Shown: positions 1 through 64,000 of the stretch, in pieces | Layout of the letters: the number at the start of each line of letters is the position of its first letter | Position numbering within the stretch: position 1 is the first letter of the stretch | Assembly (NCBI GenBank): GCA_027488815.1 | Contig: JAIYAX010000026.1 | Span: 141,812 to 205,811 of the forward strand | Source of the DNA: Cytophagaceae bacterium | GTDB lineage: Bacteria > Bacteroidota > Bacteroidia > Cytophagales > JAIYAX01 | Reading direction: 5' to 3' | DNA: 64,000 nucleotides | The notes under the pieces: model-generated | Seen by the model: only the letters and a program-made list of their open reading frames with translations | What the model was told of the DNA's origin: nothing | Database searches by the model: none | Translations under genes and position numbers: made by a program

Positions 1-31
1 TGAAATAAACCCTTGATTAAACCCTTCCTTT

Positions 32-787
32 ATGTTTAGCATATTTATAGTTGAAGACGAAAAGCTAGCTGCGGATAATCTCAAGCATCTTCTTGCTGAA
101 ATCGACAGTAGCTATGAGGTAGTAGGCGTGGCCGATACCGTCAAAAAAACAGTTGAGTTTCTTCAGCAAAAGCAGCCTGATTTGCTGCTGATGGATATTC
201 ACCTGGCAGATGACATCAGTTTTAAAGTGTTTGAGCAGGTTGAAGTAAAGTCTCCCATCATTTTTACAACAGCTTTTGATCAGTATGCCATTCAGGCCTT
301 TAAGCACAATAGTATTGACTATTTGCTCAAGCCTATCACCAAAGAAGACTTATCGAATGCGCTGGTAAAATACCGGGAGAGAAGCGCCCCCCAGCAGGAG
401 CAGCCCTGGCAAAAGTTGCTGGAGTACATTCAACAACCAAAAGCCGAATACAAAAAGCGCTTCCTGGTATCGACAGGCTCTAAAATCAAAACCATTTCGA
501 TCGAAGAAGTGGCTTACTTTTTTGCGGAAGGGCGATATGTCACTTTGTTTACCCACAGTGGGCAGAAGTTCCTGATCGACCAGACCATGGAAAGCCTCCA
601 TGATAGCCTTGACCCTGAACACTTTTACAGGATCAACCGTCAGTTTATCGTCTCCATCAAATCCATTCAGCAGATGTATGCCTGGTCAAAGAGCAGGCTT
701 AAACTGGTATTGGAACCGGCATCACCGGAAGAGGTGATTGTAAGCATTGACCGCTCCTCGGATTTTAAGAAATGGCTCAATCGTTAA
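32..787 (+). CDS. LytTR-family DNA-binding response regulator
   Basis: Two-component response regulator of the LytR/AlgR class, 251 residues. The N-terminal receiver domain (residues 1-120) has the acidic pair near residue 9, the phospho-acceptor Asp55 in LLLMDIHL and the conserved Lys100 in LLKPI. A LytTR DNA-binding domain follows at about residues 142-250 (RFLVSTGSKI at its start, FYRINRQFIVS in the middle). Members of this family usually pair with a LytS-like membrane histidine kinase encoded next door. The TGA at bases 1-3 could be the end of such an upstream gene, but the window starts too late to tell. The start ATG is the first in frame and leaves an intact receiver. No target gene can be assigned. 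Confidence 0.93.
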   Translation: MFSIFIVEDEKLAADNLKHLLAEIDSSYEVVGVADTVKKTVEFLQQKQPDLLLMDIHLADDISFKVFEQVEVKSPIIFTTAFDQYAIQAFKHNSIDYLLKPITKEDLSNALVKYRERSAPQQEQPWQKLLEYIQQPKAEYKKRFLVSTGSKIKTISIEEVAYFFAEGRYVTLFTHSGQKFLIDQTMESLHDSLDPEHFYRINRQFIVSIKSIQQMYAWSKSRLKLVLEPASPEEVIVSIDRSSDFKKWLNR

Positions 788-811
788 CTCCATAAACTGT
801 TGCTATATTTG
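784..811 (+). promoter_or_regulatory. Bacteroidota-type promoter (TAnnTTTG)
   Basis: TATATTTG at 804-811 is an exact match to the Bacteroidota -7 consensus TAnnTTTG. A GTTAA about 19 bases upstream is a weak match to the -33 element. It sits 34 bases before the ATG of the DUF6580 gene and overlaps the end of the LytTR gene, so the two genes probably have separate promoters. Confidence 0.5.
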
Positions 812-844
812 TGGCCTTGAAATTGGTTCAACCTCAAGCCTCAA

Positions 845-1414
845 ATGTCTCGTCAACTCATTCAAATTGCCATAGGCACACTGCTCATCGTTCTGGCAGC
901 CGTTTTGCGAATCATTCCTCATGAGTGGAATTTCTCCCCTGTTGGAGCTATGTTCCTCTTTAGTATAGCGACCTTTCAACGAAAGTGGCTGGCCCTTTTG
1001 ATCCCTTTTGCAACACTTTGGATCAGTGATTTATATCTCATGAACACCGTGTATGCTGAAGCAGGGCAGTCATGGAAATGGGCTTATGGTCAAATGGAAT
1101 GGATGTACGCCACCTATCTGGTAATTGCAGTCGCAGGATACTTTATTTTGTCAAAGATTTCAGTGATAAGAGTAATTGGAGCCACATTGACCGCAAGTGT
1201 TTTGTTTTTTATCATCACAAATTTCATGTGTTGGCCGGGAAGCCCTTTGTACAGTCAGGATATCAGCGGATTGATCGCCTGCTACACTGCCGGAATACCA
1301 TTCTTTAGAGGAACTGTTATGGGAGACCTTATTTTTTCAACGATTTTGTTTGGCAGTCATTACCTGATTGTTCAACGTTGGATGTTCCCAATAAAACAGG
1401 CCAAGACAGTATAA
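845..1414 (+). CDS. DUF6580 family integral membrane protein
   Basis: A 189-residue membrane protein resembling the DUF6580 putative transport family. It opens with a hydrophobic helix (residues 5-24) followed by the family-like stretch around HEWNFSPVGAMFLF. Four or five further hydrophobic segments run to the C-terminus, including AYFILSK-type and ILFGSHYLI-type helices. The substrate is unknown. In other Bacteroidota this family is sometimes found near cobalamin or ECF-transport genes, but nothing of that kind is nearby here. It has its own promoter-like sequence upstream and a bidirectional terminator at its stop codon, so it looks monocistronic. Confidence 0.75.
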   Translation: MSRQLIQIAIGTLLIVLAAVLRIIPHEWNFSPVGAMFLFSIATFQRKWLALLIPFATLWISDLYLMNTVYAEAGQSWKWAYGQMEWMYATYLVIAVAGYFILSKISVIRVIGATLTASVLFFIITNFMCWPGSPLYSQDISGLIACYTAGIPFFRGTVMGDLIFSTILFGSHYLIVQRWMFPIKQAKTV

Positions 1415-1440
1415 AAAAGGGCGCCTTGAGCGCCTTTTTT
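1413..1440. terminator. Bidirectional rho-independent terminator
   Basis: The hairpin GGCGC-CTTGA-GCGCC (1420-1434) is flanked by six A on the left and six T on the right. It works as a terminator in both directions and lies exactly between the converging DUF6580 gene and the serine hydrolase gene. Confidence 0.85.
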
Positions 1441-1441
1441 G

Positions 1442-2545
1442 TTAATAAACTTCTGTCAGCTTTCTTAAAAGCGGCTCCCATGGGATTCCTCCTTCTTTCT
1501 CTCCTAATCGAACCATCATTAGGTTTTTCTTTGGGTACACATACACAAATTGCCCCAGATGACCATTCATGTAGTAGTCCCCGTTGGTCTCTGAGCCAAT
1601 CCACCATTGATATTGGTAATACCACACTGATCCATGGGTAGAGTCCACTATAGTTGAGGCCTTCACCCAGTCCGCAGAAACAATTTGACGGCCATCAGGA
1701 GCTCCTTCGTATAAGAATACTCTTCCAAGTCGGGCAAAATCCTCGGCAGTAGCATTGATGCAACAAAAGGTTTTTTCCATTCCATCTTTCTTTTGGTCGA
1801 TGCTCCAGCTACCTGCGCTGTTCATCCCTGCCGGATGCCACACTTTTTCCTGAAGGTAGGAGGTAATGGTTTGCGGGGCAATGGCTCGCTCCAAAACTTG
1901 CCCAAGCAACTGAGTGGTACCACTGGCGTATTTAAACTGTTTTCCCGGCTCATTTTTAAGCTTTGAGCGGAGGGCATGCTTCCTGAGATTGAGCCCATAG
2001 TATTGTTTGGCGGCATCACTAAAAGGGCTGTAATAGCTCTCTGTATATTTTAGCCCGGAGGTCATTTGCAATAAATGCTCAATAGTCACCTGCTCGAAGC
2101 CATTCTTTTTCAGTTCAGGCAGGTAATTGGTGACCGGGTCTTTCACCGATTTAATCTTACCCTCTTGTATAGCGATGCCAATCAGCATGGAAGTGACCGA
2201 TTTGGCCATGGAGAACGAGGCGGAAATGGCCTTTGCCGAATGCCCATTGGTATAGTGATCATACAAGATACTGTCATTTCGAATGACGAGGAAGGCAACG
2301 GTTTTACTGTCCTTTAGTACTTTTTCAAATGGTTGATTTTTCTTGTCACCGATGCTTATCGTTTTGGGACCCTGGGGAGTGGTACTTCTTTTAAACTGAT
2401 GTGGAGTAGGTGAGGGGCTTAGGCTCCTAGATTGGAAAATCCGGTGATCGCCGATGTTTGCAAAATTGTACCAAACAAAGCGGGAGGGAAGGCAGGCACT
2501 TAAGCTTACCATCACAATGAGAGCGGCTAGATAGCTTTTTTTCAT
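1442..2545 (-). CDS. Serine hydrolase, class C beta-lactamase/DD-peptidase family, lipoprotein
   Basis: A 367-residue protein of the class C beta-lactamase-related serine hydrolase family. A signal peptide with a lipobox-like LSAC (Cys18) suggests a lipid-anchored periplasmic or outer-membrane protein. The nucleophile motif SxxK is S112-M-A-K115, and the second catalytic motif is Y206-A-S in KYASGTTQLLG. A family-like GHLGQ occurs near the C-terminus. Such enzymes act as esterases, peptidases or cell-wall hydrolases, and the sequence does not say which. It follows the SulP gene with only 3 bases between them, so the two are likely co-transcribed. It shares its terminator with the converging DUF6580 gene. 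Confidence 0.88.
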   Translation of the reverse strand: MKKSYLAALIVMVSLSACLPSRFVWYNFANIGDHRIFQSRSLSPSPTPHQFKRSTTPQGPKTISIGDKKNQPFEKVLKDSKTVAFLVIRNDSILYDHYTNGHSAKAISASFSMAKSVTSMLIGIAIQEGKIKSVKDPVTNYLPELKKNGFEQVTIEHLLQMTSGLKYTESYYSPFSDAAKQYYGLNLRKHALRSKLKNEPGKQFKYASGTTQLLGQVLERAIAPQTITSYLQEKVWHPAGMNSAGSWSIDQKKDGMEKTFCCINATAEDFARLGRVFLYEGAPDGRQIVSADWVKASTIVDSTHGSVWYYQYQWWIGSETNGDYYMNGHLGQFVYVYPKKNLMMVRLGEKEGGIPWEPLLRKLTEVY

Positions 2546-2548
2546 AAG

Positions 2549-4114
2549 TTAATGATGACTGATTATTTCAACTTTGGGTACATGTTTCAGAGTTATTTCG
2601 ATGTGTTTTAAAGGTGCCCGGTGAATGAATTCGCTGATCATTTCAAGTATATCATAATCAATAATCCCATCCTTGCGACCTACGAAATGTACGATACTAT
2701 AGGACGGTATTGCTTCTAAAACTGAAGATAGTTTCACTTTGTTAAGAAAACTGATGGTCTGATCGAAGTAAATGAAAACTTCGGTAAGTTCTTCAACCTT
2801 CTTTTTCTCAACGACAAACTGTGGTTTCAGGCTGGATTGAAGGATAAAATAAATGGAAACCAACAAGCCTAATCCGATCCCTATCAGCAAATCGGTGAGC
2901 AATATGGCCAAAACAGTAGTAACAAATGGAATAAACTGGGCTGGCCCCAGCCTCCATTGTTGTACAAAAAGAGAAGGTTTGCTGAGCTGATAGCCAATGA
3001 TGAGCAGAATAGCCGCCAATGAGGCATAAGGAATTAGTTCAAGAAACCACGGGAAAAAAGCAACGGATACCAGCAGCAATATCCCATGAAATACAGAAGA
3101 CCAGCCCGATTTAGCTCCCGCTTCAACATTCACTACCCCCCTTACGACCACAGCGGTAATGGGGATGGCTCCAATCAGCCCACATGCCAGATTGCCTGCT
3201 CCTTGAGCAACCAATTCACGGTTGAGCGGAGTCACTCTGTTCTGAGGATCAATCTTATCAATGGCTTCCACACACAGCAAAGTCTCAATACTTGCGATCA
3301 AAGCGATGTAGAGCCCATATTCCCAGAGCCTCTTGTCTGACAATATAGCCTCCCATTTTGGCACTTGGAAGCCTGAAAACAAATGATCGGGTAACTGTAT
3401 CAGTTGTTCCCCGGGCAATGCAGCCTCAGGCAATACCCAAACCAATGTTTGTTGAAGGTATAAGCCTGCCATCACCATAAACAGTGGACCCGGAAGTGGT
3501 CTTTTTCGGTGTTTGTTAATATGATGAATATAGAAATAGACCAGGAAGGACAAACCAGTAATAAGGGCTGCTGATGGCATAATACCTTGAAATAGATCAA
3601 TCAACACATGATGCCCCTCAGACTGGAAAATCAAATGAAGCGACATATCATCCCAGAAATCTGCCTGAATATGGCCCATCGCTACGGGTAACTGCTTAAT
3701 CATTAGGATTAATCCAATTCCTGCCAGCATCCCTTTGATGACTGCGGAAGGCATGTACCTCGCCAAAGTGCCTAATCGTAAAAAGCCAATAAGCATTTGA
3801 ATTAGACCTGCCAGCACCAAAGCGGCCAGAAACAGACTAAAGTCCTGAAGCAATGCGATAGCTGCCGCCACCAGTGCCGTGAGCCCTGCCGCCGGTCCTG
3901 AAACCGACAAGGCAGAGCGACTGACCATAGGCACGATCAGCCCCCCGACCATTCCAGCCAATAAACCTGAAACCAAAGGGGCACCTGAGGCCAAGGCAAT
4001 ACCCAGGCAAAGGGGTAAGGCAACTAGAAATACGGTAATGCCAGAGAGTAGATCTGCCTTAAGATGTGCAGAAGAAGGGGGTTGCCACATGCTTGCCAAA
4101 AATAAGCTGAGCAT
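2549..4114 (-). CDS. SulP family inorganic anion transporter
   Basis: A 521-residue inner-membrane permease of the SulP (SLC26) family, which moves sulfate, bicarbonate or related anions. The N-terminal region contains the characteristic LKADLLSGITVFLVALPLC and the conserved SVSGPAAGLTALV segment. About a dozen hydrophobic helices follow. The C-terminal 80 residues (from about FVVEKKKVEEL) resemble a short, divergent STAS domain. Many Bacteroidota relatives sit beside a carbonic anhydrase, which is absent here, so substrate assignment stays open. Translation from the first ATG gives a normal N-terminus. The serine hydrolase gene follows immediately. Confidence 0.92.
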   Translation of the reverse strand: MLSLFLASMWQPPSSAHLKADLLSGITVFLVALPLCLGIALASGAPLVSGLLAGMVGGLIVPMVSRSALSVSGPAAGLTALVAAAIALLQDFSLFLAALVLAGLIQMLIGFLRLGTLARYMPSAVIKGMLAGIGLILMIKQLPVAMGHIQADFWDDMSLHLIFQSEGHHVLIDLFQGIMPSAALITGLSFLVYFYIHHINKHRKRPLPGPLFMVMAGLYLQQTLVWVLPEAALPGEQLIQLPDHLFSGFQVPKWEAILSDKRLWEYGLYIALIASIETLLCVEAIDKIDPQNRVTPLNRELVAQGAGNLACGLIGAIPITAVVVRGVVNVEAGAKSGWSSVFHGILLLVSVAFFPWFLELIPYASLAAILLIIGYQLSKPSLFVQQWRLGPAQFIPFVTTVLAILLTDLLIGIGLGLLVSIYFILQSSLKPQFVVEKKKVEELTEVFIYFDQTISFLNKVKLSSVLEAIPSYSIVHFVGRKDGIIDYDILEMISEFIHRAPLKHIEITLKHVPKVEIISHH

Positions 4115-4136
4115 GTGGATTTACATAATCGCTTTC

Positions 4137-4931
4137 CTATTTGAGGCTTCTTTTTGCACGTTTCAGAATGTATTTGGTCGAGGCGGCTACATCGGGTAGC
4201 TCCCATTCCTGACAAAACTCCTTCACCCAATCAGGTCTTGTTTTTGAAGCATCGTTGAGCCAGTTTGCCACACTGTCCTGCACATACTTGCTTTCGTCCT
4301 TCATCAAAGGCCTGAGGAGTGGAGTTGCCTGTCCTGGATTTTCTTTGAGAGCCGGGATATGCTCGCACCAAACGCCTCTTGGCCGGCTGATTTCAGATGC
4401 AAACCTCTTGATAGAGGACTCCTTTCGAGTCACCAAAGGCAGTAGTAACTCAAGACCTTCAGATAGTTGTGAAGCCAGATATGGCCTCAACGCCATCCAG
4501 GCAACTTCCCTCACCCCAAAGTGAGGATCATCTGCCAAAAGCAGCATGGTCTGGAGTTTTTCGCTAAAACTGAGCCCGGGATTAAGTGCGATGGCATAGC
4601 ATGCCCAGTTTCTTACCATATCCGCCGGATGGATGAGAGCTCTTTTGAGAACTTCAGGACTACTGCCTGAGTACTTGAGCAGCAAACCGCCCAATGCATG
4701 GTTTTTTGTGTTTACGCTTGGCCTGTTCAAAGCTTTGATGGTCTCATCAACCTCATGTACAGGAATTGGCCATGACTCTTTTTGGATAAGGTAACAGGCT
4801 AATTTCCCCTGATCGATGGCAAGCCATTCAACAAGGTTGGCGGTCTCCAGTTCTCCACGCTCGAGTTGGGAGAGGATCTCTGCCGGAATTTCAGCCATGC
4901 TGCGGGCCCCTTTCCTTGCAGGCATTTCCAT
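4137..4931 (-). CDS. DNA alkylation repair-like HEAT-repeat protein (AlkC/AlkD type)
   Basis: A 264-residue, almost entirely helical protein made of HEAT-like repeats. The most telling part is residues 180-245, where SRPRGVWCEHIPAL is followed by KYVQDSVANWLNDASK. These resemble the conserved regions of the AlkC/AlkD bacterial DNA glycosylases, which remove N3- and N7-alkylated purines. The conserved Trp and Asp positions of that fold appear present (VREVAWMALRP, SVANWLND), but no active-site claim can be made without an alignment. It lies between the SulP gene and an SDR gene on the same strand with short gaps. Alternative: a HEAT-repeat protein without glycosylase activity. Confidence 0.65.
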   Translation of the reverse strand: MEMPARKGARSMAEIPAEILSQLERGELETANLVEWLAIDQGKLACYLIQKESWPIPVHEVDETIKALNRPSVNTKNHALGGLLLKYSGSSPEVLKRALIHPADMVRNWACYAIALNPGLSFSEKLQTMLLLADDPHFGVREVAWMALRPYLASQLSEGLELLLPLVTRKESSIKRFASEISRPRGVWCEHIPALKENPGQATPLLRPLMKDESKYVQDSVANWLNDASKTRPDWVKEFCQEWELPDVAASTKYILKRAKRSLK

Positions 4932-4949
4932 TTCCTTAGGTAGGCTTAC

Positions 4950-5729
4950 TTATTTATCTTGCATTGACCTTACCAACTTCACCACCCAGCTTCTTGGGGT
5001 AAAACGCACACTATTGGCCAATAGATAGTTGCTTAAGCCATGTATGGCTACTGTTTTCCCTTTCAGCATGGCCTGATAGCCATAGGCGGCGACCTGCGCT
5101 GAAGAGGGCATTTTCTTTCCCTTGACCAGTTTGCTTTCTTCCATTGCAGCAGCTTGTTGAAAATTGCTTTCTGTGGGTCCTGGACATAAGGTCGTCACAG
5201 TGACACCTGTCCCTTCCAGTTCATTGGCGATGGCTTCACTGAAATGAAGCACATAGGCTTTCGTCGCATAGTAAACGGCCATGGTTGGGCCGGGCTGAAA
5301 AGCAGCTGTAGAAGCGACGTTCAAAATTCGACCGGATTTTCTTTTGACCATTTCAGGCAAATAAAGATGGCAAAGAGATGTTAAGGCCGTCATGTTCAGC
5401 TGAATCATTTGAACTGATTTGTCCCAGTCTGTTTCCCAAAAGAAGCCAAAGTCACCAAAACCGGCGTTGTTGACCAGGTAATCCACCTCAAGCCCTTTGG
5501 ATTTGGTATATTGAAATACTTCTGCAGGAGCCTCTGGCCGGCTAAGGTCTTTTACCAGAATGTCTACCTTTATGCCGTAGCTGTTCCGGATGTATGCAGC
5601 CAGTTCGGCTAACTTTGTTTCACTTCTGGCCACCAACACGAGATTGACTCCGTCCTGAGCCATCATTTTTGCAAACTCTAATCCAATTCCGGAGGAGGCT
5701 CCTGTGATCAGTGCAGTTTTCTTTTTCAT
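4950..5729 (-). CDS. SDR family NAD(P)-dependent oxidoreductase
   Basis: Short-chain dehydrogenase/reductase of about 259 residues from the chosen start. The Rossmann glycine motif is GASSGIG (residues 10-16), followed by NNAG near residue 87. The catalytic Ser140 lies in NVAS, and the Tyr-Lys pair is Y153-Y-A-T-K157. The substrate is unknown. The extended C-terminus is typical of the DltE/YqjQ-like subgroup of about 260 residues. The frame is open further upstream, but the ATG at 5729 begins directly at MKKKTALITG and avoids overlap with the TetR gene. The TetR gene ends 16 bases upstream, so the regulator and the reductase form a probable two-gene operon. Confidence 0.9.
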   Translation of the reverse strand: MKKKTALITGASSGIGLEFAKMMAQDGVNLVLVARSETKLAELAAYIRNSYGIKVDILVKDLSRPEAPAEVFQYTKSKGLEVDYLVNNAGFGDFGFFWETDWDKSVQMIQLNMTALTSLCHLYLPEMVKRKSGRILNVASTAAFQPGPTMAVYYATKAYVLHFSEAIANELEGTGVTVTTLCPGPTESNFQQAAAMEESKLVKGKKMPSSAQVAAYGYQAMLKGKTVAIHGLSNYLLANSVRFTPRSWVVKLVRSMQDK

Positions 5730-5745
5730 GGGATATGTAATCGGT

Positions 5746-6321
5746 TTACTTTTTAATACTGCTCCAGGTGATCTCAAAGCAGCTTTCTATGTCGTTTTTT
5801 TGTGGAGTGATCTCGTGGTTTAAAAAGTACTTAACCACCTCTAAGGTTCCCCCTATCACATGTTGTATCATGATGGTTGCCGGGATGTCTTTTAACAACT
5901 GTTCTTGCTTAGCCGACTCCAATAGATTGATCAAAGGAGTAAGTAGGCGATCTGCTTCCTGACGGGTTTGAGGGCTGAGTAGGGGAGAATAGGTGTACTG
6001 CTCAATGAAATGCATCTTGTCCGGTTCCTGATAGCTCAACAGGAAATACTTAAGCCACAATTGTCTGAAATTGACCAAAAAAGACTCCTCAGGTTGGTAA
6101 ACGCTAAGCATCGCCTGCATTTTTTCCAGCTTCAGGTGCAGGTAAAGGGCATTGATCATTTCTTCTTTACCTTGAAAATAGGTATAGATGCTACCTGTTG
6201 CTATGCCAGCCTGTTTGGCAACCTGGGCCATTGTAAGGCTATGGAAGCCATGCTCCTGCACCAGTTGAAGTGCAGCGTCGTACAAACGATGGATTTTGCT
6301 GAGGTCTTTTTTGCGAGCCAT
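5746..6321 (-). CDS. TetR/AcrR family transcriptional regulator
   Basis: A 191-residue TetR-type repressor. The N-terminal helix-turn-helix (about residues 25-50) reads TMAQVAKQAGIATGSIYTYF, the usual TetR signature. The remaining helices form the ligand-binding and dimerisation core. The ATG at 6321 (MARKKDL) is preferred to an upstream TTG because it gives the standard N-terminus. It is followed at 16 bases by the SDR gene. A palindrome 17 bases upstream of the start is a good candidate for its own operator, so autoregulation together with the SDR gene is likely. Confidence 0.92.
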   Translation of the reverse strand: MARKKDLSKIHRLYDAALQLVQEHGFHSLTMAQVAKQAGIATGSIYTYFQGKEEMINALYLHLKLEKMQAMLSVYQPEESFLVNFRQLWLKYFLLSYQEPDKMHFIEQYTYSPLLSPQTRQEADRLLTPLINLLESAKQEQLLKDIPATIMIQHVIGGTLEVVKYFLNHEITPQKNDIESCFEITWSSIKK

Positions 6322-6337
6322 ATTCGGTTGCAAATAT

Positions 6338-6351
6338 TGAATTATTATTCA
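6338..6351. promoter_or_regulatory. Candidate TetR operator palindrome
   Basis: TGAAT-TATT-ATTCA is a perfect inverted repeat with 5-base arms. It lies just upstream of the TetR start codon in an A/T-rich promoter-like stretch. The sequence TGAAT(n)ATTCA is a frequent operator form for TetR-family repressors. The assignment rests on position and symmetry. Confidence 0.45.
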
Positions 6352-6361
6352 TTTAAAAAAA

Positions 6362-6823
6362 TTATTTCGACTTTTTAAACTGCAATAGGAACTCTTTTGG
6401 GTCAACAGATTGGCCTCTTAAGGTGACCACCAATTGCTCTGCTTCAAGCTTGTAGTGTATAAAGGATGGAAAATCATGATGTAGGTTGACAGCCGTAAAT
6501 GTACTGTCTCCAATCTCAGTTACTTCAAAATCAATTCTTTTACCCATATTTTGGTTAAAAACCAGGGGAGAATACAGCCACTTACCGGTCTGATTGCTGA
6601 CGATGATATGCTCCGTCCAGAGCGTGTCACCCCGTTTGATTTCTCCGGAATTGACTTCCCAGTTTAGAGGACTTTTCTTTCTCCAAACTTCGATGAGGGT
6701 GCCGTTTTTTGATACATTCAGCCAGGAGCCTTCCAGATGGCCAAAAACAAGGGGTGTTTGCTGAATTGAGGAGCAAAGGGAAATGGTTATTGCAACCAGC
6801 AACAAGGCCAAACGATAGGTCAT
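6362..6823 (-). CDS. DUF6265-like secreted protein
   Basis: A 153-residue protein with an N-terminal signal peptide (hydrophobic residues 4-19, no clear lipobox). The body resembles DUF6265: GSWLNVSKNGTLIEVWRK near the start, then a beta-rich core with TFTAVNLHHDFPSFIHYK and a final QFKKSK. Family members are predicted envelope proteins of unknown function. The gene lies 18 bases downstream of the DUF2490 gene and is probably in the same transcript. Confidence 0.7.
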   Translation of the reverse strand: MTYRLALLLVAITISLCSSIQQTPLVFGHLEGSWLNVSKNGTLIEVWRKKSPLNWEVNSGEIKRGDTLWTEHIIVSNQTGKWLYSPLVFNQNMGKRIDFEVTEIGDSTFTAVNLHHDFPSFIHYKLEAEQLVVTLRGQSVDPKEFLLQFKKSK

Positions 6824-6841
6824 TCGGCCAATTTACGTCAT

Positions 6842-7519
6842 TTAATCCCGATTGAAAGGAATGGTATTGAAGATCACTACCTGAAACTGTTCACGGCTTC
6901 TGATCTCATACATCTGGCTCATATAGCCAAACTCCATTCTAAGATTTTTGTTAAAAACCCATCCAATTGCCCCATAAAGGCGATTTCGATTGAAAACTGG
7001 GCTATCCCAGTTAAGAAACACTTCATTATATGCCGAGAGGTAAAGCGTGTTAGGAGTAGACATGGTTTTATTCGTCAGGGCCATGTTGACAAACACAAAA
7101 TACCTAAATCTTAGGTTGAAATCGTTGGACCAGATTTGCTGCTCGAGCCTGTACCGATGCATTACCGTAAATCTCCCAAAACTTTGACGGGTGATGAATT
7201 GCTGAAAGGGTCGGTGTTCATCACGTGTTCTCTTCTGATCCGTTTCCCCGATATAGTTTTTCGATTGGATAAAGGCATAGCCCAGCAACAGGTTATTGTT
7301 GTTTTCACTCAGGTTGTACCCTAGGCCTCCCCGCAGAAGCAATTGCTCCATGTCACCGACAACATTCCAGTTTCGGTATTGAACTTCATGATGAATATTC
7401 CATTTTTTGTTGATAGGAGCATTTCCAAAATAGATCCACCAGTTACCAATCGCCTCCGGCTGAGCCATCAGAGGGCCTGAAAGACAGAGTGTAAAGAGAA
7501 GAAGTAGTCGTTTGAACAT
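6842..7519 (-). CDS. DUF2490 domain-containing outer membrane protein
   Basis: A 225-residue protein with a clean signal peptide ending around MAQPEAIG. The remainder is a DUF2490-type beta-barrel: alternating aromatic strands such as NWWIYFGNAPI, HHEVQYRNWN and RFTVMHRYRLEQQ, ending with a short strand near FQVVIFNTIPF. The family is predicted to form outer-membrane barrels of unknown function in Bacteroidota. The DUF6265-like gene follows on the same strand. The 292 bases upstream (7520-7811) are A/T-rich and I see no gene or repeat in them. Confidence 0.82.
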   Translation of the reverse strand: MFKRLLLLFTLCLSGPLMAQPEAIGNWWIYFGNAPINKKWNIHHEVQYRNWNVVGDMEQLLLRGGLGYNLSENNNNLLLGYAFIQSKNYIGETDQKRTRDEHRPFQQFITRQSFGRFTVMHRYRLEQQIWSNDFNLRFRYFVFVNMALTNKTMSTPNTLYLSAYNEVFLNWDSPVFNRNRLYGAIGWVFNKNLRMEFGYMSQMYEIRSREQFQVVIFNTIPFNRD

Positions 7520-7811
7520 AGGAATTCATCGTTGTGAAGTTCAAATAAACACACTAATCTGTCCTTAAGGTGATCAGGTAGCCTAAAGCTCAATTGGATG
7601 AAGTAAGTAAAACCCAAGAATTAAATTCTCTTTGCCAATTTGCTCTTATTGGCTGAAATGGGAACAGGTCAGAGTTGATCAATTTGAAGAAAAATCAGCT
7701 AGATACTTTATAAGTGTATAGTAATTAATAGGTTAACATTAATCATGTCACTTTTTGAATTCGATTCTTTACAAAAAAGTACAAGGGTAACAAGAAGGTC
7801 ATTGCCGATGT

Positions 7812-8696
7812 CTAAACGCTGATCAGCGAAGTCATGCTCAGGGACCCGGCTACCAAACGATCATTAAAAAGCCTGAACTCTTCTTTGGGATTGATAAGTC
7901 CCAGGATATAAAGCAGGGGATAGTAATGGTCCGGGGTGGGAATGGCAAATTGAACCGCTTTTCCAAGTTTTTCATATTGGCAGAGTTCCTCAAAGCGACG
8001 GGATTGTAGGCATTGGTTGATAAGCAAACTGGATTCTTTTGCCCATTCATAGCCAAAGTCGAGGGTGTTGATTTTGCTGAAATCAGCTTGCCTGAGATTG
8101 TGAACGATATTTCCGCTTCCAACGATTAGGACGCCTCTTTCCCGAAGTTTTTCAAGCTGGGCTCCAAGTTCGAAATGCCAGCTGCCTTCTTGCCTGAAAT
8201 CAATGCTAAGCTGCAAAACCGGAATGTCAGCCTTAGGATACAGGTGTCTGATCACACTCCATGTTCCATGATCCAATCCCCAGTCATGGTCCTCGACAAC
8301 TTGAGTGTGCTTGATGAGTTGAATGGTTTCTTTGGCAAGCAAAGGGTTCCCTGGTGCCGGATATTGTACCTCGAACAGAGCTTTCGGAAACCCTCCAAAA
8401 TCATGAATGGTTTTTGGGGCCTCCATAGCGGTAATACTGGTACCTCTGGTAAGCCAGTGAGCGGAGATGCAAAGCACAGCTGCCGGATTTGGGATGTTTC
8501 TTCCAAGTTCTGCCCATTCATTACTGAAGATATTTTGCTCAAGAGCATTCATGGGGCTGCCATGCCCAAGGAAAAGCACTGGCATTTTGGGGCTTGGCTT
8601 TAGCTGATCATTCAGCTTTTCAAGCGTTTTAAAAGCATTGGTGAATGGCATAAGGCTTAACAATCCCAGAGATTGTAAAAAAGTGAGGCGGTCCAT
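7812..8696 (-). CDS. ygiD: 4,5-DOPA dioxygenase extradiol-like protein (YgiD family)
   Basis: Class III extradiol ring-cleavage dioxygenase-like protein, 294 residues, matching the YgiD/DODA family. Metal-site regions are visible: FLGHGSPMNAL (His45), ISAHWLTRG, and GLDHGTWSVIRHLYP in the middle, then VGSGNIVHNLR and PTPDHYYPLLY. The family opens aromatic catechols such as L-DOPA, though the physiological substrate in bacteria is unsettled. The first 36 residues are extra relative to cytosolic YgiD and resemble an export signal (MDRLTFLQSLGLLSL). It is similar to a Tat leader but has one arginine instead of two. It stands alone on the minus strand. Confidence 0.88.
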   Translation of the reverse strand: MDRLTFLQSLGLLSLMPFTNAFKTLEKLNDQLKPSPKMPVLFLGHGSPMNALEQNIFSNEWAELGRNIPNPAAVLCISAHWLTRGTSITAMEAPKTIHDFGGFPKALFEVQYPAPGNPLLAKETIQLIKHTQVVEDHDWGLDHGTWSVIRHLYPKADIPVLQLSIDFRQEGSWHFELGAQLEKLRERGVLIVGSGNIVHNLRQADFSKINTLDFGYEWAKESSLLINQCLQSRRFEELCQYEKLGKAVQFAIPTPDHYYPLLYILGLINPKEEFRLFNDRLVAGSLSMTSLISV

Positions 8697-8842
8697 AAAG
8701 TTGGAAATATAGCCAACGGAAACAAATTAGGTAGAATTGATTAATCTAGCAATTACTAAACCAATTAGGCTTATTGTAAAATTGCAAAGCCTAGGCAACA
8801 TTTAGAGTGCGGAAATGGTCTATTGATTAAAGTGTTACAACT

Positions 8843-11800
8843 ATGAGAAGAGCTTTATTTTTGAGTGTAGCCACAGTTCTTTTATTTCTTGGAGAACAAG
8901 CAAAAGCTCAGAGATTTGAGAAGATCGATCTCAATTATTCAGGTTTTGGAGGTTCTTTAGACTTTGTTCCGGAAAGGATTTTAAGAGGTGACTCCGGAAA
9001 CTATTATTTAGCAGTTAATTTTGTCGGAACAGTCATTTTTAAAGGACAAACAATAACTCCTCCAGTCGGAGCACCTAAAGGTTATTTTATTGCCAAGCTG
9101 GATAGTAATTTCAACCTGATTTGGTTAAGGGTTGTAACTAACTCAATATCATCCTTTAGTTTTTTCTGTTTTGACCTTGAGCTTGACGCCCAGGGTAACC
9201 TCTATTTTCAAGCGCAAAGAGCTGGGGTAACCAATTTTGCAGGACAGTTAACTTTGACTACAGCAAACGCAAACCCAATAGATATATTAGGAAAATTTTC
9301 TCCCGGTGGGCAACTTCTATTTGTCAGAGACCTGCCTGCTTTTACCCCTTCATTTACTTTTAACAATACTTTAAAATTAGGCCCTGACGGTAATTTATAT
9401 GTAACAGGGAACATCTTTCCTACTTTTGGTAGCAATCTAACTATATACCTCCAAAGGTGGTCAACAAGTGGTGTACTAGGTTTTTCTGTAACCCAAACGG
9501 TTGTTGGCATCAATGGAAGTTCATCCATTTACCCATTAGGCCTTGAGTTTGACCTCACCGGAAATCCGGTACTTTTAATCAGGAGTGCCTCTGATGGTAC
9601 AGCATCTGTGGTAAATGGCTTAAATAGCTCTACCAGCCAAGCTGTCTATTTAGTTAGCTACTCAAGGATCAATGGAAGTGTTCTAAGTACAAGAAGAGTT
9701 TTTAATTTCAATAACAACGACTCGTTTTTATTGCAGGGTGACATTAAAAGAAAGGCAAATGGAAATTATGTCATTACCACTGAGTTTTCAGGCCAGTACA
9801 ATATCAACGGTCAACCCATTGGCTCAGATGTTACTACAAACATCATTTTGCTCGAGTTTCCATCGACCGGAAATAATGTAATCTGGAGCAAGGTGGTTAC
9901 TTCTCCCGGAGGATATGAAATACCAGGAGAGTTATTACTGGACAGTTCAGAAAACATTTATTTATGTGGGTTTGTGGATGTTCAGGCAAGCTTTACAGGG
10001 ATTCCTCTGAATAACTCTTTGCCAGGCGGATTCATAGCCAAGTACCAACCAAATGGTGTGCTGGAATGGGCTAAAAGCCAAACGCAAAATGAGTTAAATG
10101 TCGTAGGTAACTTTTTTGGTTTCCTGAGCATGACTTTTGACAGATCCAATCAAATCGTTTTTACTGCATTTAACCGGGGAACAGTAGCCTTTGACACTGC
10201 TGTATTTCCATTTAACACCAACAGTACTTACATCGGAGTACTTAGTTGTCGCCCTATTGACATTGTACAGCCCATAGTTGCCAACAATAGCGCTCCATGC
10301 CTGGGCTCGCAGGTACAGTATTCAACAGCAAACATCCCGTTCACCGATTTTGTATGGTCTCTATCTAGCGGAGGTACTTTGGTTTCAGCAGGCAATCAAG
10401 CCAGTATTCAATGGACCAGTCCGGGTAACTATACCATCACTGTAGTTCCTCAAAACAGTTGTGGAACAGCAGGAGGCAAAACCATTACTGTCAATGTACG
10501 GAATATCCCTACGCTCCCTTCACAGCTTATTGGAGATACAGTAGTTTGTTTTGCTGGTTCAAGGGCTTATTCAGTACCGGCTACAGCCGGAGTAAGTAAT
10601 TATACCTGGAGCCTCTCAGGAGGAGGCAGCCTTATTCCTTTCAGCAACAATGCCATTGTCAATTGGGCCATACCGGGAAGCTACCAACTTTCTGTTACGC
10701 CCTCCAATGATTGCGGTGTAGGCCAAACCTTAACCCGTACCATTACGGTTACCACGCCTCCTTCACAGCCTGCTCCTTTGACGGGTGCGACCGATATCTG
10801 CACAGGCTCTCAGGCTTACAGCACGGCTTTGGTGCCAGGAACAGACTACCTCTGGTCTTTATCCTCAGGAGGAATTCTGAACTCCACCAACAATACTGCT
10901 ACCGTCAATTGGACAACGGCAGGAGTACATACCCTCACCGTTACCCCTGTAAATGGCTGCTCCGGTGGTCCTTCAAGGAATTTAACCATCACAGTTCGTC
11001 AGGCACCAGGTCAGCCTTCCAGCATCATAGGAAACTCTGTGATTTGCCGGGGTTTTCAGAACTACAGTATCATTGAATTTTCAGGAGTGAGCTACAACTG
11101 GAGCCTGCCTGCCGGAGGAAACCTATCCTCATTTGGAGGCTCCGCCACAGTAAACTGGACACAGCAAGGGGTTTTTACTCTTTCCGTGACCCCTCAGAAT
11201 AGTTGCGGCACAGGCCCAGCCCGCTCAGTATTGATCACGGTGAATGATTTTCCGCCCTCACCGGGCCCTATTTTAGGTCTCGACAGCGTTTGTCTGGGAA
11301 GTCAAACCTATGCTGTACCTGCACAAGGCGGCGTCAATTACAACTGGACGCTGAGTGGGGGTGGAGGACTAATTCCATCGGGTAGTTCTGCTGTCGTCAA
11401 CTGGACCGTTCCTGGCACCTACACACTTACAGTCACACCTGTGAATACTTGTGGTCTGGGTACTCAGGTCGTCAAGCAGGTTTTTGTCCGAAACACCGCT
11501 GCCACCATCACGGGTATTAGTGGACCTGATGAGAGTTGCCTTGCGAGTGCCCCCTACAGTGTTCCTCTGATCGGTGGCTTCAGCTATAATTGGGGTCTGA
11601 CGAGCGGTGGCACACTAACTGCCAGCAGCAACACTGCCACGGTAAACTGGACCAGTCCCGGCTTTCACACTTTATCAGTGAACACATCAGATGGTTGTTC
11701 AAGGGCACTGCTGGTGCAAGTTCGTACGGTACCTGCCCAACCGGTTAATATTAGTGGTGATACAGCTGTATGCTTAGGAACCAAGCCTTATGTAATTACA

Positions 11801-14800
11801 ACAGTTAATCAAACCAATTACATCTGGAGCCTGAGTGGGGGTGGTGTTCTCAATTTTAGCCAGGGAGCATCATCTGTTAACTGGACAGACACAGGTAGCT
11901 ACGTGCTTAGTGTTACTCCATCCAACCAATGCGGAAATGGCCAGCAAAGAAATCTCATCGTCAGGGTGAGCACTATTCCCTCCACCCCATCCGTCATCAG
12001 TGGCTCAGATAGCAGTTGCCAGGAACAGCGAAATTATACTGTGCTACCGGTTGCAGGCACAAGTTATAACTGGAGTCTGACAGGGGGAGGCAATCTTTCC
12101 AGCAATACTGTATCGGCCATTGTCAACTGGACAGGTACCGGAGTGTTTCAACTAAGTGCAACACCCTCCAATCAATGTGGAAGTGGTCCACAAAGGGTGA
12201 AAACCATATTGGTCTCAGCGATCCCTCAGGCTCCTGTTCCTCAGGGAGATACCCTGGTATGCCTGGGTTCAACGGTTTACAGGGCAATTCAAAATCCAAA
12301 TGTCCAATACCTTTGGCAAAGTACCTTAGGAGGCAGCTTAAGTTCCTTTGGTGATAGTGCAGTTGTTAACTGGACCCTGCCCGGACAAACGGAAGTACGT
12401 CTGCGCTCGCAAAACTTTTGCGGAACATCGGCTCTCGTTGCCTTGCCGGTAAGGGTAAAAACGATCCCACAAATCATCCCACTCATCACCGGGGACACCC
12501 TTACCTGCCTGGGGACAAAGATTTACAGCATCTCTCCCGAAACCGAAACCGGCTATAGCTGGAACCTGAGCGGAGGTGGAAATTTAAGTTCAGGTCCTCA
12601 ATCGGCTACCATCAACTGGACCAATGCCGGGCAATACCTCTTAAGTGTAGCCTCCTCCAATCGATGTGGCCTCGGCCCGACTGGAAGTGTGCTGGTCAAA
12701 GTCATCGATATTCCGGTGATTGGCGCAGCTATTCAAGGTAGTGACAGTAGCTGTTTGCAAAGCCAGAACTATTCTGTTCCTATTCAAAGCGGGGTGAGCT
12801 ATTTGTGGAACATCAGCAGCGGAGGCAGTTTAAGTGCATCAGCTAATCAGGCAACTGTAAACTGGCAGAACACAGGAAGCTATACCGTTTCGGTACAGCC
12901 TCTCAATCAATGCGGCCTGGGACCTACGCAGACCAAAACCATTCTGGTTGGCACTACACCCTCTCAACCAACGATCCTGGGTGATACCTTGGTTTGTCTG
13001 GGATCATCGGTTTACCGCACTCCCTCAGTTTTCGGCCAGCAGTACCTTTGGAATTTAAGTGGGGGAGGCATATTAAATCCTTCTGCTGACACTGCCTTTG
13101 TGAACTGGACAAATGTCGGAGTTCAAAACCTGCAGTTGATTGCCCAAAATTTTTGCGGAGCCAGTCCTGCCAGAACAATTTCAGTGAGGATAAGAACCTT
13201 GCCACAGGCCGTGGCTGCCATTTCCGGTGACACTCTGACCTGTCTCGGTACCAAAAACTACACCTTGCCTTTTCAAAATGATGCGAATTGGCTTTGGCAG
13301 CTGAGCGGTGGAGGCGTACTTTCTGCACTTGCCAACAATGCCTCCATCAACTGGACTCAAAATGGCCTGCAGACATTAAGTGTGACAGCCTCAAATAGCT
13401 GTGGATCAGCGCCTGCCAATCAGCTTTTCGTTCGGGTGATTGATTTACCAGGCCAGCCAAGCCCCATCACAGGCCCGGGCAGCTTGTGCATAGGCAATCC
13501 ACAAAACTATTCGGTAAGTGCTTTGCAAGGAACAACGTACAACTGGAGTTTGAGTGGGGGAGGAGTACTTTCTCCTAGCGGAAACACAGCCGGCCTGAGC
13601 ATGAACAGTACAGGAACATTTAGCCTGTCTGTAAGTCCCTCGAACCAATGTGGGATTGGTCCCTCAAGGAGCCTTTCGCTTAATGTGCAAGCCATTCCTT
13701 CAAATCCAAGTGCCATTACCGGAGATGCGCAGAGCTGTTTGGGTAATCGCTTTTATTCCACTTTTGGTCTTCCCGGCTTAACGTATAACTGGAGCTTTAT
13801 CGGTTTTGGGAGCATTACCCCCTCCGGAAACACCGCAACCATCAACTGGACCGGCACAGGGCCTTCAAATGTGACGGTAACCGCATCCAATTTTTGTGGC
13901 ACCAGCCCTGCAACGGTTTTACCAGTGACTATTATCACTCTTCCTTCTCAGCCATCTGCCATTGCAGGAGACACCTTCAGTTGTGCTGGTTTGAAAAGCT
14001 ACGCTGTCAATTTTATCGCTGGAACAACCTACACCTGGTCATTAAGTAGCGGTGGCAGCCTCAGCAGTACCGGCAATCAGGCATTGGTGAACTGGAACAA
14101 TCCCGGTACCCATGTGCTTTCGGTTAGCCCATCAAACGTATGCGGAACGGGTACATCTCGAACCCTTATCGTACGCAGTGGCGATATTCCTCCACAGCCT
14201 CAAAGCATCAACGGCAATCCTGATGCCTGCCGAAACATCCCAACCAATTTTAATGTAATCGCTTTGCCCGGGGTGAGTTACTTATGGACCTCACCATCAG
14301 CCAGCATACAGCAAGTGAGCAATGGACAAATACAGGCCACATGGAGTTTGGCCGGCACCTATAGCCTCACTGTCACGCCTCAAAACGTCTGCGGAACAGG
14401 TTCTGCACGCATTCTTACAGTCTTTGTAAGTGCTCCTCCACAGCTTACCGATGGAATAGATGGACGAGAGGAGGTTTGTCTGAATGATCGCAATGAGTTT
14501 TACAGGGTAAATGCAGTGCCCAACCAAAGCTATCAATGGAGCATTCAACCTACGCTGCCCTTTTTTAACTTAACCAGCGGCCTTTCGGTCAACTGGACCA
14601 CGTTGGGAAGTTACACCATTCAGGTGGTTCCTTCCAATGCCTGTGGGTCCGGTGACACCGTCAGGAAAGTGGTGCAGGTATTTGGCCCCGAGCCCAAGCC
14701 AACGATTACTTTTAGAAATGATACCCTTTTCTCTTCTTCACCAATCCGCAACCAATGGTTTGTGAATGGAGAATTGCAAGCTGGCATTGATACCGGATTT

Positions 14801-15142
14801 TTTGTTCCGGGCCTTAACAGCCTGGTGCAGTTGAAGGTGTTTAATCCTTGCTCTACGAGTGAATTTGCCCGCTTTGTGACCTTTTCTACAGGTGAGCCGA
14901 GGGAATTTGGGATTGAGGTATATCCTAATCCGGCACAAAATGAGTTTACAATCCAGTTCCCGGTTAATATGAGCTGGACCAAGGCAGAGATTTATAATAA
15001 CCTGGGTAAATTGAAGGAAGTTGCTGAAAACGAAGGAGAATTCAAGCTTGTCAGGCAAGTAAAAGACTGGAACAAAGGACTCTATCAATTAAAGCTCTTC
15101 ACTGAGTTTGGTGTACTTTCTGAGAAACTGGTGCTTTACTAA
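8843..15142 (+). CDS. Giant secreted PKD-like repeat protein with T9SS sorting domain
   Basis: A 2099-residue protein. Residues 1-22 form a signal peptide (ends near KAQ). Residues about 25-475 look like a beta-propeller of SBBP/NHL type, with repeats such as DAQGNLYFQA, GPDGNLYVTG and DSSENIYLCG. Residues about 482-1950 are 18 tandem PKD-like (PKD_6 type) domains of 81-82 residues. Each has an early Cys (VCLG), a YxWSLSGGG-like strand, a VNWT strand and a late SxxCG. The last 75 residues (VYPNPAQNEFTIQFP to EKLVLY) are a type A T9SS C-terminal sorting domain, so the protein should be exported across the outer membrane and attached to the surface. A role in adhesion is inferred. It is monocistronic as far as can be seen. 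Confidence 0.93.
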   Translation: MRRALFLSVATVLLFLGEQAKAQRFEKIDLNYSGFGGSLDFVPERILRGDSGNYYLAVNFVGTVIFKGQTITPPVGAPKGYFIAKLDSNFNLIWLRVVTNSISSFSFFCFDLELDAQGNLYFQAQRAGVTNFAGQLTLTTANANPIDILGKFSPGGQLLFVRDLPAFTPSFTFNNTLKLGPDGNLYVTGNIFPTFGSNLTIYLQRWSTSGVLGFSVTQTVVGINGSSSIYPLGLEFDLTGNPVLLIRSASDGTASVVNGLNSSTSQAVYLVSYSRINGSVLSTRRVFNFNNNDSFLLQGDIKRKANGNYVITTEFSGQYNINGQPIGSDVTTNIILLEFPSTGNNVIWSKVVTSPGGYEIPGELLLDSSENIYLCGFVDVQASFTGIPLNNSLPGGFIAKYQPNGVLEWAKSQTQNELNVVGNFFGFLSMTFDRSNQIVFTAFNRGTVAFDTAVFPFNTNSTYIGVLSCRPIDIVQPIVANNSAPCLGSQVQYSTANIPFTDFVWSLSSGGTLVSAGNQASIQWTSPGNYTITVVPQNSCGTAGGKTITVNVRNIPTLPSQLIGDTVVCFAGSRAYSVPATAGVSNYTWSLSGGGSLIPFSNNAIVNWAIPGSYQLSVTPSNDCGVGQTLTRTITVTTPPSQPAPLTGATDICTGSQAYSTALVPGTDYLWSLSSGGILNSTNNTATVNWTTAGVHTLTVTPVNGCSGGPSRNLTITVRQAPGQPSSIIGNSVICRGFQNYSIIEFSGVSYNWSLPAGGNLSSFGGSATVNWTQQGVFTLSVTPQNSCGTGPARSVLITVNDFPPSPGPILGLDSVCLGSQTYAVPAQGGVNYNWTLSGGGGLIPSGSSAVVNWTVPGTYTLTVTPVNTCGLGTQVVKQVFVRNTAATITGISGPDESCLASAPYSVPLIGGFSYNWGLTSGGTLTASSNTATVNWTSPGFHTLSVNTSDGCSRALLVQVRTVPAQPVNISGDTAVCLGTKPYVITTVNQTNYIWSLSGGGVLNFSQGASSVNWTDTGSYVLSVTPSNQCGNGQQRNLIVRVSTIPSTPSVISGSDSSCQEQRNYTVLPVAGTSYNWSLTGGGNLSSNTVSAIVNWTGTGVFQLSATPSNQCGSGPQRVKTILVSAIPQAPVPQGDTLVCLGSTVYRAIQNPNVQYLWQSTLGGSLSSFGDSAVVNWTLPGQTEVRLRSQNFCGTSALVALPVRVKTIPQIIPLITGDTLTCLGTKIYSISPETETGYSWNLSGGGNLSSGPQSATINWTNAGQYLLSVASSNRCGLGPTGSVLVKVIDIPVIGAAIQGSDSSCLQSQNYSVPIQSGVSYLWNISSGGSLSASANQATVNWQNTGSYTVSVQPLNQCGLGPTQTKTILVGTTPSQPTILGDTLVCLGSSVYRTPSVFGQQYLWNLSGGGILNPSADTAFVNWTNVGVQNLQLIAQNFCGASPARTISVRIRTLPQAVAAISGDTLTCLGTKNYTLPFQNDANWLWQLSGGGVLSALANNASINWTQNGLQTLSVTASNSCGSAPANQLFVRVIDLPGQPSPITGPGSLCIGNPQNYSVSALQGTTYNWSLSGGGVLSPSGNTAGLSMNSTGTFSLSVSPSNQCGIGPSRSLSLNVQAIPSNPSAITGDAQSCLGNRFYSTFGLPGLTYNWSFIGFGSITPSGNTATINWTGTGPSNVTVTASNFCGTSPATVLPVTIITLPSQPSAIAGDTFSCAGLKSYAVNFIAGTTYTWSLSSGGSLSSTGNQALVNWNNPGTHVLSVSPSNVCGTGTSRTLIVRSGDIPPQPQSINGNPDACRNIPTNFNVIALPGVSYLWTSPSASIQQVSNGQIQATWSLAGTYSLTVTPQNVCGTGSARILTVFVSAPPQLTDGIDGREEVCLNDRNEFYRVNAVPNQSYQWSIQPTLPFFNLTSGLSVNWTTLGSYTIQVVPSNACGSGDTVRKVVQVFGPEPKPTITFRNDTLFSSSPIRNQWFVNGELQAGIDTGFFVPGLNSLVQLKVFNPCSTSEFARFVTFSTGEPREFGIEVYPNPAQNEFTIQFPVNMSWTKAEIYNNLGKLKEVAENEGEFKLVRQVKDWNKGLYQLKLFTEFGVLSEKLVLY
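10291..14690 (+). repeat. 18 tandem PKD-like domain repeats (about 245 bp each)
   Basis: The strand containing V/I-N-W-T and the following N-x-C-G can be counted 18 times between these coordinates, a mean spacing of about 81.5 codons. Copies differ considerably at DNA level, with no run of near-identical units, so this is an old protein-domain array and not a recent DNA expansion. Repeat 14 has lost the NWT strand (it reads GLSMNSTG), and repeat 17 has ATWSLAG instead. Confidence 0.85.
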
Positions 15143-15266
15143 CGCAATTATCGCTCAGAGATCAGTCTTTGATATTTATCAGTACATGTTAAAGACTTAG
15201 CGGATAAGATTTTTCATAATGGCATCATGCTTGCCTAAGCTTGAATTCAAACTCAAAAAATTTTCT

Positions 15267-15971
15267 ATGAGATGGTTTAACGTAGTTCTGATCGGTTTTA
15301 TCTTGTTTTCGGTTAGTCATTTAAAAGCCCAAAGTCCTCAACCCACGGGCATAGAAGTGACTGGTAGTGCGGAGATGTCATTGGTGCCCGATGAAATCCA
15401 TTTTCACCTTAGTATTTCTGAGTACATGAAATCCGGGAAGCGCATTTCGCTGGATGAAGTGGAAAAGACGATGCAGAAGGCAGTTCTCGCTGCGGGCCTA
15501 AGTCTGGAAAGGCTTAAGTTGGAGCAAGCCAACAGCTATCCTGCTACTTATGATGAAAATGGTAAAATAAAGAGGGAGTTTTTTGCCTCCAAGCAATACG
15601 TCATCAAAATGAGCAGCCAGGAACCGATCAACAAGATCATGGAAAAGCTGGATCCACTAAGTGTAAAAGGTACCTTCTTAGGCAAGATAAGCCATAGCAA
15701 ACTGGCTGAATACCAAAAAGAACTGCGCATCAAGGCCATGCAGGCAGCCAAAGAAAAAGCAACCTATATGCTCGCTGCTGTAGGGAGTACACCCGGCAAG
15801 CTTGTCTTTGCGCAGGATATGGACGGAGAGGGATATTATCCTATGGCCCGTGCATCAAACATGATGATGGAGAGGGCTGCAGACAGCAGCATGCCTACTC
15901 CTCTGGAGTCAGTAGAGATCAAGGAAATGCAGCTTCGCATACAGGTGAGGGCTGTATTTGAAATTCGATAG
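15267..15971 (+). CDS. SIMPL domain-containing protein (DUF541)
   Basis: A 234-residue secreted protein of the SIMPL/DUF541 family, trimmed to the ATG at 15267 so that it opens with a clean signal peptide (MRWFNVVLIGF to LKAQ). The body starts with the family-like TGSAEMSLVPDEIHFHLSIS. The central helical part contains QKELRIKAMQAAKEKATYML, which is the most conserved SIMPL segment. It ends with RIQVRAVFEI. The family is periplasmic or membrane-associated, forms oligomeric rings in some species, and lacks a firm general function. The gene converges with dinB, with only 5 bases between the stops. Confidence 0.87.
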   Translation: MRWFNVVLIGFILFSVSHLKAQSPQPTGIEVTGSAEMSLVPDEIHFHLSISEYMKSGKRISLDEVEKTMQKAVLAAGLSLERLKLEQANSYPATYDENGKIKREFFASKQYVIKMSSQEPINKIMEKLDPLSVKGTFLGKISHSKLAEYQKELRIKAMQAAKEKATYMLAAVGSTPGKLVFAQDMDGEGYYPMARASNMMMERAADSSMPTPLESVEIKEMQLRIQVRAVFEIR

Positions 15972-15976
15972 GGGAG

Positions 15977-17215
15977 TTATTCCCGCTTTTTATTTCGAAA
16001 CCGGGTCAGGGCGTCTCTGGTCTTGACTTCTTTGGGCTGGGTAGCGGCATAGCCAGCCAGGCGTCCTACAGCACGGTCTCCATACTTTACCCTGATTTTA
16101 TCCATGGCTTCGTAAAGCTTAAGGTGCTCCACCTGCTCATCAAACAGACTGATCTGATGGTGGCCATGCACCAGATGGCTCAGCCTGAGACCTATCAATC
16201 TCACTAGCAGCCTCCGGTCGTATAGCTTTTCAAACAGTTCATGGGCATGGCGTATGAGCACATGGTCGGAGGAGGTGTAGGGTATCTGCATCTGCCGGCT
16301 TACAGTGTCGAAGTTGGAGTAGCGCAACTTCACGGTGATGCAGGCCGTCAGTTTTTGCTTACGCCGGAGCTTGAAGGCCAGCTCCTCCACCATGGCCATG
16401 AGCAGGTTGCGGAGCATTTGCACATCGATGGTGTCCTGGTCAAAGGTGGTTTCTGTTGAGATGGATTTCTCCTCGTTGTAAGGCACTACGGGGCTGTGGT
16501 CGATGCCATGGGCACGCCTCCATAGCTCAGGTCCCGCCTTGCCCAGCATGTTTTCGAGTAGTTTGATGGGGATTTCCCTCAGCATGGCCACCGTTTGTAT
16601 GCCCACCCGCTGCAACTGTGCCGCCGTTTTTTCACCTACCATAGGGATGCGCTGCACCGGCATAGGCCCCAGAAAGTCAGCCTCCGTCCCGCTGGGTACC
16701 AGCCGGCTATTGTTGGGCTTGGCTACTCCCGTAGCGACCTTGGAGACCATCTTGTTGATCGAAAGGCCCATGGAGATGGGCAGCCCGCTTTCTTTGATGA
16801 TTTGCTCACGCAGCCCCAGCGCCCACTTGGTGCTCTCGAAGTAGCGATCCATCCCGCTGGCATCGATGTAAAACTCATCGATCGAGGCTTTTTCAAACAA
16901 GGGAGCCTCTTGCCGTATGATGTCGGTGATCAGTCTTGAGTACTTGCTGTACGCTTCCATATCGCCGGAGATCACCAGCACATCAGGGCATAGCTGACGG
17001 GCCAGCTTCACCGGCATGGCCGAGCGCACCCCAAAGCGGCGTGCTTCATAGCTGCATGAGGCCACTACGCCCCGGTTGCCCGAGCCTCCAACGATCAGCG
17101 GCTTACCCTTCAGCGCACTATTCCTCAGGCATTCCACTGATACAAAAAAGGAGTCCAAGTCCATGTGGATGATCTTGCGCTCTGCCCCGGGAAAAGAATG
17201 ATTGCCCTTGCTCAT
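15977..17215 (-). CDS. dinB: DNA polymerase IV (Y-family translesion polymerase)
   Basis: A 412-residue Y-family DNA polymerase. The first catalytic motif MDLDSFFVSVE lies near residue 20, and the second, KASIDEFYID, supplies the paired acidic residues of the palm. SMGLSINKMVSKVATG and the helix-hairpin-helix segment MVGEKTAAQLQRVGI follow, then the little-finger domain. It bypasses lesions with low fidelity. The ATG at 17215 (MSKGN) is chosen over an upstream TTG. A C-terminal beta-clamp-binding peptide could be QISLFDE near residue 365, which fits the QxxLF pattern, although it lies before the extreme C-terminus. No LexA-type operator was recognised. Confidence 0.95.
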   Translation of the reverse strand: MSKGNHSFPGAERKIIHMDLDSFFVSVECLRNSALKGKPLIVGGSGNRGVVASCSYEARRFGVRSAMPVKLARQLCPDVLVISGDMEAYSKYSRLITDIIRQEAPLFEKASIDEFYIDASGMDRYFESTKWALGLREQIIKESGLPISMGLSINKMVSKVATGVAKPNNSRLVPSGTEADFLGPMPVQRIPMVGEKTAAQLQRVGIQTVAMLREIPIKLLENMLGKAGPELWRRAHGIDHSPVVPYNEEKSISTETTFDQDTIDVQMLRNLLMAMVEELAFKLRRKQKLTACITVKLRYSNFDTVSRQMQIPYTSSDHVLIRHAHELFEKLYDRRLLVRLIGLRLSHLVHGHHQISLFDEQVEHLKLYEAMDKIRVKYGDRAVGRLAGYAATQPKEVKTRDALTRFRNKKRE

Positions 17216-17365
17216 ACCGATCACCAAAGATAATCAGAATACTAAATAATTTAGCAAGCAGGTCTGAGAAAGGGAAGGCTTTTTCGGCGGAGGCAAACTA
17301 TTTTTACTTGCTTTTTTGATTCCTGCTTGCAGCCTTTAATTTTACGTCACCATTTACACCATCTT

Positions 17366-17674
17366 ATGAAATTAAAGACACTAGCCCTGGGTTTATTAGC
17401 TTTTGCAAGCGCTTGCACCGGTTACAACTCCATTGATGTGAAGGACAAAAATGCAGGAAGTGAGTTGGTGTATGGTGACAAAGGTGGCCCTGCCCGTCAG
17501 TTAAAGAACACCTATGAGGCTGACCCTGCCTCAGCAGATCGTGCCAACAAGATCAGAGAGAAACTATTTGGAGAGAGCACCGTGATCCTTCAGGAAGGTG
17601 CTACCCCCGGCGAGGCTCCTGCTGCCGCCCCGGCCCCCGCTGCTGACAGTACAGCGGTGAAGGTAAACGCCTAA
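17366..17674 (+). CDS. Small putative lipoprotein
   Basis: A 102-residue protein with a lipoprotein signal: hydrophobic residues 3-15 and lipobox ASAC (Cys17). The mature part has a charged middle (ADPASADRANKIREKLFG) and an Ala/Pro-rich tail. I do not recognise a family. The ATG at 17366 places the signal peptide at the N-terminus and is preferred to an upstream in-frame start. A strong terminator 25 bases after the stop shows a single-gene transcript. TAATTTTA at 17338-17345, one mismatch from TAnnTTTG, is a weak promoter candidate. Confidence 0.75.
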   Translation: MKLKTLALGLLAFASACTGYNSIDVKDKNAGSELVYGDKGGPARQLKNTYEADPASADRANKIREKLFGESTVILQEGATPGEAPAAAPAPAADSTAVKVNA

Positions 17675-17698
17675 GGTTTCCAGAATTTAACATACCAG

Positions 17699-17726
17699 AC
17701 CTACCTGAACAGGGTAGGTTTTTTTG
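17699..17726 (+). terminator. Rho-independent terminator
   Basis: ACCTACC (17699-17705), loop TGAACAG, GGTAGGT (17713-17719), followed by six T. It closes the small lipoprotein gene and separates it from the accessory island that begins at 17.9 kb. Confidence 0.85.
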
Positions 17727-17888
17727 TGTTGATGGAATGTACTTGTTGGAATAAACGCAAACTATTGCATAGTATTACTTGAAAAAGTTGATGCGATGCA
17801 AAATGTTCAATTAACCATGTCGGCGGCTATTTAGTCAAGCGCTTGTAAGAAATAGTACTTTTACTTTTTGTTGTTTTTGTTATTCCGA

Positions 17889-19133
17889 TCAAGGTTTTAG
17901 TTCTATTGGAACACGTTCCAAGTATTCTTGATAAGTCATTTGTGTTACGCCTTTTGGAATATATGTCGCCTTGTATTTTTCAATCAATTCAGTCTTTGGT
18001 TTGCATGGGTCAATTACTACCATATGTTTGCCCCTTAATAAAAAGTTGTTTTCAAGGTATTCGTTTACTCCTGAGTCTTGAAAACCATAGCCGATTACAA
18101 TAAGAAGTTCTGATGTCGAGAGATTGTTTTCAAAATGTTTGAATAGAATTTCGTAGTAAGGGTCACCCGTATAAAACCTTGTTTTATTAGTTGTCCCACT
18201 CAAAAAGTCAGGAGCTACTTCGTCCCATAAATTCTCAAATTTCAATTCGCTTGTAACTGGGTCTTTGATTTCCATTAGAAAACCAGATACTGCATAATTG
18301 GATTTTAACCGAACTCTTTGTTGGTCGGGTTGTGGTGTATAGATAATTGTATTAAATACACTTCCGTGAAGTTTATAAAGAGCAAGAGATTTGTCAAATT
18401 TGTCAACGAAGTGTTCAAGTTTTACATAGTATGTTTTATGCACTTTTCTTTCTGTACCATCATTAAAGTCGTAGCTAACAGTCCCGTAAAATGGAGAACC
18501 TTCAAGTTGATAGCCATCTGCATAATATTGCCAAAGGTCAGAATGATGTTGGCCTAACCAGTCAAAAAACAAGTCGTGATTTAGTGTATGGAATTTGATG
18601 TCGCTTGTTTTAAGCAACTCTCTTAAAAAACCAATAAAAGGGTCGTAAGGTGGATAATACAATGTGCTTATGTCTTCAAAATATTTTGTCTTATGGAGTT
18701 GCGAAGCCAAAAGCTGATTAAAACTTCTATTGAAGTCAGAAACTCGGTTGTAACAATCTCTGTGATTGTCTGAACCTTTAAAGTGTTTGTCGTTAAATCG
18801 TTTGTAAAATCCTTCAATAGCTTCTTTGTTCTCTTTGTTTGTCAAATAGCCTGAATAAAAGTCGTAAAAAGCTTTGTAGTGAAACTCTTCACTTGGTTTC
18901 AAAACTTCAGCACTATAAAATTCTAAAAATTCTTGCAAAAAAATTCTATTGTCCCACCCTGAATGGCGGTTTGGGTCTTCACGGCCGTTTAAGAACATTG
19001 CCCTTTGGTCTGTGTGAATTAATATTTCACTTTCGCCAATTTTAGAAAGTCGCTTATTCAATTCTCGTACTCCCGGAATTCCTTCTGGAATTGAAAATCC
19101 AGAGCCAACTAATATTGATATGTTCGGTCTCAT
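17889..19133 (-). CDS. SIR2-domain protein (NAD-consuming enzyme, putative defence effector)
   Basis: A 414-residue protein with a SIR2-like domain of the kind found in anti-phage systems. The NAD-binding glycine loop is GSGFSIPEGIPGV (residues 10-22). The catalytic Asn-Asp pair is in T183-L-N185-H-D187, and the catalytic His is H256 in KLHGSV. The last Rossmann motif is GYGFQDSG (348-355). These residues are intact, so NADase or related activity is plausible. No second effector, helicase or TIR partner is present, so it is not Thoeris, DSR or SIR2-HerA as usually defined. It lies 61 bases downstream of hipA on the same strand and is visibly more A/T-rich than its neighbours, suggesting acquisition. 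Confidence 0.82.
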   Translation of the reverse strand: MRPNISILVGSGFSIPEGIPGVRELNKRLSKIGESEILIHTDQRAMFLNGREDPNRHSGWDNRIFLQEFLEFYSAEVLKPSEEFHYKAFYDFYSGYLTNKENKEAIEGFYKRFNDKHFKGSDNHRDCYNRVSDFNRSFNQLLASQLHKTKYFEDISTLYYPPYDPFIGFLRELLKTSDIKFHTLNHDLFFDWLGQHHSDLWQYYADGYQLEGSPFYGTVSYDFNDGTERKVHKTYYVKLEHFVDKFDKSLALYKLHGSVFNTIIYTPQPDQQRVRLKSNYAVSGFLMEIKDPVTSELKFENLWDEVAPDFLSGTTNKTRFYTGDPYYEILFKHFENNLSTSELLIVIGYGFQDSGVNEYLENNFLLRGKHMVVIDPCKPKTELIEKYKATYIPKGVTQMTYQEYLERVPIELKP

Positions 19134-19194
19134 TTCAGTTTATTGCTTATCGCTTATCGGTTGTTCTGTCGTCATAGTCTTATTTGAAGCATAC

Positions 19195-20496
19195 TTACAT
19201 CCTTATCAATGTCGCTGCTATTTCATCACGTAGTTTGGGTGAGACCTTTACTTCATCAGCAAAAGTTTTCCATTGGCTTACTGTGTGGCTGATCTCCTCG
19301 ATAGTCTCTGTAGCCTTTTTATTTTTAATGGATTTGCCAATGGTGAGCAAATCGTCTTTGGTAATATTTGTTCGTTTGCCATTGATGCTTAATGCATGCT
19401 GGCTTACCCATTGATGCTTGGGTTGATAGGCATGGCAAACATCGTATGCCGGAGCCAATTCCCATTTTTCATCTTTTTTCAATCGGAATGCGAAGTTTTT
19501 GGTATGGTCATCGCAATTACGGGCCAGTACATTGAACACCATTCTTCGATACAATTGTTCTGCAACCGCATATGACAAGTTTAGTTCCCGAAGCGTTTGA
19601 AATAATTGCTCGTAACTGAAACTGGTTATGAGGTTGTAATCAAAATGTTGCAAAGCACAAAAGGTTTGGACGTGGTGTTTAGTAGAACCACCTTCCCTGT
19701 CAAATCGCTTGGTCATAAAATGAGCCCTGCCGTTTTCCTCCAACAACCTGGAAGGCATCATCTCTATTCCGCATGCAACTGCCATATTGTAATAGGCCAT
19801 TTCTACCCTGCCATATCCTTTGCTGGCTCCTAATTGTACATCACTCACCCCATCAAGCTTAATCAACCAGTGCTCAAAACCTTTGGGTGCATTGGTTTGG
19901 CCTGATTTAACCTCCCCAGTTTTTTCGTTGTACGCAATCACAGCCTTAGGCCTAGCACCTCCTGCAGAAGTGCCAATTCGTAATATGTCAAGAATGGCTT
20001 TTTCTTCATCTGCATTAAGGTGGGTTACAAATGCTTCTTTTTTCAAAAGCATTTGGCGGGCAATGTCCACCAGGCTATCGATTTCGAGCGAAAAGGGTCT
20101 TTTATTCTCCTTAAGGGTAGTTGGTTCAAACTCCAACGCTCCCATACCACGGGTACCCATAAAACACAAGGTTTCAACCGGGTTCATACTATTTAGAGGG
20201 CGACCCTGTTGTGCAAGCCATAAATTAATGAGGTCATTACCGTATCGATCTGGCAATGAATCGGCTAATAAACCAGGTAAACCCTTAAATGTGTCTAAAT
20301 CTGTATCGGCTTTTTTGCGCAATGTTTGGAAATAGAAATCACGTTTTCTTTCCTGAATCGACATTTGCAATGGAGCTAAATCCCATCCTTTGTCTTTGAA
20401 TTTGGAGTCGTATTCAAACGTCGCATAGCCGACAGTTTCATCCCATGCCACTGCTCCTGCTAGTTCACCCCATATTTTTACTAAAGCCGTATTCAT
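19195..20496 (-). CDS. hipA: HipA-family serine/threonine kinase toxin
   Basis: A 433-residue HipA-type kinase, close to the usual full length of about 440. The N-terminal subdomain is present (residues 1-120). The P-loop region is GTSAGGARPK (175-184). The catalytic loop NVLARNCDDHTKN (322-334) provides the catalytic Asp329, and the metal-binding Asp is D352 in LAPAYDV. All key residues are present, so the kinase is predicted active. HipA toxins phosphorylate targets such as glutamyl-tRNA synthetase and induce growth arrest; the target here is unknown. The hipB-like antitoxin gene lies 100 bases upstream on the same strand, and the SIR2 gene 61 bases downstream. Confidence 0.9.
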   Translation of the reverse strand: MNTALVKIWGELAGAVAWDETVGYATFEYDSKFKDKGWDLAPLQMSIQERKRDFYFQTLRKKADTDLDTFKGLPGLLADSLPDRYGNDLINLWLAQQGRPLNSMNPVETLCFMGTRGMGALEFEPTTLKENKRPFSLEIDSLVDIARQMLLKKEAFVTHLNADEEKAILDILRIGTSAGGARPKAVIAYNEKTGEVKSGQTNAPKGFEHWLIKLDGVSDVQLGASKGYGRVEMAYYNMAVACGIEMMPSRLLEENGRAHFMTKRFDREGGSTKHHVQTFCALQHFDYNLITSFSYEQLFQTLRELNLSYAVAEQLYRRMVFNVLARNCDDHTKNFAFRLKKDEKWELAPAYDVCHAYQPKHQWVSQHALSINGKRTNITKDDLLTIGKSIKNKKATETIEEISHTVSQWKTFADEVKVSPKLRDEIAATLIRM

Positions 20497-20596
20497 GTAT
20501 TTGCTTATTGAACATAAATGCTACATGTTATTTGCCATTACCTTTTCACCGCTGATTGTGAAAGCTGCTAGAAAACTTGATGGCTGATTTCATGGG

Positions 20597-20953
20597 TTAC
20601 CAATCTGGTTTTTCTAAACTCTTCGTTTTAGTATTTCTTGCTCTTTTGCGTTTTCCCATTTCGGCCTTTGCCAATACCAGAGGGCTAATTCGCTGATGTA
20701 CTTCAAATGCACCCAGTATTTGCAGTTGGTTCAGCACCCTGAGAACCTGAATCAGTGTCGCCAAGGTAACAGGTTCACCCCTTTCTAATAAGCTGAGGGT
20801 TGAGCGGCTAATACCTGCCTCAATTGACAGTACATCCTGCGTTTTGTTTTGATCGAGCCTATGATGTTTTATAAACGCTCCAATATGTGAAGCTAACGCC
20901 TGATCACTCATTGAATGCCATGATTTGAAATGTTTATCATTCATAATACTCAT
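20597..20953 (-). CDS. hipB: HipB-like helix-turn-helix antitoxin
   Basis: A 118-residue XRE/Cro-type DNA-binding protein. The HTH occupies about residues 25-80, with TQDVLSIEAGISRSTLSLLERG as the recognition segment, and the C-terminus is basic (KRKRARNTKTK). As the gene directly before hipA it is the presumed antitoxin and autorepressor. The start could be the ATG at 20953 or the in-frame ATG at 20944. The 100-base spacer before hipA is unusually long for a toxin-antitoxin pair and contains no recognisable gene. ATCTCATG-type sites lie directly upstream. Confidence 0.85.
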   Translation of the reverse strand: MSIMNDKHFKSWHSMSDQALASHIGAFIKHHRLDQNKTQDVLSIEAGISRSTLSLLERGEPVTLATLIQVLRVLNQLQILGAFEVHQRISPLVLAKAEMGKRKRARNTKTKSLEKPDW

Positions 20954-20974
20954 TTATGACCATTTGTGAATTAT

Positions 20975-21087
20975 ATCTCATGCAAAGATAATCATTTACT
21001 ATCATTTCGCAATCGTTAACCCGGAATTAACTATCTCATGAGATTGGATGGTGTTAACAGAAGTTAATTATGCTTAGCGAATGAGAT
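20975..21087. promoter_or_regulatory. Candidate HipB operator cluster (three ATCTCATG-type sites)
   Basis: ATCTCATG occurs at 20975-20982. A perfect 12-base palindrome, ATCTCATGAGAT, lies at 21033-21044, and the inverted half ATGAGAT at 21081-21087. The spacing between centres is about 55 and 45 bases. A further inverted repeat, GTTAA with TTAAC, is at 21015-21031. The cluster is in the promoter region of the hipB-like gene, where HipB family proteins bind repeated palindromes. The 265-base gap 20954-21218 holds no gene that I can see. Confidence 0.5.
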
Positions 21088-21218
21088 ATTATTCGTAACA
21101 ACATAAAATGATATATTATGAATTAAAAATCATTCAAAAAGTGCTGTAATCGAGTTGTTTATTCACATGAATGTAAAAACACATTCGGGTCAAAATACTT
21201 GGCAATTGATCCCCAAGC

Positions 21219-22592
21219 TTACTTCCCAATACAAAACCGACTAAAGATACTGCCCAGCACTTCTTCATTGCTCACTTCTCCGGTAATCAGTCCTAGCTCG
21301 TAAAGGGCTATCCTCAGGTCTTGCGCCAGAAGTTCTGCACTGATGGGGTTGTCAAGCCCATGCCTCACACGGCTGAGGGCCTGTTCGGTTCGGAGTAGAT
21401 GCTCAAAGTGTCGTGCATTGGTAACCGGCAGTTCACCGGACAACATCCTCTCGTCCATACTTCGTTTTAGCAAGGTATCCTTCAGCAATTCTATGCCTTG
21501 CTGTGCCAATGCGGCGATAAAAATCGCCTCAGGAAAAGCTGTTTTCCAATCAGTAAGGTTTTCGGAGGTAAGGCGGTCGGTTTTATTTCCTACCAAAATA
21601 AGCTTGTGTCGGATATCGCTCAGTTCTTCCAGTTCTTCTTCGATCTGCTGGGCTTGATCAAGACTAAGGTCAACCAAGAAAAGCACCAGGTCCGCTTTTG
21701 CCATACGGTCTCTGCTTCGCTCAATCCCGATCGACTCAATGGCATCGGTACTGTGACGTAGGCCTGCAGTATCCATGATCCTAAACTGAAGGCCCCCGAT
21801 CGTCAATTGGTCTTCGATCACATCCCGGGTAGTGCCTGGAATATCGCTCACGATGGCTTTTTCTTCCTGGAGCAAGGCGTTCAGAAGGGTACTTTTGCCG
21901 GTATTGGGTTTGCCAACGATAGCTACAGAGACTCCCTTTTTCATGGCATTGCCCAAGGCAAAAGAGTCGGTCAGCTTGTGAATGACTTCCTGTAATTCTG
22001 CTACCAGTGCGAGCAATTGTTTTCGGTTGGCAAACTCCACATCTTCTTCACTGAAGTCCAGCTCCAGTTCGATGAGGGCTGCAAAATCGATCAACCGGAT
22101 ACGCAAGGTGGAAAGCTGGGCCGAGAGACCTCCTTTTAACTGATAAATGGCTGAACGATGGGCAAAAGCTGCTTCACTATGGATCAGATCCGCCACAGCT
22201 TCGGCTTGGGAGAGGTCAAGTTTTCCGTTCAAAAAGGCTCTTCGGGTAAATTCTCCGGGTCCGGCTTGCCTTGCACCAATGCTGATGAGCAGCTGAAGAA
22301 TGCGTTGAACCACATAGGGTGAGCCATGGCTGCTGATTTCTACCATATCCTCACCGGTATAGCTCTTCGGAGTCCGGTATACGGTTAATACCACTTCATC
22401 AATGGTCTGGTCACCCTCTTTGATTTCTCCAAATGCTGCGCTGAACCCTTTCATTTTCGAAGGGGATCGACCGCTGAATACCTGTTCAGCCAAGACGATC
22501 GCCTCAGGTCCCGACATCCGAATGACGGCTAAGGCACTAATCCCGGGAGGAGTTGCAAGGGCGACAATGGTTGGCTCTGAAGGAGAATTCAT
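21219..22592 (-). CDS. mnmE: tRNA uridine-5-carboxymethylaminomethyl modification GTPase MnmE
   Basis: A 457-residue MnmE (TrmE), close to the usual length. The N-terminal tetrahydrofolate-binding domain begins TIVALATPPGISALAVIRMSG. The GTPase domain has G1 GKPNTGKS, G3 DTAGLR and G4 NKTD. The C-terminus ends with the diagnostic FCIGK, whose Cys is part of the active centre. With MnmG it installs the cmnm5 group at wobble U34 of tRNAs. The start ATG is 4 bases after the stop of the thioredoxin-like gene, so the gene is the last member of the same-strand unit that begins with the metal regulator. Confidence 0.97.
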   Translation of the reverse strand: MNSPSEPTIVALATPPGISALAVIRMSGPEAIVLAEQVFSGRSPSKMKGFSAAFGEIKEGDQTIDEVVLTVYRTPKSYTGEDMVEISSHGSPYVVQRILQLLISIGARQAGPGEFTRRAFLNGKLDLSQAEAVADLIHSEAAFAHRSAIYQLKGGLSAQLSTLRIRLIDFAALIELELDFSEEDVEFANRKQLLALVAELQEVIHKLTDSFALGNAMKKGVSVAIVGKPNTGKSTLLNALLQEEKAIVSDIPGTTRDVIEDQLTIGGLQFRIMDTAGLRHSTDAIESIGIERSRDRMAKADLVLFLVDLSLDQAQQIEEELEELSDIRHKLILVGNKTDRLTSENLTDWKTAFPEAIFIAALAQQGIELLKDTLLKRSMDERMLSGELPVTNARHFEHLLRTEQALSRVRHGLDNPISAELLAQDLRIALYELGLITGEVSNEEVLGSIFSRFCIGK

Positions 22593-22596
22593 CCCG

Positions 22597-23145
22597 TTAC
22601 TTCAGTCCGGTGAAGGACTTTTCATAATCCGGCCAGGGGGTCTTTTTATGATGGTTCTCCCCATAGTAGGAGATGATTTTTGAAAAGGTAGGCTTATCCA
22701 GATAACCGGGAACAGGGCTGAGCATTTGAAACTGCTCGTCCATATAAACAGTAGTGGGGTAGCTCATTTTTCCATTGAGCAAAGCGGCCGCAAGTTCATG
22801 GTAGCCCCGGCTTCCCTGCGCAACAAATTTGAATTCCTGACCTTTAAGTTTTATACTTTCTTTTCCTTCTGCGTCAAATTTTACCGCATAAAAATACCTG
22901 TTCACAAAAGCCCCGATCATGGGATCTGAGAAGGTAGCGGCATCCATTTTTTTACACCAGCCGCACCAGTCGGTGTACACATCGATAAAGAATTTTTTCT
23001 GGTTATTCTTTTTTTCCGAGAGCTCAATGGCCTGTTGCATTCCGATCCAGCGAATAGCTTCACCGGCTCCTGCACCCAAGGGGTTAACAGGCAGAAGCAT
23101 TGCAAAGCCTACTAAAATGATGCTGAGCAGCTGTACTTTTTTCAT
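22597..23145 (-). CDS. Thioredoxin-fold protein with CGWC motif
   Basis: A 182-residue exported thioredoxin-fold protein. It has an N-terminal signal peptide (about residues 1-27) and the active-site motif C61-G-W-C64 in YTDWCGWCKKMD. The conserved cis-Pro region is near SYPTTVYMD. The sequence resembles the DUF255/thioredoxin_7 class that reduces or isomerises disulfides in the periplasm. It starts 24 bases after the second metal permease gene and ends 4 bases before mnmE, so it is embedded in the same transcript. No partner of DsbD type is nearby. Confidence 0.85.
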   Translation of the reverse strand: MKKVQLLSIILVGFAMLLPVNPLGAGAGEAIRWIGMQQAIELSEKKNNQKKFFIDVYTDWCGWCKKMDAATFSDPMIGAFVNRYFYAVKFDAEGKESIKLKGQEFKFVAQGSRGYHELAAALLNGKMSYPTTVYMDEQFQMLSPVPGYLDKPTFSKIISYYGENHHKKTPWPDYEKSFTGLK

Positions 23146-23169
23146 TCTGTAAAATTAATGGAGAAACGA

Positions 23170-24066
23170 TCAGATGGATCCAATTTGTTGTGACTTCTTT
23201 TTGAAGGCCAACCAAACTCTGCCTTCCAGTGGAGAGAATAGAAAAGCCAGTACAAACAATACTCCAGAACTACAGGCCATCGCTCCGGAAATCGAGACAT
23301 TCAGCCACGAAGCTGCCAGATATCCGGTTACCGAAATAATGAATGCCAGCAGCAGACATAAGCCCAGCATAAGAGGCAATCTTTGAGACAATAGCCATGC
23401 AGTGGAGGGAATGACCACCAAAAAAGCCACTACCAGAATAGCCCCTACACTGTCAAATGATGCGACGGTGGTAAACGAAACAGCGCCCATCAGTACCTGA
23501 TGCCAAAAGCCAACCTTTATTCCGATACTCAAGGCAAAGGCAGGATCAAATGCGGTAAGTGATAAAGGAGTATAAAACAAATAAATGCCTAAGGAAATCA
23601 ACAGAAGCAATGGCATAAGTATCCACACCATTTTAGGTCCCAGCGACCATCCATTTGCCAACACCAGTGGGTTAAGCGGCAGGTAAGCGATCTCACCGTA
23701 CAACACACATTCCTGGTCAAGGTCTACCTGCCCGGCAAACATCGATATTAGAATCACACCAATCGCAAATAAAAAGGTGAACGTAACCCCAATGGAGGCA
23801 TCGGATTGAACTCCGGCTTTTTGATGCAATACTTCGATAATGGATGAGGTGAGTATCCCCAACAAACCAGCAGCAGGTACCATCACCCAGGGTTCACGGC
23901 TGCCGGTAACCAGGTACCCAATCACGATCCCCGGCAATACGGCATGGGAGATGGCATCCCCGACCATGGCCATTCGCCTCAAGACGAGAAAGCTGCCCAG
24001 TAATCCGCAAGAGGAAGCAACCAAAAATCCGGTGAAGATGATCCAAATGGCGTCGCTGTTCAACAT
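23170..24066 (-). CDS. Metal ABC transporter permease (second subunit)
   Basis: About 298 residues, an ABC-3 type permease for manganese, iron or zinc. It has eight or so hydrophobic helices and the family-typical RRMAMVGDAISHAVLPGIVIGYL near the N-terminus. Another conserved segment is SFDSVGAILVVAFLVVIPSTAWLL. The ATG at 24066 follows the upstream permease stop by 5 bases; an upstream TTG would overlap it. It is expected to form a heterodimer with the neighbouring longer permease. The thioredoxin-like gene follows. Confidence 0.93.
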   Translation of the reverse strand: MLNSDAIWIIFTGFLVASSCGLLGSFLVLRRMAMVGDAISHAVLPGIVIGYLVTGSREPWVMVPAAGLLGILTSSIIEVLHQKAGVQSDASIGVTFTFLFAIGVILISMFAGQVDLDQECVLYGEIAYLPLNPLVLANGWSLGPKMVWILMPLLLLISLGIYLFYTPLSLTAFDPAFALSIGIKVGFWHQVLMGAVSFTTVASFDSVGAILVVAFLVVIPSTAWLLSQRLPLMLGLCLLLAFIISVTGYLAASWLNVSISGAMACSSGVLFVLAFLFSPLEGRVWLAFKKKSQQIGSI

Positions 24067-24071
24067 AGGGT

Positions 24072-25325
24072 TCAATGATAAGGGATCTCGCTTTGGTGGG
24101 GGTCTTTTTCAGGAAAGCCCAATTCCTTTTCCAAAAGCGCTTCCATTTCGGGTGTTAATATATGTTCCATCATCTCGGCATCCTCATGCACATGGTCAGG
24201 AGCGATATGAACTTTGTGGCTGAGGTAATACTCCCAAAGCCGGTGCAGTTTGATAATCCTTCGGGCGGCTTTCTCTCCGGGTTCTGTCAACTGATAAGCC
24301 TTGTTTTCCTGCCTTACCCACTGTGCTTGTTGAAGTTCTGCCAGACCTTTTTTTATAGACTGCTCTTCCATTGGCCTACGTTCATATATGGCTTTAAGCC
24401 CCAATGAACGATGGTGGTACAGGAGTTTCAGCAAGTTTTCCCGGTTGATTTTTCGTTGATGAAATTGTTGCCTGCGGTTTCTGGATATTAATCCCTTTTG
24501 AGGGGCAAACAAAAAGCTGACCACGGCTATCAAAGACAGCACCACTACAATGAGTGGGCCGGTAGGCAACCCGGAAGCCAGCATGCTGATGCTTACACCT
24601 GCAATGGCCGAGCTTCCGGAAAAGGCAGCAGCAAGAAGGATCATGGTCGGTAAGCGGTGAGTCCAGCTTCTCGCTGCTGCTGCAGGGGTAATCAAAACTG
24701 CTGCCATCAGCACCACACCCACAGCCTGAATACCAATGACTACAGCCACGACGGTGAGCCCGTTGAGTAAGAGCCTCAACCATGTAGAAGACATTCCTAC
24801 TGTTTCAGCAAAGTTGGGATCGAAACTATACGTTAGAAACTCTTTGTAAAACGCAAGCACCAGCAACAGCACTGCAAGAGCCAGCAATCCAAAGCTAAGC
24901 AAATCAGGAAGCAGGAGGGAGGCTGCATTGCCAAAAAGGAATTTATCAAGACCCGATTGGCTGGCATAGCCATGCTGCTGGATATAGGTGAGTAGCACGA
25001 TCCCAAACGCAAAAAACACCGATAAGACGATGCCCAGGGCAGCATCTTCTTTGATTTTCGAATACTTCACAATTGTTTCCTGGCATAAAACAGATAACCA
25101 GCCTGTCAGGATAGCCCCGGGCACAAGCACCCATGGAGATTTGCTGCCGGTCCACATAAAAGCTAGGCATATCCCCGGCAGCAGGGCATGCGCAATGGCA
25201 TCGCCAATCAGGGCTTGCCTTCTCACATAGCTAAAGCTTCCAATCACCGCTGTAGAGGCAGTCAGTAGTACTGAGCCAAAGAGCACCATGAAGTTATTGG
25301 TTCCTATGATCTCAGCGATGTTCAC
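24072..25325 (-). CDS. Metal ABC transporter permease fused to a DtxR-like domain
   Basis: A 417-residue fusion. Residues 1-285 are an ABC-3 permease (RRQALIGDAIAHALLPGICLAF, AVGVVLMAAVLITPAAAARSW). Residues about 290-417 resemble the winged helix and dimerisation region of DtxR/MntR regulators, including IKKGLAELQQAQWVRQENK, the KLHRLWEYYL helix and a final ELGFPEKDPHQSEIP. That helix and the GFPxxDPH motif also occur in the separate regulator at 27.0-27.7 kb. The soluble tail may sense cytosolic metal and gate transport. Similar fusions are known in Bacteroidota. The GTG start overlaps the ATPase gene by 14 bases. Confidence 0.9.
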   Translation of the reverse strand: MNIAEIIGTNNFMVLFGSVLLTASTAVIGSFSYVRRQALIGDAIAHALLPGICLAFMWTGSKSPWVLVPGAILTGWLSVLCQETIVKYSKIKEDAALGIVLSVFFAFGIVLLTYIQQHGYASQSGLDKFLFGNAASLLLPDLLSFGLLALAVLLLVLAFYKEFLTYSFDPNFAETVGMSSTWLRLLLNGLTVVAVVIGIQAVGVVLMAAVLITPAAAARSWTHRLPTMILLAAAFSGSSAIAGVSISMLASGLPTGPLIVVVLSLIAVVSFLFAPQKGLISRNRRQQFHQRKINRENLLKLLYHHRSLGLKAIYERRPMEEQSIKKGLAELQQAQWVRQENKAYQLTEPGEKAARRIIKLHRLWEYYLSHKVHIAPDHVHEDAEMMEHILTPEMEALLEKELGFPEKDPHQSEIPYH

Positions 25326-26103
25326 GAGCAGCGAATTGTTCTTTTTTCATATGCTGAGCCAAGGTGCTCAGCATGTTCAGACGGCCACCATACGTCTCTT
25401 GCAGAAGTGCTGCCGTGAATGCCTGCTCAAAAGGGGCAGATGCCACCAGCCTTTGGTTGAGAAGCACCAACCAATCAAAGTAATCCGGAGCCGTTTGCAG
25501 GTTATGGTGAACGACGATAAGTGTTTTCCCTTTTTGCTTAAGCCCGTTGAGAAGTTCCACCAGGATTTGCTCTGTGGCAGCATCTACTCCAACAAATGGC
25601 TCATCCATGAGATAGAGATCGGCTTGCTGCGCCAGGGCTCTTGCCAGAAATACCCTTTGTTGTTGCCCTCCGGAGAGCTGTCCCAACTGTCGGTTTCGAA
25701 GGTCCTGCATATTGACTTGTTCCAGGGCTTCTTCCACAATTTCCTGGTCAATTTTACCCGGTCTTCTGAGTAAGCCCAGATGTCCGTACCTACCCATCAT
25801 CACCACATCTTTCACTGTTGCCGGGAAATCCCAATCCACACTTTCCTTTTGGGGCACATAGCTTACTTTTTTCCTGACTTCATCCAGGTTTTTTGAAAAA
25901 ACAGAAATACGTCCACCGGAAAGGCTGAGTAATCCCATAATGGATTTGAGCAAGGTCGATTTGCCGGAACCGTTTGGCCCCATGATACCTGCCATCACCC
26001 CTCCGGGCAAGCTGAAATCTACTCCCCAAAGCACTGGTTTTTGATGATAACTAACCGTAAGGTCATGAACTTCCAGAACAGGTTTCTCGACTTGAATGAT
26101 CAT
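25312..26103 (-). CDS. Metal ABC transporter ATP-binding protein
   Basis: A 263-residue ABC ATPase. Walker A GPNGSGKS is at residues 42-49, the signature LSGGQQQR at 143-150 and the Walker B LYLMDEP at 163-169. A switch His follows in LIVVHHNL. It powers the two permeases encoded downstream. The ATG overlaps the stop of the binding-protein gene by 4 bases, and the end overlaps the fused permease, showing translational coupling. Confidence 0.95.
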   Translation of the reverse strand: MIIQVEKPVLEVHDLTVSYHQKPVLWGVDFSLPGGVMAGIMGPNGSGKSTLLKSIMGLLSLSGGRISVFSKNLDEVRKKVSYVPQKESVDWDFPATVKDVVMMGRYGHLGLLRRPGKIDQEIVEEALEQVNMQDLRNRQLGQLSGGQQQRVFLARALAQQADLYLMDEPFVGVDAATEQILVELLNGLKQKGKTLIVVHHNLQTAPDYFDWLVLLNQRLVASAPFEQAFTAALLQETYGGRLNMLSTLAQHMKKEQFAAREHR

Positions 26104-27032
26104 GGTTGAGGCGTTGATAATGCGTTAATCATGGTGTTTAAATTGTGATGAACCATACCGATATATGTACCTTCAGGGCTACCTGTTTCACCCATGGCAT
26201 CGGAGTAAAGTTCTCCACCTAGTCTGAGTTTGTGTCCATTGCCCCTGCAACCTTGAATGACGGCTTCAATAGATCGCCTGGGTACTGAGCTTTCTACGAA
26301 AACAGCCGGGATTTTCCTTGTTACCAGCAGATCAACCAATTCGTTAAGATCTTTTAATCCAAAGTCAGACAGCGTTGAGATCCCTTGTAGACCCATCACT
26401 TCCATTCCATAGGCTCTGCCCCAGTAGCCAAAGGCATCATGAGCCGTTACCAGAATACGTTTCTCAGCAGGTAGAGCCATTAAGGTTTGACGACAAATGG
26501 AATCGAGGCTGTCAAGGGAAGAGGAAAGCACCCTTTGTCTCAGGCTTAGTCCTTCCTCAAGGGTAGGGTAGAGTTGGATCAGGCTATCGGTCAGCATTTG
26601 AAGACTCTTGTTCCAAAGGGCAACATCAAACCAAATATGTGGGTCAACAGCATTTCCATCCGCCCGGATTAACTCGCCTATCGGAAGAAGCTCTGCAAGA
26701 GCGATACTGGGTTTACTGCTACCTAGTTGGCCAAGCACTTCAGCAAGTTTGCCTTCCAGGTGATGACCATTGTAAACGATCAGCTCCGCCTGACGTAGCT
26801 TGAGCAGGTCACCTTGAGTGGCTTTGTAAAGGTGTGGATCCACCCCTGCGCCCATAAGTACCTCTACCTGAATGCTGCTGTCAGCCAATTGCCTTAGCGC
26901 ATCTCCGATCATGCCTGTCGTGGCTAGCCAAATTCTCTTTTCAGAGGCTGGATTATCTTGCTTGCTGGTGCAGCCCAGCATGAGCAGAAATAGGAGCAGG
27001 GTTACAACCTGTTTATGCAGAGATATAGACAT
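26100..27032 (-). CDS. Metal-binding lipoprotein of Mn/Fe/Zn ABC transporter (TroA/MntA type)
   Basis: About 310 residues from the ATG at 27032, beginning MSISLHKQ and carrying a lipobox near LMLGCTS. Cluster A-I binding protein for divalent metals. Ligand-bearing segments are GVDPHLYKATQGD, YNGHHLEGK, DPHIWFD and TAHDAFGYWGRA; the C-terminal GELYSDAMGE and YIGMVHHNLNT resemble TroA/SitA/MntA. No His-rich loop of the ZnuA kind is present, which favours manganese or iron over zinc, but this is not decisive. The start overlaps the regulator gene by 20 bases. Confidence 0.92.
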   Translation of the reverse strand: MSISLHKQVVTLLLFLLMLGCTSKQDNPASEKRIWLATTGMIGDALRQLADSSIQVEVLMGAGVDPHLYKATQGDLLKLRQAELIVYNGHHLEGKLAEVLGQLGSSKPSIALAELLPIGELIRADGNAVDPHIWFDVALWNKSLQMLTDSLIQLYPTLEEGLSLRQRVLSSSLDSLDSICRQTLMALPAEKRILVTAHDAFGYWGRAYGMEVMGLQGISTLSDFGLKDLNELVDLLVTRKIPAVFVESSVPRRSIEAVIQGCRGNGHKLRLGGELYSDAMGETGSPEGTYIGMVHHNLNTMINALSTPQP

Positions 27033-27684
27033 TTCGTGCGACTTCGTTTGAAACAATAATTTGCTTATTCTGATCGATCAGCAACTCCACCGAACCATCA
27101 AAAGTGACCCGGTCCTGTAACTTCAGCAGACAACCTAAGCGCAGACCCAGCTTATCGAGGTATTGCAAAAACAGAGGACTGGTCTCCAATACGGATACCA
27201 TGGTTCCTTCAGCACCAACCTCTGCATCGGAGATCAACACATGTGGTCTCAGGTTAATTCGCCCTTGTGCATCAGGTATGGGATCCCCATGAGGATCAAC
27301 TTTCGGAAACCCCAGATGCTCATCCAGACGCTCGATCAAAAGGCGTGATCGGATGTGCTCCAAATGCTCTGCTACCTCATGAACCTGGTCCCAATGGAAG
27401 TGCAACTTTTGAACGAGAAACACTTCCCATAGCCGATGCTTACGGATAATATGCAAAGCCTCGGATTTGCCAAGGGCTGTGATTTTTACTCCCATGTAGG
27501 GCTGATGTTCGATCACTTTTTTGGCGGATAATTTTTTTAACATGTCACTTACCGAGGCCGCCCGGGTGTTCATTCTGCTTGAAATGTCATTGGTGCTTAC
27601 CTCCAGACTGCCGTCGGCAGAGAGGTGGTAAATGGCCTTAAGATAGTTCTCTTCGGCAGGGGAGAGGTCAATAGCAACCGACAT
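27013..27684 (-). CDS. DtxR/MntR-family metal-dependent transcriptional regulator
   Basis: About 223 residues. The winged helix has SPAEENYLKAIYHL and a recognition segment around NTRAASVSDMLKKL. The metal-binding dimerisation domain contains RKHRLWEVFLVQKL, HWDQVHEVAEHLEH and LGFPKVDPHGDPIP. A C-terminal FeoA/SH3-like domain follows from about residue 150. It represses metal uptake genes when loaded with Mn(II) or Fe(II). The ATG at 27684 is chosen, because the longer frame starts at a GTG inside the promoter. It is the first gene of the metal-uptake operon and overlaps the next one. Confidence 0.93.
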   Translation of the reverse strand: MSVAIDLSPAEENYLKAIYHLSADGSLEVSTNDISSRMNTRAASVSDMLKKLSAKKVIEHQPYMGVKITALGKSEALHIIRKHRLWEVFLVQKLHFHWDQVHEVAEHLEHIRSRLLIERLDEHLGFPKVDPHGDPIPDAQGRINLRPHVLISDAEVGAEGTMVSVLETSPLFLQYLDKLGLRLGCLLKLQDRVTFDGSVELLIDQNKQIIVSNEVARNVYISA

Positions 27685-27698
27685 GGATTGAATTTGCA

Positions 27699-27721
27699 CA
27701 AAGATAATTAGACAAGTCTAA
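27699..27721 (-). promoter_or_regulatory. Metal-regulator box overlapping a TAnnTTTG promoter
   Basis: Read on the minus strand, TATCTTTG at 27706-27699 is an exact TAnnTTTG promoter element. Directly upstream lies TTAGAC-TT-GTCTAA at 27721-27708, a perfect palindrome of 6-base arms placed between the -33 and -7 positions. The sequence resembles DtxR/MntR operators. Binding here would block the promoter of the regulator and of the whole transporter operon. Confidence 0.7.
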
Positions 27722-27807
27722 AAATAAAATTAGTCAGGTTTTATTTACCAACAATTATGAATGTAAGGATCAGTATGTCAATTTATTAAAATTTATCTAA
27801 AAAAATA

Positions 27808-28878
27808 TTAAGGCATGCCTAAATGACCTAATTCCAAGCCTAGGCGCTCTTTAAACTGTTCCTCTTCAGCTTCGAGTTCTTCCAGGGATCCGTGGATCAA
27901 TAAGGTGCCGGGGATAGGTCCAGAAACAGAATGGATGAACCTCCATTCATCAAAATCAGGACAAAGTATCGGCTTACCCAAGCGTGCAGCTTCTCGGAAT
28001 TTGCTTGGATATTTGCCCCGTATGGAAGGAAGATTTTGGTACGGACAGAGAAGTATTTCGCAGGAAGAAATCCGTTGAAGCAGGAGTTCATGCGGTAGCG
28101 GTTCGGCGCTGATTTCCAGCGAAAGCCAGGGCAATCGTTGCGTCTGCATTTGCAAATGGTTAAAAAGCTTTACGTCTGGACAGTGCCCGCAGATCAGCAA
28201 ACTCAGTTCATGTTGTTTTATTCTCATCTCCTTTACCCATTCAATTCCCTGCAAGACACCAAATGGAAGCGAGAGGGTCCCCGTGATCAGCATGAGGTTT
28301 TTCACCCGTGAGGGCATTTGCCCAGTAAACTCATGGCGAATGGCAATGTTGGGTAAATAAGACCAGCTACCTGCGGGCAGCTTCATCTGAACCGGATAGA
28401 CCTTCTCAGCAACCCAAAATCGGTCTGTCCATGCTTTGCTGATGGTAAAGAGGAGGGCGGTAAGTAGTCCACTCCATTTGGTGATCAAAGAAGAAGATTG
28501 CTGCCTGTTCAGGGCCTCATTTTCCTGTAAATCCTGCACTAAAAGGCTCCCAAATAATATTTTGTTGGCCAATGCAACCCACAGTAATTCAGTGGTATTA
28601 ATGCATATTACTTGAGGTTTTACTTGAAGTGAAAATTTTAAAATCAATCCTGCATGAAAAACCCTCGCCATAAGTCCTCTCCGGTACGGAAATTTGAAAA
28701 GGATCTGACTTTTCGGTTGGATTTTATCAACCCCTGATCCGGGACCGATGGAAATAAATTTCCAGGAGGTATGTTCATTAAAACTGGGTAGCAAGCGGTC
28801 AACTACCCTCACATCATCAGCAGGCTTGAGCAATGAAGTATAAAGAAAGGTTTTGGTTGCTGTCTGATCCTGATGCAT
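27808..28878 (-). CDS. Glycosyltransferase (GT-B fold, family 4-like)
   Basis: A 356-residue putative glycosyltransferase. The N-terminal half is a Rossmann-like region with ICINTTELLWVALANKIL. The C-terminal half has the GT4-like nucleotide-sugar segment IRGKYPSKFREAARLGKPIL near residue 300 and an earlier GTLSLPFGVLQGI stretch. The acceptor and donor are unknown. It is a single gene, divergent from dapD, with about 75 bases between the two starts. The final residues (EEEQFKERLGLELGHLG) form a charged helix. Confidence 0.72.
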   Translation of the reverse strand: MHQDQTATKTFLYTSLLKPADDVRVVDRLLPSFNEHTSWKFISIGPGSGVDKIQPKSQILFKFPYRRGLMARVFHAGLILKFSLQVKPQVICINTTELLWVALANKILFGSLLVQDLQENEALNRQQSSSLITKWSGLLTALLFTISKAWTDRFWVAEKVYPVQMKLPAGSWSYLPNIAIRHEFTGQMPSRVKNLMLITGTLSLPFGVLQGIEWVKEMRIKQHELSLLICGHCPDVKLFNHLQMQTQRLPWLSLEISAEPLPHELLLQRISSCEILLCPYQNLPSIRGKYPSKFREAARLGKPILCPDFDEWRFIHSVSGPIPGTLLIHGSLEELEAEEEQFKERLGLELGHLGMP

Positions 28879-28902
28879 TGGTCAAATATAAGTAGCTGAT
28901 GG

Positions 28903-28930
28903 TTGAGGTATTCAGGATTGTGTTATTTTG
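28903..28930 (+). promoter_or_regulatory. Promoter of the dapD transcript
   Basis: TTG at 28903-28905 and TATTTTG at 28924-28930 are 18 bases apart, close to the -33 TTG and -7 TAnnTTTG of Bacteroidota with one base missing in the second element. It lies about 23 bases before the dapD ATG at 28953. This supports that start over an earlier in-frame codon. Confidence 0.4.
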
Positions 28931-28952
28931 CAGAAGCACAAGGAACTGCTCT

Positions 28953-29765
28953 ATGGAGATTAAAGAAACGATAGAACGAATTTGGAATGATCGGTCACTG
29001 CTTTATGAGCCGGAGAGTGCCATTGCCATCAAGACGGTCATTGAAAGTCTGGATCGAGGTATACGCCGGGTTGCAGAGCCTACCCAGGAGGGATGGCAGG
29101 TAAACGAATGGGTGAAGAAGGCGGTCATCCTGTATTTCCCGATCCAGAAGATGCGGATCATAGAAGCGGGCCCATTTGAATTTCATGATAAGATCAGAGT
29201 GAAAAAGGGCTATGCAAAAATGGGTGTTCGTGCTGTTCCCCTGGCCATCGCACGCTATGGTTCATTTCTCGCCTCAGGAGTGGTTTTAATGCCCAGCTAT
29301 GTGAACATAGGCGCCTATGTGGATGAAGGGACCATGGTTGATACCTGGGCGACCGTAGGGAGCTGCGCACAAATAGGCAAGCATGTTCACCTCAGCGGAG
29401 GTGTTGGCATTGGCGGAGTACTTGAACCGGTTCAGGCTGCTCCTGTGATCATAGAGGATGGGGCATTTATTGGCTCAAGGTGCATTGTGGTAGAAGGGGT
29501 GAGGGTCGGAAAAGAAGCGGTGCTGGGTGCAAATGTGGTGCTCACCCAAAGTACCAAGATCATTGATGTGACGGGTGAAGAGCCGGTAGAATTCAAGGGG
29601 TATGTACCTGAACGATCGGTTGTTATACCGGGTTCCTTCACCAAAAAGTTTAATGCCGGTGAATACCAGGTTCCCTGTGCTTTGATCATTGGTAAACGCA
29701 AGGCAAGCACAGATTTAAAGACCTCCCTCAACGAGGCATTAAGAGAAAACCAGGTTCCAGTCTGA
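28953..29765 (+). CDS. dapD: 2,3,4,5-tetrahydropyridine-2,6-dicarboxylate N-succinyltransferase
   Basis: A 270-residue DapD, matching the usual 270-275. It transfers succinyl from succinyl-CoA to tetrahydrodipicolinate in lysine and diaminopimelate synthesis. The N-terminal helical domain is followed by a left-handed beta-helix with hexapeptide repeats: MPSYVNIGAYVDEGTMVDTW, GKHVHLSGGVGIGG, VIIEDGAFIGSRCIVVEGV. The C-terminus contains YQVPCALIIGKR. The ATG at 28953 (MEIKETIERIW) is chosen on length and promoter position. The next gene starts within the stop codon (TGATG). Confidence 0.96.
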   Translation: MEIKETIERIWNDRSLLYEPESAIAIKTVIESLDRGIRRVAEPTQEGWQVNEWVKKAVILYFPIQKMRIIEAGPFEFHDKIRVKKGYAKMGVRAVPLAIARYGSFLASGVVLMPSYVNIGAYVDEGTMVDTWATVGSCAQIGKHVHLSGGVGIGGVLEPVQAAPVIIEDGAFIGSRCIVVEGVRVGKEAVLGANVVLTQSTKIIDVTGEEPVEFKGYVPERSVVIPGSFTKKFNAGEYQVPCALIIGKRKASTDLKTSLNEALRENQVPV

Positions 29766-30496
29766 TGATTCAGCTAAACTTTACCAAGCAACTTCAGGGG
29801 GAAGCTCTCCGGGATGAAAAGCAAAAGGACTTTAGAAATGTCGTTGTTCTGCAATGCTGCATCCTGTTTTCGGCATTGTTGCTAAATCCCTTTTTAGAGA
29901 TTGCAGGCTTTCATGAAACCCATTTGTTCAGGGATACCCTCTTCCTGATATTCGGAGGAATCTATGTATTGGTGCTTTGGGACTTGCTTAGGAACTTTAC
30001 CCAAAGCAGGTGGCTGGTCAATGGCTTGTTCATTATCATCATGGGTTCCTATTTGCTGGCACTTTTTACGGTTAATCCCTTTTTTCAGCTTTTCGATGAA
30101 GAGCAGAAGCGGCCTTATTTGTTTTTCATTCACATGGTCTTGTTCATCATTGAGCTGACTGTGATCTATTTTGTCATACTTGATATGTTTTCCGGTGACA
30201 AACGTTCCTCTCAGAAATTGTGGGGAGCTGCCTGTGTTTACCTCATGATTGCCATTTGTTTTGGCAGTGCTTATGACCTGATCAGTATTGTACAACTGGG
30301 AGCATTAGGCGCTCCGCTTGACCTGGGTCTGGAGAGCTATACCGAATGCATTTATTTTTCACTTTGTGTGCTCGGTGGTCAGGATACTGTATACGATAGC
30401 CCGATCAGGCTCGTGAAAAATCTGGCGGTCATTGAAGCGTTGTGGGGCAATTTGTTTGTGGTACTACTGGTGGGTCGCCTTCTGTCCACAGACTAG
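29765..30496 (+). CDS. Potassium-channel-like membrane protein with altered selectivity filter (paralogue 1)
   Basis: A 243-residue membrane protein. Four hydrophobic helices lead to a two-helix pore module of Ion_trans_2 type: helix around AACVYLMIAICFGSAYDLI, pore region TECIYFSLCVLGGQD, then a last helix VIEALWGNLFVVLLVGRLL. The flanking residues match bacterial channels that read YFS-VTLTTLGYGD and LAVLEALIGQLY-. The filter itself is LGGQD in place of LGYGD, so normal K+ selectivity is unlikely. It overlaps dapD by one base and is followed 3 bases later by a paralogue. Confidence 0.7.
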   Translation: MIQLNFTKQLQGEALRDEKQKDFRNVVVLQCCILFSALLLNPFLEIAGFHETHLFRDTLFLIFGGIYVLVLWDLLRNFTQSRWLVNGLFIIIMGSYLLALFTVNPFFQLFDEEQKRPYLFFIHMVLFIIELTVIYFVILDMFSGDKRSSQKLWGAACVYLMIAICFGSAYDLISIVQLGALGAPLDLGLESYTECIYFSLCVLGGQDTVYDSPIRLVKNLAVIEALWGNLFVVLLVGRLLSTD

Positions 30497-30499
30497 TGT

Positions 30500-31201
30500 A
30501 TGGGCGGTAATTCAAAATCGGAAGATCGCCGTTATCGGTTCCTGGTAATTGTTCAACTGGCATTACTCTTTCTGGGGCTTAGTCTCTCTGATTTGTTATT
30601 CATGATTTCGAGCAGCCGATGGACCAAATTGCTCATTCCTTTTTTTCTGGTGCTCGGCCTGGTCTATGTATGGCTGATCTGGTTGCTACTTCGGGCTAAA
30701 TTCCGCAAGGGGTTCTTAAGAGGATTGTTGGGTCTACTTTTGTTTATTGTTGTTTTGCTATCGATCTCGGCTGAAAACCCCTTTTATCGCATATCAGAAC
30801 CTGGTTTACGACAGGCTAGTTTGTTTGCCATTCATACCTCGATTTTATTGGTTGAGGCCTTGCTGATTTACAAGATATTGATCGATGTGTTTGGGAACTA
30901 TGATCTAGCGATGTCCCAACGACTGTGGCGGACTTCAGCCGTTTATTTACTGATGGCTATCGCATTTGGTTCAGTGTATGACTTAATGGTCATTTTAAAT
31001 CCGGAAGTGATGGGAAAATACCTGCATGCGGGTTTTGGGAGCTATGCCGAAAGCATGGTCATCAGCCTATCCGGCATGTTGAAACTCCCGATGCGCTATA
31101 TGGAGGCTTTGCCTTTGGTTAAAAAGGTTCTTCTTCTTCAATCCGTCTGGAACGATTTATTTATTGCCTTGCTGGTGGGCAATATTCTGGCAAAAAAATA
31201 G
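30500..31201 (+). CDS. Potassium-channel-like membrane protein lacking the selectivity filter (paralogue 2)
   Basis: A 233-residue paralogue of the preceding gene with the same helix layout and matching landmarks: SQRLWRTSAVYLLMAIAFGSVYDLM before the pore, then LLLQSVWNDLFIALLVGNIL at the end. The pore segment is YAESMVISLSGMLKLPMRYM, where no G-Y-G-D-like filter remains. The fold is therefore kept while the filter is lost. It may be an auxiliary subunit of the first protein or a non-conducting sensor. Its TAG stop is inside the terminator of the converging gene. Confidence 0.65.
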   Translation: MGGNSKSEDRRYRFLVIVQLALLFLGLSLSDLLFMISSSRWTKLLIPFFLVLGLVYVWLIWLLLRAKFRKGFLRGLLGLLLFIVVLLSISAENPFYRISEPGLRQASLFAIHTSILLVEALLIYKILIDVFGNYDLAMSQRLWRTSAVYLLMAIAFGSVYDLMVILNPEVMGKYLHAGFGSYAESMVISLSGMLKLPMRYMEALPLVKKVLLLQSVWNDLFIALLVGNILAKK

Positions 31202-31226
31202 CCTCCCTTTTTGAAAGAAGGAGGCT
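31192..31226 (-). terminator. Rho-independent terminator of the hydroxyacyl-CoA dehydrogenase gene
   Basis: AGCCTCC (31200-31206) pairs with GGAGGCT (31220-31226). Read on the minus strand, the hairpin is followed by TATTTTTTT, a proper U-tract. On the plus strand no T-run follows, so it mainly terminates the minus-strand gene. Confidence 0.75.
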
Positions 31227-31249
31227 GATTTAAAGGTTGAAGTTCAGAT

Positions 31250-32152
31250 TTAAACCAATTGTGACTTTTTAAATCGATCTGAAACGACCAGTTCTTTACT
31301 GTCATGGCTGTAATCATAGAAGCCAATTCCTGACTTAACGCCTTTATGACCGGCCATCACCATATTGCTTAGCAAGGGACATGGGAAATACTTAGGCTGA
31401 CCAAAACCATCGTGAAGTACATGCAGAATAGAAAGGCAAACATCCAGGCCAATGAAATCTGCCAGTTGAAGAGGTCCCATGGGATGAGCCATACCCAGTT
31501 TCATGACGGTATCGATCTCTTCCACACCAGCAACTCCTTCATATAAGCTGTAAATCGCTTCATTGATCATAGGCATGAGGATGCGGTTTGAAATGAAACC
31601 CGGGAAATCATTTACCTCAACCGGAATTTTATGCAGCTTCCTGCTGGTTGCCATGATCTTCTCAGTGACCTCTTCGCTGGTGGCGTAGCCTTTTATGACT
31701 TCTACCAACTTCATGACAGGCACAGGGTTCATGAAGTGCATTCCAATCACTTGCTGTGGTCTGGAAGTCGCAGCTGCAATTTTGGTAATCGAAATGGAGG
31801 AAGTGTTTGATGCAAGGATAGCGTGCGCAGGAGCATATTGATCTATGTCACGAAACAGTTTCAGTTTTACGTCGACATTCTCCGTGGCGGCTTCAACCAC
31901 CAGGTCAGCTTGCTGAACGCCCATTTTAAGGTCGGTGAAAGTGCCGATGTGCAGCAGGGTATCGTTTTTAATTTGCTCTGTCAAAGTGCCTTTGGCAACC
32001 TGACGGTCGAGATTTTTTGCTATCGTAGCCAAAGCCCTGTTTAAGGCATCTTCGCTGATATCAATCAGTGAAACAGCAAAACCATGCTGGGCAAATACGT
32101 GGGCGATACCATTGCCCATAGTTCCTGAGCCGATAACGGCAACATTTCTCAT
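31250..32152 (-). CDS. 3-hydroxyacyl-CoA (3-hydroxybutyryl-CoA) dehydrogenase
   Basis: A 300-residue NAD-dependent dehydrogenase converting 3-hydroxyacyl-CoA to 3-ketoacyl-CoA or the reverse. The Rossmann motif is GSGTMGNGIAHVFAQ at residues 8-22. ASNTSSISI and the catalytic-His segment IGMHFMNPVPVMKLVEV follow, and the C-terminal dimerisation domain includes GAHPMGPLQLADFIGLD (here MAHPMGPLQLAD). Length and order fit the monofunctional Hbd/PaaH/FadB2 type. It stands alone between a converging and a diverging gene. Confidence 0.95.
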   Translation of the reverse strand: MRNVAVIGSGTMGNGIAHVFAQHGFAVSLIDISEDALNRALATIAKNLDRQVAKGTLTEQIKNDTLLHIGTFTDLKMGVQQADLVVEAATENVDVKLKLFRDIDQYAPAHAILASNTSSISITKIAAATSRPQQVIGMHFMNPVPVMKLVEVIKGYATSEEVTEKIMATSRKLHKIPVEVNDFPGFISNRILMPMINEAIYSLYEGVAGVEEIDTVMKLGMAHPMGPLQLADFIGLDVCLSILHVLHDGFGQPKYFPCPLLSNMVMAGHKGVKSGIGFYDYSHDSKELVVSDRFKKSQLV

Positions 32153-32196
32153 ACTGTAAGGGGTGATTTATGTGATGGGTGTAGATTAAACGGGCG

Positions 32197-32224
32197 CAAA
32201 GCTATCAGGCTTTTAGTACTTTTG
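32197..32224. promoter_or_regulatory. Overlapping divergent TAnnTTTG promoters
   Basis: On the minus strand TAGCTTTG at 32204-32197 faces the dehydrogenase gene, 45 bases from its ATG. On the plus strand TACTTTTG at 32217-32224 faces fluC, 33 bases from its ATG. The elements are only 12 bases apart back to back, so initiation on one strand could interfere with the other. Confidence 0.5.
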
Positions 32225-32256
32225 AAACTTGATTTTGAGGTAAAGGTTTTGACCAC

Positions 32257-32643
32257 ATGAAGGAATTTGTTTTGGTTTTTGTCGGAGGTGGTCTGGGCAG
32301 CATGCTTCGCTATGCACTCACCAAAGTGATAAAACCTGAAACCGGCCTTTGGTCATGGCCCACCTTGTCTGCAAACCTGCTTGCTTGTTTTATTTTGGGC
32401 TCGGTGACGGGGTTCTTACTGGTTCAGCGTTCAGCCAAAGGTTGGGAGGCTCCCTTGTTAACGGCTGGCTTTTGCGGAGGCTTGTCAACCTTTAGCACCC
32501 TCATTGCCGAATTGCAAGGTCAGTTCACTCAATCACACTATTCAAAACTCATTTTTTACCTGATGGTGAGTTTGGTTTTGGGTTGGATGGTATTTGTCCT
32601 CGGATTAAAAACAGCTCAATGGCTTACTAAAACATGGATATAG
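32257..32643 (+). CDS. crcB: Fluoride efflux transporter FluC/CrcB
   Basis: A 128-residue fluoride channel of the CrcB/Fluc family. Four hydrophobic helices carry the family marks GGGLGSMLRYAL (residues 9-20) and GFCGGLSTFST (near residue 73), with an Asn in the second helix (SANLLACFILGS). It acts as a dual-topology dimer in the inner membrane. No fluoride riboswitch was recognised upstream. The end overlaps cvfB by 10 bases. Confidence 0.94.
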   Translation: MKEFVLVFVGGGLGSMLRYALTKVIKPETGLWSWPTLSANLLACFILGSVTGFLLVQRSAKGWEAPLLTAGFCGGLSTFSTLIAELQGQFTQSHYSKLIFYLMVSLVLGWMVFVLGLKTAQWLTKTWI

Positions 32644-33461
32644 GTCAGTATAATTCTCTGGTAATTGCCAGATTGGTTGATTTTGGAGCTTATCTGGTTG
32701 ATCAGGATGGTGAGGAGGTGCTTTTTCCTAAAAAGTACATGCTGCCTGAGAACAAGATAGGCGATACGGTTGAGGTGTTTGTCTACACAGACAGTGAAGA
32801 TAGACCTGTGGCAACGAGTGAAAAGCCATTCGGTGTTTGTGGAGAATTTGTTTGCCTCGATGTGAAAGATACCACAGGGGCAGGTGCCTTTTTGGATTGG
32901 GGTTTGGAGAAGGACCTCTTCGTGCCCGGCAGTGAGCAGCATAAACCTCTGCAGGCAGGACAGAGGGCTGTGGTAAGAATAGATCTCGATCCCAGAACCA
33001 TGCGGCCTTTTGGTTCAACAAAGTTTTCAGCTTATCTCCAAAAAGACGTTTCCTCACTGGAGAAAGGTCAGGAAGTTAACCTCATGGTGACCGAGTTTAC
33101 AGACCTGGGGATTATGTGTTTGATAGACCTTAGCTATCGGGGAATGTTGTACAAAAATGAAGTATTCAGAAACCTTGACATTGGAGATGAGCTCACCGGA
33201 TACATTAAAGAAGTACGAGAGGACGGGAAAATCGATCTGAGCTTGTACAAAAATACTCTTGAGAACCTATTGCTCATGGAAACGGTTCTCTTACAAGACC
33301 TCAAAACGTCAGGAGGTTTTATTCCAATGGGTGATTTCAGCAGCCCTCAGGAGATAAAAGACCGCTACGAAATCAGCAAAAAGGTATTCAAACAACTGAT
33401 TGGACGCCTTTACAAAGAGAAAAAAATAGATATTGAACCACAGGGAATTCGATTGAAATGA
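32634..33461 (+). CDS. cvfB: S1-like RNA-binding protein of CvfB family
   Basis: A 275-residue protein of the CvfB/YitL family. Three S1-type segments are visible, for example GDTVEVFVYTDSEDRPVATS, GAGAFLDWGLEKDLFVP and GDELTGYIKEVREDGKIDLS. A C-terminal winged helix follows, containing YEISKKVFKQLIGRLYKEKK. In Staphylococcus the protein affects virulence gene expression; in Bacteroidota the role is unknown. It overlaps fluC by 10 bases upstream and the next gene by 4 bases, forming a coupled three-gene operon. Confidence 0.88.
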   Translation: MDIGQYNSLVIARLVDFGAYLVDQDGEEVLFPKKYMLPENKIGDTVEVFVYTDSEDRPVATSEKPFGVCGEFVCLDVKDTTGAGAFLDWGLEKDLFVPGSEQHKPLQAGQRAVVRIDLDPRTMRPFGSTKFSAYLQKDVSSLEKGQEVNLMVTEFTDLGIMCLIDLSYRGMLYKNEVFRNLDIGDELTGYIKEVREDGKIDLSLYKNTLENLLLMETVLLQDLKTSGGFIPMGDFSSPQEIKDRYEISKKVFKQLIGRLYKEKKIDIEPQGIRLK

Positions 33462-33994
33462 AAGCATTGACCAAGATTGTATGGCTGCTGAGCAGTTTAC
33501 TTTTTATTGTTGCGCTGTTCTACATTTACTCACTCTTACCAGAAACGGTAGGTCTTTTTTTTGATCAGAATGAGATTGCAGAGGTATATATACGCCGTGA
33601 AATATTTTTCAATGCCACTTTGGGAACCGTAGTTTTATTAAACCTGCTGCTGTTGGGCATTTCCAGGTTGATTTATCAGCTACCTCTCCGCCAGCTTTTC
33701 ATTCCAAAAAAAGCTTTTTGGACTAGTGATCAGGATCACATCCTGAAAGCAAAAGACATTATCTCCAGAGGATTGATTTTGGTATCTACAGTGGTCAATT
33801 TTTTACTATTGATCACTTTGATCATGATCTTTGATCTGAACGCCAGCTTTTTTGACTCCGGCCAGCCGTATCCTATTTATCTGGTAGCAGTGATCAGCCT
33901 ATTAATTCTTTCCATGCTATCCATTCTGGTACGCCTCGCTTATCCCAGACTGGATATAGTTGAATTAAGTACTTACAGCGGAAGCCGCAGCTAG
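33458..33994 (+). CDS. Small integral membrane protein of unknown function
   Basis: A 178-residue protein I do not recognise. It has four hydrophobic segments (about residues 8-28, 50-70, 105-126 and 138-158), consistent with a four-TM membrane protein. The loop between helices 2 and 3 is basic and polar (PLRQLFIPKKAFWTSDQDH). The start overlaps the cvfB stop by 4 bases (ATGA), so it is translationally coupled. No Cys pairs or catalytic motifs were seen. Confidence 0.75.
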   Translation: MKALTKIVWLLSSLLFIVALFYIYSLLPETVGLFFDQNEIAEVYIRREIFFNATLGTVVLLNLLLLGISRLIYQLPLRQLFIPKKAFWTSDQDHILKAKDIISRGLILVSTVVNFLLLITLIMIFDLNASFFDSGQPYPIYLVAVISLLILSMLSILVRLAYPRLDIVELSTYSGSRS

Positions 33995-34061
33995 AATAAA
34001 AGCGATTATTTTGGTAACAAGGGCTTAACATCTAGTTAACTTTAGGGGAATACGATAACCT

Positions 34062-34069
34062 TAGCTTTG
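34062..34069 (+). promoter_or_regulatory. TAnnTTTG promoter element
   Basis: TAGCTTTG is an exact match to the Bacteroidota -7 element, 21 bases before the ATG of the 1462-residue T9SS cargo gene. ACTTTA about 20 bases further upstream may stand in for the -33 element. Confidence 0.5.
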
Positions 34070-34089
34070 TGTAGCTTTTGGGCTATACG

Positions 34090-37000
34090 ATGAAACAACT
34101 TAAACTTTGGGGGACTCTGTTCTTCCTTTTATCTGCTTTTGAGCTCAGAGCTCAAGTTAGTTTTACGGCAACCTATGATCTGAGCGGAGGGGGGAATGAT
34201 GTACTCAGTTTTGCTTACAATGGAACACCCGTAACCGGATTAAGCATGGGAAACCTCTTAAAAACCGGGATTACTTCATCAACCAGCACAGGAAATTATA
34301 GAGGAACAAACTGGCCAACTGGTGCTACAAATGGGATAGATGTCTTTACAGGATCAATTGATCTTGGTAAGTATATTCAATTCAATATGACTCCAGCAAG
34401 CGGTTACATCTTAACCATTCAAACCATAGATTTTGGAGTAGGTCGTAGTGGCACAGGCCCAAGACAATGGCAATGGCGAGGATCTCATAATGCTTTTGCC
34501 TCTGCCATAAATAATTTCACAATCCTCAACGCAAGTCTTACGAACACGGCCGGTGTTTTGCAAAACCCAGATGCTAATTTGGGCTATACAGGAAACACAC
34601 TTGACGTCTCTGCACTTTATAGCGCAATTACTTCTGCTGCCACTTTTCGGCTGTATGGGTTAAACGCAGAAGCCGGAGGGGGCACAGGTGGCTTACAAGG
34701 TAATCTCACCATCACAGGCACACTGACCTTTGATCTCAATGCAGGAGCCATCACCGGAGCGCCATTTGCACTTGCCAATTGTGCTGCAGTGGGTTCAGGT
34801 ACTTTGGCCTATACTTCCGGTGCTACTTTTACAGGCAATACATTCACCGTCCAGCTTTCCGATGGATCGGGGAGCTTTGACCAGCCCTGGGCAGTTGGAA
34901 CCACGATAAGTGACCTTTCCAGTGGCACCTTAAATTTTGACCTGCCTGCCGGCCTTCCTACAGGGAGCGGCTATAGACTGAGAATTGCAAGCAGCAACCC
35001 AGCCGGCATTGGTACAAATTCAAGTGCATTTTCTGTAACACAGGCCGGTATCAGTTGCATCAGCAGCCCAACCGATTTTTTCAGATCATCGGTGGCCAAC
35101 GGAGTTTGGAGCAACGCATCGAGTTGGGAGAGCTCAAGCGACGGTAGCACGTTCATTTCGTCTACGCTGGTGCCAGGCAGTTCGTCGGCAGGGATTACCA
35201 TTCGTTCAACCGATAGCATAAACATCTCCTCAGCCGTGAAAAGCAGGAACCTAAGCGTACAAGGGGCTTTGGCAACTCTGACGGGGGGCAGCCTTGAACA
35301 ATTTGGAACCAGCGACTTTTTATCTGGTTCCCGCTATCACCATGCCCGCAACGGAGGTCAAATACCTGCTGCTTCATGGAATGTAAACGCACTGACCTAT
35401 ATCACCGGCATCACCAATTTGATCCCGACACAGTTAGCCCAGTCCTATGGCTTCCTTATATGGGATAACCCGGGCCAAACCCAGTTTCATAACATCAACA
35501 ATGCCTCTTTTTCTGTTTCGAATGTGATGGATGTAAGAAGCACAGGATCAACAAATTTGGCATTTACCGGTTCCACCGCCAGCAGTTTTACCTACAACAT
35601 CAATAACTATCGTCAATCCGGGGGCACAGTAAACCTTACTTTTCTGTCAGCCGCCGGACTTGGTTTCTCTACACTGATCATCCCTGTTGGCCTTACTGTC
35701 ACAGGCGGAACCTTGAGCTTCGGTGCGGGCACCAACAATCCTGCAGCACCAAGCTATGTTGGTACCATTCAATTGGGAGGAAACCTAAGTGTAGATGCAG
35801 CGGCTTCTTTTCGAATAACAGGTTCAGGAGCCAACCAATTTGGGAAACTCAATTTTGCTAATGCTGGCACTCAGACCTGTCAGGTCAACGGATCGACCAA
35901 TCGGGAAAAAGTAGATTTTGAAGTGCTTTCCGGAAGCACCACTTCATTGCTTTCTGGTCTCGGAACAGTTGGGCTGAACGTGTTCACGATCGCTTCAGGA
36001 GGTATTTTAGATGCGGGAATCTTTCAATTTAGTGGGGGATACACCGTTACAAACAACGGCACCTTAAGGACAGGAAATGCCAATGGCCTCCTGGGTGCCT
36101 TGGGTACCATCGGTACGGGGGCTACCTTAAGTACATTACCGGCCGGCAGTACCATTGAGTACAACAGGGCAGGAGACCAAACCGTAAGCAGTACAGTGGG
36201 GTATCGAAATCTGAACATCACAGGATCAGGTATTAAAACTTCGGATGGAGCCTTATCGCTGAGTGCTTCTACCTTATTGGTCAGTAGTGTGGCAACATTA
36301 AGATTGACAGGAGCAAGCTTTCAGCACTTGAATTTGAACAGCGGGTCTCAATTACAAATTGATGCCGGAGCCACTTTCGACAATGGCGGTGAAAGTCAGG
36401 TAACAGGCACTGCTTCACCAATCATCATTGTTTCCGGTCGATTTATTACTAGGGATCAACAAGGATTCACAGGCACAAACACCGCTATTCCCGGCATCAT
36501 TCCTACACTTGCTCCCGGCTGCACCATTGAATACGGCAGGGTAGGAGACCAAACCGTTCAGGACAATGCCGATTACCAAAATCTGGTTTTTTCAGGTTCA
36601 GGAACAAAAACGGCTACCACCACTCCTTTTATTAATGGCACAGTCACGATAAGCGATGATGTTATCCTGGAAGTAAGCAATAACACTTTTGGAGGGGGAG
36701 GAACTAACCTGACCATGACTGGGAACTCAAGAATGAGAGTCGCAGGAACAGGGGTGAAGCCAGACATTCAGGGAACCTACACGCTTTCTAATACCAGTAC
36801 CATTGAATTTTACAACAATGCACTGACCTTGCAAAGCATACGATTAGCCCCGCTTTATGGAAACATGGTGGTCAATGGAAGTAATGTAGGCTCCACGACA
36901 GCAGGAAGTTCCCTGACCTTTCAGACAGGATCCACCTTTACAGTGCAACCCTCTGCCGTATTCAAATTGCAAAATACCAATGGCTTTTCTGGTGCTGTGA

Positions 37001-38478
37001 ACACCGCCATCAGTTCTACTAACAGTCCTGCGATTACGCTAGCGGCGGGCTCTTCCATCGAGTACAATGCCACAGCCAATCAAACCATCAGCACAGCTCA
37101 AAGCTACCAGAACCTCATTTTGTCGGGCACTTCCAACAAAACCTTAAATGGGAACATCAGCCTGAACAACCTGACCCTTAACGGAACAGTGGTTTTAGAA
37201 GCGATGGCCAATACCGTACAGATTGCAGGTAACTGGACATCCAATACAGCAGGTCCTTCTTTCAATGCCGGTTTGGGCAAAGTAGAGTTTAATGGATCCT
37301 CAGCTCAACAAATCATTGCAGTCAATGGAAATGTTTCTTTTGACACGTTGTTATTAAACAACAGTTCATCCACCGGTCTAACATTGAACAATACCCGTGC
37401 GATAATCGAACGAAGGTTCAATTTATTGGATGGGATATTGTTTGCACCAGACGCAACCACGGCCAGAGTTGATATGTCTTCAACCTCACTAGCCAGCGAA
37501 GGCAGCTCAGCCAGCTATGTAGATGGTTGGATCAGTAAATCAGGCACAGATCCTTTTAATTTTCCTACCGGAAGTGATGGTTACTACGCACCCATAGGTA
37601 TCACTGCACCCACCCTTGCTACCGATCAGTTTATGGCCAGGTACCAGCGGTTTGGCAATCCTTACGACATCACTTCCAAAGACGCCATACTGGAAAAAGT
37701 GGGGAGCTGCGAGCATTGGGATTTAGATAGGACGAATGGCACCGCCTCAGTACAGGTAGTTTTATCTTATGACGATGTACGCTCCTGTGGCATTGATGTG
37801 GAGGCCGACTTGAGGGTGGCAAGGTGGGACGGCAGCAGTTGGAAGGATGAAGGCTTGCTCTCCATCAATACGATCATCAAACGCATTACAAGTGGGGTGG
37901 TAAGTTCCTTTAGTCCTTTCACTTTGGGAAGCACCTCTTTTTTCAACCCCTTGCCTTTGGATCTGCTCGATTTTCAAGGAAAAGCCATTGCCCCTAGCAA
38001 GGCGCTGATCCAATGGCAACTGGCACAGAATGCCCCAATTTGTTTTCTGGAGCGCTCTTATGATGGAAAGACCTGGCAAAGCCTGGGTACAGGAAGCGCA
38101 CATGAAGGCAGCCAGTTTTCCCATGTTGATGACCGATTGCAGTTTTGGACTTATTACAGGCTGAGCTCTGTGACAAATGCAGGAAGGAGAATGAGCTCCG
38201 TCATATCTGTAAATGATTTGCAGGAAAGCAAGATACAATTGGCTCCTAACCCTTGCCAGAACGAAATCCGATTGATCAGTTCAGGAGGGCAGCAACATAT
38301 TGGAGCAAAGGTTTCGGATATGATGGGAAAAGAGCTGTTTTCCCTACCTGCCGGAGCGCTACAGGACCTGGAAAAGCAACTGAACAGTCAGTTACCCGGC
38401 ATAAGCAACGGCACTTACCTGCTGAACATCCAAAGCCCAAAGGGCCACGAGCGCCTTATTTTTCAGGTGTTGAAATAA
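34090..38478 (+). CDS. Large T9SS-sorted surface protein with beta-helix-like repeats
   Basis: A 1462-residue protein with a signal peptide ending near ELRAQ. The N-terminal domain (to about residue 215) is a beta-sandwich-like region rich in Gly, Thr and Ser. A second domain carries LANCAAVGSGTLAYTS. The long middle is a beta-helix-like array. One module recurs at least three times: a TIEY(N/G)-GDQT segment, then YxNLxxSGSGTKT (about residues 695, 820 and 990). The C-terminus has a domain starting LPLDLLDFQGKAI and then a T9SS sorting domain (LAPNPCQNEIRLIS to HERLIFQVLK). Surface display or release is predicted; ligands are unknown. The ATG at 34090 replaces an upstream TTG. Confidence 0.88.
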   Translation: MKQLKLWGTLFFLLSAFELRAQVSFTATYDLSGGGNDVLSFAYNGTPVTGLSMGNLLKTGITSSTSTGNYRGTNWPTGATNGIDVFTGSIDLGKYIQFNMTPASGYILTIQTIDFGVGRSGTGPRQWQWRGSHNAFASAINNFTILNASLTNTAGVLQNPDANLGYTGNTLDVSALYSAITSAATFRLYGLNAEAGGGTGGLQGNLTITGTLTFDLNAGAITGAPFALANCAAVGSGTLAYTSGATFTGNTFTVQLSDGSGSFDQPWAVGTTISDLSSGTLNFDLPAGLPTGSGYRLRIASSNPAGIGTNSSAFSVTQAGISCISSPTDFFRSSVANGVWSNASSWESSSDGSTFISSTLVPGSSSAGITIRSTDSINISSAVKSRNLSVQGALATLTGGSLEQFGTSDFLSGSRYHHARNGGQIPAASWNVNALTYITGITNLIPTQLAQSYGFLIWDNPGQTQFHNINNASFSVSNVMDVRSTGSTNLAFTGSTASSFTYNINNYRQSGGTVNLTFLSAAGLGFSTLIIPVGLTVTGGTLSFGAGTNNPAAPSYVGTIQLGGNLSVDAAASFRITGSGANQFGKLNFANAGTQTCQVNGSTNREKVDFEVLSGSTTSLLSGLGTVGLNVFTIASGGILDAGIFQFSGGYTVTNNGTLRTGNANGLLGALGTIGTGATLSTLPAGSTIEYNRAGDQTVSSTVGYRNLNITGSGIKTSDGALSLSASTLLVSSVATLRLTGASFQHLNLNSGSQLQIDAGATFDNGGESQVTGTASPIIIVSGRFITRDQQGFTGTNTAIPGIIPTLAPGCTIEYGRVGDQTVQDNADYQNLVFSGSGTKTATTTPFINGTVTISDDVILEVSNNTFGGGGTNLTMTGNSRMRVAGTGVKPDIQGTYTLSNTSTIEFYNNALTLQSIRLAPLYGNMVVNGSNVGSTTAGSSLTFQTGSTFTVQPSAVFKLQNTNGFSGAVNTAISSTNSPAITLAAGSSIEYNATANQTISTAQSYQNLILSGTSNKTLNGNISLNNLTLNGTVVLEAMANTVQIAGNWTSNTAGPSFNAGLGKVEFNGSSAQQIIAVNGNVSFDTLLLNNSSSTGLTLNNTRAIIERRFNLLDGILFAPDATTARVDMSSTSLASEGSSASYVDGWISKSGTDPFNFPTGSDGYYAPIGITAPTLATDQFMARYQRFGNPYDITSKDAILEKVGSCEHWDLDRTNGTASVQVVLSYDDVRSCGIDVEADLRVARWDGSSWKDEGLLSINTIIKRITSGVVSSFSPFTLGSTSFFNPLPLDLLDFQGKAIAPSKALIQWQLAQNAPICFLERSYDGKTWQSLGTGSAHEGSQFSHVDDRLQFWTYYRLSSVTNAGRRMSSVISVNDLQESKIQLAPNPCQNEIRLISSGGQQHIGAKVSDMMGKELFSLPAGALQDLEKQLNSQLPGISNGTYLLNIQSPKGHERLIFQVLK

Positions 38479-38553
38479 GCATCAGAATATCATAATCCCT
38501 TAACATTCAAGTAAAATGGCAAATGCATATTTGCGTACCGAACAACTAACTAT

Positions 38554-41500
38554 ATGAAAAGGCTGATTATCCTGCTATTAACCTGTCTGATGCATGTCGT
38601 CGTTCTGGGACAAGTTTCGCTTACAAGCATCAGTACAACGCAGAATTTTGATGGTATGGGAAGTAGTGGAACTGCTACTCTTCCAACTGGATTTAGAGTA
38701 AATACTACTGCCAATTGGTCAACTGGGACTTCTGCTACCACTCAGGCTGCAGGAACAACAGGAACAGGAGTTTTAACAGGGTCTTCATCTGGAGGAACTT
38801 ATAATTTTGCTAATGGAATTACAGGATCTGCATCAGATCGTGCTCTTGGTTTTTTAACTTCCGGGAGTTTTTCTTCCCCCCGTTCCATTCTATTTGCTTT
38901 TACCAACAATACAGAAGGTTTAGTCGATAATTTGACAATTAGTTGGGACTTTGAAAAGTATCGTTCTGGAACCAGAGCCTATGATTGGACTTTTTTTCAT
39001 GGAGCAACTGCAACAACTATCAATACTGTAGCGGCAACCGGTAACCAAAGCTATGCTGCCGATGCGAATAACACTACGATCTCCAATCCACCGACTTCTA
39101 TTGCCAAGTCCGTTTCCCTAACAGGTCTTTCAATAGCTACGGGCAGCACATATTATTTTTGCTGGACTTTCACAGGCGTAGGAGGTTCAACTAATAGTCA
39201 AGGCATTGGAATTGATAATTTTTCAATGTCCTTTACCCCACTCACCCCCACCACCACTTCCATTTCCCCTACTAATGCCACCGCAGGAGGGGCTGGATTT
39301 ACCCTTACGGTCAACGGAACCAATTTCTACTCCGGTATTTCCATGGTACAATGGAACGGTAGTCCACGCAGCACCACTTTTGTCAGCAGTACCCAACTGA
39401 CTGCCACTATCTCTGCTGCCGATATTGCAACTGCAGGTTCTGCCTCGGTTACCGTCCTGAACACAGGCAACGCCACAGCCTCCAATGCCCAAACCTTTAC
39501 CATTAATTCCGCTGTTGCAGCACCCACTGTTTTAACATTGGGCACCACCGGCATCGGAAGCACGAGCGCAACAGGCAATGGCAATATCACAGCCGATGGG
39601 GGTTCAACCGTTACGGAAAGAGGAGTTGCTTATGACTTGTTTGCTAATCCCGATCCTGATATCGCCGATAGCCGCTTTTCAGAAACGGGGACTTTTGGCA
39701 CAGGTACTTACTCGGGTACTCTAACCCCAATTAGTGCCGCCACCCAATACAAAGCCCGGGCTTATGCTACCAATAGCAATGGCACAGGCTACGGAACTGC
39801 TTTAGACTTCTGGACACTGTCGACTCCACCCAGCGGAGCACCTGCTTCCTTAACGCTCACCGCTTTATCAGGCACTTCGGTGCAACTGGATTTTCCGCCA
39901 GCCAGTACTGTAAGTGCAGCAGGCTATGCCATCTACCGAAGAACAGGTTCTTGCCCCACTGCCACAGGTATAACGAATGCAGTTGCTCCTCCAGCCGTAC
40001 CCGCCGCAGGAACTACGTTGGTCACCAATATTGCCTCTACACTTACCACCACTTTCACAGACAATACGGTAAGTGCAGGTACCAACTATTGCTATTTGCT
40101 GCTCCCATACAACTGGAACGGTTCTGAGGCAGCCACTTATCACTATTTCACCAGTCCATTGACCACCAACTCGGTCACAACACCCAATGTGCCTTCTGTG
40201 GGAATAACGGTACCAGCTTCAGGAATAACTCAATCCGCAGCAAGTTCAGGAGGCCAAACCTTAGCAGATGGAGGCTCAGCCATAACGGCAAAAGGAGTGG
40301 TATGGAACACTGCTTCTTCGCCCACTCTACCTGGTTTGGGAAATACCAATGATGGAAGTGGAACCGCTGATTTCAGTAGCAGCTTGAGCGGACTCAGCCC
40401 ACAAACTCAATACTTCGTAAGGGCCTATGCTACCAACTTAGCAGGAACAGGCTACGGACCCAACATCAACTTCAGGACCTTGAGCAACCCACCGACCACA
40501 CAGGCAACTGGTCTTACGGCTACTGCAGTGCGTAGAGATACCATCGTCCTCAACTGGACAGCTGCCACTTTCCCGGGGAGTGGAGCCACCAACAGAAATT
40601 ACCTTTTGTTAAGAGCAGTATCTCCCAATACTCCGACGCTTACTGCTATTAACGGTACATCACCTGTAGTGGATATCAACACCACCATTGTAAGTTCTTC
40701 TATTTCGGATGTAAGTATCAGTTTTACCAACTTTGGCTTAGCAGAAGCCACCACTTACAACTACCTGCTGATCCCTTACACTTGGGACGGATCGAATGCC
40801 GCAACGTACCACTACCTGATTGCATCGGCGCCAACAGCCAATGCGACTACTCCATCTTTTAGCTCTGACATCATAAGTGCCGGCGGCGAGAGTGTCACCC
40901 TTTCTTCATTGGAGAATGATGCCACTATCACAACAACGAGCGATGGAGCTCAGGTATGGTCTTTTACCATAAGGGATGGGGGTTTTTCAGGAGATGCAGA
41001 TGCTTTACCCACGTTTGTCAACGACCTGATTTTTACACAGAATGGCGGCAATGCCATGAACAACTGGGCTGATGCCATTCAGGCAGTGGGGCTTTTCGAA
41101 GGCAGCACATTGATCAATAATACACCAGTCGTTACAAGCAATCAAATTCAATTTACCGGGGTCAATCTTTCGGTTTCAGATAATAGCAGCCGTACATTTA
41201 GTTTACGCTTATCGTTAAAAACCAATGTAAACTCTGCCTGTTGCCCTGGGAATGGCAATCTGGATGGGGATGATTTTGTATTCAACCTCACAGTAGGCAA
41301 TCAGCGGCTCGGCAGCGGCACTACTAGTTCAGGCTTTGCGTCGGCAGGAAGCAGCAATTCAACCAATGGCCAGAATGCGTATGATGCAGTTGCTACTGAA
41401 TTGAGGTATATCCAGCAGCCCACCACCGTAGAAACTTTTACCAGCATCAGTCCGGCGGTCACCCTTCAGGCCACTGATGTCAATGGCAACAGAGACATTG

Positions 41501-44500
41501 CTTATACGACTACTGTTTCCATAACAGCCACAGGCGCAACCCTGATAGGCAGCCCTGTGAGCAGTGCACCTGTTTCAGGATTGGCTACTTTTTCAGGACT
41601 TCAGTTTTCGACTTCCGGAACAGGCATATTCCTTACTGCCTCATCAGGCTCCTTCAGCACAGTCAACAGCAACACATTTGATATTACGCCCGGCCCGGCC
41701 AGCTACAAATACAGAACAATTGCCTCCGGAAACTGGAGTGATGTAGCACCTCCGGTATGGGAGCGAGCGCTGATCAGCACCGAAAGCTACAGCGATGTGA
41801 CTGTACTTGGCGACCTTCCATCTTCTACCAACGACAACATCATCATTCGTGCAGGACATACCATCGCTAGCACTACCAGCCGCACAGTAGACCAATTGAC
41901 CGTTTTATCGGGTGGGCATTTGAGTTTGACAGGCGGTACCTTCACGGTAGCCAATGGAGCAGGTACGGATATAGATTTATTTGGGACCTTTCGAAGAGAA
42001 AGCGGCGGGACACTCAACTTCAACAGTTCAGCCACAATGATCTGCCGAAACGGGAGTTTGTTTCAGTTGTTTGGCATCGGTGCATCACCTGATGCGACTG
42101 CGACTACCTGGGAGGCAGATGCTACTTTGGAATTTACAGGATCACAAACCGGCAATCCGGGGTTTTCTACGACAGAGGTTTATGGAAATGTGTGGTGGAA
42201 CCCAACCTCCCAAAGTGCTTCACTAAATGCAATTGGAGGTTTGACTCGATTGGAGGGTGACCTTATCATATCAAGTACTGGGTCAGGTATTTTAAGATTT
42301 GTAGGTGGAGCTATTCTTAATTTAAGAATAGGAGGCTCATTTAGATTACTTGGAGGAACTGTACAATTTTCTAATGGAAACCCTGGGTCAGGAGGCAGTA
42401 TTTCCATCTTTGACACTTTGGAAGTAAACATGGTTAGTGGTAGCTATACAGGTGCTGCTGCCACTAATATGACTTTCTTTTTTACCGGAGATTCCTCTCA
42501 TTTTCGAGCATTAACATCTTCCATTTCGAGTTCCAATTTTAGGGTAGCGGATACTGCATCTCTTACATTGCTTACCGATTTAAATGTTGGAACATCTTTA
42601 AACTTTACGGTCGACGGCGTTTTACATGCGGGAAACCGGCTAGTGACAGGTCCCGGAACAGAAACCATCAACGGTACCTTGTACACCAGCAATTCCAATG
42701 GTCTATCCGGTATCGCCAGTACAACGCTTGGTGACAATGGGGCAGTCACCATAGCCCCAACCTCGACCATTGTGTACAATGCCTCAGGTGCCCAGGCCAT
42801 CACCACGGCCCACGGCTATGGCAATCTGGCTATGGCAGGTTCAGGCCTCAAAACACCGAATAACAATCTGAACATGCGTAACCTGAGCATCATAGGTTCA
42901 GCCACATTGGCAGGCGGAAGCCGAACGTTTACCTTGAGTGGTGACTGGAGCAATTACAGCACCACAGGCTTTCAGGAGGATTATAGCACCGTGGAATTTA
43001 CGGCCTCAGCTGACCAAAATCTCAATATTAGCAGCACAGACGGGGAGGATTTTCACAACCTGACTTTCTCAGGGTCAGGAACCAAAAGCCTGTTGCCCGC
43101 CTCTACTCCCGCCGCCTCGGTGCGTATTCGCCCGGCAGGTACTTTATCAGCCAATAATGTCACCTTAAATCTGAACAACGATTCGCTGATCCTTAGAAGT
43201 GATGCAGACAGTACAGCTCGCCTGGCAGAAGTAACCGGCAGTTTATCGGTAACCGATGGCACACGCTTTACCGTGCAGCGCAACCTGCCGGCAGATGTGA
43301 GGGGTTTTCGCTTTCTTTCTTCTCCGGTGACCAATGCGACATTTAGTCAATGGCAGCAGCATACCCATATCACCGGGCCGGGTGGAGCTAGCAATGGCTT
43401 TGATCCAACACAAAGCAATGCAGCATCATGTTTTTACTATGATGAAACCCTGCCGGGATTAAACTTTCTTGGATTTACCAGTATTCCCAATACTTCATCA
43501 ACCATCGAAGAAGGAAGGGGGTATCGTTTGCTGGTCAGGGGGGATAGAACCATTAATCTGGCCTTGAGCAATTCGGCCCAAGCGCTGTTGAACAACAGTG
43601 CCTTGCTTAGAGTTTCCGGCTCGCCACGTATTGCTACAACCGCCATTAACCTGCCGGTTTCTTACAGCGGTGCAAGCCCAAGTTTGGTCAACGATGGCTG
43701 GAACCTGGTCGGAAACCCATTGCCTGCACCCATTGATTGGGCTGCTGCCACGGGTTGGACCAAGACCAATATCAACAATGCCATCTATGTCTGGAGGACA
43801 GGAGCAGGGGCTTACTATTCCCATGTTGGGACTACGACCACCCCCAACACCATTGTCAATCCAACCATCATCAACAGCGGTGAGGCTTTCTTTGTCCAAT
43901 CCAACGATGCTTCTCCGGTTCTGAGCTTAACCGAAGCGGTAAAATCTACCCTTACCCCCAATGTGAACTTTAAAACGGCACAGCAGAGCCCTACTCAATG
44001 GGTTAAAGTAGCAAATGCCAATGACAGCCTTTGGGATGAAATGGCTTTTAAAATTGAGCCAAACGCTACTTTTGCCTTTGACGGAGATTGGGATGCCTTC
44101 AAATACAGCAATCCATCCATCAACATCAACAGTTGGCAGGGTAGTAACTCCTATTCCATCAATAGTTTTCCGCCCACTTTTGACACCATGGTTCTTCCAT
44201 TGAGGGTGAGTTCTGTACTGGCAGGATCTTACAAACTTAGTTTTAATGCAAGGGTAGGCAATTGGGCAGGGTATTCAGTTTGGTTGGTCGACCGTTTTAC
44301 TTCTACTAGTCAATTAGTGGATACCTCTCTGGTGTATCCCTTCCAGATAAGTGCCGATACAGCAAGCTTTGGAACAAATCGTTTCTATCTTAGACTACAG
44401 AACCTCAGTTTCGTCGCAGGGGCCGAAGAGACCTGGAATTCCCTTCCACGAATCAGCGTTTCTCCAAATCCTGTACTTCAAGGTCTGTTGAGGCTAAAAA

Positions 44501-44688
44501 GCCGGTATTTAAACACTGTGCCTACGGAATTAACCCTATTAAACACCAAAGGCCAGGTAGTATGGAAACAAAATTGGGACGGAAGTGAGGAACAACATTT
44601 TGATGTATCAACCTTACCCTCCGGAGTTTACATTTTATCGGTCTCACACCCTGAATACAGAGACCACCTCAAAGTGGTCATCCCTTAA
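38554..44688 (+). CDS. Giant T9SS-sorted surface protein with IPT/TIG and FN3-like domains
   Basis: A 2044-residue secreted protein. Signal peptide to about VVLGQ, then a lectin-like beta-sandwich (to residue 225). An IPT/TIG domain (about 230-320) contains [21 protein letters not shown]3-like domains follow, two with the ending YxLxPYxWDGS or YxWNGS. The second half resembles the neighbouring 1462-residue protein, with [13 protein letters not shown] and [13 protein letters not shown]. The last 75 residues ([15 protein letters not shown] onward) form a T9SS sorting domain. It follows its paralogue by 75 bases and precedes a small PID-CTERM-like gene by 5 bases. Function unknown; adhesion is the usual inference. 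Confidence 0.9.
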
Positions 44689-44693
44689 CCTTT

Positions 44694-44945
44694 ATGAAAG
44701 AACAACTTAAAACGATTAAAAAATCTATTTTTATAACATTCTGCGTGGTTGTTTGGTCCATACCAGCAATGTCACAACCCCCTCCATGCGACTGCACAGG
44801 CCTTACAGGCGCTGATTTGACCGCTTGTATCGAGGCTTGCGGGGGGACAAATGATGTCCCTTTAGATGATTATCTGCCCATGCTGGCTACTGCCGGGGCT
44901 GCTCTAGGGCTCTATTTCTTTATCAGGCGTAAAGCCCTTTCATAA
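44694..44945 (+). CDS. PID-CTERM-like small membrane-anchored protein
   Basis: An 83-residue protein starting 5 bases after the giant gene. It has an N-terminal signal helix (IFITFCVVVWSIPAMS), a short Cys-rich mature part (PPCDCTGLTGADLTACIEAC, four Cys) and a C-terminal tripartite tail: VPLDD, a hydrophobic helix, then RRK. The tail resembles the Bacteroidota PID-CTERM sorting signal, whose hallmark is P-I/L-D followed by a helix and basic end. The function of such peptides is unknown. Its position suggests co-expression with the T9SS cargo. Confidence 0.6.
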   Translation: MKEQLKTIKKSIFITFCVVVWSIPAMSQPPPCDCTGLTGADLTACIEACGGTNDVPLDDYLPMLATAGAALGLYFFIRRKALS

Positions 44946-45155
44946 GACCATCCTGCTCATGCCAAACAGGCTATGATAATAAGTGTTAGGCTGTACGGAT
45001 ATAAGGAACTAAATACGAAACCTAATCATCAGTTTGGGTCCAGTTAAACCCTTCTTGTATAAGTGATATCGACCTCTGATGTCTTATCCGTTCATGAGTT
45101 CATTTTTTGGTCTTCTTTCAAAAAACAGACTCCTTCCAACGATCATGAACTATTT

Positions 45156-46246
45156 TGTCCCTACGGGACAATACCAACCGAGCATACATAATTGTCAACC
45201 GATATACTGTGCCTAAAGGCACAGCCACACAACGAAACTTTTAAGCCTTAGTAGTTTAAAGCCCACTAGGGCTTGGATATCGTTAAAAAACCATGACCGA
45301 TACGCTCAGTTGTCCCGTGAGGGACAAAATCTATTGATCCTGACCATACCAAAAGATATGTTTTGGCTAAAGGCACAGCCCATCGACCAAACCTTTGGTG
45401 CCACTGCTGAAAAGCCTGATGGGGCTTCAATAGCGGTAAAAACTACGACCGATACGCTCAGTTGTCCCCTTGGGGACAAAATCTATTGATCCTGACCATA
45501 CCAAAAGATATGTTTTGGCTAAAGGCACAGCCCAGCGACCAAACCCTTAAGCCAAAGTAGTTTAAAGCCCATTAGGGCTTCAATAGCGGTAAAAACTACG
45601 ATCGATACGCTCACTTGTCCCGTGAGGGACAAAATCTATTGATCCTGACCATACCAAAAGATATGTTTTGGCTAAAGGCGCAGCCCATCGACCAAATCCT
45701 TAAGCCTTAGTAGTTTGAAGCCCATTAGGGCTTCGATAGCGGTAAAACTACGACCGATACGCTCAGTTGTCCCGTGAGGGACAAAATCTATTGATCCTGA
45801 CCATACAAAAAGATATGTTTTGGCTAAAGGCGCAGCCCATCGACCAAATCCTTAAGCCTTAGTAGTTTAAAGCCCATTAGGGCTTGGATATCGTTAAAAA
45901 ACTATGACCGATACGCTCAGTTGTCCCCTTAGGGACAAAATCTATATATCCTGACCATACCAAAAGATATGTTTTGGCTAAAGGCACAGCCCGACGACCA
46001 AACCCTTAATCCATAGTAGATAAAAGCCCATTAGGGCTTGGATATCGTTAAAAAACCATGACCGATACACTCAGTTGTCCCTTTAGGGACATAATCTATC
46101 GGTTCTAACCATACCAAAAGATATGCTTTGGCTAAAAACACAGCCAATCGACCAAACCCTTAAGCCATAGTAGTTTAAAGCCCATTAGGGCTTCAATAGC
46201 GGTAAAAACTACGACCGATACGCTCAGTTGTCCCGTGAGGGACAAA
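45156..46246. repeat. Noncoding tandem array, period 152-155 bp, three hairpins per unit
   Basis: The element TGTCCC-loop-GGGACA starts at 45156, 45311, 45463, 45616, 45768, 45922, 46076 and 46229, giving seven periods of 152-155 bases and a truncated eighth unit. Each unit also has a GTGCC/GGCAC-type element (clear in unit 1, partly decayed to GGCTAAAGGCACAGCC later) and AAGCCC-ATTA-GGGCTT. Between them are nearly identical spacers such as ATCCTGACCATACC and GACCGATACGCTCAG. Loops vary while stems are kept. The period is not a multiple of three, so it is not coding. The 210 bases from 44946 to the array and the 157 bases after it contain nothing I can name. Confidence 0.9.
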
Positions 46247-46403
46247 ATGTTTAAACCTATATGAAGCCAAAGGGCAGGTTCTCTGCAAAGGCATGCTAAT
46301 GGGTATCTTTTTAAGATCACATGTTTTTTGATTTGAATGCGAGTTATTAGAACTGTTTGATTTATTTGCTGGAGTGAATTTTGGCCTTATCTGTTTTTGA
46401 TAA

Positions 46404-47057
46404 ATGAATATCCTTTCCATACGTTATTTACCATTTTCTGCTGTTTTTCTAGCAGTTTTTTCAACCCTTATTCTTTCCGGCTGCTCACCTTTCAGAACAA
46501 AGACCATTTGGAAATCAATTGACAAACCCAATATAAAACTAAGTAGAATCGGTTTCAGCCAGTTGGCCAATGAGGAAGACATGGATAAACTGGTGGATGG
46601 AAGTGGAAAGAACTATAAGTTTTCGATGATGGATTATTTTTTGGACTCTGAAACAAAAGTGGAAAAGCTGCCCTTGCCGGGGTTTACCTCCATTAGCAGC
46701 ATCGATGGGCAGGAGATTGCGAAGATTTGTCAGAAAAACTATCTGGATGCCTATATATGCACTGAAATCAGGTATCTATTTGTAACCTATGAAACGGCTA
46801 CCCTGATTGGCAACTTCAATAAACGTCAAAGCGAAGATATCTTTATTGAGCAAATTATATTCGATAGAAATGGTGATCCGCTCATGTATGTTCAGCACAA
46901 TACTTTTTCTGGCCCTTTGTTGACTTACTTTTCCTTCCGGTATGGCAAGAATTTGTTCGATCCTATTCAATATGACGGTTCAATTTCAAAGTCTAAACGT
47001 ACCATCTCTGAAGGGGTCAGAAGATGCCTTCGTAGAATTGAACGAAGAATGAAGTAA
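46404..47057 (+). CDS. Putative lipoprotein of unknown function
   Basis: A 217-residue protein with a lipoprotein signal (hydrophobic residues 9-24, lipobox LSGC near Cys27). I recognise no family. The body is mixed alpha/beta with a central SSIDGQEIAKICQKNYLDAYI and TYETATLIGNFNKRQSED, and a very basic C-terminus (SEGVRRCLRRIERRMK). It follows the 153-bp repeat array by about 150 bases and is isolated from other plus-strand genes. Confidence 0.65.
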   Translation: MNILSIRYLPFSAVFLAVFSTLILSGCSPFRTKTIWKSIDKPNIKLSRIGFSQLANEEDMDKLVDGSGKNYKFSMMDYFLDSETKVEKLPLPGFTSISSIDGQEIAKICQKNYLDAYICTEIRYLFVTYETATLIGNFNKRQSEDIFIEQIIFDRNGDPLMYVQHNTFSGPLLTYFSFRYGKNLFDPIQYDGSISKSKRTISEGVRRCLRRIERRMK

Positions 47058-47115
47058 GGTTTAAAGCGGCACTATAACCCAAATAGCCTCAAGAGCCGTA
47101 GCCCTATTAAGGAGA

Positions 47116-47787
47116 TTAACCCCTTCTTTCCCGGAATCTTGCTTTGCCTTCTTTATTTCTGACTGTCCAGCCTAAAGAAAAGTAGATCAGGTTGGTTTCA
47201 CTGTTGGCATAAGGCTTTACCCTAATTCCATTTTCGGTGCGGGCATAGTCAGGGTTGAGGAAATTTGACAGATAGTAACCGACTTTTAAGGTGGTTCCAT
47301 AGGCCATACAGACACCTGCAAACACATGTGGAACAAAAGTACGGGTACGTGGGCTGAACCACTGAGATTGCCGGTAGACCCTGTCATTATTAACGAACCT
47401 TTTTTCTTTAAAAGCAAACATCAAATCCATCGCTACTCCGGCAAAGAAATAGGTACCTCCGTCCATTTCTCCAAGTTTGAAAGCCAATGGGAAACTCAGG
47501 GCATAGGATCTGAACTTCACTTTCAGGCTATCAAAGTCAGCAATAAAGCCAATGTTACGTACCCCAATCCCCATGTAGATGCCCGTATTCGAGGAAAAAT
47601 CATAATGAACCAGGTGGTTCGCATGGTAAAAAGCAGAGAAACGAAGTGGTCCACTGATATCGCTGCCTCCAAGCTGTCCAATGGCTGTGGAGAAGATCAG
47701 ATCACCGCCTGTGGTTCCATACGTTTTTTGCGCCTCTGCCTGCCATACCATCAGCATGAGCAGGAATAAAATGATCAGCTTTTTCAT
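47116..47787 (-). CDS. Putative outer-membrane beta-barrel protein
   Basis: A 223-residue protein with a signal peptide (ends near AEAQK). The rest alternates glycine-rich turns and amphipathic strands (NTGIYMGIGVRNIGFIADF, GTYFFAGVAMDLMFAF, TTLKVGYYLSNFLNP), consistent with a small porin-like barrel of the Bacteroidota outer membrane. The last strand is NLIYFSLGWTV, followed by a charged tail. No specific family is recognised. It is 39 bases downstream of the ABC permease gene and may be in that transcript. Confidence 0.65.
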   Translation of the reverse strand: MKKLIILFLLMLMVWQAEAQKTYGTTGGDLIFSTAIGQLGGSDISGPLRFSAFYHANHLVHYDFSSNTGIYMGIGVRNIGFIADFDSLKVKFRSYALSFPLAFKLGEMDGGTYFFAGVAMDLMFAFKEKRFVNNDRVYRQSQWFSPRTRTFVPHVFAGVCMAYGTTLKVGYYLSNFLNPDYARTENGIRVKPYANSETNLIYFSLGWTVRNKEGKARFRERRG

Positions 47788-47826
47788 AAGGTTTCTAATG
47801 CAAATTAAAGACTTGTATCCAAAGGT

Positions 47827-49464
47827 TTAGTTGATTTCCAGTCGATCTATTTCTTCGGCAATCAATGTCCAAAGCAACAAAAGCCAAAGCGATAGAACCA
47901 GCAATACTCCTCCCAGAGCAGCAGCAGGATGCCCCAGCCATCCGTATCCGGCCCATGACAAGGCAACCGCAGGCAAAACAAGAGAGGGCAAGAGTAAAAT
48001 ATAAGCAAAAGGCCTCAGCAATATTCTGTCCCACTTAAATCGTACCACCAGCCTCAGCAACAGGTTGAGCATAAAACCTATGTAGTACATGCCGGCACCG
48101 CAGAGAAGAAACAGCACGGTTGGTGACCAAAGCTTGATCTCAACGAATAGGAGTGGGATCAGCAAAAAAGCCGTTGCAGCCAGCATTTGCAATTGGTCTA
48201 ATAAGGTAACGTAATAAAATCGGGCTAGTGTACCTGCAGGGATCAGCAGAAACATAGGCCTGTTCAAGTCTCCTATGCGAACTCTTCCGATCCCTGCTAT
48301 GAAATTGATCAGCAGCATAAAGGTCCCTGCCATGTAAAAAATCACCTCTGTGGCTCCAGGATCGGGATCATCCAGACCTAGCCAAAGACTGAGGGCTGTT
48401 CCGATCAACAAAAAAAGAAGTGCAGAAAAACCAAAGACAGGATGCAGGTTTTGCCTTCGGTTCATCAACCAGGCCTTCCAGAAAAAAGCTTTTGCACCCG
48501 ACCCGAAATCCCTTAGGCCTTTTCTTGATTTCAGGTTCATTCCCCACGAAAATTCAAGCTCATCTCCCAGCTCAGTCCCCTGGGCCATGGCTTCTCTTTT
48601 GCTCCTTTGCTCAGTAGCCTGCAACACGTCTTCATAGTAATCGCCAACCAGAAAAAAGATCAGCCAGGGTAATGCAAGGAAAGTAATGAGCAGGGCCAAT
48701 AAAGGCCAAATGGGAGTAGTAACACCCGGAAAGGCCGAAAGCAACAAGGTATGCGTCCATCCCACAACAGGTAAAAAGCTAAACCATCCCTCTACAAAAA
48801 CGGAATGAGCAAAACTTTTCAGGCTGTCAGCTCCCCAGCCGGGAACGATCAAAAGCAAAGGGATAAGCAAGACTATTCCCCTAATGATCCAGGTTTTCGT
48901 CTGCACATTGCCCTTCCCGGTAAGCAAGACAAACACTAAAAAATTCATGGGGCTGATCAGGAAATTGAAAAGTGTAAATGTGCCCAGAGCCAGAAACATG
49001 CTGGAATTGCTTTGCATCCAAAAGTCGGGTTGGATGACCAGCACGAGATAGGCATAGGAAAACAGGGAAAACACCATGCTGGGCAACAATCCTCTGTACA
49101 CATGATACAGAAGCAGCCAGTTGGACCTCAGAGGGGAAGGGAAGATAAACTGCACGTCAGCATTTCTGAAAAACGTACTTTTCCTCAGAGTAGCCGTGTA
49201 CACAGATACCAAAAAGATAAGCAACAAGAGAATGCCACTGATGGTGCTTAAGGCTAGATAAGCCTTTTCATTGATCAAATCTTCAGGAACTTCGGCTTCG
49301 TTCAGGGAACTGCCGGAACTTGATGAACCCATCCAGACACTTCTAAAAAGCCAGCCCAAAAACAGGCAATAGAGGATCAGCCGGACAGGATTTTTTAAAA
49401 TCTCTTTTAATCGATTTTTTAAAATGAGCAGGTCCCTGAAGGCCAGCAGTTTAAACTCCTTCAT
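47827..49464 (-). CDS. ABC exporter permease (ABC-2 type)
   Basis: A 545-residue membrane protein with about 12 hydrophobic helices in two halves and a soluble linker (about residues 270-330, EDVLQATEQRSKREAMAQG). The conserved RNADVQFIFPSPLRSNWLL segment is typical of the Bacteroidota ABC exporter permease family. Substrate unknown. The ATPase gene overlaps its start by 14 bases, so the two form an exporter. The final residues contain LWTLIAEEIDRLEIN. Confidence 0.8.
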   Translation of the reverse strand: MKEFKLLAFRDLLILKNRLKEILKNPVRLILYCLFLGWLFRSVWMGSSSSGSSLNEAEVPEDLINEKAYLALSTISGILLLLIFLVSVYTATLRKSTFFRNADVQFIFPSPLRSNWLLLYHVYRGLLPSMVFSLFSYAYLVLVIQPDFWMQSNSSMFLALGTFTLFNFLISPMNFLVFVLLTGKGNVQTKTWIIRGIVLLIPLLLIVPGWGADSLKSFAHSVFVEGWFSFLPVVGWTHTLLLSAFPGVTTPIWPLLALLITFLALPWLIFFLVGDYYEDVLQATEQRSKREAMAQGTELGDELEFSWGMNLKSRKGLRDFGSGAKAFFWKAWLMNRRQNLHPVFGFSALLFLLIGTALSLWLGLDDPDPGATEVIFYMAGTFMLLINFIAGIGRVRIGDLNRPMFLLIPAGTLARFYYVTLLDQLQMLAATAFLLIPLLFVEIKLWSPTVLFLLCGAGMYYIGFMLNLLLRLVVRFKWDRILLRPFAYILLLPSLVLPAVALSWAGYGWLGHPAAALGGVLLVLSLWLLLLWTLIAEEIDRLEIN

Positions 49465-50170
49465 TGCCGGTCAGGTTAAAGAATATATCCTCAAGGGATT
49501 GATCACCCTGACCATACTCCAGCCTTAGTTTTTCCAAAGGCTGATCCATGATCAGGCGGCCCTTTTGCAGAATTAAAGCCCGGTCTGCTATATGTTCCAC
49601 ACTATCAATCAGGTGGGTACTGATGAGCAGGGTTTTGCCTTCGTTTTTAAGTTCTTTGAACAATTCCTTGGTTTCCCGTATCGCTTTGGGATCAAGGCCA
49701 ATCATAGGTTCATCGATGAGCAAAAGGGAAGGTTCCGGCAACAAACCACAGATCAAGCTGATCTTTTGTCGCATGCCCTTGCTCATTTCTTTACCGAGCT
49801 TATCCCTGAGGGGTCCCATTTCGAAGCGTTCCATCAACCGCTCGCCTTTGGTTTGCCAATTTTTCAGTCCATAAGCCTGAGCCACAAATTGGAGGTGTTC
49901 CCAGGCGGTCAAAAGGGGATAGGGCTCAGGAGTTTCAGGGATATAAGACAATGCCTTTCGGGCTTCCACGCTTCGGTAAGCATGGCCTGCGATGCGGATA
50001 GTGCCTGAATCCGGCCGCAAAAGACCGGCGATACATTTCATGCAAGTGCTTTTACCCGCACCGTTTGGGCCGAGAAGACCGGCTACATCACCTGCCTGCA
50101 GTTCAAAGCTAAGATCTTCCAACGCAGGTACTTTCTCGTACCTTTTACTTAAATGTTCTAGTTGCAGCAT
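49451..50170 (-). CDS. ABC exporter ATP-binding protein
   Basis: About 239 residues from the ATG at 50170 (MLQLEHLSKRY). Walker A GPNGAGKS, an LGKEMSKGMRQKISL-type signature (the MSKGMRQK sequence replaces LSGGQ) and Walker B SLLLIDEPMIGLD are present, followed by an ISTHLIDSVEHIAD switch. The signature variant is common in ABC-2 drug or lipid exporters such as the CcmA/YbhF class. The upstream TTG is not used. It overlaps the permease gene. Confidence 0.9.
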   Translation of the reverse strand: MLQLEHLSKRYEKVPALEDLSFELQAGDVAGLLGPNGAGKSTCMKCIAGLLRPDSGTIRIAGHAYRSVEARKALSYIPETPEPYPLLTAWEHLQFVAQAYGLKNWQTKGERLMERFEMGPLRDKLGKEMSKGMRQKISLICGLLPEPSLLLIDEPMIGLDPKAIRETKELFKELKNEGKTLLISTHLIDSVEHIADRALILQKGRLIMDQPLEKLRLEYGQGDQSLEDIFFNLTGNEGV

Positions 50171-50258
50171 TCCGGAAATGAAAGTAGGCAAGTTAGATGG
50201 GAAAATCCAATCTCAATCAGGGAACATGCCAATGGTCAATCCTCTGTATAAATGGTAA

Positions 50259-50288
50259 AGAAAAAGTCCCCGCCGAGGGCAGGGACTT
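50259..50288 (-). terminator. Strong minus-strand rho-independent terminator
   Basis: AAGTCCC (50264-50270) pairs with GGGACTT (50282-50288), with an inner GCC-GAG-GGC stem. Read on the minus strand it is followed by TTTTTC. No protein gene lies upstream of it on that strand before parE, which starts on the other strand, so it implies a short minus-strand transcript from the intergenic region. Confidence 0.7.
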
Positions 50289-50413
50289 AAAAAAGCACTT
50301 CTTGAATGCAAAGAGGCTTAGTTTGTAGCTAATTCTGTCTTTCTAGGGACAAAGCTAGAGGCCAATCCTATACTGCGCCATCCCCCAAACATGGTATTTT
50401 TTGGCCTTTTTTG
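50289..50413. ncRNA. Candidate structured noncoding RNA
   Basis: Between ABC and parE genes lies a compact set of hairpins. GGCCAA (50360-50365) pairs with TTGGCC (50401-50406), enclosing CCAT (50378-50381) with ATGG (50391-50394) and ATAC with GTAT. Next to it TCTAG (50342-50346) pairs with CTAGA (50355-50359). On the minus strand the region ends in the strong terminator at 50259-50288. On the plus strand the first hairpin is followed by six T, so direction is uncertain. I do not recognise a known RNA family; a 6S-like RNA is only a guess. The remaining gap to parE, apart from the A/T-rich repeat, shows nothing else. Confidence 0.3.
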
Positions 50414-50487
50414 TTACCAAATCAGGTACAAAATAGGAGAAATTGTATTATTCCATGATTTTGGATCGCACTTTTTATGGTTGTTTG

Positions 50488-50571
50488 AATTGATAATTGA
50501 AAATGGATAATTAAGAATGGTGTGACTGGCCAATATCCATGAGCCATTATCCAATAACCATCTGCCCTTCC
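50488..50571. repeat. A/T-rich dispersed repeat related to the S23 flanks
   Basis: AATTGATAATTGAAAATGG at 50488 onward continues with ATAATTAAGAATGG. It is followed 20 bases later by an opposite-orientation CCATTATCCAATAACCAT arm. The same word type (TGATAATTGAnAATGnATAATT) recurs at 61431-61462, and in the opposite orientation at 62071-62182 around the four-helix-bundle gene. It looks like a small inverted or dispersed element, noncoding. Confidence 0.5.
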
Positions 50572-50798
50572 CATCACTCCTGACGCTGGTGAGAGCTTGC
50601 AGCTTATTCCCGTTTCCAAAGATGTCCTCTTCGACTGGCTCAGGGTGACATGCTTTGTCAGTCTGAGCCTGTCGAAGACTGACTCATTTCTTCAAGCCCA
50701 TTCAAATACCCACACATCAGCTAAATACAAGGTCAATGCTAAACTAAGTGTGGATAAACCGGAAAGGCTTAGGTGTTGACATCGCTTATCTTTAGCCT

Positions 50799-52682
50799 AT
50801 GGCATCCACTGAAAACAAGCCGCAAGAAGTTAGCTACACAGAAGACAGCATCCGCTCACTGGATTGGCGTGAGCACATCCGACTTAGGCCGGGCATGTAC
50901 ATCGGTAAACTGGGCGATGGGTCGGCCTTTGATGATGGGATTTATGTCCTGGTCAAAGAAATCATTGACAACTCCATCGATGAGCATGTGATGGGTAATG
51001 GGCGCAGCATTGAAATCAAAATCACCGACCATCGGGTGGAGGTTCGGGATTATGGACGAGGTATTCCCCTTGGAAAAGTGATCGACTGTGTAAGCAAGAT
51101 CAACACTGGTGGCAAGTATGACTCAGCCGCTTTTCAAAAGTCAGTTGGACTGAACGGTGTCGGAACCAAGGCAGTGAACGCCCTTTCAAGCTATTTTAAA
51201 GTGCAAAGCGTGAGGGATGGCAAGACCAAAATCGCTGAGTTTGAAAAAGGCATGCTGAAGTCTGAAAGTAAAGAAGAGCCCAGCAATCAGCGCAACGGCA
51301 CTTTCATCGCTTTTGAGCCCGACAATGGCATATTCAAAAACTACCACTACATCCCTGAGTTCCTGGAGAATCAAATCTGGAACTACGCCTACCTCAATTC
51401 AGGTCTCAGCATTCAATTCAACGGTGTAAAATACCATAGCGAAAATGGCCTGCTTGACCTCCTTAGCCGCAAGATCGCTGAGGAAAACCGCCGCTATCCC
51501 ATTATCCACCTGCCTGGTCAGGACATCGAAATCTCCATGACCCACGGTGACCAATACGGAGAAGAGTATTATTCGTTCGTCAATGGGCAGTTTACCACCC
51601 AAGGCGGTACGCACCTGGCAGCCTTCCGGGAGGCAGTAGTCAAGACTGTGAGAGAGTTTTACAAAAAGGATTTTGAAGCGTCTGATGTACGCTCCAGCAT
51701 CGTGGCAGCGGTTAGTGTGCGTATTCAGGAGCCTGTGTTTGAGTCACAGACCAAGACCAAGCTGGGCAGCCAGACCATTGCTCCTGACGGGCCCAGCCTG
51801 CGTACCTGGATCAATGACTTTGTCAAAACCGAGCTGGACAATTACCTGCACAAACATTCGGCTGTTGCGGATGCCTTGCTCAAACGCATCCTTCAGTCGG
51901 AGCGAGAGCGCAAGGATATTGCCGGGATCAAGAAACTGGCCAATGAGCGGGCACGCAAGGCCAATCTGCACAACAAGAAACTCAGGGATTGCCGATTCCA
52001 CCTGGGCGATAAGGATGAAAAAGGGCTCGAAACCACTTTGTTCATTACAGAGGGAGACTCCGCCAGCGGGAGCATCACAAAATCCAGAAATGTAGAAACG
52101 CAGGCGGTTTTCAGCCTGAGAGGAAAGCCGCTCAATTGCTATGGCCTCACCAAAAAGGTGGTTTACGAAAACGAGGAGTTCAACCTGCTGCAACATGCCC
52201 TTAACATCGAAGATGGGATGGATGAGCTCCGCTACAACAAAATCGTTGTCGCTACCGATGCCGATGTGGATGGAATGCATATCCGCTTGCTGTTGCTCAC
52301 CTTTTTTCTGCAATTCTTCCCTGACCTGGTAAGGCAAGGTCACGTGTACATCCTGCAAACCCCTCTGTTCAGGGTAAGAAATAAAAAGGAAACGATCTAT
52401 TGCTACAACGAGGAAGAGAAACGTGCTGCGGTTCAAAAACTGGGATCAAAGCCTGAAATCACCCGTTTCAAAGGTCTGGGAGAAATCTCACCGGAGGAGT
52501 TTGGCGGTTTTATCGGAGAAAATATACGTTTGGATCCGATTGTGCTTAAGGAAGATACCACTATCCCCAAATTGCTGAACTATTTTATGGGCAAGAATAC
52601 CCCTGAACGTCAGCAGTTTATCATGGAAGAGCTGAGGGTGGAAAAGGAACTGGAAGAGGAACTTACCCCGGCCCTTGCTTAA
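50799..52682 (+). CDS. parE: Type IIA topoisomerase B subunit (topoisomerase IV, ParE-like)
   Basis: A 627-residue ATPase subunit of a type II topoisomerase. The GHKL part begins [14 protein letters not shown] and has the ATP motif [10 protein letters not shown] with DYGRGIP and [13 protein letters not shown]. The transducer domain follows, then TOPRIM, with EGDSASGS near residue 417 and [10 protein letters not shown] near 485. The C-terminus contains [14 protein letters not shown]. The sequence fits the ParE group of Bacteroidota better than GyrB, whose TOPRIM region usually has an insert. The expected parC partner does not follow; the next gene is on the opposite strand. TATCTTTA at 50787-50794 is a near-consensus promoter. 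Confidence 0.92.
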
Positions 52683-52700
52683 ATTATGGTCAGCGTAGAA

Positions 52701-54185
52701 TTACCTGATGACCAGCTTTTTGTGGAGTAACATTCCCTCGGTTTCCAGTTGCAGCAGATAAAGTCCGGCTGCCAGCTCAGGTAATGGAAGGATGATTTGG
52801 TGTAAACCGGATGCATACCACTGGTTAAGAATAGACCCATCGACACAGTTGCCCTTCATGTCCCTGATGCTGATGTTCATTTTCCCCGGGCGATTCATCT
52901 GCCATTGCAGGCTGATCTCTCGTTCGGCAGGGTTAGGATAGAATCCGATGAACTGAATAGGCTCCTGATGGCTCTCTTCAATGCCGGTGATGTTGGCTGC
53001 CAGCACACTTTCATACAACACCTGACCTATTCGATCCAGTGAGGCAGGTTGTTGATTGCATAGGATGCTGATGTTTATTCCATTTTGTGGATTGCCGTAC
53101 ATAAAGGCCTTGTAGCCGGTGGCAGAGCCTCCATGACCCACTACACCAGCGCCTACGGCTGAGTTGTTAAACACTCCATAGCCCGGAAAATCATTGTAAT
53201 TCGCAACCGGAATAGGGTTGAGGCTGGAATCTACGGACCGCAGCATGGAATCATAAGCCGATGGAGGTAATAAAGTTCCACCATACAGGTTTCTGGCATA
53301 CTTAGCGATGTCAGCAGCAGTGCTCACGATGGCACCGGTGGCCCAGGCACCTGATGCGATCGATGTAAATGGAAAGACGTTTTGTATGTTCATGACACCG
53401 GAAGGGACCGGAAGCAAGATGGAAAGGTCGTCATGAGGGTGTGCCAAAAATCCTGAGGCAGGCTCTGCTATGGCCAGGTACGTGTTGTTCAGGGCCAAGG
53501 GTTGGAATATCCGGCTTCTAAACAGTTGATGGATGCTTGAGTCCGTGACCCCTTCAGCCACCATGCCCAGCAGAATGTAGTTGGTGCTGGAATATGACCT
53601 GCTCGCCCCAAGTGCAAACAAAGGTGTGGGAGTAAAGCCAATGGCCTCTCGGGGGCTGTATACTTTGGTGCCGTTATTGGCCACCACATCCAATATGAAA
53701 CCCAGACTGGTGACATAATCACCATGGCCTGTGGCATGGGTGAGGCATTGGCGGATCGTCGCCTGGTTTCGGATATTAGGCAAGGGGTTGCTTACCAGCG
53801 TGTCAATCCAACGGCCTATGGTATCGTCGAGCGAAAGCCTGCCCTCTGCCATAAGCATAAGAATGATACTGGCTGTGAACGATTTGGTGACGCTGTATAC
53901 CCTGGAACGCATGGTGTCCTGCCAGAGTAAGGCAGCAGGCACTCCAAAGTTAGGATTGGCAGCACCTGCCTGACCGGAAACACCCGTCCAAATACCCACA
54001 TTCCGCACGTCTACTGCTGCCGAAAAGCCGGCGATGTAAACAGGACTTTGAGAAGAAGTGCGGCAACTGTCCAGGACAAATTGCAGCCTTGCTGTCAAAG
54101 CTTGAGGAAGCGGTTGCGAATAAACAAAGTGGGTAAAATTGCCTGAAAGACAAGTGAATAGGATTAGAAAGTACAGGTTTCTCAT
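52701..54185 (-). CDS. Serine hydrolase (beta-lactamase family) with T9SS sorting domain
   Basis: A 494-residue secreted enzyme. Signal peptide about residues 1-22. The beta-lactamase/DD-peptidase domain has nucleophile motif SVTKS (SxxK) near residue 105 and a YSSTNYILLG segment (Y-S-S) near 195, plus GHGGSATGYKAF near 355. The last 80 residues start FYPNPAEREISLQWQ and form a T9SS sorting domain, so the hydrolase should be displayed on or released from the surface. It converges with parE, with 18 bases between stops. Substrate unknown; it is unrelated in layout to the lipoprotein hydrolase at 1.4 kb. Confidence 0.9.
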   Translation of the reverse strand: MRNLYFLILFTCLSGNFTHFVYSQPLPQALTARLQFVLDSCRTSSQSPVYIAGFSAAVDVRNVGIWTGVSGQAGAANPNFGVPAALLWQDTMRSRVYSVTKSFTASIILMLMAEGRLSLDDTIGRWIDTLVSNPLPNIRNQATIRQCLTHATGHGDYVTSLGFILDVVANNGTKVYSPREAIGFTPTPLFALGASRSYSSTNYILLGMVAEGVTDSSIHQLFRSRIFQPLALNNTYLAIAEPASGFLAHPHDDLSILLPVPSGVMNIQNVFPFTSIASGAWATGAIVSTAADIAKYARNLYGGTLLPPSAYDSMLRSVDSSLNPIPVANYNDFPGYGVFNNSAVGAGVVGHGGSATGYKAFMYGNPQNGINISILCNQQPASLDRIGQVLYESVLAANITGIEESHQEPIQFIGFYPNPAEREISLQWQMNRPGKMNISIRDMKGNCVDGSILNQWYASGLHQIILPLPELAAGLYLLQLETEGMLLHKKLVIR

Positions 54186-54233
54186 AACATAGCGATGATG
54201 ACAAAGCTAGCCAAAACCGTAGACAAGCCGAAG

Positions 54234-55619
54234 CTATTTAAGGTTTTCGTAGAAGAGCAACTCCGGTTCAGTAGGCGGGGGAGGAGGTAAGCCTTCTGTC
54301 TTCCGGAGGTAGTTAAGAGCAGAGGAGTATTGCCAGTCAAAATCTGCTATGAAATCCGGGGTTTTGCCACTGAGGTAAATTTGTTTGCTGAGGCTGAGTA
54401 TATCCACGTTGTTGTTCATCCCCGGCCACAGATAATACCTAAGGCCACCTTTGTAGGCTTTTCGCTTTTTGAATTCTTCCAAAACCGGAAGTTGTTCCAC
54501 GATCCACAGACTGCTTTGGTAGGCTATGGGCTGATGGATCATCAACATGACAAACACCAGCATTTGGGTTCTTTTAGTCAGTCTTTGGCTGATGTACCAG
54601 CAACCAATGGCAAATACACCCAGTAAAACCAGGTAAGCAGGTAGGAAAAACACATAATTGTCAGAGACGATGTAGCGCATGCTGAAAAAGTAGGTAGGCC
54701 CGGCGGCGATCAGGGAAAACCAGAAAAAGCGGCGATGATGTTTCCATAGCATCCGGAACCCATACGCCATTGGTATCAAAGCAAGCCAGAAATTGTAGAA
54801 CAGGTACATGATGGATTGTAAAAATCCTTTGACGATCACCATTGGGTCAAGACTAAGCACTTCTTCTTGATAGCCTCCGCCAAAGAAAACTTCCCTCAAG
54901 GGCTGCTCAGGAAACCAAAGGCAACCCAGAGTGGGGCTCAGACAAACGCCCAGGCACAACAAGGCCAGTGACAAGGATTTGAGTAGGGTTTCATCCTGAC
55001 GGGTATAGCCTACGTAAGCCAACATCAGCGGATAAAACAAGGTGCCCTGTATATGCACGAAGCACAAGAGGCCCAGCACCAAAAGGATCGCCCAAAGCCT
55101 CTTGCGTCCACGATCTTTGATGTCCAGAAGCAACAGGGAAAGAAAAACAACTACAAGACAACTGTTCATGGTGTACACCTCTATGATCTCTGCTGTCTTC
55201 CAATGGCTGAACGAAAATGCCCAAACAGAGGCAACTGTTATAGAAAGCACAATGGACTGGCTGAGCCTAAAGGCCATCAGGTGAACCAGAAGCACTCCTA
55301 ATACACCCCAGATGGCAACAAAGACGTGAATCGATTTGATACCTGAGTCGATCGGAACAGAAATATACCAGGCATGTGCCAGATTTTTGTACAAAAAATG
55401 GGTCACGGCACCGGTAGAAGGATTCCAGCCGGCAATGATGGTTTCATAATGGTTGACCGAGTCTCCAAACGTTAGAAAGTCTAGGCCATGATACAGGTAG
55501 ATCAAGGCAATGACCAGTGCAAACAATCCAATGGACAAATGGCCCAATTGGCTATGAATTAACGAATTAGTTTTCAGCAAGGTATCTGTGGACAAAGCTG
55601 ATTGACATGGAGCCTTCAC
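54234..55619 (-). CDS. Multi-TM glycosyltransferase-like protein (DUF2723/PMT-like)
   Basis: About 450 residues with 10 or so hydrophobic helices. The central SFSHWKTAEIIEVYTMNSCLV resembles the conserved AEVYTLNA segment of DUF2723/TMEM260 and mannosyltransferase-like proteins. The N-terminal loop after helix 1 has an acidic Asp (FLTFGDSVNHYE), as in GT-C enzymes. The substrate is unknown. The start is unclear. The longest frame begins with a GTG at 55619 that overlaps the upstream flavoprotein by 53 bases. TTG codons at 55580 and 55547 are alternatives. Last gene of the redox-signalling operon by position only. Confidence 0.6.
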   Translation of the reverse strand: MKAPCQSALSTDTLLKTNSLIHSQLGHLSIGLFALVIALIYLYHGLDFLTFGDSVNHYETIIAGWNPSTGAVTHFLYKNLAHAWYISVPIDSGIKSIHVFVAIWGVLGVLLVHLMAFRLSQSIVLSITVASVWAFSFSHWKTAEIIEVYTMNSCLVVVFLSLLLLDIKDRGRKRLWAILLVLGLLCFVHIQGTLFYPLMLAYVGYTRQDETLLKSLSLALLCLGVCLSPTLGCLWFPEQPLREVFFGGGYQEEVLSLDPMVIVKGFLQSIMYLFYNFWLALIPMAYGFRMLWKHHRRFFWFSLIAAGPTYFFSMRYIVSDNYVFFLPAYLVLLGVFAIGCWYISQRLTKRTQMLVFVMLMIHQPIAYQSSLWIVEQLPVLEEFKKRKAYKGGLRYYLWPGMNNNVDILSLSKQIYLSGKTPDFIADFDWQYSSALNYLRKTEGLPPPPPTEPELLFYENLK

Positions 55620-57228
55620 CTACCGCACTTGCCACCCGGTTCATGGCTCCGGAGCGCACATCTCCGGCAGCAAATATCCCCGGCATACTGGTTTCCAGCA
55701 AATAAGGCTCTCTTTTTTGCTTCCAGCTATTTTTAAACTCCTGACGCAGGCTAAGGTCCCTGCCCGTTTCAATATAGCCCTTTTCATCAAGCAGGATCTC
55801 AGGAGGAAGCCAGGACGTATTGGGCTTGGCTCCGATAAAAATAAACAGAGCTGATACATGCCTGACCTCTACAGTACCCGTACTTATGTTTTTTAAGCAG
55901 AGTTGCTCCAATTTCTCAGCCCCATTCACCTCCACGATTTCAGAAAAAGGAACCACTTCGATGGTTTCAGTTTTTGAAATCTGATCAATGAGGTATTGGG
56001 ACATGGTTTCGCTCAGGTCATTTCTTCGGATAACGAGGTGCACACGTTTGGCGTAGGTGGAGAGGTACATGGCTGCCTGTCCAGCACTGTTTCCGCCCCC
56101 GACGATGTACACTTCACGGTCTTTGCAGGCATAGGCTTCGGTGTTTGCTGCACCATAATAAATACCGGCTCCTGTAAAATTTTCTTCGTTTTTAGCTCCC
56201 AGTTGACGGTATTCAACGCCGGTTGTGATCACTATAGCCTTAGCAACAACCACTTTATCCTGCTCCAATCTTAGCACTTTGTACTGATCACGCAGCTCGA
56301 TTTGTTGCACCGATTGAGGAGAAAAGAATTCAACTCCAAAACGGGTGGCTTGAGTGATCGCTCTTCTCGTAAGATCTGCGCCACTAAGTCCGGAAGGGAA
56401 GCCCAGGTAATTTTCAATACGGGAGCTGGTTCCAGCCTGACCTCCGGGAGCCCTTTTTTCGATCAGAATCGTTTTAAGACCTTCAGAGCCACCGTAAACC
56501 GAGGCCGCCAATCCGGCAGGGCCAGCCCCGATGATGGCCACATCGTAGACCTCCTGCTTGGCTTCCAAAGGTCGCCCCATCTTTTCAGCTATGATGGCAG
56601 GGCTAGGCCTTTTCAGGATGGATCCGTCTTCCAGAAGCACCAGGGGCAGGTCAGCAATGGTCGATTCAGCAAGAAGCATCAATTCTTCAGCTTCGGGCTG
56701 GCTTTCAACATCGAGCCAGCGGTAGGGGATCAGGTTGCCGGTAAGGAAATCTTTGATCTGATGGGAAAGGGGAGCGTATTGAAATCCAATCAATCGTATG
56801 CCTTTGCCTTCGGGAATGTAGTGCATGAACCACTCCTCCAACTGATCGTTCAGCACTGGATAGAGCTTTTCCTCAGGAGGATCCCAGGGTTTTGTAAGGT
56901 AATAATGAAGCTGCACCTCATTGATGGCTCTGATGGCTGCATCAGTGTCTGAATAGGCGGTAAGCAAGATGCGTTTAGCTTTGGGGAACAGCTTTTTAGC
57001 TTTTTCAAGAAACTCTACACCCAACATCTCCGGCATGCGCTGGTCAGAGAGCAACAAGGCTACATCTTCATTTTTACGTCTCAGCTCTTCCAGATAGCTT
57101 AGAGCCTCGGTAGCTGAGGTGGTCGACACGATGCGGTATTCAGCCCTGTACTTGCTTTTCAGGTCTCTGCTGATGGCTTGCAATACTTGCAGATCATCAT
57201 CCACAGCCATGATCACGGGTAAACTCAT
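55567..57228 (-). CDS. Response regulator fused to thioredoxin-reductase-like flavoprotein
   Basis: A 553-residue fusion. Residues 1-130 are a receiver domain with phospho-acceptor Asp62 (LLLSDQRMPE) and Lys113 (LTKPW). Residues 142-220 resemble a glutaredoxin-fold segment whose CPYC is replaced by APLS (residues 152-155). Residues 228-553 are a thioredoxin-reductase-like FAD/NAD(P)H module: GAGPAG (234-239), GGGNSAG (377-383) and a final GIFAAGDV. The CxxC of thioredoxin reductase is absent: the place reads YYGAANTEAYAC. It therefore cannot do the classical disulfide chemistry. It starts within the stop of the sensor kinase gene (4-base overlap) and is its likely partner. Confidence 0.92.
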   Translation of the reverse strand: MSLPVIMAVDDDLQVLQAISRDLKSKYRAEYRIVSTTSATEALSYLEELRRKNEDVALLLSDQRMPEMLGVEFLEKAKKLFPKAKRILLTAYSDTDAAIRAINEVQLHYYLTKPWDPPEEKLYPVLNDQLEEWFMHYIPEGKGIRLIGFQYAPLSHQIKDFLTGNLIPYRWLDVESQPEAEELMLLAESTIADLPLVLLEDGSILKRPSPAIIAEKMGRPLEAKQEVYDVAIIGAGPAGLAASVYGGSEGLKTILIEKRAPGGQAGTSSRIENYLGFPSGLSGADLTRRAITQATRFGVEFFSPQSVQQIELRDQYKVLRLEQDKVVVAKAIVITTGVEYRQLGAKNEENFTGAGIYYGAANTEAYACKDREVYIVGGGNSAGQAAMYLSTYAKRVHLVIRRNDLSETMSQYLIDQISKTETIEVVPFSEIVEVNGAEKLEQLCLKNISTGTVEVRHVSALFIFIGAKPNTSWLPPEILLDEKGYIETGRDLSLRQEFKNSWKQKREPYLLETSMPGIFAAGDVRSGAMNRVASAVGEGSMSISFVHRYLAEN

Positions 57229-58637
57229 TCTTTTTCGTTGGTAGAGGGTTGAATGGGCAAATTAATGATAAACTCTGTGCGGTCGGGCTGTGATTTTAAC
57301 CTGATGTTGCCTCCATGATTTTTGATGATTTTCATGGAAATATCCAGCCCAAGTCCGGTGCCTTTGCCCAGGGCTTTGGTGGTGAAGAAAGGGTCATAGA
57401 TTTTTGATTGAATATCTGGAGGCACACCCGGCCCATTGTCAATCATGTGCACATAGGCACATGCCAGGTCAGTGCTTACGGCTACTTCAATTTTACCACC
57501 TTCTGTTATGGCATCAAGAGCATTGTCGAGCACATTGGTCCATACCTGATTGAGCTGACCCGGCCTACCATGTATTTCAGGCATTTTTTCAGGGTAACTT
57601 TCGGTGATCTCTGCCTTTTTCTCTTTGATTTTATGGCCCAGCATAGTGATCGTACTTCGCAATCCGGCTTTGAGGTCTACAACTTCTATCTCCAGGCCTC
57701 GGTCCATGTGGGAGTAGGTCTTGACAGAACTGACCAATTCAGCTATTCGTCGTGAGGACTCTTCGATCTCTGAGACCAATTGCTCTGTGGTCAACACATT
57801 TTCAACCCATCGAAGCACTACTGCCAGGTGCACATCAGGTACCAGTTTGCTAATTTCTTCGAGGTCAGAAGGTATAATCCCAACACTTACCAGGCTTTCG
57901 GCAAGTTCATAAGGCTTGGTAATGCCGTGCTGTTCCATCCAATCCACAATATCATCTTCTCGCCGGCTTTTTTCCATGAGACTAATGCCTTGCCGATCTT
58001 GAGAAAGTTTATTGAACACCAGTTCATTTACCAGATCAATGGAGTGGTCATCCATTTGAATTTTGATTACCGCTTTGAATCGTTCAGGAGTATGTCCCAG
58101 ATGGTCACGTAGCGCAGCAGCCGAGCGTAACATGGCTGCACTTGGGTTGTTCAACTCATGTGCCAGACCTGCTGAAAGTTTACCCAGCGAAATCAGCTTT
58201 TCGTTCTGTTGCTGCTGAGCGGTGAAATCCCTCACCCTCGTGGTCATATAGGACACCAGGTTCTGCATCAGGGTATAAGAGATTTGCTCCATTCCTTTGA
58301 AGTGGTCTCGGTGCAGGCTGAGCACTTCGCTTTCTTCCTGCGCTTGCCCAAAACCGGTGGCTTCTTTCATTCTGGAGTAGGGAAGAACTCCGGTGATAGC
58401 ACCCGGATCGAGTTGGCCAACGGTGACACGCTGCCCGTTTTGCTCGAAATAAATTTGAAAACGACCGCTAAGTACCACGTGCATGTAGAGGCTCTCTTCT
58501 CCACGGCTGAACAGGTACTCACCTTTCTGAAAATTCCGGATGATGGATTTATCCATGAGCCATTCCAAAGCAGGAGCTTCTACTTCCGCCAAAAAGGCAT
58601 TGAGGCGAATAGATGCCAGAATTTGTTCTTTAGTCAT
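57225..58637 (-). CDS. Cyclic-nucleotide-binding histidine kinase
   Basis: A 470-residue soluble sensor kinase. Residues 1-135 form a cyclic-nucleotide-binding (cNMP) domain with FQKGEYLFSRGEESLYMHVV and a later LDPGAITGVLPYSR. The dimerisation helix has LGKLSAGLAHELNNPSAAML with phospho-acceptor His160. The ATPase part shows VWTNVLDNALDAI (N box), DNGPGVPP (G1) and GKGTGLGLDIS (G2). No membrane segment is present, so the signal is cytosolic. The 4-base overlaps with OsmC upstream and the REC-flavoprotein downstream show strict coupling. The ligand of the cNMP domain is unknown. Confidence 0.93.
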   Translation of the reverse strand: MTKEQILASIRLNAFLAEVEAPALEWLMDKSIIRNFQKGEYLFSRGEESLYMHVVLSGRFQIYFEQNGQRVTVGQLDPGAITGVLPYSRMKEATGFGQAQEESEVLSLHRDHFKGMEQISYTLMQNLVSYMTTRVRDFTAQQQQNEKLISLGKLSAGLAHELNNPSAAMLRSAAALRDHLGHTPERFKAVIKIQMDDHSIDLVNELVFNKLSQDRQGISLMEKSRREDDIVDWMEQHGITKPYELAESLVSVGIIPSDLEEISKLVPDVHLAVVLRWVENVLTTEQLVSEIEESSRRIAELVSSVKTYSHMDRGLEIEVVDLKAGLRSTITMLGHKIKEKKAEITESYPEKMPEIHGRPGQLNQVWTNVLDNALDAITEGGKIEVAVSTDLACAYVHMIDNGPGVPPDIQSKIYDPFFTTKALGKGTGLGLDISMKIIKNHGGNIRLKSQPDRTEFIINLPIQPSTNEKE

Positions 58638-59038
58638 CCGCTTATTTTCGTTGAAATGATATTGGTGCCACTAAGTGTTTTGTGCAGTGGGCATGCATTG
58701 GCAATTTGCAGCAGTCGCTCCACCTGATCTGTTGGTGTATCCTCAGGCACCCTTATTTCACGTTCAAAGTAGGTGTTTGTTTCGCCTGAAACGGTTTCTC
58801 TTCGCATGTTGAGCTTAACTTTTAACTCGGGGATGTTCCAGCCTTTTCGATCGATGTACATGCGCAGCGTGATGGCCGTGCAAGAACCCAGTGCCCCCAG
58901 CAGCCATTCGTCCGGGCTAAAAGCCTCATCTGTTCCACCCTCTGAGAGAGGTTCATCTGCCAAAGAGTGATGACGGCCATTACTGAGCCTGCTAAGGTAA
59001 TGCTCTCCGGTCTGGCTGACCGTAACCTGTACTTCCAT
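58634..59038 (-). CDS. OsmC/Ohr family peroxidase-like protein
   Basis: A 134-residue OsmC-family protein. The two redox Cys are Cys53 in GALGSCTAITLRMY and Cys116 in ANACPLHKTL, both conserved in the family. OsmC and Ohr reduce organic hydroperoxides using lipoyl or similar thiols. The C-terminal half has RVPEDTPTDQVERLLQIA. It is the first gene of the OsmC-kinase-REC/flavoprotein set and overlaps the kinase gene by 4 bases. This supports a peroxide or electrophile stress role for the operon. Confidence 0.93.
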   Translation of the reverse strand: MEVQVTVSQTGEHYLSRLSNGRHHSLADEPLSEGGTDEAFSPDEWLLGALGSCTAITLRMYIDRKGWNIPELKVKLNMRRETVSGETNTYFEREIRVPEDTPTDQVERLLQIANACPLHKTLSGTNIISTKISG

Positions 59039-59104
59039 AGTCTAGTGATGAAAAGTAAATCTGCAAAATCCTGCTCACATGCCTGCGCATTTTCATCAAA
59101 TCAT

Positions 59105-59137
59105 AAAAAAAACCTGCCGACCGGAGTCAGCAGGTTT
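59105..59137 (-). terminator. Rho-independent terminator
   Basis: AACCTGC (59111-59117) pairs with GCAGGTT (59130-59136). Read on the minus strand it is followed by at least six T. It terminates the HAMP-GAF-PAS gene that ends at 59159 and insulates the OsmC operon promoter region. Confidence 0.8.
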
Positions 59138-59158
59138 ACATTCAAATGAAGCTTTCGC

Positions 59159-60511
59159 TTAATTCATGCTCGACTGAAGCGTTTTGATGCGCTCCTCTTC
59201 CTGCAGCTTGTCAACGGTGATGTCAAAGGCGATAATCGAGATTTTCTGAAGCTCACCTTCCAGGCCAAAGATCGGCATGAAGCTCGCCCTCAGCCAGATG
59301 GTATCTCCATTTTTCTTTCTTCTCTTCACATCCTTGGTGATGTGGTCGCCCATGCTCAGGGTATGCCAAATGCGGTCAAATTCACCTGGTTGTTTCTCGC
59401 TTTCAGGGATCAGGAAGCCAAACTGTTGACCCAGCACCTCATCACGACGATAGCCGGTGATTTCACAGAATCGGGGGTTGATCATCACAATGGTACCTTG
59501 CTGATCGTACTCCATCACCATGCAGGAGGTGTTGATGGCTTGAGTAAAGGCCTCCATTTCGTGGTTTCTGCGACGTATTTCATCCTGAGTGGCCTTTAGT
59601 TCTTCCATGTTTTGGCGAAGTTCCTCTTCCTGAGACCTCATTTCCTCGGCCTGTATACAGGTTTTTTCCAACAGATGACGGGTCTTGGCATTGATCTTAC
59701 CGAAAGAGATGCTGCTGGCGATGCTTTCTCCCAGTTTTTCAAGAAACTCAACCTCATAGCGCTCAAGAGTTCTGAATAAGGCCATTTCCAACACTCCATA
59801 CACCTGATCGTTAAGTTTCAGTGGCACCAGAATGATGCAGGAAGGGGTTGCCTCACCAAGTCCGGACGTAATGGAGGTGTATTGATCCGGTACATCGGTC
59901 ATGTAGATGGTTTCCTTTTCCAGATATACCTGACCAACCAGACCTTCGCCAGCCTCAAGGGTTTTTTGCGTGAACTTTTTACGGTTGTAGGCATAGCAGG
60001 ACTTGAGTTCAAGCCCTTGCACCTGGCCCTCTTCATCTTCAAGTACCACAAAAAGGGCACCTTGATTGGCCTCAAGGTATTTCACCAATTGAGAGATGAT
60101 GGAGTCATAGAGGTCTTTCTCCTCTTTATTCGTGTCTCTGAGGACGTCAGCAAAGCGGGCAAATCCTTCTGTAGCCCAATTGCGCTTGCGGTCATCCTCG
60201 GCAGCAGCCTGCAGGTTGTCACGCATTTTGATCAGGGACACCCCCATCACATCTTCCTGACTCAACAGGTCAAAGCTCACTTCGTATTGACCCTTTCCGA
60301 TGCTTTCCGCAAACTCGACCTCTTTGTGAAGGTCGGAGATCATGCTTTCGATGGCAGCCCCCATTTTACCGATTTCATCCTCTGTTTTGCGGATGTTGAC
60401 TTGCACGAACTTACCAAGCGAAAGCTCAGATACCAGCTTACTCAGCTCGATGATGGGCTTACTGGTGGATTGGATCGAGAAACGTGCAGCATACAAACCG
60501 GTAACAGGCAT
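59159..60511 (-). CDS. HAMP-GAF-PAS protein, 5'-truncated
   Basis: A 450-residue signalling protein without an output kinase. Order: HAMP-like linkers (about residues 17-115, with SKPIIELSKLVSELSLGKF), a GAF domain (about 125-265, ending near VYGVLEMALFRTLERYEVEF), a coiled coil (SQEEELRQNMEELKATQDEI) and a PAS/PAC domain (320-445, CVMEYD-like start, ITGYRRDEVLGQQFG). The HAMP region normally follows a transmembrane helix, but here the frame begins only a few residues before it. The ATG directly abuts the T-run of the upstream gene's terminator, with no ribosome-binding room. This looks like loss of the 5' sensor and TM part, so it may be a decaying gene. Confidence 0.8.
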   Translation of the reverse strand: MPVTGLYAARFSIQSTSKPIIELSKLVSELSLGKFVQVNIRKTEDEIGKMGAAIESMISDLHKEVEFAESIGKGQYEVSFDLLSQEDVMGVSLIKMRDNLQAAAEDDRKRNWATEGFARFADVLRDTNKEEKDLYDSIISQLVKYLEANQGALFVVLEDEEGQVQGLELKSCYAYNRKKFTQKTLEAGEGLVGQVYLEKETIYMTDVPDQYTSITSGLGEATPSCIILVPLKLNDQVYGVLEMALFRTLERYEVEFLEKLGESIASSISFGKINAKTRHLLEKTCIQAEEMRSQEEELRQNMEELKATQDEIRRRNHEMEAFTQAINTSCMVMEYDQQGTIVMINPRFCEITGYRRDEVLGQQFGFLIPESEKQPGEFDRIWHTLSMGDHITKDVKRRKKNGDTIWLRASFMPIFGLEGELQKISIIAFDITVDKLQEEERIKTLQSSMN

Positions 60512-60537
60512 AAAAAAACCCCTGCATCGGGGTTTTT
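60512..60537 (-). terminator. Bidirectional rho-independent terminator
   Basis: CCCC (60519-60522) and GGGG (60529-60532) with a 6-base loop, flanked by A7 and T5, giving a stem of about 9 base pairs. On the minus strand it follows the acetoacetyl-CoA reductase stop by 19 bases and ends in seven T, directly before the ATG of the truncated signalling gene. Confidence 0.85.
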
Positions 60538-60555
60538 ACTGGTGAATAAGGATGA

Positions 60556-61305
60556 TCAGGCGACATGTTGACCACCATTGATGGCATAATTAGCTCCTGT
60601 GATAAAGCTGGCCTTGTCCGAAGCGAGGAAAGAAACGAGATACGCAACCTCTTCTGTTCCTCCAAGCCTGCCCATAGGTACTCCGGGCAATATTTTCTCT
60701 TTGATGATTTCTTCCGGGATCGCTTTGACCATATCGGTGAGGATGTAACCCGGTGAGATCGTGTTCACAGTGATGCCTTTATTGGCCACTTCCATCGCCA
60801 GTGACTTCGTGAAGCCATGCATACCAGCCTTGGCGGCAGAGTAGTTGGTCTGGCCCACTTGCCCCCGCTGACCGTTAACGGAGGATATATTGATAATACG
60901 GCCATGCCCACGGTCGAGCATACCATTGATCACGTGGCGGGAACAATTGAATACGGAATAGAGGTTGGATCGCAATACCTCATCCCATGCCTCAGCTGTC
61001 ATTTTACGCAGCACCCCATCACGGGTGATGCCTGCATTGTTCACAAGGATATCAATGGGCCCCACTTCTTTTTCAACAAGTGCTACCATAGTTCCTACGG
61101 AGTTAAAATCAGCCACATCGGCCTGAGCCATATAATAGGTATAGCCTGCCATTTTCTCTTCGGCGGCCCAGGCATCGGCTTTGGCCTGGTTGCGGTAGTT
61201 GGCAATGACACGATAGCCGTCATCGTTCAGTTTGCGGCACATGGAGGTTCCCAGCCCACCGATGGCCCCGGTGACCAGGGCAACTCTTTTTTGATTTTGA
61301 TCCAT
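60556..61305 (-). CDS. phbB: Acetoacetyl-CoA reductase (PhaB/PhbB-like SDR)
   Basis: A 249-residue SDR. Rossmann motif VTGAIGGLGT (residues 11-20), NNAG (89-92), catalytic Ser142 and Tyr155-xxx-Lys159 in YSAAKAGMHGFTKSLAME. The end ITGANYAINGGQHVA and VNTISPGYILTDMVKAI fit acetoacetyl-CoA reductases of polyhydroxybutyrate synthesis, which use NADPH. A 3-oxoacyl-ACP reductase (FabG) is the main alternative; the N-terminal loop GAIGGLG and the YINGGQ-type end favour PhbB. No phaA or phaC lies in the window. Confidence 0.85.
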   Translation of the reverse strand: MDQNQKRVALVTGAIGGLGTSMCRKLNDDGYRVIANYRNQAKADAWAAEEKMAGYTYYMAQADVADFNSVGTMVALVEKEVGPIDILVNNAGITRDGVLRKMTAEAWDEVLRSNLYSVFNCSRHVINGMLDRGHGRIINISSVNGQRGQVGQTNYSAAKAGMHGFTKSLAMEVANKGITVNTISPGYILTDMVKAIPEEIIKEKILPGVPMGRLGGTEEVAYLVSFLASDKASFITGANYAINGGQHVA

Positions 61306-61324
61306 AAACGATCTATTTGGTTAA

Positions 61325-61337
61325 TGCGTTTTACGCA
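61325..61337. promoter_or_regulatory. Palindrome upstream of phbB
   Basis: TGCGT-TTT-ACGCA is a perfect 5-base inverted repeat about 20 bases before the start of the acetoacetyl-CoA reductase gene. It may be an operator or a small 5' UTR hairpin. The rest of 61306-61590 has only the A/T-rich element at 61431. Confidence 0.25.
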
Positions 61338-61430
61338 TCCAATTACGGAAGCAAAAGGTGTTTATCCAAAATTTAATTTCTCTAAAGTTGAGAAAAATCA
61401 GGGCTGACGGAAGAATATTTTGGGAATGGG

Positions 61431-61462
61431 AATTGATAATTGACAATGCATAATTGATAATT
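61431..61462. repeat. A/T-rich repeat, left flank of the four-helix-bundle gene
   Basis: AATTGATAATTGACAATGC followed by ATAATTGATAATT. The same word type is found at 50488 and, in the opposite orientation, at 62071-62182. It lies 129 bases before the S23-like gene. Confidence 0.5.
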
Positions 61463-61590
61463 TTACTATCCAAGTTGTCAAAGATGTATAATGTGTTTCA
61501 GGGATTGATGAAGAATTTACTTTGACTGGAAAGAAATTAGTGATTATTGAGCCGCTGTGTCGATCTTAAATTAACTGAAAATAGCTCATC

Positions 61591-61950
61591 ATGAGGGAGA
61601 ACATCCTTAAGACAAAGTCATTTGCCTTTGCATTGAAAGTGGTCAAGTTAAATCAGTTCTTATGCGACCATAAAAAAGAATACGTGTTGAGTAAGCAGCT
61701 ACTCAGAAGTGGAACTGCTATTGGCGCATTGGTACGTGAAGCCGAACAGGCTGAAAGTACAGCAGACTTTATACACAAATTGGCAATAGCCTTAAAAGAA
61801 GCCAACGAAACAGATTATTGGATTGAACTTCTTCATAGATCAGATTATCTTGATGAGATATTATTCAATACGATCAAGTCTGACTTAACCGAATTGCTGA
61901 AATTGTTAGTCTCAATTATTAAAACTAGTAAGAAGAGGAGAGAAAATTGA
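61591..61950 (+). CDS. Four-helix-bundle protein (23S rRNA intervening-sequence/S23 family)
   Basis: A 119-residue all-helical protein of the S23/IVP-like four-helix-bundle family. The family-like segments are KTKSFAFALKVVKLNQFL, VLSKQLLRSGTAIGALVREA and DFIHKLAIALKEANETDYWI near the middle. Such proteins were first found inside 23S rRNA intervening sequences but in Bacteroidota occur as free genes; function is unknown. Repeats of the same word family flank it on both sides in opposite orientation. No reverse transcriptase is near, so it is not an Avd-type partner here. Confidence 0.88.
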   Translation: MRENILKTKSFAFALKVVKLNQFLCDHKKEYVLSKQLLRSGTAIGALVREAEQAESTADFIHKLAIALKEANETDYWIELLHRSDYLDEILFNTIKSDLTELLKLLVSIIKTSKKRREN

Positions 61951-62070
61951 TTATAAATAACTGGTCATTGAAAACTGAACTCAATTGTGAAATAAATCGC
62001 TGACTCTCTTTCATGCCTACAGGATAACATCCAATATACCAAAGAGTAAACTCACTTTTCACTTAACTAG

Positions 62071-62182
62071 TCTCCATTATCCATTCTCAATTCTCAATTC
62101 TCAATTCTCAATTCTCCATTATCCATTCCCCATTATCATTCTCAATTATCCATTATCCATTATTCATTATTCATTCTCAATC
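62071..62182. repeat. Low-complexity A/T-C repeat, right flank of the four-helix-bundle gene
   Basis: Degenerate copies of CCATTATC, CAATTCTC and CATTATTCATT fill this stretch, including four or five consecutive CAATTCT units near 62087-62114. On the other strand it reads as GATAATGG/GAGAATTG words, the opposite orientation to the 61431 element. Strand slippage is expected here. It directly abuts the end of the phoH gene. Confidence 0.75.
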
Positions 62183-63506
62183 AAAGCAACTCATTCGCCA
62201 GATTAGCCAGCTCGCTTCTTTCCCCTTTCTCCAACGTGATATGAGCGTAAAGCGGATTGTCCTTCAGCCGGTCGATCAGATAGGAGAGACCGTTGCTTTG
62301 GCTGTCGAGGTAGGGAGTATCGATCTGGTGCACATCGCCGGTGAACACAATCTTTGTGTTTTCCCCTGCACGGGTGATGATGGTCTTCACCTCATGGGGC
62401 GTAAGGTTTTGGGCCTCATCCACGATGAAGAAGATATTGGATAAGCTCCGGCCACGGATATACGCCAGGGGTGTGATGAGCAGCTTTTCGCTGTTGACCA
62501 TGTCGGTGATACGATGGTATTCTTTGTCGTTTTCAGGAAACTGGTTCTGGATAAACTTCAAGTTGTCCCAAAGTGGCTCCATATAAGGGTTGAGCTTGGA
62601 TTTGATATCACCCGGCAGATAGCCAATGTCTTTGTTTGAAAGCGGCACAATAGGTCTTGCCAAATAGATTTGTTTGTATTCCCGCTTTTGCTCCAGGGCG
62701 CCGGCGAGGGCGATAAGGGTTTTTCCTGTTCCTGCAACACCTTGAATTGTGAGCAGTCTTACATCCTGATTGAGCACAGCATGTATGGCAAAGGTCTGCT
62801 CGGCATTCCTTGGTTTAACTCCGTAAACAGAGCGCTTTTCTACCTTCTCAATCCTTTTTTCCCGTGAGTTATGGTAGGCCAAAACGGAATTTTTGTCGCT
62901 TTTGAGGATGAAGTAGTGGTTATGGTAAGGAGTCTTTTTCATGACATCCTTCACCTCGCAGCCATTGTCTTCGTACATCTGGTTGATCACCGTAGAGGGT
63001 ACCTCTTCGATAACTGACTTGCCGGTATAGAGACTTCCCAGGTCTTTGATTTTGCCCGTCTCATAGTCTTCTGCCTTAAGGTTAAGCGATTTCGCTTTTA
63101 GCCTCAAGTTGATGTCCTTGGTCACGAGGATCACCGGGCGCTCCTTATTTTGCTCCTTAAGTAAAAGAGCCGCATTGATGATACGGTGGTCGGCCTTGTT
63201 GTCTCTGAAGATCTTTTCTGCATCCAGACTGCTGCCACTTTCCATCAATACCTTCAACTTTCCCTTTCCTTTTCCATTGAGGGGGATCCAGTCGTTCAGC
63301 AAGTGCTCACCAGCCAGCTCGTCAAGGAAGCGAATGAACTCACGAGCTTCGAAATTTTTAGTGTCGTTACCTTTTTTAAAGTTGTCAAGCTCTTCCAGAA
63401 CGGTGATAGGAATAGCAACATCATGCTCCTGAAAGTTCTTGATGCTGTTGTGATCGTAGATGATGACAGACGTGTCAAGTACAAAAATCTTTTTTTCTTT
63501 TTTCAT
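62181..63506 (-). CDS. PhoH family protein with N-terminal PIN domain
   Basis: About 441 residues from the ATG at 63506 (MKKEKKIFVLDTSVI). The PIN-type nuclease domain (residues 1-140) has acidic DTSVI and a later VTKDINLRLKAK. The PhoH ATPase follows: P-loop GVAGTGKT near 257, Walker B-like IFFIVDEAQNL and a GDVHQID switch. The combined protein is a predicted RNA helicase/nuclease (PhoH2-like). The role in Bacteroidota is unknown. It stands alone, divergent from the TauE/SafE gene. Confidence 0.94.
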   Translation of the reverse strand: MKKEKKIFVLDTSVIIYDHNSIKNFQEHDVAIPITVLEELDNFKKGNDTKNFEAREFIRFLDELAGEHLLNDWIPLNGKGKGKLKVLMESGSSLDAEKIFRDNKADHRIINAALLLKEQNKERPVILVTKDINLRLKAKSLNLKAEDYETGKIKDLGSLYTGKSVIEEVPSTVINQMYEDNGCEVKDVMKKTPYHNHYFILKSDKNSVLAYHNSREKRIEKVEKRSVYGVKPRNAEQTFAIHAVLNQDVRLLTIQGVAGTGKTLIALAGALEQKREYKQIYLARPIVPLSNKDIGYLPGDIKSKLNPYMEPLWDNLKFIQNQFPENDKEYHRITDMVNSEKLLITPLAYIRGRSLSNIFFIVDEAQNLTPHEVKTIITRAGENTKIVFTGDVHQIDTPYLDSQSNGLSYLIDRLKDNPLYAHITLEKGERSELANLANELL

Positions 63507-63721
63507 GCCGGGGGTCAAGGTCTCTCTGCAATCAAAAGTGCAAAACAGCATGGGCCTTTACAAACGACCCGGCCTGAATCGAGGGGGCTGTGCAGGGTAT
63601 TTTTTTCCACATGTAACTACATGAAGGCTGGCACTCATTTGCCCGGCAAGAGTAAACTTGGTAATAAAAGTTACATAAAACCTGCCTACCGCAAGTTTAT
63701 TTTGCCTCCTTTACTGTGATT

Positions 63722-64000
63722 ATGATTGGATACTTGCTTGCATTACTTATCGGTGTGGTTCTTGGCCTATTGGGTGGGGGAGGTGCCATCCTGATGGTTC
63801 CGGTCATGGTATATGTTATGGGCATAGAGCCTGTCATAGCCTCGGCAAATTCCTTATTTGTAGTAGGGCTCAGCAGCCTTGCCGGTGCTATTCCGTATTA
63901 CCGCAGCCGGCAGGTGGAATGGAGTGTTCTCTGGCTCTATGGACTGTGTTCACTTTTAGTAGTATTTCTTACCCGCTGGCTTTTAGTACCTGCTTTACCT
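63722..64000 (+). CDS. TauE/SafE family sulfite exporter-like permease (partial, 3' end outside window)
   Basis: The first 93 codons are present; the reading frame is open to the last base. It starts MIGYLLALLIGVVLGLLGGG and continues with ILMVPVMVYVMGIEPVIASA, the family-like N-terminal repeat of TauE/SafE permeases. These move sulfite, sulfoacetate or other anions. TATTTTG about 20 bases upstream of the ATG is a weak promoter candidate. The gene is divergent from phoH, with 215 bases between the starts. Confidence 0.85.
   Translation, partial: MIGYLLALLIGVVLGLLGGGGAILMVPVMVYVMGIEPVIASANSLFVVGLSSLAGAIPYYRSRQVEWSVLWLYGLCSLLVVFLTRWLLVPALP

Follow-up and report, generated by a model that had tools for sequence, protein, structure and literature searches.

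The hairpin array described here is quite likely a non-autonomous, REP-like family of DNA substrates of an HUH Y1 transposase (TnpA) of subclass 1.2. We observed a linkage of the hairpins to tnpA, a fixed geometry, a pairing kept over changing letters, an ordered orientation and a co-variation with the enzyme; mobilisation of the array by TnpA is what analogy with related transposases suggests. The array lies on contig JAIYAX010000026.1 of a Cytophagaceae bacterium, at 45155-46245 of the window, i.e., the whole stretch of 64,000 nucleotides that was analyzed, counted from its first letter. It is flanked by two same-strand genes (44694-44945 and 46404-47057), and TRF reported a single array (45213-46248, period 154, 6.8 copies, score 1502).

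The three hairpin types were named A (TTGTCCC/GGGACAA), B (GTGCC/GGCAC) and C (AAGCCC/GGGCTT), and the motif was abbreviated m. The eight TGTCCC/GGGACA elements at a spacing of 152-155 given in a preliminary description were all recovered as A elements, starting at 45156, 45311, 45463, 45616, 45768, 45922, 46076 and 46229 and spaced by 155, 152, 153, 152, 154, 154 and 153 bp. Their loops are, in order, TAC, GTGA, CTTG (CCCTTGGGG), GTGA, GTGA, CTTA, TTTA and GTGA. Unit 1 consists of A, B, C and then a second, inverted A, with neighbours 51-53 bp apart; the outer A pair is inverted by flank and loop and the inner B/C pair by motif, in the order A> m>B C<m <A. Six repeats follow, each made of a degenerate B, C<m and <A and 152-154 bp long. 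The features are listed below, with p values from a matrix that was built solely from other species and applied to the flanks of each perfect hairpin of the window.

45155..46245, no strand: whole hairpin array, a complete unit and six repeats
45155..45327, no strand: complete unit of four hairpins (A> m>B C<m <A), whose order recurs in the array that terminates contig C5
45155..45171, + strand: A hairpin TTGTCCC-TAC-GGGACAA, forward loop, without motif
45192..45205, + strand: motif TTGTCAACCGATAT upstream of B (score 9.6 with the other-species matrix, empirical p 0.0002, shift 0)
45207..45224, + strand: B hairpin CTGTGCC-TAAA-GGCACAG, the sole intact B of the array
45259..45274, - strand: C hairpin AAGCCC-ACTA-GGGCTT of unit 1
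45277..45290, - strand: motif beside C of unit 1 (TTTTTTAACGATAT; p 0.0001, register shift 0)
45310..45327, - strand: A hairpin, loop GTGA, end of unit 1
45349..45366, + strand: CCAAAA-GATATG-TTTTGG in the place of B in unit 2, the 5' arm of B being lost
45412..45427, - strand: imperfect C hairpin (AAGCCTGATGGGGCTT) of unit 2, motif judged by eye only
45462..45479, - strand: A hairpin, loop CTTG
45565..45580, - strand: C hairpin of unit 3, motif at 45583-45596 (p 0.0001)
45615..45632, - strand: A hairpin, loop GTGA
45718..45733, - strand: C hairpin of unit 4, motif at 45736-45749 (p 0.0006)
45767..45784, - strand: A hairpin, loop GTGA
45870..45885, - strand: C hairpin of unit 5, motif at 45888-45901 (p 0.0001)
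45921..45938, - strand: A hairpin, loop CTTA
46024..46039, - strand: C hairpin of unit 6, motif at 46042-46055 (p 0.0001)
46076..46091, - strand: A hairpin, loop TTTA
46178..46193, - strand: C hairpin of unit 7, motif at 46196-46209 (p 0.0001)
46228..46245, - strand: last A hairpin, loop GTGA, array end

The AAGCCC/GGGCTT stem was present in 7/7 units, with an imperfect copy at 45412. The GTGCC/GGCAC stem was intact in unit 1 only (45207-45224), its 5' arm being missing in units 2-7, where an unrelated CCAAAA/TTTTGG stem lies near the degenerate B (similar in units 3, 4 and 6, altered in 5 and 7). Three hairpins per unit, as first proposed, thus exist in unit 1 but not in units 2-7, and of the two other stems said to occupy fixed places only that of C recurs. 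In units 2-7, variation affected 1/14 columns of the A stem and 1/12 of the C stem, 3/4 loop columns for both A and C, and 35/105 spacer columns, in agreement with the earlier view of constant stems and free loops. Folding of the units as single strands, which had been proposed as a check, gave z values of -4.1 to -5.6 (DNA parameters, dinucleotide shuffles). Identity to the query unit is 84-94% in units 2-7, and the sister arrays have only short stretches in common; the six near-identical 153-bp copies most likely arose later, when one damaged unit was duplicated locally in tandem. Such a duplication needs no transposase, and the regular spacing would also fit a simple satellite, in which slippage or unequal crossing-over made tandem copies of a segment that was rich in hairpins by chance, with no protein partner. 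We consider a simple satellite very improbable, since the three stem words occur in equal order elsewhere in the genome with a reversed control of zero, the in-register motif was predicted from other species and the linkage to tnpA extends across many genera. This reading probably accounts for the local copy number only.

The genome scan for the hairpin words, suggested in the preliminary description, found copies of the three stem words at three places outside the window, one of which adjoins tnpA (contig C18); the opposite outcome, a single local duplication with neither further copies nor conservation among relatives, can be excluded. The A word TTGTCCN4-6GGACAA had 17 sites genome-wide, confined to three clusters, namely the window array, the C18 array beside a Y1_Tnp gene and contig C29 (reversed control 0). 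Classical REPs have far more copies. Ten sites were found for the B word, in the A-word arrays and in a fourth one that contig C5 ends with (reversed control 0). In the C5-end array (L135:3290-3722), A> m>B C<m <A is found again, and its A stem has a changed outer pair on both sides (CTGTCCC/GGGACAG). Since contig C5 stops inside this array, the assembly breaks at repeats and the genome may hold uncounted copies. In the C18 array, two hybrid hairpins AAGCCCGTTAGGGACAAAA (L011:4414 and 5115) combine a 5' arm from C with a 3' arm from A, with a junction at the GTTAGGG common to C and A; two types have thus recombined within a hairpin, and units recombine at hairpins. The C18 tnpA has hairpins on one side of the gene only, and the window array and tnpA are on different contigs. 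The sister arrays adjoin unrelated genes; therefore the T9SS gene cluster next to the window array, to which attention had been drawn, is an incidental neighbour. None of the three words was found within ~4 kb of the four other Y1_Tnp genes (C10:70040, C6:159016, C10:35109 and C17:28560). One of these four genes has an internal stop.

The C18 gene encodes a product of 163 aa with the Pfam domain Y1_Tnp, and this array-linked tnpA is encoded once in the genome. The protein scored 78 bits against the NCBIfam IS200/IS605 model NF033573, above the cut-off of 55, and the same model was matched by 30/30 aligned TnpA relatives. With the NCBIfam RAYT model NF047646, the score was 35.5 bits, below the cut-off of 80. 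The catalytic residues H65, H67, Y125 and Q129 are invariant in the alignment. The signature Y---Q--HH was present in 78/80 relatives, along with DH[IV]H, WQ, a length of ~150 aa, Bacteroidota hosts and a low copy number, as in TnpA-Y1 subclass 1.2 (PMC6006769). The enzyme carries the signature of this subclass, to which it was provisionally assigned by signature, length and hosts. A RAYT proper was rejected, because of the sub-cut-off score and of Y125 with Q129 instead of the Y---NP of RAYTs. The idea of a REP-like element with a REP-associated tyrosine transposase is thus retained as regards the Y1 gene beside the C18 array and the association across Bacteroidota, but not as regards RAYT. 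The AlphaFold2 model of the C18 TnpA (mean pLDDT 86) matched the fold of ISDra2 and IS608 TnpA, then that of the REP transposase 4er8, and a PADLOC search of TnpA gave no match. Subclass 1.2 has been separated from the IS-forming subclass 1.1, and its genes have been reported generally without typical IS200 end structures (Quentin 2018, PMC6006769). The REP search of that survey required GTAG/GTGG within 0-2 nt of a hairpin (PMC6006769) and would therefore miss the layout found here.

We analyzed the flanks of 80 tnpA relatives, taken from one genome scan, for hairpins that have CC adjacent to the loop and a stem of at least 6. NNNNCC-loop-GGNNNN hairpins occurred at 2.07/kb within 300 bp of tnpA, at 0.47/kb from 300 to 700 bp and at 0.03-0.06/kb beyond 700 bp, with at most 0.03/kb for the GG..CC control. 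The near-gene enrichment is 40-60x in comparison with the sequence beyond 700 bp, for a hairpin form that was picked after inspecting the 80 loci and for which the Flavobacterium loci described below are the new-data test. Most neighbouring hairpins are separated by 49-54 bp (about 51 bp), with a clustering at 50-54 bp, or approximately five helical turns, across the phylum, and the stems vary by species (CGTCCC, CATCCC, TGCTCC, GGCTCC and others). The hairpin family flanks tnpA in Bacteroidota and in some phyla near it. A derived tree clade of ~30 relatives (L069-L113) has almost no such hairpins near tnpA, either through a possible loss or because it may rely on different ends. Array presence was not clustered on the TnpA tree beyond shuffles (86/500); the rows of this tree include the C10 copy of the same genome (in a wrong frame) and the degraded L036, both on long branches and used for no claim. 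Upstream of tnpA in two Flavobacterium loci, L046 and L047, we observed a different hairpin, CAACGGGT-TTCA-ACCCGTTG, with a 129-bp period in L046.

The motif that flanks the AAGCCC hairpins was missing from the preliminary description. It reads TTTCTAYMRAYAT and belongs to one hairpin class only, its TTCTACC portion standing exactly 7 nt before the stem. TTCTACC (at least 6/7 letters) was found at gap 7 before a 6-bp stem in 29 flanks from 15 loci, versus 0-2 flanks at each of the remaining gaps between 0 and 29. CTACC at gap 7 predominates, and GTAG at gaps 0-2 was found in 2/245 flanks. In a non-circular test, the motif was located by sequence alone and the pairing of the following bases was scored afterwards. 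A perfect stem was present at the expected offset for 41/127 motifs and for none at 13 other offsets. At least 5/6 pairs were formed after 79/127 motifs near tnpA versus 1/52 far from it, and the pairing was maintained over 34 different stem sequences. Motif distance increased with TnpA distance (Mantel r 0.41, p 0.0002, with host relatedness partly remaining); the corresponding values for the spacer control were r 0.04 and p 0.29. Identical motifs were found in different phyla (L039, Saprospiraceae, and L044, Ignavibacteria), which argues for the enzyme, not host kinship, behind the motif variants. In the window, the other-species matrix marked the left flank of the intact B hairpin and the right flanks of six C hairpins, all at shift 0 with p ≤0.0006, and 0/8 A hairpins. 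This match ties the window array to the TnpA family with no use of sequence from its own genome.

An independent test was made in Flavobacterium. Of 121 genomes of this genus, 55 have a tnpA related to that of F. collinsii, and flanking hairpins were found at 28/29 loci (8.46/kb within 150 bp versus 0.07/kb at 1-1.5 kb), counts which, like those of the 80 relatives, come from related genomes and are not independent data. Within 100 bp, the loops were reversed in 27/27 classifiable hairpins on the left and forward in 26/26 on the right, the sides being left and right of the gene in loci that are not all oriented to the gene strand. When applied to the 80-locus set, the low threshold of this test (stem 5) brings in chance hairpins that are unclassified. 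The Flavobacterium loci are arranged as C<m <A tnpA A> m>B, in which the gene fills the gap between the inverted A hairpins. The number of AGTCCC hairpin matches per genome had a median of 19 with a tnpA of at least 70% identity versus 0 without tnpA (p 1e-7). Large Flavobacterium genomes hold more hairpins and more tnpA, and a size-matched test was weaker (p 0.002-0.004); in genomes of at least 5 Mb, the difference between those with a tnpA of at least 70% identity and the rest persisted (p 0.004). Up to 47 strand-counted matches were found per genome. An orthologous intergenic site measures 609 bp and holds an array in F. collinsii; in a congener it measures 601 bp and holds a different array, whereas in three other species it is 256-269 bp long and free of these hairpins, so that arrays are present or absent according to species.

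These data also bear on the possibility that a nucleoid protein, gyrase or a replication factor of the host uses the hairpins as its sites, tnpA only inserting preferentially there. A spacing of 50-54 bp, about five turns, would set such sites on one face of the duplex, and at least 4 hairpin matches were present in 5/66 Flavobacterium genomes without detected tnpA. Nevertheless, the motif variants track the TnpA tree whereas the spacer does not, L039 and L044 share identical motifs, and the hairpin number depends on having a closely related tnpA, and the orientation about the gene is perfectly ordered. We therefore regard host sites as extremely unlikely.

We also considered a role of the hairpins as RNA (small RNAs, attenuators or mRNA stabilisers), with the link to tnpA explained by control of that gene. 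Conserved stems with free loops would be expected of such RNAs, and in many Flavobacterium loci the A hairpins lie 12-25 nt from the ends of tnpA, where they could affect its mRNA. By contrast, a search of the array region against Rfam gave no match up to E=1, promoter-like sites in the array did not exceed the chance level and its interior had no terminator-like site, so that the small-RNA source first proposed received no support. A reading of the hairpins as terminators was rejected on the same absence of internal terminator-like sites. In addition, arrays were found far from tnpA as well, and the symmetry of both gene sides is predicted by DNA ends and not by RNA. An RNA role thus seems to us to have very little chance of being correct.

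Returning to a DNA substrate of TnpA, the analogy with IS608, ISDra2 and the E. coli TnpA-REP system suggests that TnpA would bind the folded hairpins on single-stranded DNA and would cut near the motif. The motif-bounded units could then be excised, joined or copied, and the arrays would spread to new intergenic sites. As the motif stands, in related loci, between A and B or C, it defines two kinds of segment, A-tnpA-A (or a gene-less A-A) and B-C, and this parsing is what a single-strand transposase with subterminal hairpins would be expected to produce. On balance, we lean towards the broader view that subclass 1.2 has a DNA system of its own, made of alternating motif-bounded A-A and B-C units with hairpins about five helical turns apart. 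This system would extend through Bacteroidota and phyla near it and would add a third partnership of hairpins and HUH enzymes to those of IS200/IS605 and REP/RAYT.

Most of what is known about REP/RAYT biology comes from Proteobacteria. Like the REPtrons (Nunvar 2010, PMC2817692; PMC8266576), the system found here has a Y1 gene between inverted hairpins, additional hairpin clusters elsewhere, a hairpin number linked to the gene and a co-variation of DNA and protein. It differs from them by the absence of the GTAG/GTGG foot, replaced by a distant motif on one hairpin class, by the ~51 bp spacing, by two to three stem types per array and by tens rather than hundreds of copies. With IS200/IS605 (IS608, ISDra2) it shares the closest solved structures, the protein model and inverted subterminal hairpins that bound the gene, but it has long non-coding arrays of many hairpins without defined IS ends. 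REPINs and BIMEs (PMC3116915) likewise build composite units and arrays from inverted hairpin pairs; the system found here differs by the nested order A> m>B C<m <A, by its motif-bearing and motif-less types and by tnpA in the A-A gap. Hairpins with a Y1 transposase are a system of a known kind; what is new lies in the subclass of the enzyme, the rule that relates motif, gap and stem, the existence of two classes of hairpin and the phylum. A search of open-access papers gave no description of hairpin arrays for subclass 1.2. The subclass 1.2 TnpA gains a likely DNA partner where the 2018 survey, the first to define this subclass, gave none, and the layout provides an annotation rule for an otherwise unnamed class of Bacteroidota intergenic repeats. 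Since motif, gap, stem and orientation are precise, the question of the substrate becomes a direct binding and cleavage assay.

Elsewhere in the window, at 62071-62175, we observed an imperfect intergenic array of ~15 copies of 7-bp units (TCCATTA / TCTCAAT).

Follow-up and report, generated by a model that had tools for sequence, protein, structure and literature searches.

Several described flavoproteins share parts of the architecture analyzed in this study. The flavoprotein encoded here resembles TrxB (TIGR01292) in its FAD and NAD(P)H domains, its fold, and ~30% sequence identity, but its score of 243.7 bits did not reach the equivalog cut-off of 343.45, and its family differs by the absence of the CxxC motif (0 of 133 members) and by extra receiver (REC) and glutaredoxin (Grx)-like domains. 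In AhpF, a thioredoxin-fold part lies ahead of the thioredoxin reductase (TrxR)-like core. The same order is found in our protein, which, however, has neither CxxC, carries an added receiver, and scored 148.6 bits at a TIGR03140 cut-off of 502.9. A Grx-Grx-TrxR fusion protein (locus L103) has the same domain order, an alignable Grx domain and core, and branches beside the family, but retains CPDC and CATC and has no receiver. YpdA-type enzymes are thought to work without a cysteine pair of their own; the similarity to YpdA is weak (TIGR04018, 61.6 bits, cut-off of 339.9 not reached). According to PMC10224563, KefF is an FMN quinone reductase ancillary to the K+/H+ antiporter KefC and serves electrophile defense. 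With this system the present one may be compared in that a flavoprotein is encoded together with a K+/H+ antiporter, but here the part attached to the antiporter is a zf-UBP domain, and the link is known from genomes alone.

The protein class is already annotated in databases. RefSeq names family members and their CNBD-type cousins "FAD-dependent oxidoreductase" or "cyclic nucleotide-binding domain-containing thioredoxin-disulfide reductase." The latter name implies a disulfide reductase, an activity that the sequences do not support; the cysteines it requires are present in no sampled member. No open-licence paper describing the kinase-flavoprotein pair by title or abstract was found; the pair is widespread, often located among stress-defense genes, and apparently unstudied.

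Gene order and domain content of the locus

The window, a stretch of 64,000 nucleotides from a Cytophagaceae bacterium, contains at positions 55567-59038 a minus-strand run in the order OsmC, histidine kinase, and flavoprotein, with exact ORF limits. Its features are as follows:

58634-59038, minus strand: OsmC-family protein, 134 aa (PF02566, 55.2 bits, cut-off 27.5)
58634-58637, minus strand: ATGA overlap of OsmC and kinase genes, 4 nt
57225-58637, minus strand: histidine kinase with N-terminal CNBD-like domain, 470 aa (Pfam)
58218-58637, minus strand: CNBD-like domain, residues ~1-140, family motif GxLPFSR
58158-58160, minus strand: predicted phospho-accepting His160 in LAHELNNP, invariant in 30 aligned kinases (role assigned from the HisKA match)
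57225-57228, minus strand: ATGA overlap of kinase and flavoprotein genes, 4 nt
55567-57228, minus strand: REC-Grx-like-TrxR-like flavoprotein, 553 aa (Pfam)
56839-57228, minus strand: receiver domain, residues ~1-130 (PF00072), Asp62 at 57043-57045; D62 in 127 of 133 members
56563-56811, minus strand: Grx-like domain, residues ~140-222, P195 invariant; can be aligned with the Grx domain of L103, whose cysteines are intact
56764-56775, minus strand: APLS at the Grx CPxC position, residues 152-155; family consensus SPxS
55570-56553, minus strand: TrxR-like FAD/NAD(P)H module, residues 226-553 (PF07992; structure match 5mh4)
56140-56151, minus strand: AANT at the TrxR redox CxxC position, residues 360-363, followed by Glu364

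The 4-nt ATGA at both junctions agrees with the sequence-only reading, in which each gene overlaps the next by 4 bases. The flavoprotein matched Response_reg with 56.8 bits (cut-off 30.2) and Pyr_redox_2 with 116.7 bits (cut-off 26.1); the Pfam query lacked the first Met, and residue numbers there are one lower. The receiver residues D10, D11, D62, T90, and K113 are all present, and the family conserves them together with R401, Y412-L413, and both cofactor motifs (FAD, NAD(P)H). These matches and residues bear out the earlier statement that the FAD/NAD(P)H module and the receiver are intact. In the VIA comparison the structural model matched 5mh4 with Z 31.4 and an rmsd of 2.6 over 299 residues; as the VIA structure list barely covers residues 1-221, fold neighbors are given for the TrxR-like core only. 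The rmsd of 2.6 to 5mh4, labelled flavin-reducing, compares with 7.5 for 5mjk and 5.9 for 5w4c, both labelled flavin-oxidizing, and the modelling procedure may favor the flavin-reducing pose. The top Foldseek match by E-value was 4xvg (AhpF), but with an rmsd of 18.5.

The kinase matched cNMP_binding (52.6 bits, cut-off 27.5), HisKA (27.8 bits, cut-off 26.9), and HATPase_c (81.4 bits, cut-off 26.4); with the conserved H160, the latter two confirm the kinase motifs as intact. A structure search returned general kinase matches, mostly with poor rmsd. Proteins whose CNBD responds to cyclic nucleotides have a phosphate-binding cassette with Glu and Arg. In a single pairwise alignment with the Crp protein 4ev0, the CNBD-like domain has Val and Ala in the Glu and Arg columns; the invariant Arg89 of GxLPFSR lies nearby. 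Because Glu and Arg are absent at the columns where the Crp protein carries them, it is doubtful that the kinase senses cyclic nucleotides. The OsmC protein reached no cut-off of the NCBIfam subfamily profiles; its Cys53 and Cys116 presumably occupy family-typical places.

Cysteine motifs across the flavoprotein family

What was observed at this locus lies far beyond chance, because relatives with 58-66% identity over nearly the full length were present in 80 loci, the best of at least 589. As only these best 80 were kept, the sample leans to Bacteroidota; other phyla were sampled via 13 plasmid loci out of 126 matching records. The family sample thus consists mainly of Bacteroidota and plasmid-borne members of four phyla, and one bin in it (L041) carries the name Thalassobius. 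The flavoprotein was found in 166 loci, and de-duplication on the C-terminal 380 residues gave 133 distinct proteins. Opposite-strand shadow ORFs, which the protein clusters also held, were ignored. In a single FastTree run with six outgroup sequences, the 133 Cys-less proteins formed one clade (support 0.92). Members with a receiver do not form a clean group: a clade of 130 comprised 125 with receiver and also L124, L125, L177, L179, and L180; the N-terminal domain has therefore been swapped or lost.

The alignment showed the flavin-site CxxC in none of the 133 members. Residue 360 is Ala in 126 and Ser in 7, and residue 363 is never Cys, whereas the surrounding residues were kept (Y358 in 133, G359 in 130, E364 in 131). 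Conservation of Y358 and E364, which flank the former CxxC, would be compatible with catalysis and equally with a structural role. The Grx CPxC is usually replaced by S-P-x-S (S152 in 128, S155 in 108 of the 133); Ala152, as in the window protein, occurs in only 2 of 133. The most common Cys column is C368 (93 of 133), and no single Cys is invariant. A relocated active-site Cys pair was ruled out, since just 2 of the 133 proteins contain any CxxC, and these lie at unrelated positions. Decay confined to the window protein was likewise ruled out, as the Cys-less state extends throughout the sampled clade. AANT and APLS in the window protein verify that both redox motifs are replaced. The proposed change from CPYC to APLS is correct for this protein but not for the family, and to call the sites "lost" is misleading because the whole sampled family is in the Cys-less state.

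Co-occurrence of kinase and flavoprotein

The linkage was analyzed in a panel of 296 Bacteroidota genomes, 45 with and 251 without the flavoprotein, of which 41 have the REC-type protein; the tests ignore relatedness, and 16 of the 45 flavoprotein genomes belong to one family (f42). The kinase (E up to 1e-50) was present in exactly the 41 genomes with the REC-type protein, at most 300 bp away in 35 of them and at most 5 kb away in 39. Neighbors were counted in 129 loci with flanks of varying length, 112 of them with 4 kb on both sides. Flavoprotein-less loci (e.g., L176, L182-L184, L186-L188, L206-L209) were excluded, and the counts omit the plasmid loci L115, L119, L120, and L121, which the gene caller discarded owing to overlapping long frames; all four contain a kinase, and L119 and L120 also zf-UBP. 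In the 112 loci a kinase lay within 4 kb of 105 of 107 members and of none of the five receiver-less Bacteroidota members (L177-L181); none was found within 4 kb of the REC-type loci L031 and L035. The REC-type plasmid loci L113-L122, from Cyanobacteriota, Pseudomonadota, Deinococcota, and Actinomycetota, had a kinase in the stretch in 10 of 10 opened, the CNBD-type plasmid loci L123-L125 in 0 of 3.

The kinase has a His box and an ATP-binding domain and the receiver an acidic pocket with Asp, Thr, and Lys, as expected of a two-component system, and strict co-occurrence with adjacency is what characterizes a cognate pair. The tight linkage expected by the sequence-only reading was thus found for the kinase, which is the true partner of the flavoprotein.

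These sequence features lead us to favor, still tentatively, a two-component system with a flavoenzyme instead of a transcription factor as output, probably acting in thiol/electrophile defense. The conserved residues and the strict co-occurrence suggest that the kinase autophosphorylates on His160 and hands the phosphate to Asp62 of the receiver. Phosphorylation would shift the seating of the receiver and the Grx-like domain on the FAD/NAD(P)H core. The CxxC-less core would accept hydride from NAD(P)H, and its FAD would then reduce a small molecule or a partner directly, bypassing a dithiol. If this reading is true, a two-component system with an NAD(P)H/FAD protein as output occurs in at least five phyla.

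Neighboring genes and possible functions

Defense against thiol-reactive electrophiles and oxidants is the likely field of action because the neighbors in various genomes are zf-UBP, KefC-like, glyoxalase/dioxygenase, esterase, DsbA-like, and ergothioneine genes or OsmC; the antiporter, ergothioneine, and OsmC neighbors make this stress field directly testable. A recurrent third partner is zf-UBP: 27 of the 30 zf-UBP genomes in the panel also have the flavoprotein, a concrete context for bacterial zf-UBP domains. It lies within 4 kb in 52 of 129 loci, with none within 4 kb in 77, and is located elsewhere in 6 of the 27 genomes carrying both. The window genome gave no zf-UBP match at E up to 0.001. 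A KefC-like antiporter is found within 4 kb in 22 of 129 loci, and in four loci zf-UBP is fused to it. It is conceivable, though improbable, that zf-UBP is an adaptor docking the flavoprotein on the antiporter, and that the kinase, via Asp62 and the flavin redox state, times acidification against electrophiles. A KefF-like role would then have been reached by another flavoprotein, and bacterial zf-UBP domains would have a function.

The occurrence of zf-UBP also near the receiver-less members L178, L179, and L123 would suit a silent signalling protein, in which bound FAD and NAD(P)H serve only to monitor the state of the pyridine nucleotides and the Grx-like and TrxR-like domains, devoid of Cys pairs, form a phosphorylation-gated platform for a zf-UBP/antiporter-type partner. 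The family-wide replacement of both redox motifs with retention of Y358, G359, and E364 and the strict linkage of receiver and kinase are also in line with this possibility, which we consider rather unlikely: preservation of the motifs for FAD and NAD(P)H is that of working enzymes, and the closest match of the model is a flavin-reducing structure.

In the fetched flanks of the 129 loci, we found EgtB in 11, EgtD in 10, bestrophin in 10, dioxygenase in 11, esterase in 12, and DsbA-like genes in 12. All dioxygenase, esterase, and DsbA-like matches are confined to family f42, and EgtB/EgtD lie upstream of the pair in some loci and downstream in others. EgtD, counted at ≥257 bits (92 genomes; the curated cut-off would give 77), was present in 40 of 45 flavoprotein genomes versus 52 of 251 others. 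The EgtB and EgtD associations, the weak YpdA similarity, and the retained thioredoxin-fold domain might point to a YpdA-like reductase of an oxidized low-molecular-weight thiol (ergothioneine, bacillithiol, or CoA disulfide) needing no Cys pair of its own. This is unlikely, as kinship confounds the link with EgtD (EgtD occurs in f42 without the flavoprotein as well), five flavoprotein genomes have no EgtD match, and no Cys is invariant.

In contrast to the kinase, OsmC is seldom linked to the flavoprotein (5 of 129 loci at ≤4 kb). The refuting condition of the sequence-only reading, rare linkage of the genes, thus applies to OsmC but not to the kinase, and the claimed three-gene unit fell. 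The trio as a conserved unit was ruled out, the single overlapping run of OsmC, kinase, and flavoprotein occurring in the window alone among the five OsmC loci. These show three arrangements: that of the window, a downstream fusion (three loci), and a divergent one (L185). Pure accident was not accepted as explanation either, although events are few: a rough estimate of ~0.4-0.5 OsmC matches per ~4-Mb genome gives 0.1-0.2 expected near the pair. A dedicated system in which the flavoprotein donates electrons to recycle OsmC would fit the gene overlap in the window, the four further loci, the position of OsmC directly before a zf-UBP gene in L184, and its presence in 31 of 45 flavoprotein genomes versus 83 of 251 others. 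It is nevertheless very improbable, given the low number of loci, the frequency of OsmC without the flavoprotein, and the absence of a dithiol for passing electrons. OsmC beside the pair is a local and uncommon addition seen in the window genome; there it occupies a neighbor place and would probably clear organic peroxides alongside the flavoenzyme of the favored two-component system, not as its enzymatic partner. Two of the three OsmC loci sharing one arrangement are named Lewinella/Neolewinella.

Gene layout and loss of both cysteine pairs

The sequence-only reading had proposed an operon of OsmC, a CNBD histidine kinase and a REC-Grx-like-TrxR-like flavoprotein. The three ORFs (134, 470 and 553 aa) were found as proposed (window 55567-59038, minus strand), with neighbors overlapping through ATGA. 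A domain scan confirmed the identity of OsmC, the CNBD, HisKA, and HATPase_c domains of the kinase, and the REC and pyridine-nucleotide/FAD domains of the flavoprotein, whose core is related to thioredoxin reductase (TrxR), yet scored far under the curated NCBIfam cut-off (243.7 versus 343.45 bits). A serine hydrolase of the beta-lactamase family, carrying a Por secretion tail, is encoded at window 52701-54185. The flavoprotein class is already annotated; for its wiring with its partners, no description was found among the matches listed in topic searches of open-licence literature.

The loss of both redox sites held throughout the sampled family (including the best 80 of at least 589 relatives and 13 plasmid loci, and leaning to Bacteroidota). 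When 98 REC-type proteins were aligned with 12 TrxR-like proteins, C-x-x-C-D was present in 11 of the 12. In a second alignment, of 133 distinct family members and six outgroups, the core Cys pair was absent from every member: the first Cys position held A in 126 and S in 7, the second held T in 119 and C in none, and the Asp following the TrxR motif was replaced by E in 131. In the Grx-like domain, S-P-x-S stands for CPxC (S152 in 128, P153 in 105, and S155 in 108 members), and Cys155 occurred in three. A Cys pair elsewhere in the flavoprotein was also looked for; any CxxC was present in just 2 of the 133, both at unrelated places, and the most frequent Cys, C368, in 93. As the 133 members also formed a single clade in a core-domain tree (support 0.92), the double loss is common to the sampled family. 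Beside this clade branches the closest Cys-intact relative among those found:

L103, 1258-2664: Grx-Grx-TrxR fusion with CPDC and CATC intact

Three architectures, intermixed on the tree, occur in the family: REC-type, CNBD-type (L123, L124, L125, and L178, with cNMP_binding above cut-off), and members without an N-terminal domain (L177 and L179). The N-terminus of L181 is CNBD-like as judged by eye only.

The flavoprotein would perform flavin chemistry without a dithiol. Its structure model (mean pLDDT 86.5, pTM 0.71) matched TrxR cores with Z up to 31.4 and fitted best to 5mh4, labeled flavin-reducing (rmsd 2.6); 5mjk and 5w4c, labeled flavin-oxidizing, gave rmsd values of 7.5 and 5.9, and other good fits carry no conformation label. 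The flavin-reducing pose needs no swing to a dithiol and is in line with the absence of CxxC, although modeling may by itself favor a single pose.

The kinase partner and its sensor domain

Co-occurrence was determined in the same 296 Bacteroidota genomes for flavoprotein (E up to 1e-90), kinase, and zf-UBP. The flavoprotein was present in 45 genomes, in 41 of them as REC-type, and the kinase in exactly these 41. In gene maps, the kinase lay within 4 kb of the flavoprotein at 115 of 129 loci, and none was found near the receiver-less Bacteroidota members L177 to L181; the kinase thus follows the receiver. Phosphotransfer would run from the kinase to the flavoprotein receiver. On plasmids of Caballeronia (L115), Deinococcus (L117), and Paraburkholderia (L118), the flavoprotein shares its stretch with two kinases that resemble the window's kinase.

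In the structure model of the kinase (pLDDT 84.1, pTM 0.54), residues 121-181 form a long helix, followed by a helical insert and a second helix at 268-313. A cyclic-nucleotide pocket is defined by a Glu and an Arg. When the window kinase was aligned with the Crp-family protein 4ev0, Val and Ala occupied these columns; kinases of the family share the consensus GxLPFSR at this place, and Arg89 is invariant. A canonical cyclic nucleotide therefore appears doubtful as the signal.

OsmC, zf-UBP, and other neighboring genes

Linkage of all three genes was borne out for the kinase and not for OsmC, which lay within 4 kb of the flavoprotein at 5 of the 129 loci: the window genome, L081, L083, L166, and L185. 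In L081, L083, and L166 it forms the C-terminus of a downstream protein of 400-457 aa (hydrolase plus OsmC by Pfam in L081), and in L185 it is divergent. In genome G029, it immediately precedes zf-UBP (L184), away from the flavoprotein. OsmC is therefore a rare but recurrent companion; it was present in 31 of 45 flavoprotein genomes versus 83 of 251 others, above expectation with kinship of genomes ignored.

The zf-UBP domain scored above cut-off in 30 of the 296 genomes, 27 of which have the flavoprotein (Fisher 4e-23, kinship again ignored); no match was found in the window genome. In 21 of these 27 genomes, no more than 3 kb separate it from the flavoprotein; at 52 of the 129 loci it lay within 4 kb, as did a KefC-like antiporter at 22. 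Since receiver-less L178 and L179 and the CNBD-type Rhodococcus member L123 have zf-UBP, it seems to follow the flavoprotein core rather than the receiver. In L173, L174, L175, and L176, zf-UBP is the C-terminal portion of an antiporter-like protein, and in L182, whose genome gave no flavoprotein match at the threshold used, 6 bp separate antiporter and zf-UBP. For the L173 fusion, KefC/YbaL models were nearest in NCBIfam, with scores under their cut-offs. On a Tsukamurella plasmid, flavoprotein, kinase, and zf-UBP are followed by a mycothiol-dependent dehydrogenase.

L173, 5575-7602: antiporter fusion (Pfam Na_H_Exchanger, TrkA_N, zf-UBP)
L123, 189-5245: run on a plasmid of Rhodococcus, with genes annotated as ClpB, thioredoxin, UBP-type zinc finger, and CNBD-type flavoprotein
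L196, 1502-8694: glyoxalase/dioxygenase, Abhydrolase_2 esterase, antiporter, DsbA-like protein (CPYS), zf-UBP, kinase, flavoprotein (seven genes in one run)
L045, 1859-4159: EgtB and EgtD adjoining the kinase-flavoprotein pair; also L012, L007, L073, L046, L029
L045, 7668-8597: bestrophin-type channel gene; also L116

We infer a role in thiol/electrophile defense. Loci with runs like that of L196 are called Balneolaceae-type after L037, L057, and L059, the flavoproteins of which duplicate those of genomes of family f42; neighbors in such loci were identified by Pfam on one or two members per cluster. The dioxygenase and esterase of these loci resemble mhqED, a quinone-responsive pair according to PMC6798810, but are not thereby assigned to it.

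EgtB and EgtD, both above cut-off in L045 (552.6 against 360 bits and 301.8 against 290.9 bits), lay near the pair at 11 and 10 of the 129 loci; their side, upstream or downstream, varies between loci, and once they lie on the opposite strand. EgtD, counted from 257 bits upward, was present in 40 of 45 flavoprotein genomes versus 52 of 251 others, and flavoprotein-free f42 members have it too; the window genome match (284.9 bits) is slightly under cut-off. The bestrophin-type channel gene occurred near the flavoprotein at 10 of the 129 loci, including a Nostoc plasmid.
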